DNA of 52,990 nucleotides from an uncultured Pseudomonadota bacterium (lineage in GTDB: Bacteria; Pseudomonadota; Gammaproteobacteria; Enterobacterales; Succinivibrionaceae): the NCBI GenBank assembly GCA_900317945.1, contig ONIT01000032.1:1-52990 (forward strand), written 5' to 3'. Within the stretch, counting starts at the first letter, position 1; every line of letters starts with the position of its first letter. Below are positions 1 to 52,990 of this stretch, in pieces. Made by a program: the position numbers and the translations under genes. Below the pieces are notes generated by a model, which saw only the letters and a list, made by a program, of their open reading frames with translations, was not told where the DNA came from and made no database searches.

Positions 1-726
1 CTTAAGTTTTGTAAACTGCTCCCTGAGCGCGGGCAGGCTTGACCGGACCATATTCAGGAATGACTTGTTGTCACTGGTGTTGCCTGAGACGTTCTTCCCG
101 AACAGTGGGATACGGCTTTTGCCATCGACCAGCATCAGGCTTATCGCCTGCTTCAACTCAGGGTGATGGTCGCGGCTGTAGCCCTTTTTGAGCTGTATCT
201 CGCAGGCATCATCCTTCATGCCCTCTCCATGGTAGTGGAAGCTCGTTGAGTCGATGTGGACCTCCTCAGGCTCAAGCCCAATCCTGCTGAATACCTCCCT
301 GGCGCAGAGCACGAACAGCTTCTCTGTCCCGAAGCTGTAGATGTCATCGAGCATTCTGGCAAGTGCCGAGCGGTTTAGCGCGTCAGGCTTAATGTTCTTC
401 CCGAGCAGTGCCCCGCACGGCACGTCAGTCATGAAGGAGGCTGTATTCATGAGGCCCTGCCATTCGACATAGAGCATCTGCATTATAAGTGCCTTGACCT
501 CAACTCCTGTATTAGCCCTGACATGGGAGCCTTTCTTGCCGACATTCTCGTTGATCAGGCCTTCGAGTCCAAGAAAATCGAAAGATCCGGCGACCAGACC
601 AAGGGTTCCGAGCTCAAACTTGCCTTTGCCCCTATTCTTGTTTCTGGCCTTCTGCAATACTTTGTTGTCTGTTGTGTTCTGTTCAGATGACTGACTGCTG
701 TCAGCTGCGCTTTTCTCTGTTGTCAT
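1..726 (-). CDS. IS1634-type (DUF4277) transposase, 5' part, cut by window edge
   Basis: An open frame of 242 codons runs on the minus strand from an ATG at 726 to the window edge without a stop, so only the N-terminal part is present. The translation contains the block GYSRDHHPELKQ, preceded by a conserved Asp in HIDSTSFHYHGEG and followed by SGNTSD. These are features of IS1634-type transposases with a DUF4277 N-terminal domain, whose catalytic core is an RNase-H-fold DDE nuclease. A purine-rich ribosome site (AGGGGG) lies just upstream of the ATG. It sits in a short CCCC/GGGG hairpin, which could limit expression. The other half and one terminal repeat lie outside the window. I could not place the inner terminal repeat between 780 and 935. 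Family assignment is from remembered motifs. Confidence 0.85.
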   Translation of the reverse strand, partial: MTTEKSAADSSQSSEQNTTDNKVLQKARNKNRGKGKFELGTLGLVAGSFDFLGLEGLINENVGKKGSHVRANTGVEVKALIMQMLYVEWQGLMNTASFMTDVPCGALLGKNIKPDALNRSALARMLDDIYSFGTEKLFVLCAREVFSRIGLEPEEVHIDSTSFHYHGEGMKDDACEIQLKKGYSRDHHPELKQAISLMLVDGKSRIPLFGKNVSGNTSDNKSFLNMVRSSLPALREQFTKLK

Positions 727-969
727 GGTTAACGCCCCCTTTGGGGTGAAATTTAACCAGCTTAGCGATCGGCGACAATCAGTAAGAGTAAAATTTGATC
801 CTCATCTCAAATTTTTACAAAGAAGTCTGATCGTTTTGATCCCTGGCACACATTTTTACAACTTTGGCCATTGACGATCGATGTAATTGTGAGTTATTTG
901 TAAAAAAGGGCAAAAAAAATAGCAGTGGGAAAGTAAATTAAAAAAATCTACTGCTCACTGACAGTTCTG
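727..969. other. AT-rich gap, probable IS end and junction with the sulfatase gene
   Basis: This stretch is much AT-richer than the coding DNA to its right. It should contain the inner end of the insertion sequence, but I see no convincing terminal repeat. The segments AGCAGT (921-926) and ACTGCT (949-954) form a small inverted repeat just before the next gene. No strong promoter was recognised. Confidence 0.4.
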
Positions 970-2964
970 ATGTTCTTTCTCTTCCTCATAGCAGAGTTCG
1001 CCGCTCTCACGGCGCTCGGGGCGGCTCTACGCGCATATATTTTCCTGAGGCTTGATCCGTCATCGGCGCTCGGAACGGGCGAGGTGGTGCGAAGCGGGCT
1101 CACCTTCGACGCTGCGGCCGCCTCGATATTCACACTGCCTTTTTTCCTATACGCGGCAGCGAGGCTCCTTCTGAGCCGCCGCACGTCGGTAAGGTTCTCC
1201 TGGTGCTTCGCCGTCATGCCGGCGGTCCTCCTTGCGGGCTTCATGCTCGGCGACTCCTTCTACCTTGAGGAGGCCGGGCGGCACGCCAGCAGCGAGATGC
1301 GCGCACTCTTCCCGAATTTCATCGAGCTCACCCTTACCGCCTTCACCTCGCATCCGGGGCTCACCGCCGCCGTCGGCGCCGGGGCAGTCATCGCCCTTCT
1401 GCTTCTCCGTCCGGGCTTCTCCTTCAGGGCGGATGGCAGAAAGACCTCGGTATCGCTACAGTCAGTCCTTTTCCTTGCCGTTTCCCTTGTGCTCTTCCGT
1501 GGCTTCGGCACCGTGCCGCAGCGCCCGAGCACCGCCTGGATGCTCGGAAGCGAGGAGCTCTCGGTCTATGCCATGAACGGCGCGTTCTCCTCGGTCTACG
1601 GCCTCGTGAAGGGATCTGATCTGCAGAGGCTCTACCAGGCGCTCGGCGAAAGGGAGACGTTCAGCCGCGATGAGGCCGGGAGCAGGAAGCTTCCGCGCCC
1701 CTCGTACAATGTCGTGCTCCTGCTCCTCGAGAGCTGGCCGGCCGAGTACACCGACCGCTTCGTGACACCTCACCTCGAGGCGCTCCGTGAGAGAAGCTTC
1801 CATGCGCTTGCCGCGGTCGCGGACGGCAAGAGGACCCACGAGGGCCTCTACGCGGCGCTTTGCTCGGCACCGAACCCGTTCGGCGCCGGGGTGCCGAGGA
1901 GCGGGCTCGACCGCTTCGAGTATCACTGCCTTCCGGAGATAATGGAGAGCGCCGGCTATGACACGGCGATCTTCCAGGGGACGACCGGGGATCTTGTCGC
2001 GGAGTTCGCCGCGCTGCTCGGGGTAAGGAGATCCTTTGACCGGCACAATGTGGACGCGGTTCACCCGAAGTCGAACTGGGGCCTTGCCGATACGGATCTC
2101 TACGCGGCGATCCTCTCCGAGGCGGCGAAGGCGGAGAAGCCCTTCTTCTATATAGTGAACAACACCGACACCCACGACTTCACCATCCCGGAGGAGTTCG
2201 GCTGGAAGTTCGGCGATGAGCTCAGGAGCGACAGGGAGAAGAGCGTCCTTTACTATGCTGACAGCGAGCTCCATGAGTTCATGGAGAAGTTCCGGAGCGG
2301 CAACGGCCTCCCGACGCTTTTTGCCGTGACGGGAGACCACACGAGGATGAGCAAGTCGAGCCCGCTTTCCTCGCACCTGGTGCCGCTCATCTTCTTCTCG
2401 ACCGACGGGAAGTTCCCCGTCCGGTACATCGACTCCATTGCCTCGCAGCTCGACATCGCGCCGACCGTGCTCGGGTTCCTCGGCGGCCGCGCGCCGTGGT
2501 TCCTCGGGAGGAACCTGCTTACCGAGGAGCCAGGGCTTGCGCTCTTCTTCGAGAAAGGCAGCCTCTACTCGGTTCTCGGCAGGCATGTGACGGCAGAGTC
2601 GCTTAAAACGGGCGGGATCAGCTGCTACTATGCCGATCTCCCCTTCAGGCCCTCGAGGCACGACTGCACGGCCGCCGAGCTCGAATTCGGCGATCTCGGG
2701 GCAGGCGAGGCCGTCTATCAGCAGAGCATGCTTTTTGACGGGAAGACCGCCGTAGAGCGGCGCGCGTCGCTCTCCGAGGAGGCGGAGGAGCAGAGGATTC
2801 TCGGCGCGGATGACGGCGCGCTCCCCGTCGGCGTCCGCTCGGGCCTCCGCTCGTTTCTCGGATCAGCCGTGCACTCCGGCCTCGCCGCTGCGGCAGCCGT
2901 GCTTGCGGGAGAGGAGTCGGGGGATGAGCCCCGGGCAGGAGTCTTTTCAGCAGAAGGATCTTAA
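970..2964 (+). CDS. LTA synthase/MdoB-like membrane sulfatase-fold phosphotransferase
   Basis: This 664-aa protein starts with several hydrophobic segments (about residues 1-28, 50-75, 85-105, 125-150 and 160-185), then has a periplasmic alkaline-phosphatase/sulfatase-fold domain. The usual metal and nucleophile landmarks are visible: NVVLLLLESWPAEY (metal-binding Glu), GKRTHEGLYAALCS (nucleophilic Thr), a WGLADTDLY block and FAVTGDHTRM near the C-terminal end of the domain. Members of this family transfer phosphoglycerol or phosphoethanolamine to cell-envelope glycans or lipids. The actual substrate cannot be told from sequence. No Shine-Dalgarno site precedes the ATG at 970, and the frame stays open only 11 codons further upstream, close to the insertion sequence. 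The native 5' end may therefore have been displaced. About 110 residues of charged, alanine-rich sequence follow the catalytic domain. Confidence 0.8.
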   Translation: MFFLFLIAEFAALTALGAALRAYIFLRLDPSSALGTGEVVRSGLTFDAAAASIFTLPFFLYAAARLLLSRRTSVRFSWCFAVMPAVLLAGFMLGDSFYLEEAGRHASSEMRALFPNFIELTLTAFTSHPGLTAAVGAGAVIALLLLRPGFSFRADGRKTSVSLQSVLFLAVSLVLFRGFGTVPQRPSTAWMLGSEELSVYAMNGAFSSVYGLVKGSDLQRLYQALGERETFSRDEAGSRKLPRPSYNVVLLLLESWPAEYTDRFVTPHLEALRERSFHALAAVADGKRTHEGLYAALCSAPNPFGAGVPRSGLDRFEYHCLPEIMESAGYDTAIFQGTTGDLVAEFAALLGVRRSFDRHNVDAVHPKSNWGLADTDLYAAILSEAAKAEKPFFYIVNNTDTHDFTIPEEFGWKFGDELRSDREKSVLYYADSELHEFMEKFRSGNGLPTLFAVTGDHTRMSKSSPLSSHLVPLIFFSTDGKFPVRYIDSIASQLDIAPTVLGFLGGRAPWFLGRNLLTEEPGLALFFEKGSLYSVLGRHVTAESLKTGGISCYYADLPFRPSRHDCTAAELEFGDLGAGEAVYQQSMLFDGKTAVERRASLSEEAEEQRILGADDGALPVGVRSGLRSFLGSAVHSGLAAAAAVLAGEESGDEPRAGVFSAEGS

Positions 2965-2971
2965 TGCTGTC

Positions 2972-3001
2972 TTGACACAGTCAATTTTAACGGCGTAATA
3001 T
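2972..3001 (+). promoter_or_regulatory. Sigma70 promoter for asd
   Basis: A perfect -35 hexamer TTGACA (2972-2977) is followed after 18 bases by TAATAT (2996-3001). It lies just past the stop codon of the upstream gene and about 80 bp before the asd start codon, so asd has its own promoter. Confidence 0.75.
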
Positions 3002-3083
3002 GCGCCCATTGTTTCATGCGGCTCTGCCGCGCGTTCTACTTAAGGAGAGAGGCTCCGGAGCATCACGGGTCTCGGTTTATAAC

Positions 3084-4202
3084 ATGAAGAAGATTGGTTT
3101 TATCGGCTGGCGCGGAATGGTCGGCTCTGTACTGATGAACCGCATGGTCGAGGAACATGATTTCGTCGGCTTTGAGTCACATTTCTTTTCAACCTCCCAG
3201 GCCGGCCAGAAGGCTCCTGAATTCGCAGGAACCGACTGCGGCGTTCTTCTTGACGCAGGAAACCTTGACCTGCTGAAGGAGATGGACATCATCGTCACCT
3301 GCCAGGGCGGCGGCTACACCACCTCCGTATATGACAAGCTCCTCGCCTCCGGCTGGAAGGGATACTGGATTGACTCCGCGTCAACCCTCCGCCAGGATCC
3401 CAGGGCCTGCATCATCCTTGATCCGGTAAACCGCGAGGTCATCGACCGCGATCTTGAGCGCGGCATCCACACCTTCGTAGGCGGCAACTGCACCACCAGC
3501 ATCATGCTCATGGCGCTTGCCGGCCTCATCAAGTCAGGCGCCGTCGAGTGGCTGCAGATGTCGAGCTACCAGGCCGCGTCAGGCGCCGGCGCCAAGAACA
3601 TGCGCGAGCTCCTTGCCCAGATGGGCACCCTTTACGGCGCATGCGCCGAGGATCTGAAGGATCCCGCAGCCTCTATCCTCAAGATTGAGAAGGAAGTCCG
3701 CGACGCGATGAACTCCCCTGCAATGCCTGTTGCTGAGTTCACCGTTCCCCTCGCAGGCTCGCTCATCCCCTGGATTGACAAGAAGATGGAGTCCGGACAG
3801 AGCCGTGAGGAGTGGAAGGGCCAGGTCGAGACCAACAAGATCCTGGGCTTCCCTGAGGGAAAGATCAAGGTTGACGGCAACTGCGTCCGCATCAGCTCGC
3901 TGCGCTGCCACAGCGAGTCCTTCCTCATCAAGCTTGCGAAGGACATCACTGTTCCCGAGATCGAGGAGATCATCAGGAACACCAACGAGTGGGTCAAGGT
4001 CATCCCGAACGAGAAGGAGGAGACCATCCGCGAGCTGAGCCCTGCCAAGGTCTCCGGCTCCCTCTCCGTTCCTATCGGACGCATCAGAAAGACCACCATC
4101 GGCGACAGGTACCTCTCCGCATTCTGCGTAGGCGACCAGCTTCTCTGGGGCGCCGCAGAGCCGCTCCGCCGCATGCTGAAGATCCTGCTCGGAACCCTGT
4201 AA
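3084..4202 (+). CDS. asd: Aspartate-semialdehyde dehydrogenase
   Basis: Catalyses NADPH-dependent reduction of aspartyl phosphate to aspartate semialdehyde, the branch point to diaminopimelate/lysine, threonine and methionine. The 372-aa product matches the E. coli-type enzyme in length (367 aa). Visible features are the N-terminal nucleotide-binding GFIGWRGMVGS, the catalytic cysteine C136 in GGNCTTS, the following YQAASGAGAKNMRELL block and the RCHSES histidine motif. I chose ATG 3084 because homology begins there. The frame is open to 3000, but that would add 28 unrelated residues over the promoter-leader region. A strong promoter lies upstream and a clear terminator follows, so it is probably monocistronic. 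No lysine-riboswitch-like leader is present in the short 5' region. Confidence 0.95.
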   Translation: MKKIGFIGWRGMVGSVLMNRMVEEHDFVGFESHFFSTSQAGQKAPEFAGTDCGVLLDAGNLDLLKEMDIIVTCQGGGYTTSVYDKLLASGWKGYWIDSASTLRQDPRACIILDPVNREVIDRDLERGIHTFVGGNCTTSIMLMALAGLIKSGAVEWLQMSSYQAASGAGAKNMRELLAQMGTLYGACAEDLKDPAASILKIEKEVRDAMNSPAMPVAEFTVPLAGSLIPWIDKKMESGQSREEWKGQVETNKILGFPEGKIKVDGNCVRISSLRCHSESFLIKLAKDITVPEIEEIIRNTNEWVKVIPNEKEETIRELSPAKVSGSLSVPIGRIRKTTIGDRYLSAFCVGDQLLWGAAEPLRRMLKILLGTL

Positions 4203-4227
4203 TCGGGAGATCAGAGCGGTTTTCCAC

Positions 4228-4254
4228 AAGGGCGCCCTCCGGGGCGCCTTTTTC
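4228..4254 (+). terminator. Rho-independent terminator of asd
   Basis: A 7-bp stem GGCGCCC/GGGCGCC with a TCCG loop, followed by TTTTT. Confidence 0.85.
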
Positions 4255-4365
4255 GTCACGCATTCTGTGAGCTCAGTCATGCCTCAGCAAATTCTCCACT
4301 AAAGAAACCATGGAGCCGGCCGATAACCTTTCTGTCAGGGAAAATCCACGGACGGGGAGAGTGCA

Positions 4366-4890
4366 ATGCTTGCATCTGAGATAAGGAATACGGCGCTGAT
4401 TGACGAGCTTCAGCTCGGTCAGTCGCTCAACCATGCCGTAAACAGCTCGGATCAGGCCTCCTTTGCCCTGATGCTCGCGATGATCTCCGACAATGCCATG
4501 GACCTCCCCAAGGAGGAGGATGCCGTATCGGCCTCCGCAAAGGCCCAGAAGGCTGATCTGAGGGCGAAGTTTGAGCTCCCTCCTGAGATAAGGCTGCAGA
4601 GCGGCGAGGGCGACGCGCTGAGGGGCGAGAGCCTCGGAGATGACTTCCGCGATGGCGGGCTCAGCGCCGTGTTCCTCTCGGAGTGCCTCTTCCCCGAGCC
4701 CCTCACCGTAAAGCATGACGATCTGCCTGAGACTGTCCTCGGCAACATGTCCCCTGTCTCCCGCGCAAGGTATGAGATCACCCGCGAGGGGCGTGAGCCC
4801 AGGTTCATTCCGGTTGAGGCGAGCCCTGCCGACGTCCTTGACGAGACCGTCTCCTCAGAGAAGCTCAATACCGTCCTTGAGGCCGCCTGA
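4366..4890 (+). CDS. Small conserved protein, VC2046/SO_2500-like
   Basis: This 174-aa soluble, acidic protein has a good ribosome site (GGGGAG) 7-8 bases before ATG 4366 and the same codon style as neighbouring housekeeping genes. The N-terminal stretch, with the motifs IDELQLGQSLNHAV and FALMLAMISDNAMD, resembles a family of unknown function found in Vibrio and Shewanella (VC2046/SO_2500, which I recall as PF11993). That link rests on memory of one motif and is tentative. There is no signal peptide, membrane segment or cysteine-rich site apart from single cysteines. It stands alone between the asd terminator and the convergent cysZ. Confidence 0.75.
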   Translation: MLASEIRNTALIDELQLGQSLNHAVNSSDQASFALMLAMISDNAMDLPKEEDAVSASAKAQKADLRAKFELPPEIRLQSGEGDALRGESLGDDFRDGGLSAVFLSECLFPEPLTVKHDDLPETVLGNMSPVSRARYEITREGREPRFIPVEASPADVLDETVSSEKLNTVLEAA

Positions 4891-4894
4891 TCCT

Positions 4895-4908
4895 AAGGCT
4901 TCAGCCTT
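4895..4908 (+). terminator. Weak hairpin after the VC2046-like gene
   Basis: AAGGC-TTCA-GCCTT, a 5-bp stem starting 4 bases after the stop codon and followed by only two or three T residues. A marginal terminator. Confidence 0.35.
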
Positions 4909-5037
4909 TCCTGAATTTTCCTGTGATTAATTCCCTGCAGGTGAGCCTCGGGCGGCCGTGCCCGGATGGCATTTTCTGCGTGTTCGTGAAATCTGCTGAT
5001 GGTGATGGGAGAGGAGAGTCCCGGGGTTCGATTTGAA

Positions 5038-5068
5038 GCGGCGCAGGCACTTTCATGCGCTGCGCCGC
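5038..5068 (-). terminator. GC-rich hairpin at the 3' end of cysZ
   Basis: A perfect 9-bp stem GCGGCGCAG/CTGCGCCGC with a 13-base loop, 22 bp past the cysZ stop. The following T tract is poor, so termination is uncertain. Confidence 0.4.
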
Positions 5069-5089
5069 AGGAGAGGCCCTGATGCCGGC

Positions 5090-5917
5090 CTATTTCTCAG
5101 TTACTGACGTGCCTGGCTCCACAGCTGCTGACGTGCCAGCCTCTCCGGTGAGCGCCTCGCTTCCGTTGAGCTTCGGATCCACCAGGAAGAGCCTTGTCGC
5201 GCCGATTACGGCTGCGGGGAGCACCAGGATGTTGGCGACGGGCACTGCGGCAATGGCAGCCGTGAGGCAGCCGAACGAGATTACAGGAACCGGGGACTTC
5301 CTCATCCTCCTGCTCATCTCGGCGAAGCTGATGCCGTTGTTGTCAAAGACATAGTCCAGGTTCTGCATGGCAAGCCACCAGCCGCTGAGGAGGAGCCAGA
5401 CCACGGGGAAAAGGACCTGCCCGACGGCCGGGATCAGGAAGATGATGAGGCAGAGAAGCGCGCAGGGGAGATAGAAGCAGTAGGATCTCGCGGTCCTCTT
5501 GAGGGAGTGCCAGGCGATCCCCGCGATCCAGGCGGGATACTTCCCCGCGGGGATCTCCGGCTGCTGCCTTACCTTCCCGGTGATGTCCTGCTCGGCCTTC
5601 TCGGCGAGGAAGCTCGCGAACGGGCAGATTACGATGCTCTCCACCGCGACGAAGAGGTAGGCGCAGATGAGCATCATGGAGATGAAGGCGAAGGGGATGA
5701 TTATCCACCTGAGGAACGACATCCAGTCAGGGAACATCGACAGCACCCAGTTCGTGCCGCGCCCGACCGCGCCCATGAAGAGGTAGATGGCCGCCGTCAT
5801 CAGCACGGCGTTGATAAGCACAGGAAGCAGGGTATACATCCTGTAGCCCTCTTTGAGCATAGTCCTGAAGCCGTAGAGGAGGCAGGAGAATCCGGAAAAG
5901 CTGTTCTTTAAGTTCAT
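5090..5917 (-). CDS. cysZ: CysZ-type sulfate uptake membrane protein
   Basis: CysZ proteins are inner-membrane sulfate channels that feed cysteine synthesis. The 275-aa product (E. coli CysZ is 253 aa) keeps the family pattern: YGFRTMLKEGYRMYTLLPVL at the N-terminus, hydrophobic segments near residues 28-50 and 60-85, PFASFLAEKAEQDITG, then YLPCALLCLIIFLIPAVGQ and the MQNLDYVFDN motif. I chose ATG 5917 because homology starts there. The frame remains open to 6061, but that 48-residue extension is Arg-rich, unlike the family, and overlaps the promoter. cysZ is divergent from zipA, the same arrangement as in E. coli, where cysZ-zipA-ligA adjoin. The roughly 30-residue C-terminal tail is not conserved. 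Confidence 0.9.
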   Translation of the reverse strand: MNLKNSFSGFSCLLYGFRTMLKEGYRMYTLLPVLINAVLMTAAIYLFMGAVGRGTNWVLSMFPDWMSFLRWIIIPFAFISMMLICAYLFVAVESIVICPFASFLAEKAEQDITGKVRQQPEIPAGKYPAWIAGIAWHSLKRTARSYCFYLPCALLCLIIFLIPAVGQVLFPVVWLLLSGWWLAMQNLDYVFDNNGISFAEMSRRMRKSPVPVISFGCLTAAIAAVPVANILVLPAAVIGATRLFLVDPKLNGSEALTGEAGTSAAVEPGTSVTEK

Positions 5918-5974
5918 TTTGAGTCCATGGCGCAGGCGCGCCTCTGCTGAGAGTCCGGGGCAGTGCCCCGCGTA

Positions 5975-6004
5975 ATAATAAGTTCTTTCAGGGAGGAATT
6001 TCAA
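5975..6004 (-). promoter_or_regulatory. Promoter for cysZ
   Basis: Read on the minus strand: TTGAAA (6004-5999), an 18-base spacer, TATTAT (5980-5975), about 58 bp before the cysZ ATG. Confidence 0.55.
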
Positions 6005-6043
6005 TAACGCGCGCTGATCCTGCCGCCTCCGGGGCCCAGAAAC

Positions 6044-6073
6044 TTCTGTATTTCCGGCCAAAAATGCTATAAT
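6044..6073 (+). promoter_or_regulatory. Probable promoter for zipA-ligA
   Basis: A perfect TATAAT at 6068-6073, 37 bp before the zipA ATG. The -35 region (TTCTGT at 6044-6049, 18-base spacer) is poor, so the -10 element carries the call. Confidence 0.45.
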
Positions 6074-6109
6074 TCCGGAAATTTTCGGGTCTCACAGGCG
6101 TTTTAAGGT

Positions 6110-6814
6110 ATGTCCACCAAAATCATCCTGCTCATCGGTGCATCAGCCGTTGTCTTAATTTTCATAGTCTACGCCGTAATCATAAACAACCGCCGCTATT
6201 CCGGCCGCCGCAGACGCTACAACAAGGATCTCCACTCCGATGTGGGCGATCTCAGCCTCAGTGAGAAGGACTCAGTCGCAGGAGAGGATGAGGGCACCCT
6301 GAGGACCCTGGGCGGCGACGGGCCTGATTTCACCGCAAAGCCTGAGGAGAAGCCTGCTCCTGAGCCTCAGAAGGCCCAGGAGAAGAAGCCCGAGAAGATC
6401 TGGCAGGACTTCTATATCGTCAACCTCGTCAAGGCTGACGGCACTCCCTTCGACGGCTATGCCGTAAAGACCAATTTCGAGAGCCACGGCTATATCTTCG
6501 GCGAGTATGACATCTACCACTGCCTGGACAATGTCGATGACAAGTCCTCCGAGAAGTTTGCCGTCGCCAACCTTTTCAAGCCCGGCACCTTCAGCAAGAA
6601 GGATGTCAACTCCTTCGCGGTCAAGGGCATCAGCTTCGTGCTGCAGCCGAAGAAGGGCTCAGGCGTCAGGAACTTCACCTCGATGCTGAAGGATGTCGGC
6701 GAGTTCGCCCATGAGCTTGGCGCCGTCGTCATCAACCAGGACTGCTCCAGGAAGTTTGACGATGCCCTTAAGGATCAGTATCTGAAGGAGCTTGCTGCGT
6801 TTGACGCGCAGTAA
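6110..6814 (+). CDS. zipA: Cell division protein ZipA
   Basis: ZipA tethers the FtsZ ring to the inner membrane in Gammaproteobacteria. The 234-aa protein has the expected layout: an N-terminal membrane anchor (about residues 5-25), a short basic stretch NNRRYSGRRRRYNK, a charged Pro/Glu/Lys-rich linker (about 40-100) and a C-terminal FtsZ-binding domain from about residue 102. That domain keeps the family pattern GYIFGEYDIYHC, VANLFKPGTF and FAVKGISFVLQ. It is shorter than E. coli ZipA (328 aa), mainly because the linker is short. TAAGG precedes the ATG. A terminator separates it from ligA 84 bp downstream, although the two genes are neighbours in many relatives. Confidence 0.93.
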   Translation: MSTKIILLIGASAVVLIFIVYAVIINNRRYSGRRRRYNKDLHSDVGDLSLSEKDSVAGEDEGTLRTLGGDGPDFTAKPEEKPAPEPQKAQEKKPEKIWQDFYIVNLVKADGTPFDGYAVKTNFESHGYIFGEYDIYHCLDNVDDKSSEKFAVANLFKPGTFSKKDVNSFAVKGISFVLQPKKGSGVRNFTSMLKDVGEFAHELGAVVINQDCSRKFDDALKDQYLKELAAFDAQ

Positions 6815-6845
6815 GGCCGCTGCCGGCTGAAGGCCGCAGGGTTCC

Positions 6846-6870
6846 GGCGGGGCATGTCCCCGCCTTTTTT
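6846..6870 (+). terminator. Rho-independent terminator between zipA and ligA
   Basis: A 7-bp GGCGGGG/CCCCGCC stem with loop CATGT, followed by six Ts. It lies 28 bp before the ligA ATG, so it may attenuate transcription into ligA. Confidence 0.85.
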
Positions 6871-6889
6871 GTGTCCGTTTTTCACCTAA

Positions 6890-9940
<3,051 letters not shown>

Positions 9941-9966
9941 TAAACGCTCCTTTTTCTGATGCGGTT

Positions 9967-10006
9967 AAGGCAGCCTGGAACAGTGAGGTTTCAGGCTGCC
10001 TTTTTT
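9967..10006 (+). terminator. Rho-independent terminator of ligA
   Basis: An 11-bp stem AAGGCAGCCTG/CAGGCTGCCTT with a 14-base loop, ending in a run of Ts. Confidence 0.9.
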
Positions 10007-10078
10007 ATGGGCGGATGGAGTCCTCTGCATGGCGCTGCGGCTCTCACGTATGCGCGGAAATTATTTGTGAAAAAAGCC

Positions 10079-10107
10079 TTGCAAAGCCGAAAGCTCCGGC
10101 GTATTGT
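10079..10107 (+). promoter_or_regulatory. Promoter for the interrupted oxidoreductase gene
   Basis: TTGCAA (10079-10084), a 17-base spacer, TATTGT (10102-10107), 78 bp before the start codon. Confidence 0.5.
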
Positions 10108-10608
10108 CGTAACCGTAAAGGTTACAACAAACAGCGCAGCATCCTCCGGGAGCTGCAGGAATTCATGGAAAAGGAAGGAAGAAATATGAACGTACTTTTA
10201 ATCGGCGCAACCGGCTACGCAGGCTCGGCAATCCTCAGTGAGCTCGTCTCCCGCGGACATACGGTTACGGCAGTTGTCCGCAACGCGGCAAAGCTCAGCG
10301 CGTCTGACTCCGTAAAGCCCGTTGAGGCTGACGCTACCGATCCTGAGGTTCTCGCAGGGCTTGCATCAGGCAAGGACGCGGTCATCTCCGCCTACAACCC
10401 CGGCTGGAAGAACCCCCGCCTCTACGAGGACACCCTTGAGAACTATCCGAAGATTGTCGAGGGCGTGCGCGCCTCGGGCGTAAAGCGCCTCCTCATTGTC
10501 GGCGGAGCCGGCACCCTCTTCGTGAAGCCCGGCGTCCGCCTTATTGACACCGGCACGCTTCCCGCTGAGTGGCTTCCCGGCGTAAAGAGCCTCGGAGAGT
10601 TCTACCTT

Positions 10609-10616
10609 AACTACCT
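10609..10616 (+). repeat. 8-bp target duplication, left copy (element A)
   Basis: AACTACCT at 10609-10616 is repeated exactly at 10891-10898. It flanks the miniature element and belongs to the interrupted coding frame. Confidence 0.9.
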
Positions 10617-10890
10617 GTTACTGTTCACAGCCATTTTAAGCCTGCTTGGATGCAGGTAAAAATTCATGGCAATGACTCCTTATGACATCTCTGCATTCAC
10701 TAAAATTTGATTGCGCCATCTGTTGCAGTTATCATAAAGGAATGGAATAGATGTTCTGCCTCTTTGCGCTGGCGAAGAGCTGGATGTTCTTCCTGTCATA
10801 ACAAGGCCGATTCTGCAGAATTCCTGATTGAGTTCTGCTGAAGTTCCGGCATTGTCTGACGTCGCACCCGCAAGGGGCGTGAATTGAAAC
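10617..10890 (+). mobile_element. Miniature transposon A (MITE-like, 274 bp)
   Basis: A non-coding element flanked by an exact 8-bp duplication. Its left end GTTACTGTTCACAGCC and its right end, read inward as GTTTCAATTCACGCC, form imperfect terminal inverted repeats. A second full-length copy in the opposite orientation lies at 21529-21806. The copies share internal blocks such as GTCAGACAAT, GAATTCTGC and TTGTTATGACAGGAAGAAC. No transposase is encoded, so movement would need a transposase supplied from elsewhere. The 30-bp right terminus resembles a type I-C CRISPR repeat. Confidence 0.85.
10861..10890 (+). repeat. Type I-C CRISPR-repeat-like terminus of element A
   Basis: This 30-bp end begins GTCGCACCC and ends GTGAATTGAAAC, with GCAA between short complementary arms (CGC-CCC / GGG-GCG). 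Type I-C repeats typically run about 32 bp, start GTCGC and end GTGGATTGAAAC or similar. There is only one unit and no spacers, so it is not an array. Confidence 0.6.
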
Positions 10891-10898
10891 AACTACCT
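10891..10898 (+). repeat. 8-bp target duplication, right copy (element A)
   Basis: AACTACCT, identical to 10609-10616. The oxidoreductase frame resumes after it. Confidence 0.9.
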
Positions 10899-11141
10899 CA
10901 CTAAGGTAAAGGATATTGACTGGATGTTCCTCTCCCCCGCCGGCAACCTCGGCAACCTGCAGAAGGGCGAGCGCACCGGAAAGTACCGCGTCGGGAAGGA
11001 CGACATGCTCTTTGACGAGAAGGGCAACAGCTTCATCTCCGTCGAGGACTACGCGGTCGCGATGGTTGATGAGCTCGAGAAGCCTCAGCACCACTTCGAG
11101 CGCTTCACTGTAGCTTACTGATAAACAGCGCGGACTGATGC

Positions 11142-11169
11142 CAGGAACGGCTCCCGGAGCCGTTTCCTG
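11142..11169 (+). terminator. Hairpin terminator after the oxidoreductase pseudogene
   Basis: Stem AACGGCTC/GAGCCGTT with loop CCG, extended by AGG/CCT across a mismatch. The T tract is short. Confidence 0.6.
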
Positions 11170-11567
11170 AAAAGCGGGGGAGGCATGGACAGCATGTCTT
11201 CCCCATTTGATTTCCCTCCTCCGGGCTTCTTCTTTCCTGCCACTTTTCCTGTCCTTTCGCCTGCAGGCTGAGTCCTTATATAGGACAGAATACGGCTGTA
11301 TAAATCCGGTGCAGATTGCCTTTCTTTTGATTTGGCTCAAATTAATCGGTAAAAATTTGATACAGCTCTCATTTCGGTTGATTCTTGACCGCGATCACAT
11401 TATTATGAATACAGGAACTAACTGAAAAGACGCAAAAAAGCGTCTTAATCCCGGAGAGCATCTTATCCGGGAGCCGCCAGCGCGCGGCATGCGGCACCCA
11501 GCCGCTGTTCGATAAAAATAATTATTATAGTAAACGACATTAGAAATTTCCGAATTGGTGGTCGACA
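11170..11567. other. Intergenic stretch before the MltD-like gene
   Basis: No convincing gene. It contains a perfect 7-bp hairpin AAGACGC-AAAAAA-GCGTCTT (11427-11446), with a usable T tract only when read on the minus strand, and an AT-rich stretch around 11510-11545 with TATAGT that may be promoter DNA for the downstream gene. Confidence 0.4.
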
Positions 11568-12660
11568 ATGCATGCCAATAGGCTAATGCCAAACGTCTAT
11601 CGGAAGAAACTTTTGGCGTTTACATCTGCACAAGATATTTGCAGCCTCTGTCGTTTCAGTGTACGTGATGCTCGCCGGAGGCTGCCACAACGTGATGTAT
11701 ACGGCGTCACAGGGGCTCAGCGGGCTGAGCGCGGCCGCTGAGGCAGAGAGCAGGAAGCTTGCCAGCTCCGGCCTTCAGGAAACCGCCGCAGGCCAGGAGT
11801 ACAGGGGCGCAGCCCGCGGGGCAAACGTCTGGGACAGCATCATCTCCGATTTCCGTCTGGGGAACGGCCAGAGGGCGCAGGTCATCCATCACAAGAACAT
11901 CATGAGGACGACTGCCCACGGCATGAATGCGCTGCTCGGCCGCTCATCTCCCTACATAAAGACCATTTACGGCGAGATCAGGGAGCGCGGGCTCCCTGCT
12001 GAGCTCGTCCTGGTTCCGCTCTTCGAGAGCGGCTTCAAGGTCGAGAGCAAGTCCCACATGGGCGCCGTCGGCTTCTGGCAGATGACCCCTATAACCGCAA
12101 GGCACTTCGGGCTCAGGGTTACCAAGTACAACGACGAGAGAAGGGACGTAAGGCGCTCGACTGACGCGGCGCTCGATCTCCTCGCCTACCTCAACAAGAA
12201 GTTTGACGGGGACTGGCTCCTGACCCTTGCCGCCTACAACTGCGGCATCACCAGGGTAACGAACGCAGTGAAGCGCAACAAGGCTGCCGGGCTCCCGACC
12301 GACTTCTGGCACCTGAACCTGCCCCGCGAGACCAAGAACTACGTCCCCCGCATCCTCGCTCTTGCGAGCATCATGAAGGACAGCGGCTCCTACGGCATCA
12401 GGATCCCGAATGTGATTGATCATCCGGTACGGCCGGAGAGGAATGTCATTACCGCGAAGGCACAGGCGAAGAAGCCTGACGCCGGCCGCATGGCAGTCCT
12501 GGGCTCGGTTACCTACCTTTACTCAGCGCTCAGGAGCTCTGACGCGGGCGTAAGCGGGCTGGCCTCGGATCTCCTCGTAAGGGTCGCTCCTGAGAAGAAT
12601 GAAGCTGACGGCCTGAAGTTCGCCTCGGCAGTCTCCTTCTCCAACGCGGTCGCTGACTGA
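11568..12660 (+). CDS. MltD-like membrane-bound lytic murein transglycosylase (start unresolved)
   Basis: Cleaves peptidoglycan to 1,6-anhydromuropeptides at the outer membrane. The catalytic SLT domain is clear: VPLFESGFKVESKSHMGAVG carries the catalytic Glu, then FWQMTPITARHFGL, LAYLNKKFDGDWLLTLAAYN and NYVPRILALASIM. It lacks the C-terminal LysM repeats of E. coli MltD and is shorter. rnhA is the convergent neighbour, as near E. coli mltD. The 5' end is a problem. The frame encoding the mature protein opens at 11587 with a good lipoprotein-like signal (FAASVVSVYVMLAGGC) but has no ATG or TTG there, and its first GTG (11659) would cut the signal in half. An ATG at 11568, with GGTGG upstream, is in a different frame. 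Either a frameshift or an unusual start is implied; the coordinates given assume the former. Confidence 0.8.
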
Positions 12661-12683
12661 GACTGAATCAGGAGTTTATTTCT

Positions 12684-12713
12684 GAAACCGGAGCGGAGAC
12701 GTTCCGTTTTTTT
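12684..12713 (+). terminator. Terminator of the MltD-like gene
   Basis: A short CGGA/TCCG stem with flanking AAA/TTT pairs and a run of seven Ts. It lies between the convergent mltD-like and rnhA genes. Confidence 0.6.
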
Positions 12714-12727
12714 CGTATCTGGCCCGG

Positions 12728-13186
12728 TCAGCCCTTTTTCCTGATCTTCTCCGCCTCTGACCTCGCCATTCTGTCGCATTCCTCGTTCTTCTCGAGTCCG
12801 TCGTGGCCCTTCTCCCAGTGCCAGGTGACCTCGTGCTCATTTGTGAGCCCGACAAGCCTCTCCCAGAGGTCGCGGTTCTTCACCGGCTTGCCATCGGAGA
12901 GCTTCCATTTCTTCGCGATCCAGCCCGCCACCCATCTCGTGATCCCGTCCTTGAGGTAGGTGCTGTCAGTGCTGAGGTCTATCTGGCACTTCTCCTTCAG
13001 GGCGGAGAGCGCCATGATGGCCGCGGTGAGCTCCATCCGGTTGTTGGTCGTCCCGGCCTCGCCGCCTGAAATCTTCTTGACGAAGGGAGTGCCGCCCTTC
13101 GGACAGTACTCAAGTATGGCGGCCCAGCCGCCCGGACCGGGGTTGCCGAGGCAGGAGCCGTCGGTGTGGATGGTTACTTTTTTCAT
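12728..13186 (-). CDS. rnhA: Ribonuclease HI
   Basis: Degrades the RNA strand of RNA-DNA hybrids. The 152-aa product (E. coli 155 aa) carries the four acidic catalytic positions in their usual contexts: TDGSCLGNPGPGGWA, NNRMELTAAIMAL, STDSTYLKDGI and ECDRMARSEA. The basic handle KKWKLSDGKPVKNRDLW is present. It converges with the mltD-like gene. Neighbourhood with mltD is conserved in enteric bacteria, but dnaQ, the usual divergent partner, is not adjacent here. Confidence 0.96.
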   Translation of the reverse strand: MKKVTIHTDGSCLGNPGPGGWAAILEYCPKGGTPFVKKISGGEAGTTNNRMELTAAIMALSALKEKCQIDLSTDSTYLKDGITRWVAGWIAKKWKLSDGKPVKNRDLWERLVGLTNEHEVTWHWEKGHDGLEKNEECDRMARSEAEKIRKKG

Positions 13187-13311
13187 ATTGGTGCCCTGTT
13201 AAGGAAGGAATGGAGCATTAAACAGGAGGAGTTTACCACGGCCCTTTCCCTGCCTGCCCTGAACAGGCCGCGCTCCCGCAGCGGGCAGGGCATCAGCTCC
13301 GCGAGAACCTT

Positions 13312-13339
13312 TTGCCATTTTGCCTCTCTGCCTTATAAT
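13312..13339 (+). promoter_or_regulatory. Promoter for rlmE-ftsH
   Basis: TTGCCA (13312-13317), a 16-base spacer and a perfect TATAAT (13334-13339), 19 bp before the rlmE start codon. The untranslated leader is therefore very short. Confidence 0.6.
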
Positions 13340-13358
13340 CTCCCAAAACGGAGACAAT

Positions 13359-14024
13359 ATGACTGACAAGAAGAGAACGCCGAGCCAGGCCCGCTGGCTC
13401 AAGGAACATTTTGACGACGTTTATGTGCAGGAGGCCCACAAGCGGGGGCTCCGCTCCAGGGCGTCGTTCAAGCTCGAGCAGCTCGATGAGAAGGATCACC
13501 TGTTCCGGAAGGGCATGAAGGTGGTTGACCTCGGCGCGGCCCCCGGAGGCTGGTCCGCCTATGCCGCGTCAAAGGTCGGAGAGGGCGGCAGGGTGGTGGC
13601 CTGCGACCTCCTGATGATGGACTCCATCCCGGGAGTCGACTTCATCCAGGGAGACTTCCGGGACAGCGAGGTGCTCGCGAAGCTCAGGGAGCTCATCGGC
13701 AGCAGCCGGGTGGATCTCGTGATGTCGGACATGGCGCCCAACATGTCCGGGAACCTCGGGGTGGACCAGCCCCGAGCCATGTACCTCATCGAACTCGCCC
13801 TTGACATGTGCAGGGACGTCCTTAAAAAGAACGGCATCTTCATCGTCAAGGTCTTCAACGGGCAGGGGAGCGAGGAGTACCTCAGGACACTCCGCGGCAT
13901 GTTCCGTACGGTAAAGAGCAGGAAGCCCGACGCGTCGAGGGCAAGATCGCGCGAGGTCTACTATGTCTGCACCGGGTTCCTCGGGGTGAGCGACAGCCCG
14001 GCAGGCTCAGAGGCGGAGCCCTGA
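13359..14024 (+). CDS. rlmE: 23S rRNA 2'-O-methyltransferase (U2552)
   Basis: Methylates the 2'-OH of U2552 in the A loop of 23S rRNA and assists late 50S assembly. The 221-aa protein (E. coli RlmE 209 aa) has the substrate-facing start [31 protein letters not shown] with the first catalytic Lys, the SAM site [22 protein letters not shown] with the catalytic Asp, and [10 protein letters not shown] with the second catalytic Lys. ATG 13359 with GGAG upstream fits homology; the frame is open to 13320 without meaning. ftsH follows after about 90 bp, the arrangement common to Gammaproteobacteria. A TATAAT at 14030-14035 may give ftsH an extra promoter. Confidence 0.95.
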
Positions 14025-14113
14025 TGATGTATAATCGGGATCCGGCAGCGCGCCACTCTGCGGCCGGAAATCAGCCTGACAGTCTGCCAAATGGTTTTCT
14101 AGCGGATTATTAA

Positions 14114-16114
14114 ATGAAGAAACATCTTTTTCTCTGGCTCATAATTGCGATCATCCTCGCGTCGCTTTTCCAGTCGGTAAAGGTTGCCGGTTCAAAGATG
14201 GCGATGGTCGACTACACGACCTTCGTCGAGCAGGTAAACGATCATCAGATAAAGGAAGTCTCGATAGCCGGCCAGGTCATCTCAGGATACAGGACTGACG
14301 GGACGGCGTTCTCCACCGTAATCCCCCTTCCTGACCGCGACCTCATCAACCAGCTCATCAACGCCAAGGTCAGGGTCAACGGCACGCTCCCCGAGCAGAG
14401 CAGCGAGATCCTGCAGGCCATCGGCTACTGGCTCCCGATCATTTTCTTCATCGCAATCTGGATTTTCGTGGCAAGGCAGATGTCCGGCAGGAGCGGAGGC
14501 GGCGGGCGCTTCTCCAATCCCTTCAGCATCGGGCAGAACAAGGCAAAGCAGTTCAGCGCGCAGGACGTGAAGACCACCTTCGCTGACGTGGCAGGCTGCG
14601 ATGAGGCAAAGGAGGAGGTCCGCGAGGTAATCGACTTCCTGAAGAACAGCGCCAAGTACCGGAAGCTCGGCGGCCAGATCCCCAAGGGAATCCTCCTTGT
14701 CGGGCCTCCGGGAACCGGAAAGACCCTTCTCGCCAAGGCCATCGCCGGCGAGGCGCACCGTCCGTTCTTCTTCGTCTCGGGCTCCGACTTCGTCGAGATG
14801 TTCGTGGGCGTCGGCGCCTCACGCGTGAGGGAGATGTTCGCCGAGGCCAAGTCCAAGGCCCCATGCATCGTCTTCATCGATGAGATCGATGCGGTCGGCC
14901 GCCGCAGAAGCGGCGCCTCGACAGGCGGCAACGACGAGCGCGAGCAGACCCTCAACCAGATGCTGGTGGAGATGGACGGCTTCTCCGATCATGAGACTGT
15001 CGTCGTCATCGCCGCGACCAACCGTCCTGACGTCCTGGACTCCGCGCTCCTCCGTCCCGGCCGCTTTGACCGCCAGGTTACCGTAGGGCTCCCGGACTTC
15101 AAGGGACGCTTCGAGATCCTCAAGGTCCATACCAAGAAGAAGCCCCTTGCTCAGGGCGTTGATCTGATGTCGATCGCCAAGGGCACACCCGGCTTCTCCG
15201 GCGCGGATCTCGCGAACCTCGCGAACGAGGCCGCCCTCTGCGCCGCAAGGAACAACAAGGACAGGATCGAGCAGTCCGACTTCGAGTACGCCAAGGACCG
15301 CATCATGCTGGGCACCGAGCGCAAGTCGATGTTCATCAGCGACAAGGAGAAGGAGATGACGGCCTACCACGAGTCAGGGCATGCCATCGTCGGCAAGCTT
15401 GTCCCCGATCACGATCCGGTCCACAAGGTCTCCATCATCCCGCACGGGAGGGCTCTGGGCGTTACCATGTACCTTCCGAACGAGGATCGTCTCTCCCACT
15501 CCAAGGAGTACCTGGAGTCCGAGATGAGCTCCCTCTACGCGGGGCGCATCGCCGAGGAGATCATCTACGGCTTTGACCATGTTTCGACCGGAGCCTCGAA
15601 CGACATCGAGCGCGCCACCCAGATTGCCCGCAACATGGTGACGAAGTGGGGCATGTCAAAGGCCCTGCCGCCGCAGCTCTACTCAGATCCTGACGGAGAG
15701 GGGCGCTCCACGAGCGGCGTTGACGGCTTCTACTCGAGCGAGACGCTGAAGCAGATTGAGGACGAGGTCAATGCGCTCGTAACCTCTGCCTACTCACGCG
15801 CCAAGAAGATCCTCCTGGACAACATGGATATCCTCCACGCCATGAAGGATGCCCTGATGAAGTACGAGACCATCGACGAGCTGCAGATCGATGATCTGAT
15901 GAACAGGCGCCCGGTGCGCGAGCCCTCGCCTTCCGCGGAGAATGCCGGAAACGGCGACGGCTCTGAGCCTTCGAAGAAGGATGAGGGCAGCTCCTCATCT
16001 GATACGGCTAAGGACGCCGGAAATGCCAGCAGCGATGCTGAGCCTCATGACGGCAGCCAGGGCGGCAGCAGTAAAGAGAGCAGCGCTGACAGCGGCGATA
16101 AGGACAGCAAATAA
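14114..16114 (+). CDS. ftsH: ATP-dependent zinc metalloprotease FtsH
   Basis: Membrane-bound AAA+ protease that degrades damaged membrane proteins and regulators such as LpxC. The 666-aa protein has two membrane helices (about residues 5-24 and 96-118) flanking a periplasmic domain, Walker A GPPGTGKT (about 197-204), Walker [12 protein letters not shown], the arginine-finger region and zinc motif HESGH (419-423). The C-terminal tail after about residue 600 is a low-complexity Ser/Asp/Gly/Lys stretch, longer than usual and of unknown purpose. It sits between rlmE and folP as in E. coli and is probably co-transcribed with folP, which starts 36 bp downstream. Confidence 0.97.
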
Positions 16115-16150
16115 TTGCAGCAATAAAAACTGATTGAGGATAGTAGTTGT

Positions 16151-17053
16151 ATGGCACTCACAGCAGGACATGGCTTTGCGTTCAGGCACAATGCGCCGAA
16201 GGTCAGGAAGCTCAGACACGGGGAAAAGGAGCTCGTGCTCGATCACCCGGTGATCATGGGCATATTGAACGTAACTCCTGACTCCTTCTCCGACGGAGGA
16301 AAGTTCTTCAATAAGGAGGACGCGCTCCGCCACGCAGAGGAGATGGTTCAGGCTGGCGCCGAGATCATCGACGTAGGCGGAGAGTCGACGAGGCCCGGCG
16401 CCGCTCCTGTCTCCGAGGAGGACGAGACCGCGAGGGTCGTCCCGGTCATCGCGGCTGTAAGGGAGAAGTTCCCGGACGTCTGGATCTCAGTCGACACCTC
16501 GACTCCCGGCGTCATGAGGAAGGCCTGCGCCGCGGGCTGCGACATCATCAACGACATCAGGGCGCTCAGGCGCGAGGGAGCGCTTGAGGCAGCAGCCGAG
16601 CTTGGCGCTCCCGTGTGCATCATGCACATGCAGGGCGAGCCCGGCCATATGCAGGACAACCCGGTCTACCAGGATCTCATCGGCGAGGTCTCGGAGTTCT
16701 TCTATGAAAGGATCGACGCCTGCCTCAATGCCGGAATAAAGCGTGAGAACATCATCCTTGATCCGGGCTTCGGCTTCGGCAAGACCCTTGACCAGAACTA
16801 CAAGCTCCTTGGGGAGCTTGAGAAGTTCAGGACCTTTGATCTTCCCATACTTGCCGGCATGTCACGGAAGTCGATGATCGGCGGAGTAACAGGCGCCGGC
16901 ACCGGAGATCGCCTCGAGGGGACGGTCGCGGCGCATCTCGTCTCCATACTGAAAGGCGCTGATATCATCCGCGTGCATGACGTGAAGGCCCACAAGGATG
17001 CCGTCGACGTAATGATGTACGCCCTGAAGTACTCCAAGGCCAGATATCTCTGA
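16151..17053 (+). CDS. folP: Dihydropteroate synthase
   Basis: Condenses p-aminobenzoate with hydroxymethyl-dihydropterin diphosphate in folate synthesis; it is the sulfonamide target. The 300-aa protein has MGILNVTPDSFSDGG, the diphosphate-binding IDVGGESTRPGA, VDTSTPGV, IINDIRAL and LDPGFGFGKTLDQN, ending with IIRVHDVKAHKDA. It is slightly longer than E. coli FolP (282 aa) through an N-terminal extension of about 20 residues. A terminator-like hairpin separates it from glmM. Confidence 0.95.
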   Translation: MALTAGHGFAFRHNAPKVRKLRHGEKELVLDHPVIMGILNVTPDSFSDGGKFFNKEDALRHAEEMVQAGAEIIDVGGESTRPGAAPVSEEDETARVVPVIAAVREKFPDVWISVDTSTPGVMRKACAAGCDIINDIRALRREGALEAAAELGAPVCIMHMQGEPGHMQDNPVYQDLIGEVSEFFYERIDACLNAGIKRENIILDPGFGFGKTLDQNYKLLGELEKFRTFDLPILAGMSRKSMIGGVTGAGTGDRLEGTVAAHLVSILKGADIIRVHDVKAHKDAVDVMMYALKYSKARYL

Positions 17054-17076
17054 GAGCCTTGGGCTCATGACAGCCA

Positions 17077-17103
17077 GAACCGCCTCCTATGGGGCGGTTT
17101 TCC
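17077..17103 (+). terminator. Hairpin between folP and glmM
   Basis: A 7-bp stem AACCGCC/GGCGGTT with an 8-base loop, ending in four Ts. It may limit read-through to glmM. Confidence 0.65.
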
Positions 17104-17152
17104 ATAAATAAGAAGGCGCCGCGCGTCCGGCGCTCCAACGCAGGATTATCCA

Positions 17153-18487
17153 ATGGACAGAAAATATTTCGGTACTGACGGCGTCAGGGGCGCAGTCGGC
17201 AAATTCCCCATCACTCCTGAGTTTGTGCTGAAGCTCGGCTGGGCAGCAGGCTCTGTCCTCGCGAAGAACGGCAAGAAGCGCGTCCTTATCGGCAAGGACA
17301 CCAGGATTTCAGGATACATGCTTGAGTCCGCGCTTGAAGCTGGGCTTTCTGCGGCCGGCATCAAGTCGCTGCTTCTGGGCCCCATGCCGACTCCTGCGGT
17401 CTCCTACCTGACGAAGGCCTTCCGCGCCGACGCGGGCGTTGTAATTAGCGCCTCGCACAACCCCTACTACGACAACGGCATCAAGTTCTTCTCCCGTCAG
17501 GGCACCAAGCTCCCCGATGAGGTTGAGGCTGAGATTGAGAAGCTACTTGATCATGACATTGTCTGCACCGGCTCTGAGAACCTCGGGAAGGCCGAGCGCA
17601 TCGACGACGCGACAGGGCGCTACATTGAGTTCTGCAAGAGCACCTTCCCCAACGATCTCTCCCTCGAGGGACTGAGGATCGTGCTTGACTGCGCGAACGG
17701 CGCGACCTACCGCTCGGCTCCGTCAGTATTCCGCGAGCTGGGCGCCAAGGTAACGACCATCGGCACCGCGCCGAACGGCATCAACATCAACGACGGAGTC
17801 GGCTCAACCCATCCTGAGGCGCTCGCGAAGAAGGTTGTCGAGACGGGCGCCGATCTCGGCATAGCCTTCGACGGAGACGGCGACCGCGTAATGCTCGTCG
17901 ACAAGACAGGGTACATTATCGATGGTGACGAGGTCCTCTTCATCGTCGCCCGCGACATGCAGGAGCGCGGAGTGTTCCGCGGCGGCGTGGTCGGCACATT
18001 GATGTCGAACCTCGGCCTTGAGCTTGCCCTCAAGAAGATCAGGATCCCCTTCATCCGCTCTGCCGTAGGCGACCGGTATGTGATGGAGGAGCTCATCGAC
18101 AACAACTGGCGCCTCGGCGGAGAGAACTCCGGGCACGTCATCTGCCTTGACTATGTCTCCACGGGCGACGGCATCGTCTCGGCCCTCCAGGTCCTCCGCG
18201 CGCTCGTAAGGAAGGGCTGCTCCCTGGAGGAGCTCCGCAGCGGCATCTCCAAGTGCCCGCAGAAGCTCGTCAACGTCAAGTTCGTCGAGGGGCTCGATCC
18301 CCTGCATGCGCCCAATGTCCTCGTTGCTGTAAAGCGCGCCGAGGAGCAGCTCGGGAAGAGGGGCAGGGTGCTCCTCAGGAAGTCAGGCACAGAGCCTCTT
18401 ATCCGCGTCATGGTCGAGGGCCTCGACGAGAAAGAGGTCTCCGATCTCGCGGACATGATCGCCCACGAGGTCTCCGAGGTTAAGTAA
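17153..18487 (+). CDS. glmM: Phosphoglucosamine mutase
   Basis: Interconverts glucosamine-6-phosphate and glucosamine-1-phosphate on the way to UDP-GlcNAc for peptidoglycan and lipopolysaccharide. The 444-aa protein (E. coli 445) begins [11 protein letters not shown] and carries the phosphorylated serine S101 in [14 protein letters not shown], the metal-binding loop DGDGDRV, the sugar-binding GGENSGHV and the phosphate-binding [12 protein letters not shown]. It is flanked by folP and secG as in E. coli. Confidence 0.97.
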
Positions 18488-18539
18488 GCTCTCCTGGCGC
18501 CCTCGGTCCGCCGGTCAGGCTGTTTACTTTAAAAACAGC

Positions 18540-18568
18540 TTGATCGGCGGATTTTTAGTGTTTATAAT
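18540..18568 (+). promoter_or_regulatory. Promoter for secG-tRNA-Leu
   Basis: TTGATC (18540-18545), a 17-base spacer and a perfect TATAAT (18563-18568). It lies just after a GCTGTTT/AAACAGC hairpin (18519-18539) that follows glmM. Confidence 0.7.
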
Positions 18569-18613
18569 GGCGCTCGTTATTTTTGTTTTCCATGTTCCAC
18601 GGAATTGCAGACC

Positions 18614-19081
18614 ATGCTTCTTTACCAGATTCTGTTAGTACTGCTTATGCTCATCTCGATCGTAATGATCGCGTTGATTCTTATTCAGCACGGCAAGGGA
18701 GCTAGCCTGGGCGCATCGTTCGGTGCGGGTGCCTCGAACACTGTTTTCGGCGCAGCCGGAAGCGGCAACTTCCTGTCACACACCACCGCAGTTCTCGCAG
18801 GACTCTTCTTTGTAATCAGCCTGGTTCTCGGTGCCATTTACAATGACTCCATGCAGACCAGCGAGGATTTCTCAAAGATCGGCGATGAGGAAACAACCGA
18901 AAAAACTGTTGACACTTCTGCAGCAAAGTCGGATAATAACAAGGCTCAGGAGAAATCCGAAGCAACTTCAGCAAAGGACGAAGTTAAGTCTGCTGCTGAG
19001 GACAAGAAAGAAGTGAAGAAGGACGAGGCCAAGGCAGAAGAGAAGAAAGACGCTCCTGCTGACGTCAAAATCCCTCACTAA
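18614..19081 (+). CDS. secG: SecG subunit of the SecYEG translocon
   Basis: Auxiliary subunit of the protein-export channel. It has two membrane helices (about residues 1-22 and 52-75) around a conserved loop with ILIQHGKGASLGASFGAGAS and GSGNFLSHTT. The 155-aa product is longer than E. coli SecG (110 aa) because of a Lys/Glu/Ala-rich tail of about 70 residues. I chose ATG 18614; an in-frame TTG lies three codons upstream. Downstream comes tRNA-Leu(GAG), as in the E. coli glmM-secG-leuU order, so the tRNAs are probably co-transcribed. Confidence 0.92.
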   Translation: MLLYQILLVLLMLISIVMIALILIQHGKGASLGASFGAGASNTVFGAAGSGNFLSHTTAVLAGLFFVISLVLGAIYNDSMQTSEDFSKIGDEETTEKTVDTSAAKSDNNKAQEKSEATSAKDEVKSAAEDKKEVKKDEAKAEEKKDAPADVKIPH

Positions 19082-19094
19082 GAAGTAATCCAGT

Positions 19095-19181
19095 GCCCAG
19101 CTGGCGGAATTGGTAGACACGCAACCTTGAGGTGGTTGTGCCCGAAAGGGCGTGCGAGTTCAAGTCTCGCGTTGGGCACCA
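19095..19181 (+). tRNA. leuU: tRNA-Leu (anticodon GAG), copy 1
   Basis: An 87-nt type II tRNA with encoded CCA. The acceptor stem GCCCAGC/GTTGGGC pairs (one G-T), the anticodon stem is CAACC/GGTTG around TTGAGGT, giving anticodon GAG, and the long variable arm TGCCCGAAAGGGCG is present. It lies directly downstream of secG, matching leuU in E. coli. An identical copy lies at 21901-21987. Confidence 0.97.
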
Positions 19182-19204
19182 TCCTGGAATTACTTCGACA
19201 ATAT

Positions 19205-19291
19205 GCCCAGCTGGTGAAATTGGTAGACACGCTGTCTTCAGGTGGCAGTGCTAGTGATAGCATGCGAGTTCAAGTCTCGCGTTGGGCACCA
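19205..19291 (+). tRNA. tRNA-Leu (anticodon CAG)
   Basis: 87 nt with encoded CCA. Acceptor stem as in the previous tRNA; anticodon stem CTGTC/GGCAG around TTCAGGT gives anticodon CAG (reads CUG). It starts 23 bp after the GAG tRNA and is probably co-transcribed with it. Confidence 0.96.
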
Positions 19292-19536
19292 TCCGAAAAT
19301 CATCCCATAAAATCTTCCCACAATTTCCTTTAGTCTGTTACCAAAGGGATCATCTCTTTATCCTGTTTTAATTACTGCATTGTCGTTTCAGAAGAAAATT
19401 TAACATTCCGAGACAGACACTGTCATATATCCCTGTGAAAAATAAGTGCCAGGCCTTAAAATCGGGTCGTACAGGTTATTTTTCCGGCTGAGTCCGGTTA
19501 AGATTACAGAATGCAAGGCCAGGGAGACAGACAATC

Positions 19537-21324
19537 ATGAACACTGAAAAAGAAAACAGGCCATCGCTGCGTCCGGCAATAGGGGAGGAGGATTTTGCAT
19601 CATTCAGGGAGAAGGGCCTTTACTATGTCGACAAGACAGTGTGCCTGAACTATCTCTTTGAGTGGGTTCACAGGCCCATGCTGCTGCGCCCGAGGCGCTT
19701 TGGGAAGACCCTGATGCTGAGCACTATCCGCCATTTCCTTGAGCTCAGCTATGAGAAGCCCGGTGACACCTCTAGGCAGCAGGAGCTCTTCCGGGGGCTC
19801 CGGGTAATGGAGGACAGTGAATTCTGCGAAAAGCATATGGGGCAGCATCCTGTTCTCTCGCTTTCATTCAGGGATGTTGACGGCCTCACGTTTGACGAGG
19901 CCTATGGGAGCCTTGCCGGAAAAATATCTGATCTCGTGAAGGATTTTCTCTGGCTTGACGGACCGGAACTCTCGAAGTATGAGCGCGATCCACTGCAGAG
20001 GCTTGCTGACAGAGAGTATATGGGAACTTCTGACGCCCGGGGCTATGCTGGTTTCTCCCTTTCTTTCCTCAGCCGGCTTCTTGTTGAGCGTTTCGGCGAG
20101 AGCCACCGGACTGTGATCCTTATTGACGACTTTGATGTTCCGCTCAGGAATGCGGCAGCTCACGGATACTACAGGCAAATGTGCACATTTCTGGGTGGAA
20201 TGTTCGGCCGCGTCGTCAAGACGAACAGCGACATCGAGAAAGTCATACTTGCAGGATGCCTGATGAATACCGACGGGGAATTCCTCGAAGGGATCAACAA
20301 CATGGAGGATGACACTGTGATGACCCAGAGCCGCAGCCTGTCTGCAGCATTCGGCTTTACCCCGGATGAGGTAAAGGCCATGTTCGAATACTGCGGCTTC
20401 GGAAACTGCTATGAGACCGCAAGGAGCCGGTTCGGCTTTTACAGCATCGGTGGTCAGGAGCTGTTCTGCCCCTGGGACATATGCTCTTACATCAATGAGC
20501 TTTCGAGGGCTGAGGATCCTTGTTCGCTGAATCCCGGGCCTTACTGGGCCATGACAGGTATCAGACGGATAATCGCAGAGCAGATGCCGCACCTCACTCC
20601 GAAGGACTCAGACAGAATCGAGAAGCTGATTTCCGGAAAAAGCGTCCGTCTGGAGGCTGATATCGGGATCCGCTATAACTATCTGAGCGGTGACTGCCCG
20701 AACTCATACGTGTTCTGGGACATCCTTCTTCATGAGGGATACCTGACCCTGGCGGGCAGGGAATCCTATAATGAAGTGGATGTCCGTATTCCCAATGAGG
20801 CGATAACAGGGTATTTCAGACGCGAAATCGAGTCTTATTATGAAGGTGCCGTATCAGATGAATTCAGAAACAATGCCGTGATCTTCACTGAAGCGCTCCT
20901 CTCAGGTGATATGCGAAAAGCCAATATATCTCTGGACGATCTCCTGCGCGGTTTTGTATCCCTTAAAGAGCCGATGTCCGCGGCATCCGCCGAAAGCTAC
21001 AGTCGTGAGTTCATGGAAAGAGTGCTTTCTGCGGCCGGGCGGAACATAAGCAATCTGAGATTCGGCAGCGGCCCGGCTGACATCACGTTCAGCTCCGCAG
21101 ACGGCGCTAGGACCGTCGTGATCGGAATTGAATGCGTTCCGGATTCCGGAAACTGGCTTGATAATCTCTTAAATCATGCTGTGAAAAAGAGCGAGGAGAA
21201 CGGATATGCCGGGGCATTAAGCAATGAATATTCCGGGAGCGTTCTTCAGTGCGGAATCGCCTTCCGCAACAGGGACTGTGCGGTCGCGATCAGGGAACTG
21301 CATCCTGAGCCCCGGCAGAAATAA
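19537..21324 (+). CDS. AAA-ATPase-like protein with degenerate PD-(D/E)XK-like tail
   Basis: A 595-aa soluble protein. The N-terminus (FREKGLYYVDKT, then the P-loop-like RPRRFGKT at residues 51-58 and ILIDDFDVPLRN as Walker B) matches the AAA-ATPase-like family (PF09820), usually paired with a C-terminal PD-(D/E)XK nuclease-like domain (PF08011). The tail here has GSGPADITF followed by VVIGIECV, where the usual E-x-K would stand. The lysine is replaced, so the nuclease is probably inactive. Function is unknown; the family is abundant in gut and rumen bacteria and often found in accessory DNA. It lies alone between tRNA-Leu genes. Its DNA is AT-richer than its neighbours and a miniature transposon follows. 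Confidence 0.88.
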   Translation: MNTEKENRPSLRPAIGEEDFASFREKGLYYVDKTVCLNYLFEWVHRPMLLRPRRFGKTLMLSTIRHFLELSYEKPGDTSRQQELFRGLRVMEDSEFCEKHMGQHPVLSLSFRDVDGLTFDEAYGSLAGKISDLVKDFLWLDGPELSKYERDPLQRLADREYMGTSDARGYAGFSLSFLSRLLVERFGESHRTVILIDDFDVPLRNAAAHGYYRQMCTFLGGMFGRVVKTNSDIEKVILAGCLMNTDGEFLEGINNMEDDTVMTQSRSLSAAFGFTPDEVKAMFEYCGFGNCYETARSRFGFYSIGGQELFCPWDICSYINELSRAEDPCSLNPGPYWAMTGIRRIIAEQMPHLTPKDSDRIEKLISGKSVRLEADIGIRYNYLSGDCPNSYVFWDILLHEGYLTLAGRESYNEVDVRIPNEAITGYFRREIESYYEGAVSDEFRNNAVIFTEALLSGDMRKANISLDDLLRGFVSLKEPMSAASAESYSREFMERVLSAAGRNISNLRFGSGPADITFSSADGARTVVIGIECVPDSGNWLDNLLNHAVKKSEENGYAGALSNEYSGSVLQCGIAFRNRDCAVAIRELHPEPRQK

Positions 21325-21496
21325 GCGTTCTGCCAGACTGCGCCTCCATGGAAGCGGCCGTTCACCGCTGCGGGGAGGCGCATTTCCGGTTTCCCAGAAT
21401 ACGCTCAGTATCGCTCCGGCCCGCTGAGGGGGCAGTCCGCCTGTCATCGAACCCCGGCAGTGCATGTCCAGGCTTAACTGCATAAGCAATTGAAAC

Positions 21497-21528
21497 AGGC
21501 TGAGCTTTCCATAATATGAAATTGTTTT
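21497..21528. other. Segment between two ATTGAAAC/GTTTCAAT half-sites
   Basis: An ATTGAAAC at 21489-21496 faces the GTTTCAAT end of element B (21529) across 32 bp. No further repeat occurs, so this is not an array. It also contains the left 8-bp target copy ATTGTTTT (21521-21528). Confidence 0.35.
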
Positions 21529-21560
21529 GTTTCAATCCACGCCCCCTCACGGGAAGCGGC
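21529..21560 (-). repeat. Type I-C CRISPR-repeat-like terminus of element B
   Basis: This 32-bp end starts GTTTCAATCCACGCCCCC and closes GGGAAGCGGC. Length and the ATTGAAAC-type end match type I-C repeats. Only one unit is present. Confidence 0.55.
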
Positions 21561-21806
21561 GTCAGACAATACCTGAACAGCAACATAGATTCAATCATGA
21601 ATTCTGCCGGACAGACCTTGTTATGACAGGAAGAACATCTCTCTCTTCACCAGTGAAGGAGAAGAACCGTCCGTTTCCATGAACTTATGATAACCAGAGC
21701 AGGTGGTGGAAACAAGTTTTAATTACGGCAAATTCATTCATAACAAGTCATTGTCATTAATTTTTACTTGTATCTGAGCCGGCTTCAAATGGCTGTGAAC
21801 GGTAAC
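21529..21806 (-). mobile_element. Miniature transposon B (MITE-like, 278 bp)
   Basis: A second full-length copy of the element at 10617-10890, in opposite orientation. It starts GTTTCAATCCACGCCCC and ends GGCTGTGAACGGTAAC; inward-read termini are GTTTCAATCCACGCC and GTTACCGTTCACAGCC. It is flanked by near-identical 8-mers ATTGTTTT (21521-21528) and ATTTTTTT (21807-21814). Internal blocks shared with copy A include GTCAGACAAT, GAATTCTGC, TTGTTATGACAGGAAGAAC, TTATGATAAC and AATTTTTAC. No coding capacity is evident. It is inserted between the AAA-ATPase-like gene and tRNA-Leu copy 2. Confidence 0.85.
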
Positions 21807-21836
21807 ATTTTTTTGAAAAAAGATTGCAGATAATGT

Positions 21837-21865
21837 TTGACAAGCGTAAAAAATTAGTGGATAAT
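21837..21865 (+). promoter_or_regulatory. Promoter for tRNA-Leu copy 2
   Basis: A perfect TTGACA (21837-21842), a 17-base spacer and GATAAT (21860-21865), 35 bp upstream of the tRNA. The duplicated tRNA therefore has its own strong promoter. Confidence 0.8.
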
Positions 21866-21900
21866 GACGCCCGTGTTCGAAAGAAACACATTCACCCAGT

Positions 21901-21987
21901 GCCCAGCTGGCGGAATTGGTAGACACGCAACCTTGAGGTGGTTGTGCCCGAAAGGGCGTGCGAGTTCAAGTCTCGCGTTGGGCACCA
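21901..21987 (+). tRNA. tRNA-Leu (anticodon GAG), copy 2
   Basis: 87 nt, base-for-base identical to copy 1 at 19095-19181, including CCA. Upstream and downstream sequences differ apart from the CCAGT just before the tRNA. It lies 2.7 kb from copy 1 and marks the right border of the accessory segment. Confidence 0.97.
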
Positions 21988-22120
21988 TCAGAAATATTTC
22001 CTTTTGATTTCCTTTTCTTCTTAAACTCCTGTTAAGCGCATATTTCACTGCCGTTTTCTTGTGTTAAAATCACTCTGATCTGCTGTTCCCTGACTTAAAC
22101 ACTGACCGGAGCCTTACCTG

Positions 22121-22726
22121 ATGACCAGCAACAGGGCGTTCACCCTTATCGAGCTTATTACCGTAATAGTGGTCCTCGGCATAGTTGCCGTCACGGCCGG
22201 CATCAGGATGTCCGCGTCAGAGGACACGGCGCTTGAGTTCAGGAAGGAGTTCCCCGGGAAGCTCCGCACCGCGCAGCTTGAGACCATGCAGGGGAAGAAT
22301 ACGCTGGTCTATGTCCTGAGGACCTCAGACTCCATCATCATGTCGAAGGCCCGCTATGAGGGGATCACTCCGGGGAAGCCTACTGGCAGCAAAATTGCAG
22401 GATACATCTATGACTCCTCGGACATTTCCTCACTTATCTCTGCTGCCGAGGCCAAGGCCGAGAACAGCACGGAGAAGGTGAGCCGGGCGGAAATCAAGAC
22501 CAGGAGCACCGCGATAAAGGTCGGAGGCACTGAAATCGCCGCAGGCAGTTCCGCCGCGGTCATCTTCGAGACTTCCGGGAAAATGCGCTCCTGCGGCCTC
22601 GTGGGGAGCCTTTCACTGGATTATAAAAAGGCGGATTTTGAGAACGAGAGATGCGTATTCTCCATCGGGGAATTTGACATTTCCATTTACCGGGAGGGCC
22701 TGATCAGTGTCAGCGTCAGAAAATAA
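22121..22726 (+). CDS. mshC: MSHA minor pseudopilin, MshC-like
   Basis: A type IV pilin-like protein (201 aa) with a prepilin N-terminus RAFTLIELITVIVVLGIVAV. The short leader MTSNRA would be cut by prepilin peptidase before Phe; the residue before the cut is Ala instead of the usual Gly. The assignment to MshC comes from gene order (C-D-O-P-Q) and general similarity, not from a unique motif. Such minor pilins help initiate and cap the mannose-sensitive haemagglutinin pilus, a surface adhesion fibre. A GGAG ribosome site precedes the ATG. The next gene starts inside its last 20 bases. The assembly ATPase and platform genes are not in this window. Confidence 0.8.
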   Translation: MTSNRAFTLIELITVIVVLGIVAVTAGIRMSASEDTALEFRKEFPGKLRTAQLETMQGKNTLVYVLRTSDSIIMSKARYEGITPGKPTGSKIAGYIYDSSDISSLISAAEAKAENSTEKVSRAEIKTRSTAIKVGGTEIAAGSSAAVIFETSGKMRSCGLVGSLSLDYKKADFENERCVFSIGEFDISIYREGLISVSVRK

Positions 22727-23402
22727 TCCCTCCCGCGTCCAGGGCTTCTCGCTTATCGAGCTCATTGTCGGCATCGTGCTTATGGGCATGGTGATTGTCC
22801 CGATGACGGCCATCATGTTCAGCAACCGGGAAATCTACGCGGATCCGGTTGACCACGCGCGGAAAAACACGCTGCTCCTCGACATCGCGTCAATGATTAT
22901 CAGCCGCTCGTTTGATGACCGGTCAGACTTCTCCGACGGCTGGGTGAGGTGCGGAGAGACCGGTGACAGCTCCGCGTGCCCCGCGGGCTCTGAGACCTAC
23001 TGCACCGCGGAGCTCCTCGGCGCCGGCGGAAGCAGGGAGTGCACGAAGAGCAGTGATTTCGGCTTTGAGACGGGCGAGCTCCCGGCGAAGCTCCAGGACA
23101 CGGCAGACGGTGAGCAGTATTTCGCGATGCTTGATGACGCCGATGACTTCGTGACCTCAAAGATCTGCGCGAGGACCGGCGACTGCGGCGGGACAGATTT
23201 CCTGCCGGCAAAGTATTTCGGATCTAAAGGGAGCGAGAGCCTCTATGACGGCATGAGCGTCAGGATCCGCGTCACGCCGCTCGCGCTCCCCGGTGCTCCT
23301 TCCGGAGCCTCAGCGGGTGAGCTCTCGGGAAAGCTCGTCAGCATTACCGTAAGATCGGTCTCCGGCGACATCTCCTATTCGCTCATAAGGGGGAACTACT
23401 GA
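22707..23402 (+). CDS. mshD: MSHA minor pseudopilin, MshD-like
   Basis: 231 aa, starting at GTG 22707 with GGGAGG ten bases upstream, overlapping mshC by 20 nt. It has a prepilin signal QGFSLIELIVGIVLMGMVIV after a 13-residue leader. The following region, ADPVDHARKNTLLLDIASM with SRSFDDRSDFS and VRCGE, follows the MshD pattern of a P-x-x-x-A-R stretch, a second helix and an FDE/RCGE-like block. Several cysteine pairs in the middle suggest disulphides in the periplasm. Confidence 0.82.
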   Translation: MSASENNPSRVQGFSLIELIVGIVLMGMVIVPMTAIMFSNREIYADPVDHARKNTLLLDIASMIISRSFDDRSDFSDGWVRCGETGDSSACPAGSETYCTAELLGAGGSRECTKSSDFGFETGELPAKLQDTADGEQYFAMLDDADDFVTSKICARTGDCGGTDFLPAKYFGSKGSESLYDGMSVRIRVTPLALPGAPSGASAGELSGKLVSITVRSVSGDISYSLIRGNY

Positions 23403-24247
23403 TGAAAAGCTCAGGATTCACCCTTATAGAGCTGATGTGCTGCATCGTCATCATCGGCATACTCGCGGCAGCCTCAACCGGCTTCATCAAGAACGGCGTC
23501 AGCTTCTACATGGAGGCTACAGCGAACGGGCAGACCGCGGACAGCGAGAACTATCTCTCGGCCAGGCTGAAGGATGCCTTTGCCAGGACTGTGCCCGGGC
23601 TCTTTGAGGTGCGCGCGTCCGAAGGAGGAAATGCCGTCGCGGCAGGCACGGGCGGGAAGTGCCTCTCCCTGATCAGGGCAGAGGCAGCCTTCCCCTACAG
23701 CAGCGGCAGCAGGGTCTATGAGGTTGCGGCGCCGAAACTTGGCAAGGGGACCTACATTGCATTCCTCAATGCCGCCTCGTCCGGCACGCTCCGGGAGGAG
23801 CTCAGGTATCCCGCCAGAATGAACGACCCGCTCTCATACTGCGGCAGTGCCTGTGCTGTGGCGAAGGTTGAGACTGTAACGGGCGACGCTGATCTCCGGA
23901 AAATCACACTGGAAGCCAATCCCCACGCGTCATCGCTTCCCCCAGGGAACGGCAGGCTGTACCTCGCGAGGATAAGGGAGAATTTCTGCCATATCGATGA
24001 TGAGTCCTCTGACGGGTACCGGAGCGTAAGGAGGACCGCATCAGGGCTCAAGGGCGCCGATCTGTTCAGCGGCGACGGGGTTGGGGACAGCTACGGCTAC
24101 ATCGCGAAATCCCTGTCTGACGCGTCGTTCAGGGAGGTTCCCTCGGACTTCAACACCGACGGCGCGGTTCAGCTTGACGCTGAGTATGAGACAGACGGCA
24201 TGAAGCAGAAGTTCGTCATCAGGATGGAGGCCGTCAATGCTGAATAA
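23402..24247 (+). CDS. mshO: MSHA minor pseudopilin, MshO-like
   Basis: 281 aa, starting at ATG 23402 with one base shared with the mshD stop (TGATG). The prepilin signal SGFTLIELMCCIVIIGILAA has a four-residue leader (MKSS) ending at the Gly cut site. The next block, with IKNGVSFYMEATANGQ and YLSARLKDAFARTVPG, resembles MshO/PilW-type minor pilins. It is translationally coupled to the next gene by an 11-nt overlap. Confidence 0.82.
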   Translation: MKSSGFTLIELMCCIVIIGILAAASTGFIKNGVSFYMEATANGQTADSENYLSARLKDAFARTVPGLFEVRASEGGNAVAAGTGGKCLSLIRAEAAFPYSSGSRVYEVAAPKLGKGTYIAFLNAASSGTLREELRYPARMNDPLSYCGSACAVAKVETVTGDADLRKITLEANPHASSLPPGNGRLYLARIRENFCHIDDESSDGYRSVRRTASGLKGADLFSGDGVGDSYGYIAKSLSDASFREVPSDFNTDGAVQLDAEYETDGMKQKFVIRMEAVNAE

Positions 24248-24770
24248 AACAGGCGCGATGAGGCGCCAAAGCGGCTCGATGGTCCTCATGGTCATATTCG
24301 TTATGATCCTCTTCGGCTTTCTCGCCGCATCGCTCGCGAGGTTCTCGGTCGAGCAGGATACCGCGTCATTTGAGAACACCGACAGCACCAGGGCGGAGCT
24401 CGCGGCAAGAAGCGCCATGGAGATGGCCATGTACGCGCTCTATCCCGCAGGGCGCTACTACGGCTGGAACGCCGAGGTCCCTGACGGGAAAGGCTATAAG
24501 GACTGTGACCGGCTGAGGAATATCGATGCGGACGGTTTCAGGAAGAACGGGGAGAGAAAATTTGTCTATTTCAGGGACTCATTCTCCCTCCCGTCTGACT
24601 CCGGGCTGGAGAGCTGCCGCTTTTACCTTGAGTGCCGGAAGGGGACTTCAGCCGGTAAGAATGTGTATTACCTCCGGGCCGAGGGCCGGTGCGGGCATGA
24701 CGATGACTACGCCTCGCGTACGTTCAGCGGCTATGCGTCGAACGGAAGCTGGCACGGGGAGGTCGAATGA
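24237..24770 (+). CDS. mshP: MSHA biogenesis protein, MshP-like
   Basis: 177 aa with an N-terminal membrane segment in SGSMVLMVIFVMILFGFLAA and a helix with RAELAARSAMEMAMYALYPAG, the pattern of MshP/PilX-type minor pilins. There is no canonical prepilin cleavage site, which is normal for this subfamily. The stop overlaps the start of the next gene (ATGA). Confidence 0.8.
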   Translation: MLNKTGAMRRQSGSMVLMVIFVMILFGFLAASLARFSVEQDTASFENTDSTRAELAARSAMEMAMYALYPAGRYYGWNAEVPDGKGYKDCDRLRNIDADGFRKNGERKFVYFRDSFSLPSDSGLESCRFYLECRKGTSAGKNVYYLRAEGRCGHDDDYASRTFSGYASNGSWHGEVE

Positions 24771-27700
24771 TGTTTAGGAATGCAGTTTCCCTGTGTCTCT
24801 GCCTGATCATGGCCTGCCTGACGCTCTTCCGTGCCTGGGACTCCCTGGCGGATGCCGGCTCTTCCGGAAAGCTTGGCCAGTATGATCTTGTTCAAAAGAT
24901 TCAAAGCGATTCCAGCTACGGCGGGAAAAACTACCTTTACTATGAGCTTGATCTCGGGAATAGTGACTTCAACTGCCCAGGGACGCTCCAGCTTCAGCTG
25001 CCGCCTCCGCCTGACATGAAAGGCAATTATAAACTGATAAATGCCTTCAGTCCTCTGATTGTAATCCGGGCCGGCAGGGCCGTGATAGGAGAAAACTGCC
25101 GGATCGGACAGGAAAAAAAGCAGCAAGGGTTTGAAGTTCTCGTCATTGTCTCCGGTTCAGGCTCGGTGATCGCACCGAATGCACATCCTGTGGATGGCGG
25201 CGGACATGGAAACAATGGCCGGAGTTTCGGGCTCCAGGAAGGAGGCAAATACCCTGTTGACACTGTCTTTGTTCCTCCTTTTAAACAACACGATGGGAAA
25301 AAAGGGTTTTCTGATACCTGGAACGACAGGCTTGCGTATATTCTGATTAACGGCAGCGACGGAAGTGCATGCAGCGTCTCGGACATTTCCATGACAGGTG
25401 ACAGCGGCACCTGCAGCAGGTCGGTTGAATTCACCGTGCGCGGCAGCGGGCAGTGCAGCTGGAGAGTAAAGACCGACTGGGGGAGCGGCTTTGCGGACTA
25501 CAGCAGCGGCACGCATGACTTTGACGCGGACAGCGTTCTTTCGCTCAGGGTCAGCAATGCGGGCGGCAGCCTCAGGGCTGTCCGGGTCAGCGCCGGAAAT
25601 TCTTCTTCCAGGGACTTCAATGTCTCCGGCTCAGCAGCAGGCCTCCGGCTTGTCTTAACCAGAACCGACAGCCAGGGCGGCGCGAAAATCGCGGGGAAGC
25701 AGGCAAGCTACAGCATCGGAGTCAGGGACGGGGACGCAGACTGCAGCGGAGTGTCACTGACCGGGGTAAAGGCCGGGCTTCTCAGAAGCTCTGACAATGA
25801 GAAGTCCGGTATCAGGGCTTCGGTAAACGGGACTGCGATCGGCTTTATTGCCTCTCCATCTGATCCGCTTCCGACAGATATCATCCTGAGCGGAAACAGC
25901 ATTGACTTTGACTACAGTGATTACGGCCGGACTACGCTTTATGTCTCTGGAACTCCGGTGCTGCCGGGATCTGACGGAGGAGATGCAGGAGACGCGGACA
26001 GCAGTGCCTCAGTCCTCACCGGCAGCGCGGAGATCTCGAGCTTTCCCCAGGGAATCTGCGTCAGGTACTCGGACTCAAACAGCACAAAGCTCTGCAGCGG
26101 CGGCTGCGAGCTTCTCCGCGCCGGAGAGGAGTTCCTTCTCGATGTCCTGCCGGTAGCGTATTCGAAAAACGTGAATGATCCGCTTGCCTGCTCGGACGCT
26201 GCGGTGCGCTCGAGGGTTCTCCAGTCCTTCAGGATGAAGGACATCCCTCTTCTGCGCTCAATTTCGCGGGAGAATGCCGGAAACGCGCCGGAGCCTGCGG
26301 AGGACCGCGACCTGCCGGCGGAAGTTGAGACCATGCAGGGCAGCGGCGATGAGGCCGTTTCCGGAAAATTTGACTATGGCTCGGATGGCAGCCTTCTTCC
26401 TGACGGGATGAGCCTCCGGGCCAGGATCGGGACAGCCGGCATCTTCCGTGCGCATATTCCGTCTATTGAATGGGCAGAGGGGCTTTCCTCAGTTGAGTCA
26501 TTCAGCAGTGAGCTGAACCGGATTTACCCGTACGCATACAGGATCTGGTGGGCAGACGATCCGTCAGCGGCCTCATCATTCGCGAAGAGCATGTCATTCT
26601 GCAGGAAGGCTGACTCAGGGTCATACAAATATCCATGGTTCACCTACGCCGGGCAGCCGTTCCGTCTGAGATACGCCCGCATCGAGGCTGTCAGCAAGCA
26701 GGGCACAGTCATCAGGAACTACGACTCATCTATCGCACCGCACGCTGCTGACGTGCCACGCATGAAGGCATTCGCGAGGGACGGAGCCGTCTTCTCAGAG
26801 AGCAAGGAGGTCATCGAGAGGCTCCCTGAGGACGGCACGGCAGCGCCAGTCTCCGCGGGCTGGACTGAGGGCAGGCTTTATACCGCTGATTCCTCATCTG
26901 GCACGGAGCTTACCCGTGACTGGTATTTCCGTCTGAGGAAGGACGGTCTGAAGGATCCGCTTACGCTCTATATGGGCGTCGGGGTTGAAAGCAGCGCAGG
27001 CGCGGCGCGCGAGGTCATCTGCGGAGCTGACGGTCAGGGAGAGCGCTTCAGCGCGGCAGCAGCTGACGGAGGATCCGGCACAGCTCCGGAGACAGCTGCT
27101 GACAGTGAGCTCTGCGCCTTCGGCGGAAAGAGCATCTATGCCTCGATGGACTTCCTCACCGGACGTCTCCGCGCCGTCTCCGGAAGAACAGGCAAGGGCG
27201 GCGAGGCGTCTGTTCCTTTCGTCGCCGAATATGTCTCCTCGCTTGACGGGAGCGGCAATCCGGTCTGGACACAGAACTATCCTGACAGCTGCACGGCGCT
27301 TTCCTTCGGAAGCGCAGCGGAGCCTCCCTTCAGCTGGACCGAGCGCATTGTCTCCGGGGACAGCGTGAAGGACACCGCAGCTGTCAGTCCTGTGAGAAAG
27401 TCAGGCACGGAGCATGACGCGTCTGACGCATATACCGTTACGCCTCAGGGCGGGCTTCCCTTCAGCCTCAATTTCTCCCGGACTTACCGCGGGAAGATTG
27501 AGAACAGCGAGAGCGCGGCCCCGGAGAGCAGCGTCTTCGCGAGGATGAGGAACGGCACGGCGGTGCTGAGGCTTGTTCTGAACGGAAACTATGAGGACAC
27601 CGGCGCGAGGAGGGCGGATTTCAGGTATGTCCTGAAGAGGAGCACCATTGGTCACCTTAAGGACACGGAGACCGACCCATTTGATCTCAAATCGGCAGAG

Positions 27701-27796
27701 AGCCCGGTGTGGCTCGGGGACACTGTCATAGGCTCGGTGATTTTCGGCGGAAGGGTCGTGAGCCCCAGGATGATATATCTCCAGGATGGAAACTGA
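24767..27796 (+). CDS. mshQ: MshQ-like large secreted/pilus-associated protein (DUF6701-type)
   Basis: A 1009-aa protein with an N-terminal signal (hydrophobic stretch about residues 6-22, AVSLCLCLIMACLTLF) and a long, Ser/Gly-rich extracytoplasmic region. The C-terminal third contains SMDFLTGRLRAVSGRTGKGG, VPFVAEYVSS and NYPDSCTALSFGS, which match the C-terminal domain of MshQ proteins (DUF6701 as I recall). MshQ is the last gene of MSHA loci, probably a tip or surface adhesin-like component. It is poorly conserved upstream of that domain. Order and overlaps support a single operon, mshC-D-O-P-Q. The yigZ start overlaps its end by 11 nt. Confidence 0.78.
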   Translation: MMFRNAVSLCLCLIMACLTLFRAWDSLADAGSSGKLGQYDLVQKIQSDSSYGGKNYLYYELDLGNSDFNCPGTLQLQLPPPPDMKGNYKLINAFSPLIVIRAGRAVIGENCRIGQEKKQQGFEVLVIVSGSGSVIAPNAHPVDGGGHGNNGRSFGLQEGGKYPVDTVFVPPFKQHDGKKGFSDTWNDRLAYILINGSDGSACSVSDISMTGDSGTCSRSVEFTVRGSGQCSWRVKTDWGSGFADYSSGTHDFDADSVLSLRVSNAGGSLRAVRVSAGNSSSRDFNVSGSAAGLRLVLTRTDSQGGAKIAGKQASYSIGVRDGDADCSGVSLTGVKAGLLRSSDNEKSGIRASVNGTAIGFIASPSDPLPTDIILSGNSIDFDYSDYGRTTLYVSGTPVLPGSDGGDAGDADSSASVLTGSAEISSFPQGICVRYSDSNSTKLCSGGCELLRAGEEFLLDVLPVAYSKNVNDPLACSDAAVRSRVLQSFRMKDIPLLRSISRENAGNAPEPAEDRDLPAEVETMQGSGDEAVSGKFDYGSDGSLLPDGMSLRARIGTAGIFRAHIPSIEWAEGLSSVESFSSELNRIYPYAYRIWWADDPSAASSFAKSMSFCRKADSGSYKYPWFTYAGQPFRLRYARIEAVSKQGTVIRNYDSSIAPHAADVPRMKAFARDGAVFSESKEVIERLPEDGTAAPVSAGWTEGRLYTADSSSGTELTRDWYFRLRKDGLKDPLTLYMGVGVESSAGAAREVICGADGQGERFSAAAADGGSGTAPETAADSELCAFGGKSIYASMDFLTGRLRAVSGRTGKGGEASVPFVAEYVSSLDGSGNPVWTQNYPDSCTALSFGSAAEPPFSWTERIVSGDSVKDTAAVSPVRKSGTEHDASDAYTVTPQGGLPFSLNFSRTYRGKIENSESAAPESSVFARMRNGTAVLRLVLNGNYEDTGARRADFRYVLKRSTIGHLKDTETDPFDLKSAESPVWLGDTVIGSVIFGGRVVSPRMIYLQDGN

Positions 27797-28430
27797 GGAA
27801 AATGCATGGCTCGTCCCTGATCTCAGGGACGGGGCGTTGTTCGAAACCAAGGTCGTGATTAAGAGGAGCATCTTCATCACGACCGTGGGACGCGTGCGCG
27901 GCCTTGAGGGCGCCAAAAAGTTCGTCGCTGACATATCAGCGAAGTACAGCGACGCGAGGCACAACCCCTTTGCCTTCAACGGGGGCCCCGCGGGAAACAG
28001 CGGCTTTGCCGGCTGCTCGGATGACGGCGAGCCGCACGGGACCGCTGGGCAGCCCATGCTGCAGGTGGTGCTCCACTCCGGCATCGGCGAGGTCGCGGCG
28101 GTCGTCACCCGCTACTTCGGCGGCATAAAGCTCGGCACAGGCGGCCTGGTGCGCGCCTACCAGGGCTGTGTGAGCGACACGCTGAAGGAGCTTCCGGTAA
28201 AGAAGTTCATTGAGATGAAAGCATTCCGCGTGAGGCTCTCCATGGCCTACATAGGGGCGCTCAAGCGCCTCATTGGGCAGACAGGCGCCGAGACTCTCGA
28301 AGAAAATTATTCTGCGGAGGCTGATTTTCTGGTAAACGTCCCCATAAAAGAAGAGAAACGTTTTGCCGCGGCGGTTGTCTCGCTCTCCTCAGGCTCTGCC
28401 GTTGTGAGCGAGGTGCCGGCGTTCCCATAG
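27786..28430 (+). CDS. yigZ: YigZ/IMPACT family protein
   Basis: 214 aa with the family signature: FETKVVIKRSIFITTVGRV at the start, ARHNPFAF, GCSDDGEPHGTAGQPML and VVTRYFGGIKLGTGGLVRAY, followed by a C-terminal ferredoxin-like domain. The family is universal; in eukaryotes IMPACT modulates Gcn2, while the bacterial role is unsettled (translation-linked). It starts within the end of mshQ (11-nt overlap) and is followed after 31 bp by prlC, so it may be read from the pilin operon. Confidence 0.93.
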   Translation: METEENAWLVPDLRDGALFETKVVIKRSIFITTVGRVRGLEGAKKFVADISAKYSDARHNPFAFNGGPAGNSGFAGCSDDGEPHGTAGQPMLQVVLHSGIGEVAAVVTRYFGGIKLGTGGLVRAYQGCVSDTLKELPVKKFIEMKAFRVRLSMAYIGALKRLIGQTGAETLEENYSAEADFLVNVPIKEEKRFAAAVVSLSSGSAVVSEVPAFP

Positions 28431-28461
28431 ATTTTTCATAAAGACAGGAATAAGTAAATAA

Positions 28462-30498
28462 ATGAGAGAACTTCCAAAGTTTTCGGCGATAGATCCCGCG
28501 AAGATCGTGCCGTCAGTACAGCAGGCCATCTCTGACTACAAGAAGGCGATAGAGGATGCCTGCGCCAAGGGCGTCTATACCTGGAATGACTTCATTGTCC
28601 CCCTCAATGAGGCAGACAAGAAGTTCGATGATGTCTGGCATCCCATCGTGCATCTCAACGGCGTTACCAACACCCCGGAGCTCAGGAAGGCCTTTGAGGC
28701 GTGCCTGCCCGCGGTAACCGAGTTCTACAACTGGGCAGGGCAGCATGAGGGGCTTTTCAAAGGCTATACCGCGCTGCACGAGAGCCCAGAGTTCGCAAAA
28801 CTCAGCAAAGCGCAGCAGACTGAAATAAACCATGAGCTGAGGGACTTTAAGCTCTCCGGATTCGGGCTTCCTGACGACAAGAAGAAGCGTTTCAATGAGA
28901 TCGCATCCGAGCTCTCGCAGCTTGCCGCAAAGTTCGGCAACAACCTCCTCGACTCGACTGTCGGCTGGAGCAAGGTGGTAACCGACAAGGCGCTCCTTGA
29001 GGGACTCCCTGAGTCATACCTTGCGGGAGCCAGGGAGAAGGCCGAGGCGAAGGGACTCAAGGACTCCTGGCTCCTCACGCTTGACTTCCCCAGCTACAGG
29101 CAGGTCATCATGTACGCGGAGAACAGGGAGCTGAGGCGTGAAATTTACGAGGCCTACATGACCCGCGCGTCAGATCTCGGGCCCAATGCCGGCAAGTGGG
29201 ACAACGGCCCCGTCATGCGCGACATCCTGAGGCTCTCCGAGGAGCAGGCCAGGATCCTTGGCTGCAATAACTACGCTGAGCTCTCGCTTATTCCCAAGAT
29301 GGCAGGCAGCACCTCCGAGGTGTTCAGCTTCCTCCGTGAGCTTGCCTCCCGTGCGAAGCCGCAGGCCGAGAAGGAGCTCGCTGACCTCAGGAAGTTCGCC
29401 GCTGAGAACCTCGGCATGAAGGAGCTTGAGCCCTGGGACATGACCTGGGCTTCCGAGAAGCAGAGAAAGGCGCTCTACGACATCGATGACGAGCAGCTCC
29501 GCCCGTACTTCCCGCTTGAGCGCGTGCTCTCCGGGCTCTTCGAGACCGCGCACCGGCTCTACGGCATCAGCGTCAAGAAGCATGAGGGCAGCGTTGATGT
29601 CTGGAACAGTGATGTCAGGTTCTTCGATGTGTTCAATGAGGACGGATCGCTCCTCGGGCACTTCTACTATGATCCGTTCGCCCGCGAGATGAAGCAGAGC
29701 GGCGCCTGGATGGACACCTGCCTTGATCTCGGGAAGGCTCCTGACGGCACGGTGCTTGAGCCGGTCGCCTACCTCTGCACCAACTTCACGAAGCCCGCCA
29801 AGGGTGAGGAGGCAAGGCTTACCCACGATGACGTGATCACCATCTTCCACGAGTTCGGGCACGGGCTCAACCTCCTTCTTACCGCAGTCGATGACGCTCC
29901 GGGCGTCACCGGCATCAACGGCGTTGCCTGGGACACGGTAGAGCTCCCGAGTCAGTTCATGGAGAACTGGTGCTGGGAGAAGGACGCGCTCTCCTACATC
30001 TCCGGAAGGACTGACACCGGCGAGCCGCTGCCTGACGATATCCTGAAGAGGCTCCTTGACGCCAAGAACTTCCACTCCGCCATGGGGACCCTCAGGCAGC
30101 TTGAGTTCGCGCTCACTGACTTCACGCTCTTTGCTGAGTACGATCCGGAGCATGGGAGGACCGTCGAGCAGATCACGGATGAGGTGAGGAAGGAGGTCAG
30201 GGTAGTTCCGACTGCTCCGTTTGACCGCTTCCTCTGCTCGTTCTCCCATATCTTCAACGGCGGCTACTCAGCGGGCTACTACAGCTACAAGTGGGCCGAG
30301 GTTCTCGCGGAGGATGCCTACTCCAAGTTCGAGGAGAACGGGATATTCGACAGAAAGACCGGCAATCTCTTCAGAAAGTGCATCCTCTCGGTCGGCGGCT
30401 CATGCGATCCGATGGAGGCCTTCGTCGCGTTCCGCGGCAGGAAGCCGACTATTGACGCGCTGCTCCGCCACACCGGCATCACTTACGTGAAGAAATGA
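28462..30498 (+). CDS. prlC: Oligopeptidase A (M3 zinc metallopeptidase)
   Basis: A cytoplasmic peptidase that degrades oligopeptides and cleaved signal peptides. The 678-aa protein (E. coli PrlC about 680 aa) has the zinc motif HEFGH at residues 463-467 in TIFHEFGHGLNLLLT, a downstream glutamate region around VELPSQFMENWCWE and the GYSAGYYSYKWAEVLAEDA block typical of M3 peptidases. It is probably translated from a yigZ-prlC message. Confidence 0.96.
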   Translation: MRELPKFSAIDPAKIVPSVQQAISDYKKAIEDACAKGVYTWNDFIVPLNEADKKFDDVWHPIVHLNGVTNTPELRKAFEACLPAVTEFYNWAGQHEGLFKGYTALHESPEFAKLSKAQQTEINHELRDFKLSGFGLPDDKKKRFNEIASELSQLAAKFGNNLLDSTVGWSKVVTDKALLEGLPESYLAGAREKAEAKGLKDSWLLTLDFPSYRQVIMYAENRELRREIYEAYMTRASDLGPNAGKWDNGPVMRDILRLSEEQARILGCNNYAELSLIPKMAGSTSEVFSFLRELASRAKPQAEKELADLRKFAAENLGMKELEPWDMTWASEKQRKALYDIDDEQLRPYFPLERVLSGLFETAHRLYGISVKKHEGSVDVWNSDVRFFDVFNEDGSLLGHFYYDPFAREMKQSGAWMDTCLDLGKAPDGTVLEPVAYLCTNFTKPAKGEEARLTHDDVITIFHEFGHGLNLLLTAVDDAPGVTGINGVAWDTVELPSQFMENWCWEKDALSYISGRTDTGEPLPDDILKRLLDAKNFHSAMGTLRQLEFALTDFTLFAEYDPEHGRTVEQITDEVRKEVRVVPTAPFDRFLCSFSHIFNGGYSAGYYSYKWAEVLAEDAYSKFEENGIFDRKTGNLFRKCILSVGGSCDPMEAFVAFRGRKPTIDALLRHTGITYVKK

Positions 30499-30525
30499 TC
30501 GTGAGTCTCTGAGTCATTATGCATA

Positions 30526-30545
30526 CTCCCGGGGTTTGCCGGGAG
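30526..30545 (+). terminator. Hairpin after prlC
   Basis: A perfect 7-bp stem CTCCCGG/CCGGGAG with loop GGTTTG, 28 bp after the stop. There is no T run, so it may stabilise the 3' end rather than terminate. Confidence 0.45.
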
Positions 30546-30595
30546 CATTATGAGTTCTGGAAGCTCGCCATGTGCGGGCTTTCCTGTATTCGAAC

Positions 30596-31170
30596 TTGCT
30601 CAAAACCGGTTTTTACTTGCTCAAAATACCAGAATAGTATTTTTTAAAAGTTCTTAGATAAATAGATATCTATGCAAAAATTCATTTGAAAATAAGCCGG
30701 ATTCAAGGGGGTTACTTGCTCAAAACCAATTTTTACTTGCTCAAAATACCGGAATGGCATTTTCTAAAAAATTTCGATAAATCAGATTATTGCGTGTAAA
30801 CTCATCTAAAAACCAGCCAGTATCATGAGGAGTTACTTGCTCAAAACCAATTTTTACTTGCTCAAAATCTAAAACTGCTTGCTCAAAATACCGGAATGGC
30901 ATTTTCTAAAAAAATTCGATAAATCAGATTATTGCGTGTAAACTCATCTAAAAACTAGCCAGTATCATGAGGAGTTACTTGCTCAAAACCAATTTTTACT
31001 TGCTCAAAATCCAATACCTGCTTGCTCAAAATACCGGAATGGTATTTTTTCGAGAAATGTTCGATAATTCAGATTGTTATGCGTAAACTCATATAAAAAG
31101 CAGCCTTAATCAATCGGAGTTACTTGCTCAAAACCAATTTTTACTTGCTCAAAATCTATTGCTTGCTCTG
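30596..31170. repeat. Phased TTGCTCAAAA repeat array
   Basis: Twelve exact copies of TTGCTCAAAA start at 30596, 30617, 30716, 30737, 30837, 30858, 30879, 30979, 31000, 31022, 31124 and 31145. A decayed thirteenth (TTGCTCTGAC) follows at about 31163. Within clusters the spacing is 21 bp (once 22), two turns of the helix. Clusters recur every 120-145 bp, and the intervening DNA is itself conserved (for example ATACCGGAATGGCATTTTC and TCAGATTATTGCGTGTAAAC). The array lies 3' of the AlbA_2 gene. Read on the minus strand each motif can encode FEQV, but stops interrupt every unit. Confidence 0.9.
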
Positions 31171-31271
31171 ACACTCAGACGACACCCATTATGTGCCTTT
31201 TCTATCACAAAGAGTACTGCTGTCGAGTCGGCATTATTCTATAAGGCAATTGCATGCTGGCCAATTACCAT

Positions 31272-32747
31272 TTAATTTTCAGTCCATGCTGTAAGACTGT
31301 ACTTTCTTGATGGATCATTTGTTGTACCACTTGCATTTGCCAAATCTGCAGCAATCAGCTTTTTCATACGAGTCATAATAGTGTTCCGTGCCTTTCCAGT
31401 GTAATTCTCAAGTTCGTTTCTGGTGGCAGGACCATGATTGAATAGGTATGTAATAATCTGACGTTCCAAACTGTCCATTGTTTCCCAAAGACTGTTTCCC
31501 AACAGCTTTTCTATGCGCTGCCTCTGCCGGTTGGTTCGTATTAGAATATTGTTCTTCAAGGTCAGCTTCACCGAGTATCCTGGTTCACTGTACTCAGGGG
31601 GATCCAGGAAAAACTTATTCATGTCTTTATAGATACGCTTGACACCTTCGTTTAATTCTCTTACCCAGCTGAACTCCGTCAGAACTCTTGATATCCTTGG
31701 GTTTCTTGAGAATCTTGTGTTCTTGATGTTTTCGACCGTTACAATGCCGGGAAGTTTTCCCGGACTTTCGATCTCCATACGATCATCAAACATTTTGACC
31801 AGTATAAAGTTTCCGCTCAAGGCGTATTCGCGGTGGGTGACTGCATTGATAATGCCTTCCTGCCAGGCGAATTCAGGATATTCCGGTATAGTCTCGAATT
31901 TTCCTGTATTTTCGTCCAGCACTGTGAAGTCACGGAGTTGGCCACTAATGAATTTCTTCATGCTGACTATAATTTTAAGAATCGGCTCATCAATGCTAAA
32001 GTCCTTAATGATATTAAGCGATGCCCCAACTCCTGCATAATTCCCGTTGTAGCGTACAAAGCGAATCCTGCAGTTTGGATAGAACTGCATTATGTTTCTT
32101 GCAAATAGTAGAACAGCCGCATTCGTCAGTTTCTGTTTGCCGTCAATCTCTTTCATGAACCCTCGTGAGCTCAGAACCTGCTCACTGGGCAGACCTTCGG
32201 CATTTATGACTTCCTTATACTTTTCAAGAAGAGCTTCGTCCAAATCACTGAGTGTCGCATCAGGACAGATTTCATCCTCATAGCGCCTGGTGTTTCTTGC
32301 GTATTCGAGATTTCTGAGATCATCGCCTCTCATCTCCCTGGATTTGTCTCCTATGCGAAGGTAGGTTTGATCGTTCGCTGTCCTGATAATCTGATCTTGG
32401 GTTTCAAATATGTGGAGAAGCAGTAGCCGATCCTGCTGGCCGTTTTCATTGATTATGTCCAGAAATTCTTCCTTGAAGTCTGGCATAGGCTTGCAGCACT
32501 GCTTTGGAGAATTGATGAATTCGTTGATTTTGTCTTCAGAAACTGAGTTTATTCCCTCGAGCGCATGTGTTTTGTCATTAATTCCGAGGACCAGTGTTCC
32601 TCCACCGGCGTTCGCAAAGGCTGAAATATGCTGTGCAAGATCTGACGGCTTGATCTTTGCTGATTTTCGGTCGAAATATTTGTTTTCATGTTCATTGGTA
32701 ATGTAGTCCAGCGTCAGGATTGGATTGATTTCGGAATGAACATTCAT
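31272..32747 (-). CDS. Schlafen-type AlbA_2 domain ATP-binding protein with winged-helix tail
   Basis: A 491-aa protein starting at ATG 32747 with AGGCGG upstream (the frame is open to 32792 without a ribosome site). Residues about 15-140 form an AlbA_2/Schlafen-like domain: ENKYFDRKSAKI, HISAFANAGGGTLVLGIND and TYLRIGDKSREM. About 280-400 resemble the GHKL-type HATPase_c_4 domain: WQEGIINAVTHREYALSGN and DRMEIESPGKLPG. The last 60 residues contain a helix-turn-helix (GPATRNELENYTGKARNTIM). Proteins of this type are annotated as putative transcriptional regulators or RecG-like helicases. Some are linked to defence islands, but no specific role can be assigned. Low GC and the flanking repeat array mark it as accessory DNA. 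Confidence 0.9.
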   Translation of the reverse strand: MNVHSEINPILTLDYITNEHENKYFDRKSAKIKPSDLAQHISAFANAGGGTLVLGINDKTHALEGINSVSEDKINEFINSPKQCCKPMPDFKEEFLDIINENGQQDRLLLLHIFETQDQIIRTANDQTYLRIGDKSREMRGDDLRNLEYARNTRRYEDEICPDATLSDLDEALLEKYKEVINAEGLPSEQVLSSRGFMKEIDGKQKLTNAAVLLFARNIMQFYPNCRIRFVRYNGNYAGVGASLNIIKDFSIDEPILKIIVSMKKFISGQLRDFTVLDENTGKFETIPEYPEFAWQEGIINAVTHREYALSGNFILVKMFDDRMEIESPGKLPGIVTVENIKNTRFSRNPRISRVLTEFSWVRELNEGVKRIYKDMNKFFLDPPEYSEPGYSVKLTLKNNILIRTNRQRQRIEKLLGNSLWETMDSLERQIITYLFNHGPATRNELENYTGKARNTIMTRMKKLIAADLANASGTTNDPSRKYSLTAWTEN

Positions 32748-32916
32748 ATGACCGCCTGCTGTATGAAACGAAAGGATGAAACACCGTAACACGAAAGTGT
32801 CAGAGTCCTTCAGGAAAGTGTTTTAGAAAAATTGCGTGGCAACTCTCAGGTTGTACTGCTGCCCAGAACTCAGTATTATTATAGTTTAACAAATTGAAAT
32901 TGCTGTAAGCAGTAGT

Positions 32917-33355
32917 TCATTTTGTGTCGGCTGAATGTGAATTTCGCAGCTTCTTCTTAAGGAAGTCAGGTGAGGAGAGCGCATGCCGGATGATGTCTGA
33001 ATTCTCTCTGATCGGCACCTGGCCTTGAAGGCACCAGGAAATGGTTTTCTCTCCGAATCCGAGGGAGCGTGATAGCGCTGCGGCATCAGTGCCGCTGGGC
33101 TTGAGAAGCCTTTGATATCCTCTTTTAAGGCGATGCCTTCAGCCATCCGATACTGCCTGTCGATTTCTCAGAAATTGAGATCAAAGATCCACATAGGGCT
33201 CATCTGGCTTCCACAGGCCTCACACAGACTGCTGATGTAATGGAGAAATCGTAATCACTGCCGCGTATCGTTTTCCTGATGGTTTCTTTCTTTAGTGAAT
33301 ACGGTCTCTCCCGCCTGCACGAAATGCAGAAGTCTGTTTTCACATTGTCCTTCAT
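32917..33355 (-). pseudogene. Decayed MqsA/HigA-like antitoxin gene
   Basis: Three overlapping minus-strand pieces reconstruct one protein. The first, from ATG 33355 after AGGAAGGG, reads MKDNVKTDFCISCRRERPYS and KETIRKTIRGSDYDFSI. A shifted frame continues with CEACGSQMSPMWIFDLNF, a stop, then EIDRQYRMAEGIALKEDI. A third frame reads LSRSLGFGEKTISWCLQGQV, then DIIRHALSSPDFLKKKL to a stop at 32917. The CxxC pairs followed by a Cro-type helix-turn-helix match zinc-ribbon antitoxins of type II toxin-antitoxin modules. At least two frameshifts and one nonsense codon show it is dead. No intact toxin partner was recognised next to it. Confidence 0.7.
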
Positions 33356-33361
33356 TTGCAT

Positions 33362-33834
33362 CCCTTCCTGATAAATTCAGTTTCGGATCTGCGGCTTTAC
33401 CGCGATGCAGGCTGACATTCCATGAGGGAGCTCAGAATCTGAGGGGGCTGCCGCAAAGCCTGTCCTGAACAGCAGCATTCTTCCTTTTAGCGGCTTTATT
33501 GCGTCGTGAGTAACACTGAGAGTATACTGGTAGAATCAGGCAGCAATAATTCTGGACCTGATTCATTGGCGTGATGCAATGAAATCTTATCCAATCAGAC
33601 AGCGTCTGTATACTGTCCCAGGAACAGGACTGAATGAGGTGCCGGCTTTGGATGCGATGTCCGCACATGCCGGACAAATCCTCCATGCTGCAATACAGCA
33701 GCATATCGCGGATGGATGCATCACTGACTGTCAGATAGGTTCCTGTCATGCTCCGGCAAAGTAATGTACATGCACTGTGTGATCGTTAATATGTATTCAG
33801 ATATGTTTCAGAGCTTTATCAGAACAAATTCAAT
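33362..33834. other. Unassigned stretch, possible decayed gene remains
   Basis: Contains short overlapping open frames on both strands (for example about 61 codons ending 33764 on plus, 106 codons 33749-33432 on minus), none with recognisable motifs. It may hold the remains of the toxin partner of the neighbouring dead antitoxin gene, but I cannot show that. Confidence 0.3.
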
Positions 33835-34761
33835 ATGATAATAATAAGACTACTCTGTTTACCTCTTTTGCTTCCAGTTATCATTATCTATATGATAATA
33901 AGATTTATCGTGTGGATAATAAAGCTATTTCCCAAATACAAAGTTACTGTCATTTGTTCTGCAGCTGCAACAGCAATCGGTGTTATAGCGGTGTTTTTCC
34001 CCGATCTGTTCAATATGAACAAAAGCAGCATTCACAGTTTTGAGATCACCTTAAGCGACAGAGACAGCGCACAGGAACTTGAAAAGTTCCTCGACGGGAA
34101 TATAAACAAGATTGTCGAGCTGACTGTTCGCTACAAGCAGAATCTTGTGTACGGCATGGTGCCATGGGCCAGATACACGAAAGACTCCTACTATGGCGAC
34201 AGGTATGATCCGGCCAAAGAAGGCTCCTGGTGGTGGGAAAGCGCCGATCCTGCCCATGACGTCACATTCAGCCATTTCGGTGAGAATGACAATTTTTATG
34301 TGAAGTCATTTCTGTACGACCAGAACTGGTTTGAGGTTGAGTACAGGGACTTCGGCGGAATCGGGTACTGTGACGCCGGGAGTAAGTACGCATATCAGCT
34401 GAGAGTTCCCTATGTCAGAAATGACGAGCTCGTATTTGAGTGGCATAGAGACAGGGAAAAAAGCAGGGACTATGTGGCAGTTCCGTCACCTTACTGGGTT
34501 TTGAAGGGAACCTTTGTTGTCAGCGTAAAAAATGGACAGAAGCTGACTGACAACATAAAAGCCTTATATGTTGAGCTGCAGCAGAAAAAGCTCAAAGCTG
34601 ATTATGGCAGAGCATACGTTGTCCCGGAGATAGCCAGGATACTCGCAGTTGATCCTGCCTGCGGCGAGGAAACCGGCAGTGGTGAATATTCATTCTCCGG
34701 CAAAAGCTTTGAGCTGAAGCCTCTGAGTCAGAAGGATCTTGTGCAGATGTCATATAATTAA
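33835..34761 (+). CDS. Membrane-anchored protein of unknown family, copy 1
   Basis: 308 aa. It has two hydrophobic N-terminal segments (about residues 2-31 and 38-58), then a soluble domain of about 240 residues beginning near PDLFNMNKSSIHSFEITLSD. That domain is rich in aromatic residues (GSWWWESADPAHDVTFSHFG, YRDFGGIGYCDAG, PSPYWVLKGTFVV) and ends SGEYSFSGKSFELKPLSQ. I do not recognise the domain. A second copy, broken, lies at 38850-39572 and is fused to zinc repeats. The charge pattern does not settle on which side of the membrane the domain lies. There is no clear Shine-Dalgarno site; the gene is AT-rich upstream. Confidence 0.8.
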   Translation: MIIIRLLCLPLLLPVIIIYMIIRFIVWIIKLFPKYKVTVICSAAATAIGVIAVFFPDLFNMNKSSIHSFEITLSDRDSAQELEKFLDGNINKIVELTVRYKQNLVYGMVPWARYTKDSYYGDRYDPAKEGSWWWESADPAHDVTFSHFGENDNFYVKSFLYDQNWFEVEYRDFGGIGYCDAGSKYAYQLRVPYVRNDELVFEWHRDREKSRDYVAVPSPYWVLKGTFVVSVKNGQKLTDNIKALYVELQQKKLKADYGRAYVVPEIARILAVDPACGEETGSGEYSFSGKSFELKPLSQKDLVQMSYN

Positions 34762-34840
34762 AAACAGTGATGTCCTGGGATTTCGTGACTGTGCGCCATC
34801 GGACGTTTTCAGCTGTCTCAGGACGACTATGAATTTCCGA

Positions 34841-34880
34841 GGCCCGTTTGCTGCTGTTTCAGTGAGCGGGTCATTTTTTA
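34841..34880 (+). terminator. Terminator after copy 1 of the membrane-protein family
   Basis: Outer stem CCCG/CGGG around a long loop, followed by ATTTTTTA. The whole 3' region is homologous to that after copy 2 (39573-39690), where the stem is better preserved. Confidence 0.5.
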
Positions 34881-35088
34881 TGGGTATAAACCAATTGCGG
34901 CCAATGCTGATGCTGTCTCAATTCAGGCATGGCTGAGAGCGGGCAGTAAATTTTTCTGATTTCCTGCAAAGCCATGCCTCTTAAGAAAGAGAGCGTGAGG
35001 TGCTGGCAGGGGGCAGTTTGTCCTGGCAAAGCATTGCAGGAATAAGGCGTGTCCTGTTTGCATAAGGCAGAGACTGAGTCAGACATCC
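34881..35088. other. Non-coding DNA left of the insertion sequence
   Basis: No gene seen. It contains CCTGCAA...TTGCAGG (34964-35041), a distant 7-bp inverted repeat. Its right end, around CTGTTT(7)GCAGA, is weakly similar to the sequence right of the IS at 37368-37385. Confidence 0.35.
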
Positions 35089-35107
35089 TGTGGGTCTTGG
35101 AAATTGG
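35089..35107 (+). repeat. 19-bp direct repeat, left of the IS
   Basis: TGTGGGTCTTGGAAATTGG, identical to 37401-37419. It abuts the presumed left end of the IS1634-type element. Confidence 0.85.
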
Positions 35108-37360
35108 CCTTATGAACTAAGGGCTTAGGTAGTCCTGTACCTCTGAAAATTATTTAGCATAGTACGTTAACAATACGTAAACCATGCTACAATGAAACAT
35201 GGCCCCTATCAGGAGAAATCTGCCATGTTCCTTCAGCGTGTAAAAAACAAGGCAACCGGTAAAACTTATCTGTACCTTATGGAAGTAACTTCGGCAAAAA
35301 ACTCTGCCGGCGAGGTTGTCCATATCAACAAGAAGGTCAAATCGTTTGGCAATGAAGACAAATTCAAACAGGAAAAGCCTGAAGAGTACAAGCTGCTGAT
35401 AGATCAATACAGCAGAGCAAACGTCAAGGCGGCAGTAGAGCTTCATAAAAGCCAGACTTTGGCAGAGACTCTCAAAGACATGACATCATCAGGGCTGCTG
35501 TCACTCCCAAACGGCACAACACCGGTGTTCTGCTACGGGCTGTCGGTAATAAAGCAAATCTGGAATAAGCTGAACCTTGATTACAAACTCTCGTATATCC
35601 GGCAGCATGACACTGACATAAAATTCAAGGCGGAGGATGTGGTTTTTTATCTTGCCGGCATCAAAATCATAGACCCCGCATCGCATCTGCAGGCCTATCA
35701 GTCGCGCTTCAGCTACCTTGGGGCTCCGGCAGAAAATGTTTCACTGGAGGATTTTTACCGCTCCCTGGATTTCATTGCTGATGCCAAAGAGAAGGTCATG
35801 AAGCATCTGCACAAAGAGGTAAGCAGAATTACCGGCAGAGACCTGAAAATGGTGTTCTTCGACTGTACAAACACCTATTTTGAGACCAGGCTTGATGACC
35901 AGGAGAAACTCATAAGGAAGCTTACGCATGAAACATCCGGCATGATGGAGCAGGAAGGCCGGACACAGGAAGAAATAGAGAAGTATCTTGAAAGCGCTGA
36001 GTTCGCGGAAGAGCTGAAGAATGAGGCAGAAAGACTTGATCTGAAGCGCATGCGCGGCCCGTCCAAGGAAAAGAGGATAGATTTGCCGCTTGTCGGGATA
36101 GCGCTGATTATCGATACAAATGGCATACCTGTCGATTTTGAGGTTTATGACGGCAACAGGTCGGAGTTCAAAATAGCGGTACCAGCCATACGGAAGCTGG
36201 CTGACAAATACGGAGTTGAGGACTGCATCTTTGTAGCAGACAGGGGCATCAACTCGGCAGTAAACCTGAAAGACCTTCATGACAGCGGATTTGGCTTCAT
36301 CGTCGCCCAGAAAGTATCACGCCAGGGGACAAAGCTTCGAGAGGCGATGCAGAGCAGTGACGGCTGGACAAAACTCAATGATGACCTGCGATACAAGGCG
36401 ATTCCATGGGTCAAGAGCAAGGTAATCGTGGATCCAGAAACAGGTGACAGAAAAACCGTCAGCGTCAAATGCACCCTGGTACTGACATACAGCGAGTCCA
36501 GGAAGAAAAGTGACGCTGTTGCCAATGACAGGCAGATTGAAAGGGCCAGGGCTGCTGTAAGCTCAGGAGAGGTTGTAGGATACAAGTCAGTCGGCTGGAA
36601 AGAGCTTGTTGAGGTCAGCTCCGAAAAAGATGAGTATGTGGCGGTATCGCTGAAGGATGAACTGATAAAAGAACGGAGGCTGAGGGAGGGCTTTGCGGCC
36701 TGTGTCTATGTCTCAGCTGACAAATCCAAACAGCAGATTACCCCTGAAACAGCCATTGCCGCTTACAAACGCCAGGTAAAAATCGAAGACTGCTTCCGCA
36801 TAATGAAGACGAACTTCAGCCTCAGGCCTATGTATGTCTGGAATCCCAGACATATCAGGGGGCATGTAACCATCTGCGTCATAGCCCTGGTAATACTCAG
36901 GCTGTTACAGCTCAGGCTGGACAAGAATGGTGTCCATATGAGCACTGACGATATCGTGGACGCTCTTGATAATGCACGGTTGACGCTGCTCGCTTCAGCA
37001 GGGCGTAATGATTTGTACCTCAACGCAAGCTCGATCCATGATTTTTCACAGCTTAATGCCCTGAAAGACAGCACTGCCGTCGGACAGAAAGCGGCAGAGG
37101 AAGATCATGATGACGTTAAGCGCGGAATAAATGATTTACTGGCATGTACCGGCCTTAAGCCTTTGAAAACGGTTAACCTCCTCAGTGACCTCAATAACTG
37201 TCTTAAGGCAAGGATGCCCAGCAGGGAGGCTGCCATAGGTGAACTTGTTTCTTCAAATCTCAGGGCTGTATACCAACAATGCATGTGACCTGAATGGCGA
37301 TATGAATTTTACGTACTAATAAAAAAATTTCACTGGGCGCTGGTCCTTATGGAATAAGGG
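35108..37360 (+). mobile_element. IS1634-type insertion sequence (limits approximate)
   Basis: The transposase gene is bordered by CCTTATGAACTAAGGGC (35108-35124) and by GTCCTTATGGAATAAGGG (37343-37360). Read inward, the right end gives CCCTTATTCCATAAGGAC, so the two ends form imperfect inverted repeats that are also nearly palindromic. Exact 19-bp direct repeats lie at 35089-35107 and 37401-37419, the right copy 40 bp beyond the presumed end. IS1634-type elements are known for long, variable target duplications, but the exact ends need comparison with other copies. Confidence 0.65.
35192..37288 (+). CDS. IS1634-family transposase, apparently intact
   Basis: 698 aa. Motifs of IS1634 transposases are visible: the first catalytic Asp in MVFFDCTNTYFETR, then KRMRGPSKEKRIDLPLVGIA, LIIDTNGIPVDFEVYDGN, the second Asp in CIFVADRGINSAVNL, and a C-terminal block with Lys/Glu-rich KRQVKIEDCFRIMKTNFSLR. 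No stops or frameshifts interrupt it. The true start may be an ATG at 35225 (MFLQRVKN), 11 codons in, since the AGGAG at 35210-35214 lies ten bases before that codon. It splits the tandem pair of unknown membrane proteins. Confidence 0.9.
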   Translation: MKHGPYQEKSAMFLQRVKNKATGKTYLYLMEVTSAKNSAGEVVHINKKVKSFGNEDKFKQEKPEEYKLLIDQYSRANVKAAVELHKSQTLAETLKDMTSSGLLSLPNGTTPVFCYGLSVIKQIWNKLNLDYKLSYIRQHDTDIKFKAEDVVFYLAGIKIIDPASHLQAYQSRFSYLGAPAENVSLEDFYRSLDFIADAKEKVMKHLHKEVSRITGRDLKMVFFDCTNTYFETRLDDQEKLIRKLTHETSGMMEQEGRTQEEIEKYLESAEFAEELKNEAERLDLKRMRGPSKEKRIDLPLVGIALIIDTNGIPVDFEVYDGNRSEFKIAVPAIRKLADKYGVEDCIFVADRGINSAVNLKDLHDSGFGFIVAQKVSRQGTKLREAMQSSDGWTKLNDDLRYKAIPWVKSKVIVDPETGDRKTVSVKCTLVLTYSESRKKSDAVANDRQIERARAAVSSGEVVGYKSVGWKELVEVSSEKDEYVAVSLKDELIKERRLREGFAACVYVSADKSKQQITPETAIAAYKRQVKIEDCFRIMKTNFSLRPMYVWNPRHIRGHVTICVIALVILRLLQLRLDKNGVHMSTDDIVDALDNARLTLLASAGRNDLYLNASSIHDFSQLNALKDSTAVGQKAAEEDHDDVKRGINDLLACTGLKPLKTVNLLSDLNNCLKARMPSREAAIGELVSSNLRAVYQQCM

Positions 37361-37400
37361 TTACACGCTGTTTTTTTGATGCAGAACTGTTAAACTCGGG

Positions 37401-37419
37401 TGTGGGTCTTGGAAATTGG
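37401..37419 (+). repeat. 19-bp direct repeat, right of the IS
   Basis: Second copy of TGTGGGTCTTGGAAATTGG (see 35089-35107). The truncated zinc-repeat gene begins about 80 bp further on. Confidence 0.85.
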
Positions 37420-37501
37420 AATGCTGGTGAACGCCATGCAGATGCGCCTGATCGCTTTGGCACCATGAAAGAGCTCAATGACTCAATCCTCGCATTGGTA
37501 A

Positions 37502-39572
37502 GAGCTGGGTCTTGCGTGCCCGAAATGCGGAAAGAGAATCATTGAGGACGGCACGGCTTACAGGTGCGAGGCCGGTGATTTCAAATGCGGAAAGGAAATT
37601 CTCGGCACCGAAATCTCCCGCGATGAGCTGCAGAAGGCCATTGCGGGGCAGAGCGATGAGCTCGGCTTCAGGAGCAGTAAGACCGGCAAAACCTTTCTGG
37701 CCAGGCTGGTGCTCAGTGAGGCCAAGGACAGCCTTGACTTCAGGTTTTCTGACAGGAATGGCGAGGACTCCGGGCTGAAGTGCCCGAAGTGCGGCGGGAA
37801 AATCGTTGATGACGGCAAGGCTTACAAGTGCGAGAGCGGAGATTTCAAGTGCTGGAAGATCATCAGAGGCCATGAAATCACCCGCGAGGAGCTGCAGAAG
37901 GCACTTGACGGCAAGAGCGATGAGCTCGGCTTCACCAGCCGCGACTCCGGCAAACCCTACAAGGGCCGGCTGGTACTTAATGAGGCAAAGGACGGCCTTG
38001 CCGTTAAGCTTGACAGCAGAAAGAGCGATGACACCGGCCTTAAGTGCCCGAAGTGCGGCGGAAAAATCATTGATGACGGCAAGGCTTACAAGTGCGAGAG
38101 CGGAGATTTCAAGTGCTGGAAGAGCATCAGAGGCCATGAAGTCACCCGCGATGAGCTGCAGAAGGTTATTGACGAAGGCAGTAGCGATGAGCTCGACTTC
38201 ACCGACCAAGACACAGGCAAGCCTTATACGGCCCGTCTGAAGCTTTCCTCTGACAAGAAGTCTGTAGAAGTCCCGAAGCCCGAGGACACCGGGGAGAAGT
38301 GCCCGAACTGCCGAAATAAAATCATGGAGACAGACAAGGCTTATTGGTGTGAGTCCTGTAATTTTACATGCGATAAGGAAATCCTCGGCACCAGAATTTC
38401 CCATGATCAGCTGCATAAGATCGTTGAAGAGGGCAGGAGCGATGAGCTCGACTTCACCGACCACGACAGCGGTAAGTCTTATAAGGCCCGTCTGAATCTC
38501 TCCGAGGACAATAAGACGGTGGTTGTCCCGAAGCCAAAAGACACCGGCATTAAGTGCCCGAAGTGCACGATGAAAATCATGGAAACAGACAGGGCATACT
38601 GGTGCGAGAGCGAGGCCTGTGATTTTACATGCGATAAGGAAATTCTCGACACCAAAATAACCCGCGATGAGCTGAAGAAGGTTGTCCTTAACGGCAAGAG
38701 CGGTAAGCTCGACTTCACCGACAAAGACACCAAAAAGCCCTACAAGGGCCGTCTGGTACTTAATAAGAAGAAGAACGGCCTTCACGTTGATAAGCTTGAC
38801 TACATGAAAGTTATCTTCGCTGTCATTAGTTTTGTTGTAGCCACAATCAGTTTCATAGGGATATTTTTACCTGATCTGTTCAATATGAACAAGGGCAGTA
38901 TCACGAGATTTGAGACTACATTAAGTGACAAAAAAAGCGCACAGAAACTTGAAGAGTTCCTCGACGCGAACGTGGGCAAGATTGTTGAACTGACCATCCA
39001 CTATAAGCAGAATCTGGTGTATGGCCTGGTGTGGCTCCTGGTGGTGGGACAGTGCCAGTGCTGCCCATGATGTCACCTTCAGCCATTTTGGTGACAACAA
39101 CAGGTTTTATGTGAAATCATTCCTGTACGACAAGAACCTGTTTGAAGTAGAGTACAGGGACTTCGGCGGGATCGGGTACTGCGACGCCATAACCAGGTAC
39201 GCCTACCAGCTGATGATTCCCTATGTCAAAAATGATAAGCTCGCGTTCGAGTGGCAGAGGGACAGGGAAAAAAGCAAGGACTATGTTGCTCTTCCGTCTC
39301 CTTACTGGGTGTTGAAGGGAACCTTCGTTGTCAACGTCAAAAAAGGCGAGGAGCTGACAGACAACATAACAACCTTATATGATGAGTTTCAGCAGAGAAA
39401 ACTCAGATCAGACTATGGCAAGGATTACGTTGTCCCGGAGATAGCCAAGATACTCGCTGTTGATCCGGCCTGCGGCGAGAGAACCGGCAATGGCGACTAC
39501 TCATTTTCCGGCAAGAGCTTTGAGTTAGAGCCTCTTACGCAGCAGCAGCTACTGCAGATGGCATATAACTAA
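37502..39572 (+). pseudogene. Zinc-repeat/membrane protein gene, 5'-truncated and frameshifted (copy 2)
   Basis: An open frame without ATG, GTG or TTG runs from 37502 (after TAA 37499), so the true start was lost, probably on insertion of the neighbouring IS. A later GTG at 37709 is inside repeat 1. It encodes five zinc-ribbon repeats resembling the C-terminal repeats of topoisomerase III (Toprim_Crpt), then a membrane segment (VISFVVATISFIGIFLPDLF) and the domain found in the gene at 33835. At 39029 about 60 nt present in copy 1 are replaced by one T (net loss of 59), shifting the frame: the first part stops at 39070 and the rest continues in another frame (GSWWWDSASAAHDVTFSHFG) to 39572. 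Unbroken, it would encode zinc repeats, a membrane anchor and the unknown domain in one chain. Confidence 0.85.
37517..38800 (+). repeat. Five tandem zinc-ribbon (Toprim_Crpt-like) coding repeats
   Basis: The first cysteine codon of each unit lies at 37517, 37781, 38045, 38300 and 38555, periods of 264, 264, 255 and 255 nt. Each unit reads like CPKCGGKIVDDGKAYKCESG with a fourth Cys, then an ITRDELQK helix and an SDELDFTDxDxGKPYxARL strand pattern, as in topoisomerase C-terminal repeats. Repeats 2 and 3 are the most alike, suggesting recent duplication. Confidence 0.88.
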
Positions 39573-39645
39573 AAAGCTTAGTCCTGAGATTTTGTGACCG
39601 TGCGCCTCCGGCCGTTTAAGATGTCTCAGGGCGACTGTGAATTTT

Positions 39646-39682
39646 CCCCGCCTGCTGCTCTTTCAGCGGGCGGGGTATTTTT
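39646..39682 (+). terminator. Terminator after copy 2, convergent with coaA
   Basis: Stem CCCCGCCTGCT / AGCGGGCGGGG (one mismatch region) with an 8-base loop and TATTTTT after it. Homologous to the region after copy 1. Confidence 0.75.
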
Positions 39683-39833
39683 ATGGGTGAAAGCTGCCGC
39701 AGCTGATATAAATGCTTGCAGTATTCCGTGAACAAGGCGCACCGGCGCTATTTCCCAATAAAGGCGTCATGCTGAGACTCACCTGTGAAAGGCCTGCGTT
39801 TTCCTGGCAGTCAGCTATCTGAGCGCTGCTGCC

Positions 39834-40817
39834 TCAGTTCCTGATCATGACCCTTACGAGCTTGTGATCCTGCCCCTTGGTGAGGATGAGATCAGCCCTC
39901 TCGCGGGATGGGAGGATGTTCTCCATCAGGTTCTTAAGATCGATGCTCTCCCAGATGCCGGTCTCGACCTCGAGGCACTTTTCCACAGGCATGTCAGCAA
40001 ACCTGTGGAAATACGCCTCTGGCTGGTTTTTGGCGTCCTCGCGGAGGCGCAGGAACCGGTCAAGGAACCATTTGCGCAGGAGCGGCTCAGGCGCATCCAG
40101 GTAGATGCTGAAGTCGGTGAAGTCCATGAGCTCGGAGGCGCCGGCGTCGGCCCTCAGGCACTCAAGGACATTGATGCCCTCTATGATGAGGATATCGGGC
40201 GAGCCTACGGGTACTCCCGGCCCCTCGACAGTGTCATAGGTCTCATGAGAATAAAGCGGCGCGCGGACATCCTTCTCTCCTGCCTTTATCCTCCTGACGA
40301 AATCGATGATCTTCTCCGCGTCATAGGACTCCGGGAAGCCCTTCCTGCTCATGATGCCGCGCCTTGTGAGCTCCTTCCCCGGATAAAGGAAGCCGTCGGT
40401 CGAGACGAGGGAGACCTTTGGGCGCGAGGGGAGCTTCTCAAGGAGAAGGCGGAGGATTTCCGCAGTGGTGGTCTTTCCCGCGGCGACAGAGCCCGCAATG
40501 CCGAGGATGAAGGTGCTGGGCCTTGTGTCACGGCGAAGGAGGCGACCTACCGCGCCGCTTCTTGAGCGGTGAGCCTCATAGAAGAGCTGCAGCACTCCGG
40601 TGAGCGGCAGGTAGACCTCGGTGAGCTCGGACTGCGCGATGGCTGGATTTCTACGGAGGACCTCCTCGGTGTCGTCATGCGAGAGCGGCGAGCAGAGCAG
40701 TGTGCCGAGAACAAGCCAGTCGTCGCGCTCGAATCTGTCATAGACAGCTGCCTGATGTTCCGGCATTACGCCGTTTTCGGGTCTCTTATCCTGGTTATGA
40801 TAGATTTCTTCAGACAT
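39834..40817 (-). CDS. coaA: Type I pantothenate kinase
   Basis: Catalyses the first step of coenzyme A synthesis. The 327-aa protein (E. coli 316) has the P-loop GSVAAGKT at residues 109-116, the STDGFLYPGKEL pantothenate region, KKGFPESYD-type motif RKGFPESYDAEKI, YSHETYDTV, IIEGINVLE and the C-terminal NILPSRERADLILTKG. GGAG precedes ATG 40817. The gene is divergent from the tRNA-tuf cluster, exactly as coaA is in E. coli. Confidence 0.95.
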   Translation of the reverse strand: MSEEIYHNQDKRPENGVMPEHQAAVYDRFERDDWLVLGTLLCSPLSHDDTEEVLRRNPAIAQSELTEVYLPLTGVLQLFYEAHRSRSGAVGRLLRRDTRPSTFILGIAGSVAAGKTTTAEILRLLLEKLPSRPKVSLVSTDGFLYPGKELTRRGIMSRKGFPESYDAEKIIDFVRRIKAGEKDVRAPLYSHETYDTVEGPGVPVGSPDILIIEGINVLECLRADAGASELMDFTDFSIYLDAPEPLLRKWFLDRFLRLREDAKNQPEAYFHRFADMPVEKCLEVETGIWESIDLKNLMENILPSRERADLILTKGQDHKLVRVMIRN

Positions 40818-41157
40818 TGTTCTCCGGCCCGGGGAAGAATCCCGGACTTCCGTGTTGCTGTGTAAACCGTAAGCCTCGCGGGCGGTCTGCCCTGACAGGG
40901 AGATTATATATTAAGTTCCGTGAAATTTGACCGGGCTCATAAAATCTCCTCTCTATAAGGAAAGCAATCAGATGCCGTCTCTCCTATCCGGGGCAGTGCA
41001 TCATGCGCTGATGGCGTTTTTGGGATGGATTCATGCGGAACTGCGAGGAACCGTCCGTTTTCAGCGGTTCAGGGAAAAAATTTGTAAAAGAATTCTTACA
41101 ATATATCAATGCGTTATGAAACAAATAAGAAAATTCTGAAAAAAGATCAAAAAATAC
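40818..41157. other. Intergenic region between coaA and the tRNA-tuf operon
   Basis: No gene recognised. It contains a GAACCG/CGGTTC hairpin (41049-41071) followed by A-rich DNA, and an AT-rich stretch from about 41080 that leads into the tRNA promoter and could act as an upstream promoter element. Confidence 0.4.
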
Positions 41158-41186
41158 TTGCAATCAAATAAGCTCACATTTATAAT
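41158..41186 (+). promoter_or_regulatory. Strong promoter of the tRNA-Tyr/tRNA-Gly/tuf operon
   Basis: TTGCAA (41158-41163), a 17-base spacer and a perfect TATAAT (41181-41186), 14 bp before the tRNA, preceded by A/T-rich DNA. Confidence 0.85.
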
Positions 41187-41200
41187 GTGCTCACACTTTT

Positions 41201-41285
41201 GGAGGGGTTCCAGAGTGGCTAAATGGAGCAGACTGTAAATCTGCCGGCTCTGCCTTCGATGGTCCGAATCCATCCCCCTCCACCA
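41201..41285 (+). tRNA. tyrU: tRNA-Tyr (anticodon GTA)
   Basis: 85 nt with encoded CCA. Acceptor stem GGAGGGG/CCCCTCC; anticodon loop CTGTAAA gives GTA; a type II variable arm is present. First tRNA of the tuf operon. Confidence 0.97.
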
Positions 41286-41298
41286 TGTGCTCAATTTT

Positions 41299-41373
41299 GC
41301 GGGCATTGTATAGTGGCTATTACCTCAGCCTTCCAAGCTGGTGACACGGGTTCGATTCCCGCTGCCCGCTCCA
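41299..41373 (+). tRNA. glyT: tRNA-Gly (anticodon TCC)
   Basis: 75 nt with encoded CCA. Acceptor stem GCGGGCA/TGCCCGC; anticodon loop CTTCCAA gives TCC. In E. coli the order is Thr-Tyr-Gly-Thr-tufB; both Thr tRNAs are absent here. Confidence 0.97.
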
Positions 41374-41471
41374 CTGAAAGTCCTTTTTAATTTCTTCTGT
41401 TTTCTGATTTTCCCTTAAGGTTCTCTCAGCATAATCATTCTGCTGATAAAGATATCCGCGGCGGATTCAGA

Positions 41472-41477
41472 TATAAT
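41472..41477 (+). promoter_or_regulatory. Possible -10 element before tuf
   Basis: A perfect TATAAT 60 bp before the tuf ATG. No credible -35 hexamer is found at the right distance, so it may be fortuitous. Confidence 0.25.
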
Positions 41478-41537
41478 GCAGCAGCTGAACCAGGATGTGC
41501 CAAGAGGCACGGTTGATTTCACTTAAAGGTCGGAATT

Positions 41538-42728
41538 ATGGCGGAAAAGGAAAAATTCATACGCGATCGCGTCCATGTCAATGTCGGAACCATCGGCCAC
41601 GTTGACCACGGCAAGACTACTCTCACCGCAGCCATCACCACTGTGCTCGCGAAGTACTACCATGTCGGCCAGGCCATGAGGTTCGACGAGATCGACAAGG
41701 CTCCCGAGGAGAAGGCCCGCGGAATCACCATCAACACCTCCCATGTTGAGTATGATACCGAGAAGCGCCACTACGCCCACGTTGACTGCCCGGGCCATGC
41801 CGACTACGTGAAGAACATGATCACCGGAGCTGCCCAGATGGACGGCGCCATCCTCGTCGTCGCCGCGACTGACGGCCCCATGCCGCAGACCCGCGAGCAC
41901 ATCCTCCTTGCCCGCCAGGTAGGCGTTCCCTACATCATCGTCTTCCTCAACAAGTGCGACATGGTCGACGACGAGGAGCTCCTTGACCTCGTAGAGGAGG
42001 AGGTCCGCGACCTCCTGACCGAGTACAAGTTCCCCGGCGACAAGACCCCGGTCATCCGCGGCTCCGCCCTGGGCGCGCTCAACGGCGAGGAGAAGTGGGA
42101 GAAGAAGGTCCTGGAGCTCGCCGAGACCATGGACACCTATATTCCTGATCCGGTCCGCGACATTGACCATCCGTTCATCCTCCCCATCGAGGACATCTTC
42201 TCTATTTCCGGTCGCGGCACCGTTGTTACCGGCCGTATCGAGCGCGGCGTCATCCGCGTCAACGACGAGGTTGAGATTGTCGGCATCCGCCCGACCCAGA
42301 AGACCGTCTGCACCGGCGTCGAGATGTTCCGCAAGATCCTGGACGAAGGCATGGCCGGCGACAACGTCGGCATCCTCCTGCGCGGCACCAAGCGCGAGGA
42401 GGTTGAGCGCGGACAGGTTCTGGCAAAGCCGGGCACCATCACCCCGCATACCGTCTTCACCTCCGAGGTCTATGTCCTCAACAAGGAGGAGGGCGGCCGC
42501 CATACCCCGTTCTTCAACGGCTACCGTCCGCAGTTCTACTTCCGCACCACTGACATCACCGGAACCATCGAGCTCCCGGAGTCAGTCGAGATGGTCATGC
42601 CGGGCGACCACATCGAGATGAAGGTCTCCCTCATCCATCCGGTTGCGATGAACGAGAAGGACCGCTTCGCCATCCGCGAGGGCGGCCATACGGTAGGCGC
42701 AGGCGTCGTATCGAAGATCCTCGCCTGA
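41538..42728 (+). CDS. tuf: Elongation factor Tu
   Basis: Delivers aminoacyl-tRNA to the ribosome. The 396-aa protein shows all GTPase motifs: GHVDHGKT (G1), RGITINTSH (G2), DCPGH (G3), NKCD (G4) and GSALGAL (G5), plus the C-terminal [25 protein letters not shown] precedes the ATG. It follows tRNA-Tyr and tRNA-Gly and precedes secE, matching the tufB locus of E. coli. Confidence 0.98.
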
Positions 42729-42771
42729 TAGGTTTAGAGTTGTCTCCGCAGCGCGGGGACTGTGTTTGAGA

Positions 42772-42789
42772 GGCGGGCTCCGGCCCGCC
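42772..42789 (+). other. Perfect hairpin between tuf and secE
   Basis: A 7-bp stem GGCGGGC/GCCCGCC with a TCCG tetraloop and no T run. It may be an RNA processing or stability element separating the highly expressed tuf message from secE-nusG. Confidence 0.55.
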
Positions 42790-42824
42790 GGTAAGTTCGC
42801 GGTGAAAGCCGCTTCGGGTTCAAA

Positions 42825-43352
42825 ATGGCTAGCACAACTGCTCAGGAAAAAGAGAGAAAGAGAAAGAAGAGACAGGCCCAGGCCGAGAAGGCAAGGGCTG
42901 CTGACACACAGACTGCCGCAGAGGGAACCGCAGCTCCTGCAGCTGACGCCGCTCCTTCGGGCGGAAAGAAGAAGGCCGCAGCGCCCTCCCACAGCAAGGC
43001 CGCTGACGTCGTCATGTGGTTCGTCGTCTGGGTATCGCTCCTTGCCGCTGTCGTCGGCAACTACATGATGACCCATCAGGGCGTTGTACTTTACCAGCGC
43101 ATCCTGTTCGTCGTCGGCTGCTGCGTGCTTTCCCTGGTGGTCTTCCTTTTCACCTACCTCGGAAAGAGGACCGTAAAGTTCGCCAAGGACTCGCGCAATG
43201 AGCTGCGCCGCGTAACCTGGCCTACCAAGCAGGAGACTGTCCAGACCAGCGTCGTCGTCGCCATTGTCGTCTTTATCGTCTCCGTAGGCCTCTGGTTCTT
43301 TGACATCATCATCAGTTGGCTTGTTTCAACTTTCAACGCATGGCTGGGGTAA
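42825..43352 (+). CDS. secE: SecE subunit of the SecYEG translocon
   Basis: Clamp subunit of the protein-export channel. The 175-aa protein has a charged, Ala/Lys-rich N-terminus (about 1-57), then three membrane helices (about 60-82, 89-113 and 143-167), the three-helix form of enteric bacteria. The conserved cytoplasmic segment FAKDSRNELRRVTWPTKQET lies before the last helix. The N-terminal region is about 45 residues longer than in E. coli (127 aa). nusG starts three bases after its stop. Confidence 0.95.
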   Translation: MASTTAQEKERKRKKRQAQAEKARAADTQTAAEGTAAPAADAAPSGGKKKAAAPSHSKAADVVMWFVVWVSLLAAVVGNYMMTHQGVVLYQRILFVVGCCVLSLVVFLFTYLGKRTVKFAKDSRNELRRVTWPTKQETVQTSVVVAIVVFIVSVGLWFFDIIISWLVSTFNAWLG

Positions 43353-43355
43353 GCA

Positions 43356-44174
43356 ATGGAAGATGCAGAAGTAATGAATCCTGAGCTCGACGAGGCTGAG
43401 CTCTCCGGCGGAGAGTATGAGTACGGGGAATCAGAGGCTGGTGAGTCCTCTGAGGACGGCGCTGAGGACTCTGCCGAGCAGGAAGGCGGGAAGAAGCGCA
43501 AGGAAAGCGCCAAGGCCGCTGAGAACCGCAGGCTGAAGGAGCAGAAGCGCGAGGAAGAGCAGAAGAAGAAGCTCGAGGAGCGCCGCGAGGAGGCCCGCAA
43601 GAACGAGGAGAAGGCCCAGAAGAACGGCAGGATGCACTGGTACTTCATCCAGACCTACTCAGGCTATGAGCTCCGCGTGCAGAAGGCCCTCAAGGAGCTT
43701 CTCTCCAACTCCCCCGAGGAGCTGCAGGACAAGTTCGCCGATATCCTGGTCCCGACCGAGGAGGTCGTTGAGATCAAGAACGGCGTCAAGCGCAGAAGCG
43801 AGCGCAAGTTCTATCCCGGCTATGTGCTGATCCGCATGGAGATGATGGACGCCACCTGGCACACCGTCAATGACCTGAGCTTCGTCATGGGCTTTGTCGG
43901 AACCACCAAGCGCCGTCCTACCCCGAACCCTATATCCGAGGCTGAGGCGAAGAGGATCCTCGATCGCATCAACGACAACGAGAACAATCCTAAGCCCAAG
44001 AACGAGTACCAGCCCGGCGAGGTTGTCCGCGTCATCGAGGGGCCGTTCTCCGACTTCAACGGCACGATCGAGGATGTCGACTACACCAAGAACAAGGTCA
44101 GGGTATCCGTCATGGTATTCGGCCGTCCTACTCCTATCGAGCTGGAGTTCTCGGAAATCGAGAAGGAACGCTAG
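43356..44174 (+). CDS. nusG: Transcription factor NusG with a ~92-residue charged N-terminal extension
   Basis: NusG couples RNA polymerase with Rho and the ribosome. Residues 93-272 match the standard protein: RMHWYFIQTYSGYELRVQKA (NGN domain), SERKFYPGYVLIRMEMMD, FVMGFVGTTKRRPTP, and the KOW motif PGEVVRVIEGPFSDFNGTIE. Ahead of it lie 92 extra residues, acidic at first (GEYEYGESEAGESSEDGAED), then a predicted basic/acidic coiled helix (RRLKEQKREEEQKKKLEERR). An internal ATG at 43632 would give the normal 180-aa form. The long start at 43356, three bases after secE and preceded by GGGGTAAG, is well placed for translation, so I take the extension as real. Such extensions are known in some Actinobacteria and Thermotoga, not in enteric bacteria. 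Confidence 0.93.
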   Translation: MEDAEVMNPELDEAELSGGEYEYGESEAGESSEDGAEDSAEQEGGKKRKESAKAAENRRLKEQKREEEQKKKLEERREEARKNEEKAQKNGRMHWYFIQTYSGYELRVQKALKELLSNSPEELQDKFADILVPTEEVVEIKNGVKRRSERKFYPGYVLIRMEMMDATWHTVNDLSFVMGFVGTTKRRPTPNPISEAEAKRILDRINDNENNPKPKNEYQPGEVVRVIEGPFSDFNGTIEDVDYTKNKVRVSVMVFGRPTPIELEFSEIEKER

Positions 44175-44365
44175 TCCGGCGCATTTTCGGGCATAATGAA
44201 AGGGGGATCGTCAGCAGTTTCTGTTAACGGTCCCTTATGTCGTTTAGGGGCAGTGCTTTCCTGAGGCAGCATGCGGGCACCTCAGGAAAGCAGGCGCTGG
44301 CAGGCGCATCAAGAAGGCTTCAGCGCATGCCGCGGCAGGGACGCTTCTCTGAGGAATTTACAGGA

Positions 44366-45439
44366 ATGAGTGACAAGTATCTGATTATCGGGCCCTCGTG
44401 GCTTGGCGATATGGTGATGGCCCAGAGCCTTTTCATGCTGCTGAGGAAGAAGCACCCCAGGGCGGAGATCCATGTCACCGCTCTGCCGTTCTGCGTGCCT
44501 CTCGTAAAGAGGATGCCTGAGGTCGACAAGGTCATTCCTATTCCGTTCGGGCACGGGCAGCTCCGGGTTATGGCGAGGAGGCGCTTCGGGAAGGCGCTCA
44601 CCGCCGAGCATTACACCGAGGCGCTAATCCTTCCGCACAGCCTCAAGTCAGCGCTCATCCCGTTCTTCGCCGGAATCCCGGTAAGGCGCGGCTGGCTCGG
44701 CGAGTCAAGGCATTTCCTCCTCAATCAGATCTGGAAGGACAAAAAGCCCTTCCCCCTGATGGTCGATCAGTACCGCGCGCTTGCCTGGGATCCGAAAGAC
44801 GAGAATGCGCCGAGGAGCGCTGATGAGATTGATCTGAAGCCTGTTCCGCTCCTCAGCACTGATGCCGGGAACGCCAGGGATGTCTATGAGCGCCTGGGCG
44901 GCGGAAGCACCGAGAACATCCTCGCGATCTGCCCGGGAGCCTCCTACGGGCCCGCGAAGAAGTGGCCCGCAGAGAGCTTTGCCGCGGTCGCCTCCTGGTG
45001 GATAGGACGGGGCGGCAGGGCGGTCATCATGGGCGCCGGCAAGGAACGGGAGGACGCTGCCGCCATACTGGCAGCGCTCAAGCCGGAGGCGAAGGCCGGC
45101 TGCCTTGACCTTACCGGGAAGACCTCGATAACCGACTCCGTTGACCTTATGGCGCTTGCCGGCGCGGTGCTCACCAATGACTCAGGGCTCATGCATGTCG
45201 CAGCCGCAACCGGGCGCCCGGTTGTCGCGGTGTTCGGCTCCTCAACTCCCGGCTACACGCCTCCCCTCACGGAGAAGGCCGGGATCCTGCAGACCGACAT
45301 CAAGTGCCGGCCCTGCTTCAGGCGCACCTGCAAGTACGGGCACTACAAGTGCCTGAGGGACATCAGCCCAGAGATGGCCGAGGCGGCTCTCGTGAGGCTG
45401 CTCTCCGCCGGCGGCAGCTCATCAGCAGAGAATGCCTGA
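44366..45439 (+). CDS. waaF: ADP-heptose:LPS heptosyltransferase II-like protein
   Basis: Adds the second heptose to the lipopolysaccharide inner core. The 357-aa protein (E. coli WaaF 348 aa) starts MSDKYLIIGPSWLGDMVMAQ and shows the glycosyltransferase family 9 motifs: ICPGASYGPAKKWPAESFA, the TNDSGLMHVAAATGRPVVAVFG block and the late KCRPCFRRTCKYGHYKCL cysteine motif. I chose ATG 44366; the frame is open to 44237, but the extra residues are not conserved. It is followed after 9 bp by waaA. It occupies the place where rplK would follow nusG in most bacteria. Confidence 0.92.
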   Translation: MSDKYLIIGPSWLGDMVMAQSLFMLLRKKHPRAEIHVTALPFCVPLVKRMPEVDKVIPIPFGHGQLRVMARRRFGKALTAEHYTEALILPHSLKSALIPFFAGIPVRRGWLGESRHFLLNQIWKDKKPFPLMVDQYRALAWDPKDENAPRSADEIDLKPVPLLSTDAGNARDVYERLGGGSTENILAICPGASYGPAKKWPAESFAAVASWWIGRGGRAVIMGAGKEREDAAAILAALKPEAKAGCLDLTGKTSITDSVDLMALAGAVLTNDSGLMHVAAATGRPVVAVFGSSTPGYTPPLTEKAGILQTDIKCRPCFRRTCKYGHYKCLRDISPEMAEAALVRLLSAGGSSSAENA

Positions 45440-45448
45440 GGAGGGAAT

Positions 45449-46744
45449 ATGACGGGATGCGGCGGACTTTTCTGGCGTGCTCTTGCCTCCGGGCTTGAGA
45501 ACCTTGCGGTGCTGCCCGCGTTCCTCATGCTGCAGCTTCCGAAGAGGAACAAGCCCTCATACGGGAAGAGGCGCTTCGAGCTCCTCGGGCGGGGCGAGTT
45601 TATTCCGGCTGATCAAAAGACCGTCTGGATCCACACCGTAAGCGTCGGCGAGACGCTGGGCGCCGCATCGTTTATCAAGCTCCTTGCCTCTAAATGCCCG
45701 GATCTTCACCTCGTCGTCACCACGACTACGACGACAGGCGCGGCAGCAGCTGAGAAGTCCTTCAAAGGCATCGCCGGGCACCGCTTCGCGCCTCTGGACG
45801 CGGGCTTTGCGGTTGAGGCGTTCCTAAGGAGAGTGCATCCCTCAGCAATCCTCATCATGGAGACCGAGCTCTGGCCTACGGCGCTTGCCGCGGCCAGGAG
45901 GCACGGCATTCCTGTTATCGTGATAAACGCGAGGCTCTCGGAGCGCTCCAGGGGACGTTTCGCGAGATTCCAGGGCGCCTTTGACGCGCTGATTGCCCCC
46001 AATATCACCCTTATGGCTGCGCAGACCGAGGAGGATGAGGCAAGGCTTAAGTCCCTTGGCATCCTTAAAACCTGCGTAACTGGCTCCATCAAGTATGACA
46101 TCACGCCTGACCGGGAGCTTGCCGCAAAGGGGCTTGAGGTGAGAAAGGCCTCAGGAGAGCGCCCGATCCTGACCGCGGCCAGCACCCACGGCGAGGAGAG
46201 CCTTCTCGTGCTCAGGGCCTTCCATGAGATCAAAAAGAAGGTTCCTGACGCGCTCCTCATCCTTGTGCCGCGCCACCCGGAGGAGTTTGAGAAGGCCTTC
46301 AGCGAGGCAAAGTCAGAGGGGTTCAGGACCAAGAGACGTTCATCTGACGTAATGCCCTCGTCTGACACCGATGTGTTTATCGGCGACTCGATGGGCGAGA
46401 TGACCGTCTGGTTCGCCGCCTCGCGCGCCGCCTTCATGGCAGGGAGCCTCATTCCCATCGGCGGGCACAATCCCCTGGAGCCCGCGGTCCTCGGCGTACC
46501 GGTAATCACCGGCCCCAACTACTTCAACTTCGATGACATCTTCCGGAGGCTCTTTGCCGCGGGCGGGGCGTTCGCCGTTGCTGACGTGAGCGCTCTCGCG
46601 GAAAAGGCAGCCGGGCTCCTTCAGAGTCCGGATCTCGCGTCTGACGCCGGGCAGAAGGCAAAGGAGTGCGCCTCAAAAGGAACAGGGGCCTGTGAGAGAA
46701 CACTTGAAGCAGTCCTAAGGGCCTGCCCAGTTCTTGCGGGCTAG
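45449..46744 (+). CDS. waaA: Kdo transferase
   Basis: Transfers 3-deoxy-D-manno-octulosonate onto lipid A precursor at the inner membrane. The 431-aa protein (E. coli 425) has an N-terminal membrane anchor (about 8-28), HTVSVGETLGAASFI, LIMETELWPTALAAARRHGI, NARLSERSRGRF, the TAASTHGEESLLVL and LVPRHPEEFEK motifs, and GGHNPLEPAVLGVPVI near the C-terminus. GGAGGG precedes the ATG. It is co-transcribed with waaF and ends at a bidirectional terminator. Confidence 0.95.
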   Translation: MTGCGGLFWRALASGLENLAVLPAFLMLQLPKRNKPSYGKRRFELLGRGEFIPADQKTVWIHTVSVGETLGAASFIKLLASKCPDLHLVVTTTTTTGAAAAEKSFKGIAGHRFAPLDAGFAVEAFLRRVHPSAILIMETELWPTALAAARRHGIPVIVINARLSERSRGRFARFQGAFDALIAPNITLMAAQTEEDEARLKSLGILKTCVTGSIKYDITPDRELAAKGLEVRKASGERPILTAASTHGEESLLVLRAFHEIKKKVPDALLILVPRHPEEFEKAFSEAKSEGFRTKRRSSDVMPSSDTDVFIGDSMGEMTVWFAASRAAFMAGSLIPIGGHNPLEPAVLGVPVITGPNYFNFDDIFRRLFAAGGAFAVADVSALAEKAAGLLQSPDLASDAGQKAKECASKGTGACERTLEAVLRACPVLAG

Positions 46745-46884
46745 CTCAGGTTCCACAGGCCTTTGCAGCAATAGCTCTTTATCCGGCTGATCGAGCCTAA
46801 TCATCACCGCTCAGATGTGATTTGCGGCAGAAAGAAGCCCTTTAACCGCGTTTTTCCCCGCATCCCCTATGTCATGTGCAGGAT

Positions 46885-46912
46885 CAAAAAAGGCGCCCGG
46901 AGGCGCCTTTCC
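46885..46912. terminator. Bidirectional terminator between waaA and the CstA-type gene
   Basis: Stem AAAGGCGCC / GGCGCCTTT with loop CGGA, an A run on the left and T run on the right, so it works for both convergent genes. Confidence 0.8.
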
Positions 46913-46933
46913 ATTGACTCTGTCAATTAAGCG

Positions 46934-48463
46934 TTACATTGCCTGCACGGTCTGCCCGGCCTTTGCCATCTCCGGAGCAGCGCCGTCTGACTCAACCGCC
47001 TTCTTCGGAGGGTTGGTGTTCCAGCCGTTACTGTCAACGTCCTTCTCTGACTCAGGCATCTTCTTTCCGAAGATCATGAAGCAGACGAAGGCGATAACCA
47101 TTGCAATAACGCCAATCCAGGTAGCGATGCTGATGGGGAGGTTAAGCCCGATCTTGGCCTGGCAGATGAACGTTACGACCATGACGGTCATGAACATCGC
47201 GGGCAGGGTGGTCATCCAGTGGAAGCGACCTCTCCTGTAGAGGTATACGGAGATTGCCCACAGGCAGACGCAGGAGAGCGTCTGGTTTGCCCAGCCGAAG
47301 TAGCGCCAGATGACGCTGAAGTCGACGAGGCAGAGGACCGCGCCGACAACGAAGAGGGGCACGGAGAGCAGCAGGCGGCTCTTAATGCTGGTCTGATCCA
47401 TCTTCAGGATTTCGGCGAGGGTAACCCTGGCGCCGCGGAAGGCGGTGTCGCCGGTGGAGACCGGAAGAACGACAACGCCGAGCACCGCGAGGATGCCGCC
47501 TACAGTCCCGAGGAGGGCAAAGGAGATGTTCTTGACCACAACCGGAGCGGGGCCGGCGGCCTCAAGCTCGGCGGGAGACTTGTAGAAGGAAAGCCCGAGC
47601 GTTACCCAGATGAGGGCGATGACTCCCTCCATGATCATGGAGCCGTAGAAGACCTTGCGTCCCTGGGACTCGTTGGTCATGCACTTTGCCATCATGGGCG
47701 ACTGGGTGGCATGGAAGCCGCTGATCGCGCCGCAGGCGATGATGACGAAGAGCGCGGGCCAGATGGCTCCTCCCTTCGGATGCTGGCTGGTGAAGAGCGT
47801 GTCAAGGCTGACGTTTGGCAGCACGTCATAGCCCTCGGCAAAGAGAGCGATGGTCAGGCCGATTGCCATGAAGATGAGCAGGACCGCGAAGAACGGGTAA
47901 ATCTTGCCGATGACCTTGTCAATCGGGAAGATGGTGGCGCAGATGTAGTAGGCGAAAATCAGCACAGCCCAGACCCAGTAGGGAACTGCCGGGAAAATGC
48001 TGAGGAGGAGGTTCGCCGGTCCGGCGACAAACACAGCGCCGACCAGGATCAGGAATATGACGGTGAAGAACTCCATGAAGGTCCTGACGCCGTGCCCGAG
48101 GTTCCTGCCGATGACCTCATGGTAGCCGGCTCCGCCGTAGCGGAGGGAAATCATTCCTGACATGTAGTCATGGACAGCGCCTCCGAGGACACAGCCGAAT
48201 ACGACCCAGAGCAGGGCGCTGGGGCCGTAGAGCGCGCCGATGATGGGGCCGAATACCGGGCCGAGGCCGGCGATGTTGAGGAGCTGAATGACGATCATTT
48301 TCCAGAGTGGCATCTTGACATAGTCAACGCCGTCATCCCTGGTCATGACCGGAGTGGGCCTTGAGCGGTCAACCCCGAATACCTTCTCGGCGATTACGCC
48401 ATAGACGGCGTACCCGGCGATAAGAAACGCGAGGCAGATGAAGAAATAAAGATAGCCTGACAT
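46934..48463 (-). CDS. CstA-family carbon starvation/peptide-pyruvate transporter
   Basis: 509-aa polytopic inner-membrane protein with about 12-14 helices. The N-terminal block LIAGYAVYGVIAEKVFGVD, the conserved QLLNIAGLGPVFGPIIGALYGP, HDYMSGMISLRYGGAGYHEV and FHATQSPMMAKC match the CstA domain (PF02554). E. coli CstA is about 701 aa; this shorter form lacks part of the middle and C-terminal region. Known members take up peptides or pyruvate under carbon limitation. The substrate here is not settled. A CRP-like half-conserved site lies 24 bp upstream of the start. Confidence 0.9.
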   Translation of the reverse strand: MSGYLYFFICLAFLIAGYAVYGVIAEKVFGVDRSRPTPVMTRDDGVDYVKMPLWKMIVIQLLNIAGLGPVFGPIIGALYGPSALLWVVFGCVLGGAVHDYMSGMISLRYGGAGYHEVIGRNLGHGVRTFMEFFTVIFLILVGAVFVAGPANLLLSIFPAVPYWVWAVLIFAYYICATIFPIDKVIGKIYPFFAVLLIFMAIGLTIALFAEGYDVLPNVSLDTLFTSQHPKGGAIWPALFVIIACGAISGFHATQSPMMAKCMTNESQGRKVFYGSMIMEGVIALIWVTLGLSFYKSPAELEAAGPAPVVVKNISFALLGTVGGILAVLGVVVLPVSTGDTAFRGARVTLAEILKMDQTSIKSRLLLSVPLFVVGAVLCLVDFSVIWRYFGWANQTLSCVCLWAISVYLYRRGRFHWMTTLPAMFMTVMVVTFICQAKIGLNLPISIATWIGVIAMVIAFVCFMIFGKKMPESEKDVDSNGWNTNPPKKAVESDGAAPEMAKAGQTVQAM

Positions 48464-48486
48464 GATTTTTATCCAACTTAAATAAA

Positions 48487-48507
48487 TGTGACTCGTATCT
48501 CATTATA
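48487..48507 (-). promoter_or_regulatory. Possible CRP-like site overlapping a -10 element of the CstA-type gene
   Basis: On the minus strand TATAAT (48507-48502) is overlapped by TGAGATACGAGTCACA (48502-48487), which matches 9 of 10 core positions of the CRP consensus TGTGA-N6-TCACA. The site would straddle the transcription start, so any effect would be repression or competition instead of classic activation. There is no good -35 box. Confidence 0.3.
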
Positions 48508-48701
48508 GCGCTCATTGCCCCGCGGCCGGGCAATTCCTGCATTTAAATTTGCGCATTGTTAAAAAGAGAGACGCTCAGCGTGAGGGAAAGCGGAAGGAGC
48601 GCGTGGCGGAGAGTGAAGATTGCGGCGCCGTGCTGGGCCGTGACGAAAAATCCGCGCCCAGTCTCCTGCGCGCGGACCTCAAATGAGCCTCAGCTCCTCA
48701 G

Positions 48702-51146
48702 CTATTCAGCCTTTGCCTCAGTATCTGCCCCGGCCTCTGCCTCAGACTTCACCTCAGCCTCGGGCTCAAGCGGATTGAAGGCGGGCTTTGCTTTGGCTGG
48801 CTCAGCGGCTGTGTCCTTCGCCGGAGCGTTCTTCGCCGCCTCTCCCTCGGGCTTCTTCTCGGGGATGACGATGGCATTGGCCAGGTTTGCGGTGATGGAG
48901 CGGGTCTCGTGGTTCACCGCGGCGATGACGAGCTTCACGTCCATGCCGACCTCGAAGAGGACATTGCCATCGAGGTACATCCTGCCCTCGTCGTAGACGC
49001 CCTTGAGCCTGGTGCGGTCAGCGCAGATGGTGCTCCCGGGGACGAAGACTACCGCTCCGTTCTCGGCGAGGCGGGCGCGGAAGCCGGCGAAGTTCACGTC
49101 GAAGATGCTGCCGGTGAACTGCTCTCCGGTGCCGATGCTCTTCTCGAGATAGTCGACATAGAGCCAGTCGCCGACGCCGCGCTCGGCGTAGCGGTTGGTC
49201 TTCTTGGCGAGGTTCATGCCCTCGAGAGTCGCCTCGTCAGGGAGGGTAGGCGCGCGGCCGCCGGTGATGATCGACTTGATGAGGCGGTGGTTCACCATGT
49301 CGCCGTACTTTCTTATCGGGCTGGTCCAGGTCGCGTAGCAGTCGAGGCCGAGGCCGAAGTGGGCCGCAGGGGTCTCCTGTATGACCGAGGGGATCTGGAA
49401 CTTTCTCAGCCTGAAGTCGACATAGAGGGTCTTCTGCCCCTCAATCCACTTCTTGAGCTCGATGAAGCCTTCCTTGGTCTGGAACTTCTCCTCAGTCATC
49501 TCCGGGCCGCCGTTGTCGGTGATGACCTTTTTGATCTGCTCAATCTTGTTGTGGTCGAAGCCCTCATGGATGTTGAAGATGCCCTTGCCGCACTTGTCGG
49601 CGAGGAACTTTCCGCAGCAGGCGTTGGCCGCGATCATGCACTCCTCGACGATTTTGTCAGCGGTCCTTCTGTTCTCGACCACGATCTCCTTGAGTGCGCC
49701 GTTCTCGTCGAGGACGAAGTCATAGTCAGGGCGGTCCTTGAATAGCACGGTATGGTCTGAGCGCCACTTCTTGCGGCAGGCGGCGAACTGCTGCAGCAGA
49801 TGAAGCTGCGAGGCAACCGCGTCGCTGGGGACGAAGTCAGGGGACGAGCCGTTCTCCAGGTAGTCCGAGACCTCGGTGTAGACCAGCTTGCCCTGGGACT
49901 TGATGGTTCCGAGGAAGAACTCGGTGGCGGCCTCGTCGAGCTTTCCCTCCTTGTCCGCGAAGATGGTGCCGCAGAGGACCGGCCTCGCGATGCCCTCGCG
50001 CAGCGAGCAGATGTCATCCGAGAGGATGCGGGGGATCATCGGGATGTTGCAGCCGGGGAGGTAGACGGTGAAGGCGCGCTTCGCCGCCTCGCGGTCAGTG
50101 GGGCTCCCCTCCTGAACGTAGGAGGTCGGATCGGCTATCGCGACGGTAAGCTTCCACTTGTCCCCGAGGTCCTCGATGTAGAGCGCGTCGTCCATGTCCT
50201 CGGTCTTCGCGGAGTCGATGGTGACGAAGGGCAGGGCAGTGAGATCAGTCCGGTCGAACTTCTCGTTGATGACCCACTCGCCCTGATCCGGGGGAGAGGC
50301 AAGCGGAAGATCGAGCCCGCGGAGGGTAACGAGCCAGGGCACTCTCGGGTTGTCCGCCGAGGCGATGAACTCCTTGATGAGCGCCTCATGGTAGCCGTTC
50401 TTGGCGTTCATCGCGTGGGTGGTGAGCTCGCAGATTACCCAGTCGCCCTCCTTGAACTCGTGAGACTTGATCTCCGGGGCGATCTTGGTCCTCATGTAGT
50501 CGTGCATGTTGGGATGGTCAGGCACTACGTTGACGTAGTTCCTCACAATCCTGATCCTGGCGACGAACCTCTTGAGCGCCGGCTCGACGAGCTCCAGGGG
50601 AACGGCCTGGGTGCGCCCCTGGGCGTCAGTCCTGATCGCCGCCTTGATCTTGTCCCCGTGGAGGAGCTTCTTCATCGGAGCGGGCGGGATGAAGTAGGAG
50701 CTGCCGCTCTCGGACTCCAGGAAGCCGAAGCCGCGGTCAGAGGCGGCCCTTACCGTGCCGGTTACCTGCGGGAGCCCGGTTACGTCGATCTGCGCGCTGT
50801 GATCCTCATGGCGATCATGCTTCTGGAACTGTCCGCGCCTCTCGCCCGGGCCGTGCCTGTCCTGGCGGAGGCCGTTATGGCTGTCATGCCCCCGGGGCCT
50901 TCCGGAGCCTCTCTGGAAGCGGTCCTGGTGCCCGCCGGACCTCGGTCCGAACTCGCGCTCGTGCCTCGGCTGGCGGCTGCGGCGGCGGGGCTCCGCCTGG
51001 TAGCCCTCATCCTCGTCCTCGCCGTCATCGGCGCTGTCTTCTGCCTCGTGCTCTTCCGTCTCTACAGGGGGCAGGCCCATGGCCTCCCTTCTTTTGACTG
51101 ACTCATAGAACTCCTGCTTGAGCTTGGCGAGGATGGGATTGTCCAT
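48702..51146 (-). CDS. rnb: Exoribonuclease II with a disordered N-terminal insertion
   Basis: Processive 3'-5' exoribonuclease. The 814-aa protein (E. coli RNase II 644 aa) starts DNPILAKLKQEFYESV, then residues about 30-118 form a low-complexity insert: acidic (DSADDGEDEDEG), then Arg/His/Gly-rich (RRRSRQPRHEREFGPRSGG). Conserved blocks resume with GTVRAASDRGFGFLE (cold-shock domain), VNVVPDHPN, FVTIDSAKTEDMDDALY (catalytic Asp cluster), IPMIPRILSDDICSLR, HFGLGLDCYATWTSPIRKYG and the C-terminal S1 domain. The tail of about 55 residues is Ala/Glu/Lys-rich. I call it RNase II and not RNase R because of the N-terminus and overall similarity. It lies 152 bp downstream of nadB. Confidence 0.93.
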   Translation of the reverse strand: MDNPILAKLKQEFYESVKRREAMGLPPVETEEHEAEDSADDGEDEDEGYQAEPRRRSRQPRHEREFGPRSGGHQDRFQRGSGRPRGHDSHNGLRQDRHGPGERRGQFQKHDRHEDHSAQIDVTGLPQVTGTVRAASDRGFGFLESESGSSYFIPPAPMKKLLHGDKIKAAIRTDAQGRTQAVPLELVEPALKRFVARIRIVRNYVNVVPDHPNMHDYMRTKIAPEIKSHEFKEGDWVICELTTHAMNAKNGYHEALIKEFIASADNPRVPWLVTLRGLDLPLASPPDQGEWVINEKFDRTDLTALPFVTIDSAKTEDMDDALYIEDLGDKWKLTVAIADPTSYVQEGSPTDREAAKRAFTVYLPGCNIPMIPRILSDDICSLREGIARPVLCGTIFADKEGKLDEAATEFFLGTIKSQGKLVYTEVSDYLENGSSPDFVPSDAVASQLHLLQQFAACRKKWRSDHTVLFKDRPDYDFVLDENGALKEIVVENRRTADKIVEECMIAANACCGKFLADKCGKGIFNIHEGFDHNKIEQIKKVITDNGGPEMTEEKFQTKEGFIELKKWIEGQKTLYVDFRLRKFQIPSVIQETPAAHFGLGLDCYATWTSPIRKYGDMVNHRLIKSIITGGRAPTLPDEATLEGMNLAKKTNRYAERGVGDWLYVDYLEKSIGTGEQFTGSIFDVNFAGFRARLAENGAVVFVPGSTICADRTRLKGVYDEGRMYLDGNVLFEVGMDVKLVIAAVNHETRSITANLANAIVIPEKKPEGEAAKNAPAKDTAAEPAKAKPAFNPLEPEAEVKSEAEAGADTEAKAE

Positions 51147-51180
51147 AACGTGAAAAACTCCAGTTTTCTTGCTGTTTGTA

Positions 51181-51210
51181 TTAAAAACAGAGCCGCGTTG
51201 CGCGGCTCTG
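51181..51210 (-). terminator. Rho-independent terminator of nadB
   Basis: On the minus strand a perfect 10-bp stem CAGAGCCGCG/CGCGGCTCTG with loop CAA is followed by TTTTT. It separates nadB from rnb. Confidence 0.88.
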
Positions 51211-51298
51211 ATCTCACTTTTCTGAGTATGCTTTTAAGAGCAGTACATATAAACGGCGCATTCTGCATCTTCTCCGCGCCGTGCTTTCAGTCCGGGAT

Positions 51299-52936
51299 TC
51301 AGACGCCCGGAGTCAGGATGGTCGGTTTGGGCTGTGATTCCTGGCCGGGGTAGTCAAGATTATAATTCAAACCTCTTGACTCGTGGCGAAGCATCGCTGA
51401 TTTTACAATAAGTTCCGCAACCTGCAAAAGGTTTCTCAGCTCAAGGAGGTTGTTGGAGACCCTGAAGTTCGAGTAGTACTCCTGGACCTCGTCCTTGAGG
51501 AGGTTGATGCGGTGCATCGCGCGCTCGAGGCGCTTGTTGGTGCGGACGATGCCGACATAGTCCCACATGAAGAGGCGGAGCTCGTGCCAGTTGTGCTGGA
51601 TCATGACCTCCTCGTTGGAGTCGGTGACCTGTCCCTCGTCCCAGGGCTTGAACTTGGTGATGCCCTGCGCGTTCGGGAGCCTTGCGAGGATGTCCTTCGC
51701 GGCTGCGGCGCCGTATACGAGGCACTCAAGGATTGAGTTGGAGGCCATTCTGTTGGCGCCGTGGAGTCCGGTGTAGCTGGTCTCGCCTACAGCGTAGAGG
51801 TTGCTGATGTCGGTCTGGCCGCGGTTGTCGATCATGACGCCGCCGCAGGTGTAGTGCGCAGCGGGAACGACGGGGATCGGCTCCTTGGTGATGTCGATGC
51901 CGACCTTGATGCAGTGATCATAGATGGTCGGGAAATGCTTCATGATGAAGTCAGCGGGCTTGTGGCTGATGTCGAGGTACATGCAGTCAGCTCCGAGCTT
52001 CTTCATCTCAAAGTCGATGGCCCTCGCGACCACGTCGCGCGGAGCGAGCTCGGCGCGCTTGTCGTGATCCGGCATGAACCTCGTGCCGTCAGGGCGCTTG
52101 AGGAGCGCGCCTTCTCCGCGGAGAGCCTCGGAGAGGAGGAAGTTGCGGTCATCCTTGTTGTAGAGGGTGGTCGGATGGAACTGGTTGAACTCCATGTTGG
52201 CGACACGGCAGCCTGCGCGCCAGGCCATGGCGATGCCGTCTCCGGAGGAGATGTCGGTGTTGGTGGTGTACTGGTAGACCTTGGAGGCGCCGCCGGTGCA
52301 GAGCGCGACGAACTTGGCGTAGAAGTTCTCGACGCGGCCGGTCTTGCAGTTGAGGACATAGGCCCCGAGGACGCGGTTTCCGGAGAGGCCCAGCTTCTTG
52401 GTGGTTACGAGGTCAATCGCGTTGAACTCCTCGTAGACGGTGATCTGCGGATGGGTCTTGGCGCGGCTTATAAGGGTGTCCGAGACTGCCTTGCCGGTAG
52501 CGTCCGCGGCGTGGAAGATTCTCCTGTGGCTGTGGCCGCCCTCGCGGGTGAGGTGGTACTCGTCGCGGCCGTTCTTCGCAGCGTCCTCATCCTTGTCGAA
52601 GGGAACTCCCTCGGTGATGAGCCAGTCGATGGCGTCCTTGGCGTTCTCGGCTGTGAAGCGCACAGCGGCCTCGTCGCAGAGGCCGGCGCCGGCAATGAGG
52701 GTATCCTGGACATGGGACTCTATGCTGTCGTTGTCCTTCAGGGTGTCGCGCACGGCGGCGATTCCGCCCTGGGCGTGGGAGGTTGAGCCCTCGCTCTCCG
52801 GGCCCTTGCTCAGGACATCGATATGGATGTCCTTGTCAGAGTCGGCAAGCTTGAGTGCGAGGGTGAGTCCTGCCGCGCCGCTTCCGATGATGAGAACGTC
52901 GCTGATATGCTCAGCAGGCTGCATGGAATCTGTCAT
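51299..52936 (-). CDS. nadB: L-aspartate oxidase
   Basis: Flavoenzyme that makes iminoaspartate, the first step of de novo NAD synthesis; it can use fumarate under anaerobic conditions. The 545-aa protein (E. coli 540) has [18 protein letters not shown] (FAD binding), [53 protein letters not shown], the [13 protein letters not shown] block and [25 protein letters not shown] precedes ATG 52936. nadA and nadC are not adjacent. Confidence 0.96.
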
Positions 52937-52990
52937 ATATATCCTCCGTGTGCGGCCTCTGGCCGCCAGTTTTGTTTTTTTCTGATGATC

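Follow-up and report, generated by a model that had tools for sequence, protein, structure and literature searches.

Here we report a helically phased array of direct repeats lying 3′ of a predicted Schlafen ribonuclease gene, and the occurrence, at the 3′ ends of most of its closest-clade homologues in several phyla, of similarly phased arrays that are each built from a different word. The array was identified in the window, by which we mean the whole 52,990-nt stretch of DNA that was analysed. Sequence comparison makes it probable that this is a cognate multi-site double-stranded DNA array for the adjacent Schlafen protein, its candidate binder, and that gene and array together constitute a two-part module. 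The encoded protein is probably an anti-phage, RNA-cutting protein; it is a member of a known architecture (PMC12839542), and the array is a new, undescribed part.

Layout and uniqueness of the array

Twelve exact copies of the 10-mer TTGCTCAAAA, all on the + strand, span positions 30596-31154 of the window, compared with 0.10 copies expected by chance across the whole window from shuffled sequence. The copies start at 30596, 30617, 30716, 30737, 30837, 30858, 30879, 30979, 31000, 31022, 31124 and 31145. Within clusters they are spaced by 21 bp, with a single exception of 22 bp, and the distances from the start of one cluster to the start of the next are 120, 121, 142 and 145 bp. Apart from the 22-bp spacing, these measurements confirm the first-pass annotation of this DNA, which had described twelve identical 10-mers in clusters of two or three copies recurring every 120-145 bp. 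As the base 5′ of TTGCTCAAAA is C in 12/12 copies, the invariant word of the array is CTTGCTCAAAA. The array comprises the following features:

30596..31154, + strand: array of 12 CTTGCTCAAAA sites in 5 clusters (2, 2, 3, 3, 2), with 21-bp phasing inside clusters
30596..30626, + strand: cluster 1, 2 sites
30716..30746, + strand: cluster 2, 2 sites
30837..30888, + strand: cluster 3, 3 sites, spaced 21/21 bp
30979..31031, + strand: cluster 4, 3 sites, spaced 21/22 bp
31124..31154, + strand: cluster 5, 2 sites, closest to the 3′ end of the Schlafen gene
31163..31172, + strand: degenerate 13th site TTGCTCTGAC, 18 bp past the last full site

The array is AT-rich (33-35% G+C, versus about 60% in prlC) and sits between the convergent 3′ ends of prlC (28462-30498, + strand) and the Schlafen gene (31272-32747, − strand). 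Between unit 1 and units 2-4 the site bases are kept at 20/20 positions and the remainder is 63-67% identical; units 2 and 3 are 98% identical outside the sites. No promoter excess was detected inside the window array, and no match to its word at ≤1 mismatch was present upstream of the window gene. In the 2.89-Mb genome TTGCTCAAAA occurs 13 times, the copy outside the array being a singleton on a different contig, and the array has no second copy elsewhere in that genome. We rejected a transposon end as the identity of the array, there being no second copy, no inverted partner and only one orientation, and saw no connection with the transposase gene at 35192-37288. A plasmid or phage source was likewise rejected after DNA similar to the window array was found in neither the plasmid nor the phage collection.

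A search of public genomes for two copies of TTGCTCAAAA placed 21 bp apart returned 68 genome and 5 viral stretches, which on inspection were mostly coiled-coil heptad codons or other coding sequence (DKRFEQ repeats encoded on the opposite strand are one example), the 7 codons of a heptad amounting to 21 bp. The exact word is therefore the wrong search target, and the check that the first-pass annotation had suggested, looking for such pairs in other genomes, is misleading: it is the architecture that is conserved and not the exact word. These loci were accordingly dismissed as relatives of the array, with the exception of L083, a UBA2810 contig from the same genus and the sole homologous stretch among the matches.

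The same array as in L083 is present in a sister species of that genus (G001), at the same place after prlC. The shared array part is identical to the window at 146/151 positions (97%), the intergenic stretch before the array at 77/93 (83%) and the prlC coding DNA at 1382/1500 (92%). An ortholog of the Schlafen gene was not found in the G001 assembly, an absence that is uninformative rather than contradictory, because the assembly is 77% complete and its contig stops inside the array, at a repeated IS end. This end of an IS or other mobile element, GGGGCTATTGCATAACCCCGT (L119:6595-6616, at the G001 contig end), is also seen at several other contig ends. The possibility that the array is a feature of the prlC locus was discarded, as the other genomes examined have no array after prlC, the sister species excepted.

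A Schlafen-type protein with a hypervariable winged helix

The gene beside the array encodes a three-domain protein with the following features:

31272..32747, − strand: 491-aa protein with Schlafen AlbA_2, HATPase_c_4 and winged-helix domains, the proposed array binder
32331..32687, − strand: AlbA_2 (Schlafen) domain, residues 21-139 (Pfam SLFN_AlbA_2, 6.9e-18; Schlafen structures matched)
31557..31814, − strand: HATPase_c_4 domain, GHKL-type, residues 312-397 (Pfam, 5.3e-22)
31275..31505, − strand: C-terminal MarR-like winged helix, residues about 415-491, hypervariable in homologues

The two Pfam matches show that the gene had been called correctly as an AlbA_2 ATPase in the initial reading. 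In the alignment of homologues, E297 and N301, just upstream of the HATPase_c_4 domain, are invariant; within the AlbA_2 domain E21 and D58 are conserved and position 26 is D or E. E21, D26 and D58 align with the region of what we take to be the Schlafen E/E/D RNase site, and the three acids are consistent with a predicted RNase site of this kind. An AlphaFold2 model of the window protein (mean pLDDT 86) places helices and a wing at residues 426-485, and its C terminus structurally matches MarR-type DNA-binding winged helices. Using Foldseek, the best match to the AlbA_2 and HATPase part was DIP2311, an uncharacterised protein of Corynebacterium diphtheriae (PDB 3lmm; E 5e-26), and Schlafens were also matched.

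Among array-bearing homologues the winged helix has a mean identity of 27%, versus 58% in the adjacent segment. Array words are more alike where winged helices are more identical (Mantel r=0.28, p=0.0014), a relationship that is suggestive only because identity in the adjacent segment tracks word similarity nearly as closely (Mantel r=0.24, p=0.016).

Phased arrays recur at homologous genes

Arrays were measured as 7-mer pairs at a distance of 9-24 bp within 320 bp around the stop codon, with a threshold of at least 6 pairs. This threshold was reached by 12/15 of the closest homologues (≥340 bits, n=15) versus 6/92 control gene ends (Fisher p=2.8e-9), the homologues having been drawn from a subset of the databases, some of them on short contigs, and the controls being a modest number of other ORF ends from the same sort of loci. 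The three homologues below it are L167 and L168, whose long-unit arrays escape this measure, and L197, which has two copies. Upstream of these genes repeats are mostly lacking, with L185 as the clear exception. In a tree of 41 sequences the window gene falls in a 17-sequence clade (support 98/95), of which 16/17 members were scored as having an array, with the weak cases L195 (3 copies) and L197 (2 copies) scored by eye; the array label changes 5 times on the tree, versus 14 in shuffles. The remaining clade member, L193, has no significant array, and among more distant homologues there is no array in the actinophage and in most of the sister clade. The first-pass annotation had counted against its own reading both homologues that consistently lack such repeats and repeats lying mainly away from such genes; as it turns out, most of the closest clade carries arrays, and control gene ends do so at a rate near 6%. 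Further viral and plasmid scans for additional homologues returned only loci already in the set.

The homologue arrays have periods of 10, 11, 12 or 20-22 bp, or consist of 21/22-bp pairs or triplets in 77-145-bp units. Most begin 0-30 nt past the stop codon, and they are always tandem and in a single orientation. The nearest homologue (G032; 58% identity, from another genus of the family) is followed directly 3′ by ACCGTTCAAAA pairs at 21 bp in 104-119-bp units, and those of Streptococcus dysgalactiae and S. respiraculi (42-47% identity) by about 20 and 15 10-bp units, respectively, after the stop. A mixed array follows the Fusobacterium vincentii homologue, and arrays of 12-, 11-, 20- and 21-bp period are found in genomes of other classes. 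On viral contigs we observed AACTTGACG triplets at 21 bp in ∼120-bp units from +311 (L167), AAGGTT pairs 22 bp apart, repeated in seven units of 77 bp (L168) and 10-bp arrays (L169 and L198). The two 10-bp copies of L197 fall short of significance, and a stop codon interrupts this gene; more generally, the genes of L192 and L197 are interrupted by a frameshift or stop codon, yet short arrays follow them.

Several loci depart from this 3′ arrangement. The only clear 5′ array is that of L185, a long array of 11-bp GAGGGGTTCGN units at 1065-1322, upstream of the gene, which may be a displaced cognate array or unrelated. A second group (L109-L112) carries TTGCCGATT arrays, and in L110 and L111 the array is itself coding sequence, placed between the ATPase and winged-helix parts (gene positions 1213-1440), as 42-bp units encoding LADSQSELPIGGEK. 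The 9-mer TTGCCGATT is there kept in two reading frames, so it is the nucleotide word that is under selection; in L112 the TTGCCGATT array follows an early stop codon. The distant homologue L113 has AATTGCA repeats at 944-1077 that alternate at 14/18 bp and are not helically phased. In L184 a 12-bp array is succeeded by a terminator-like hairpin, because of which this array is probably transcribed, leaving room for a role as RNA.

The neighbours of these genes vary, and include type I and IIG restriction genes, a TOTE conflict locus, phage integrases and housekeeping genes, some of them convergent. Several homologues lie beside restriction-type defence genes and several on plasmids or phages; many array-bearing copies are chromosomal between housekeeping genes, and many are not near BREX. 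Next to the window copy we identified neither an RM nor a BREX gene. The arrays of L160 and L159 lie just before a helicase (HsdR-like) gene or hsdS, and the L193 gene is followed by an EcoEI-type HsdR gene. Membership of a restriction operon was rejected as a general rule given this variety, and since the array recurs with the gene while the neighbours change, we conclude that it belongs to the gene. At its end, the HsdS-like gene that follows the Fusobacterium homologue encodes an (SKQA)n repeat of 12-bp units (L159:5900-5997) that is possibly length-variable.

Array periods follow the pitch of B-DNA

In a list of 19 array periods, partly curated by eye, the values concentrate around multiples of 10.5 bp (mean cosine 0.78, with 0/20,000 null draws as high), and 16/19 arrays have a period of 10, 11, 20, 21 or 22 bp (p=2.8e-6). 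Degenerate arrays alternate their spacing, as in L188 (11/11/10/10/11), L159 (11/10/11) and L110-L112 (20/22/20/22). The fit to 10.5 bp is imperfect for L184 (12 bp), L113 (14/18 bp) and the unit length of L168 (77 bp).

A proposed docking array and its alternatives

The first-pass annotation had regarded the AlbA_2/HTH protein as the natural candidate binder, a suggestion that gains support from the phased 3′ arrays recurrently carried by homologues. On account of the B-DNA phasing and the hypervariable winged helix, we propose that the protein binds its own array as double-stranded DNA, and does so cooperatively, with the winged helices occupying several copies on one face of the helix. More speculatively, the array would be a platform on which the predicted Schlafen RNase docks next to its gene and is stored, oligomerised or gated, and a disturbance of the DNA or of the complex, for example by phage infection, might release or activate the enzyme. 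The array is not a simple autoregulatory operator, because 16/18 loci examined have no word at ≤1 mismatch upstream of the gene (the exceptions being L185 and one distal single match in L112), in agreement with the earlier remark that a 3′ position is odd for such an operator.

The main rival is a role as RNA, suggested by the start of most arrays directly at the stop codon and by the terminator-like hairpin that follows one of them: the array would be a repetitive 3′ UTR of the Schlafen mRNA, bound or cut by the encoded RNase in autoregulation or as an RNA antitoxin. The tandem, single-orientation layout of the arrays is in keeping with such a role, as is the RNase activity of animal Schlafen domains (PDB titles; PMC12839542). 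We nevertheless judge it unlikely. A spacing of 10.5 bp in many independent arrays is unneeded by an RNA reader, the long L185 array lies 5′ of its gene and those of L110 and L111 lie inside the coding region, and the perfect 10-bp arrays fold only via trivial periodic pairing. The window array itself has no Rfam match and on neither strand folds better than shuffled sequence (z 2.23, 0.29; units z about 0.35), which leaves the structural RNA that had been entertained in the first-pass annotation unsupported. An ordinary multi-site operator or silencer for downstream genes or the local operon is also unlikely, and we place it after the RNA role. The arrays lying just before HsdR-like or hsdS genes, and the HsdR gene after the L193 gene, would suit it, and phased direct repeats befit cooperative repressors, for which there is a precedent in BldC, which binds direct repeats cooperatively (PMC5859096). 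Against this, the neighbours differ widely and may be convergent, the window array faces the prlC 3′ end and lacks a promoter excess, other arrays adjoin housekeeping genes or integrases, and the Schlafen gene itself lacks the words upstream, save in the two loci named above.

We consider it very improbable that the array is a neutral minisatellite, expanded at a permissive position through slippage or unequal crossing-over and devoid of any binding role. The perfect 10-bp arrays of L161 and L160, with about 15 and 20 copies, do look recently amplified, and units 2 and 3 of the window are nearly identical even in their linkers, but many sequence-unrelated arrays occupy the same position with a shared helical phasing, sites are kept while linkers fall to 63-67%, TTGCCGATT is conserved in two frames and repeats are found at few control gene ends. 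Least probable of all, to the point of being hardly credible, are centromere- or origin-like iterons stabilising a mobile element that carries the gene. Phased direct repeats linked to a predicted DNA-binding protein, the location of several homologues on plasmids or phages and the precedent of type III partition (TubR-tubC) would fit such iterons, but no ParA, TubZ, ParM or Rep-like gene was found at the window gene or among the neighbours scanned, and many copies are chromosomal, between housekeeping genes.

Extending the cognate docking array to the whole family is a tentative step. In such a DNA-gated effector family, each Schlafen RNase gene might possess a private phased strip on which its hypervariable winged helix assembles; an occupied strip would keep the RNase silent or stored, and disturbance by phage attack on DNA, anti-restriction proteins or replication would release it. 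Diversification of the winged-helix and array cassette could then prevent cross-reaction between copies in one cell. For proteins of the type described in PMC12839542, the array could explain how the RNase stays off and what is sensed. A private array per gene, if true, would be the missing partner and would name the winged-helix ligand of each homologue; specificity would be readable from sequence, DNA-dependent gating would be directly testable, and many orthogonal protein-array pairs would exist.

Relation to known systems

Fusions of a Schlafen RNase with a minimal histidine kinase and a wHTH have been reported from at least 1017 taxa as BREX-linked proteins with a suggested role in abortive infection (PMC12839542, which cites bioRxiv 10.1101/2025.07.24.666596). 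The window protein has all three domains in the same order (Schlafen, HATPase, C-terminal wHTH). The published proteins are linked to BREX and BREX-related systems, and the homologues studied here often adjoin restriction-type defence genes; the linkage differs in that the window copy has no identified RM or BREX gene beside it and many array-bearing copies lie away from BREX. The term “direct repeat” occurs nowhere in the main text of PMC12839542, whereas the window family has arrays. Among the papers searched, which did not extend to bioRxiv, we found none describing such arrays.

Phased iterons are bound by winged-helix proteins in type III partition systems such as TubR-tubC. Both TubR-tubC (background in PMC7762940) and the MerR-like BldC resemble the present arrangement in having multiple direct repeats at about 1-2 helical turns with a DNA-binding protein encoded nearby. 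They serve partition or promoters, whereas the present sites follow a Schlafen/GHKL gene at its 3′ end and are absent upstream of it, and no partition motor was found. Type III toxin-antitoxin loci also place tandem repeats beside a predicted RNase gene. There the repeats are found ahead of the toxin gene and form RNA pseudoknots; in contrast, the repeats described here follow the gene, their period varies with DNA pitch, and the window array has no RNA structure.

Other features of the window

Elsewhere in the window, tandem repeats of about 255-264 bp at 37516-38755 look protein-coding and contain repeated CPKCG motifs. Three tRNA-Leu genes lie close by one another at 19095-19291 and 21901-21987, two of them in a 110-bp tandem duplication and with different anticodons.
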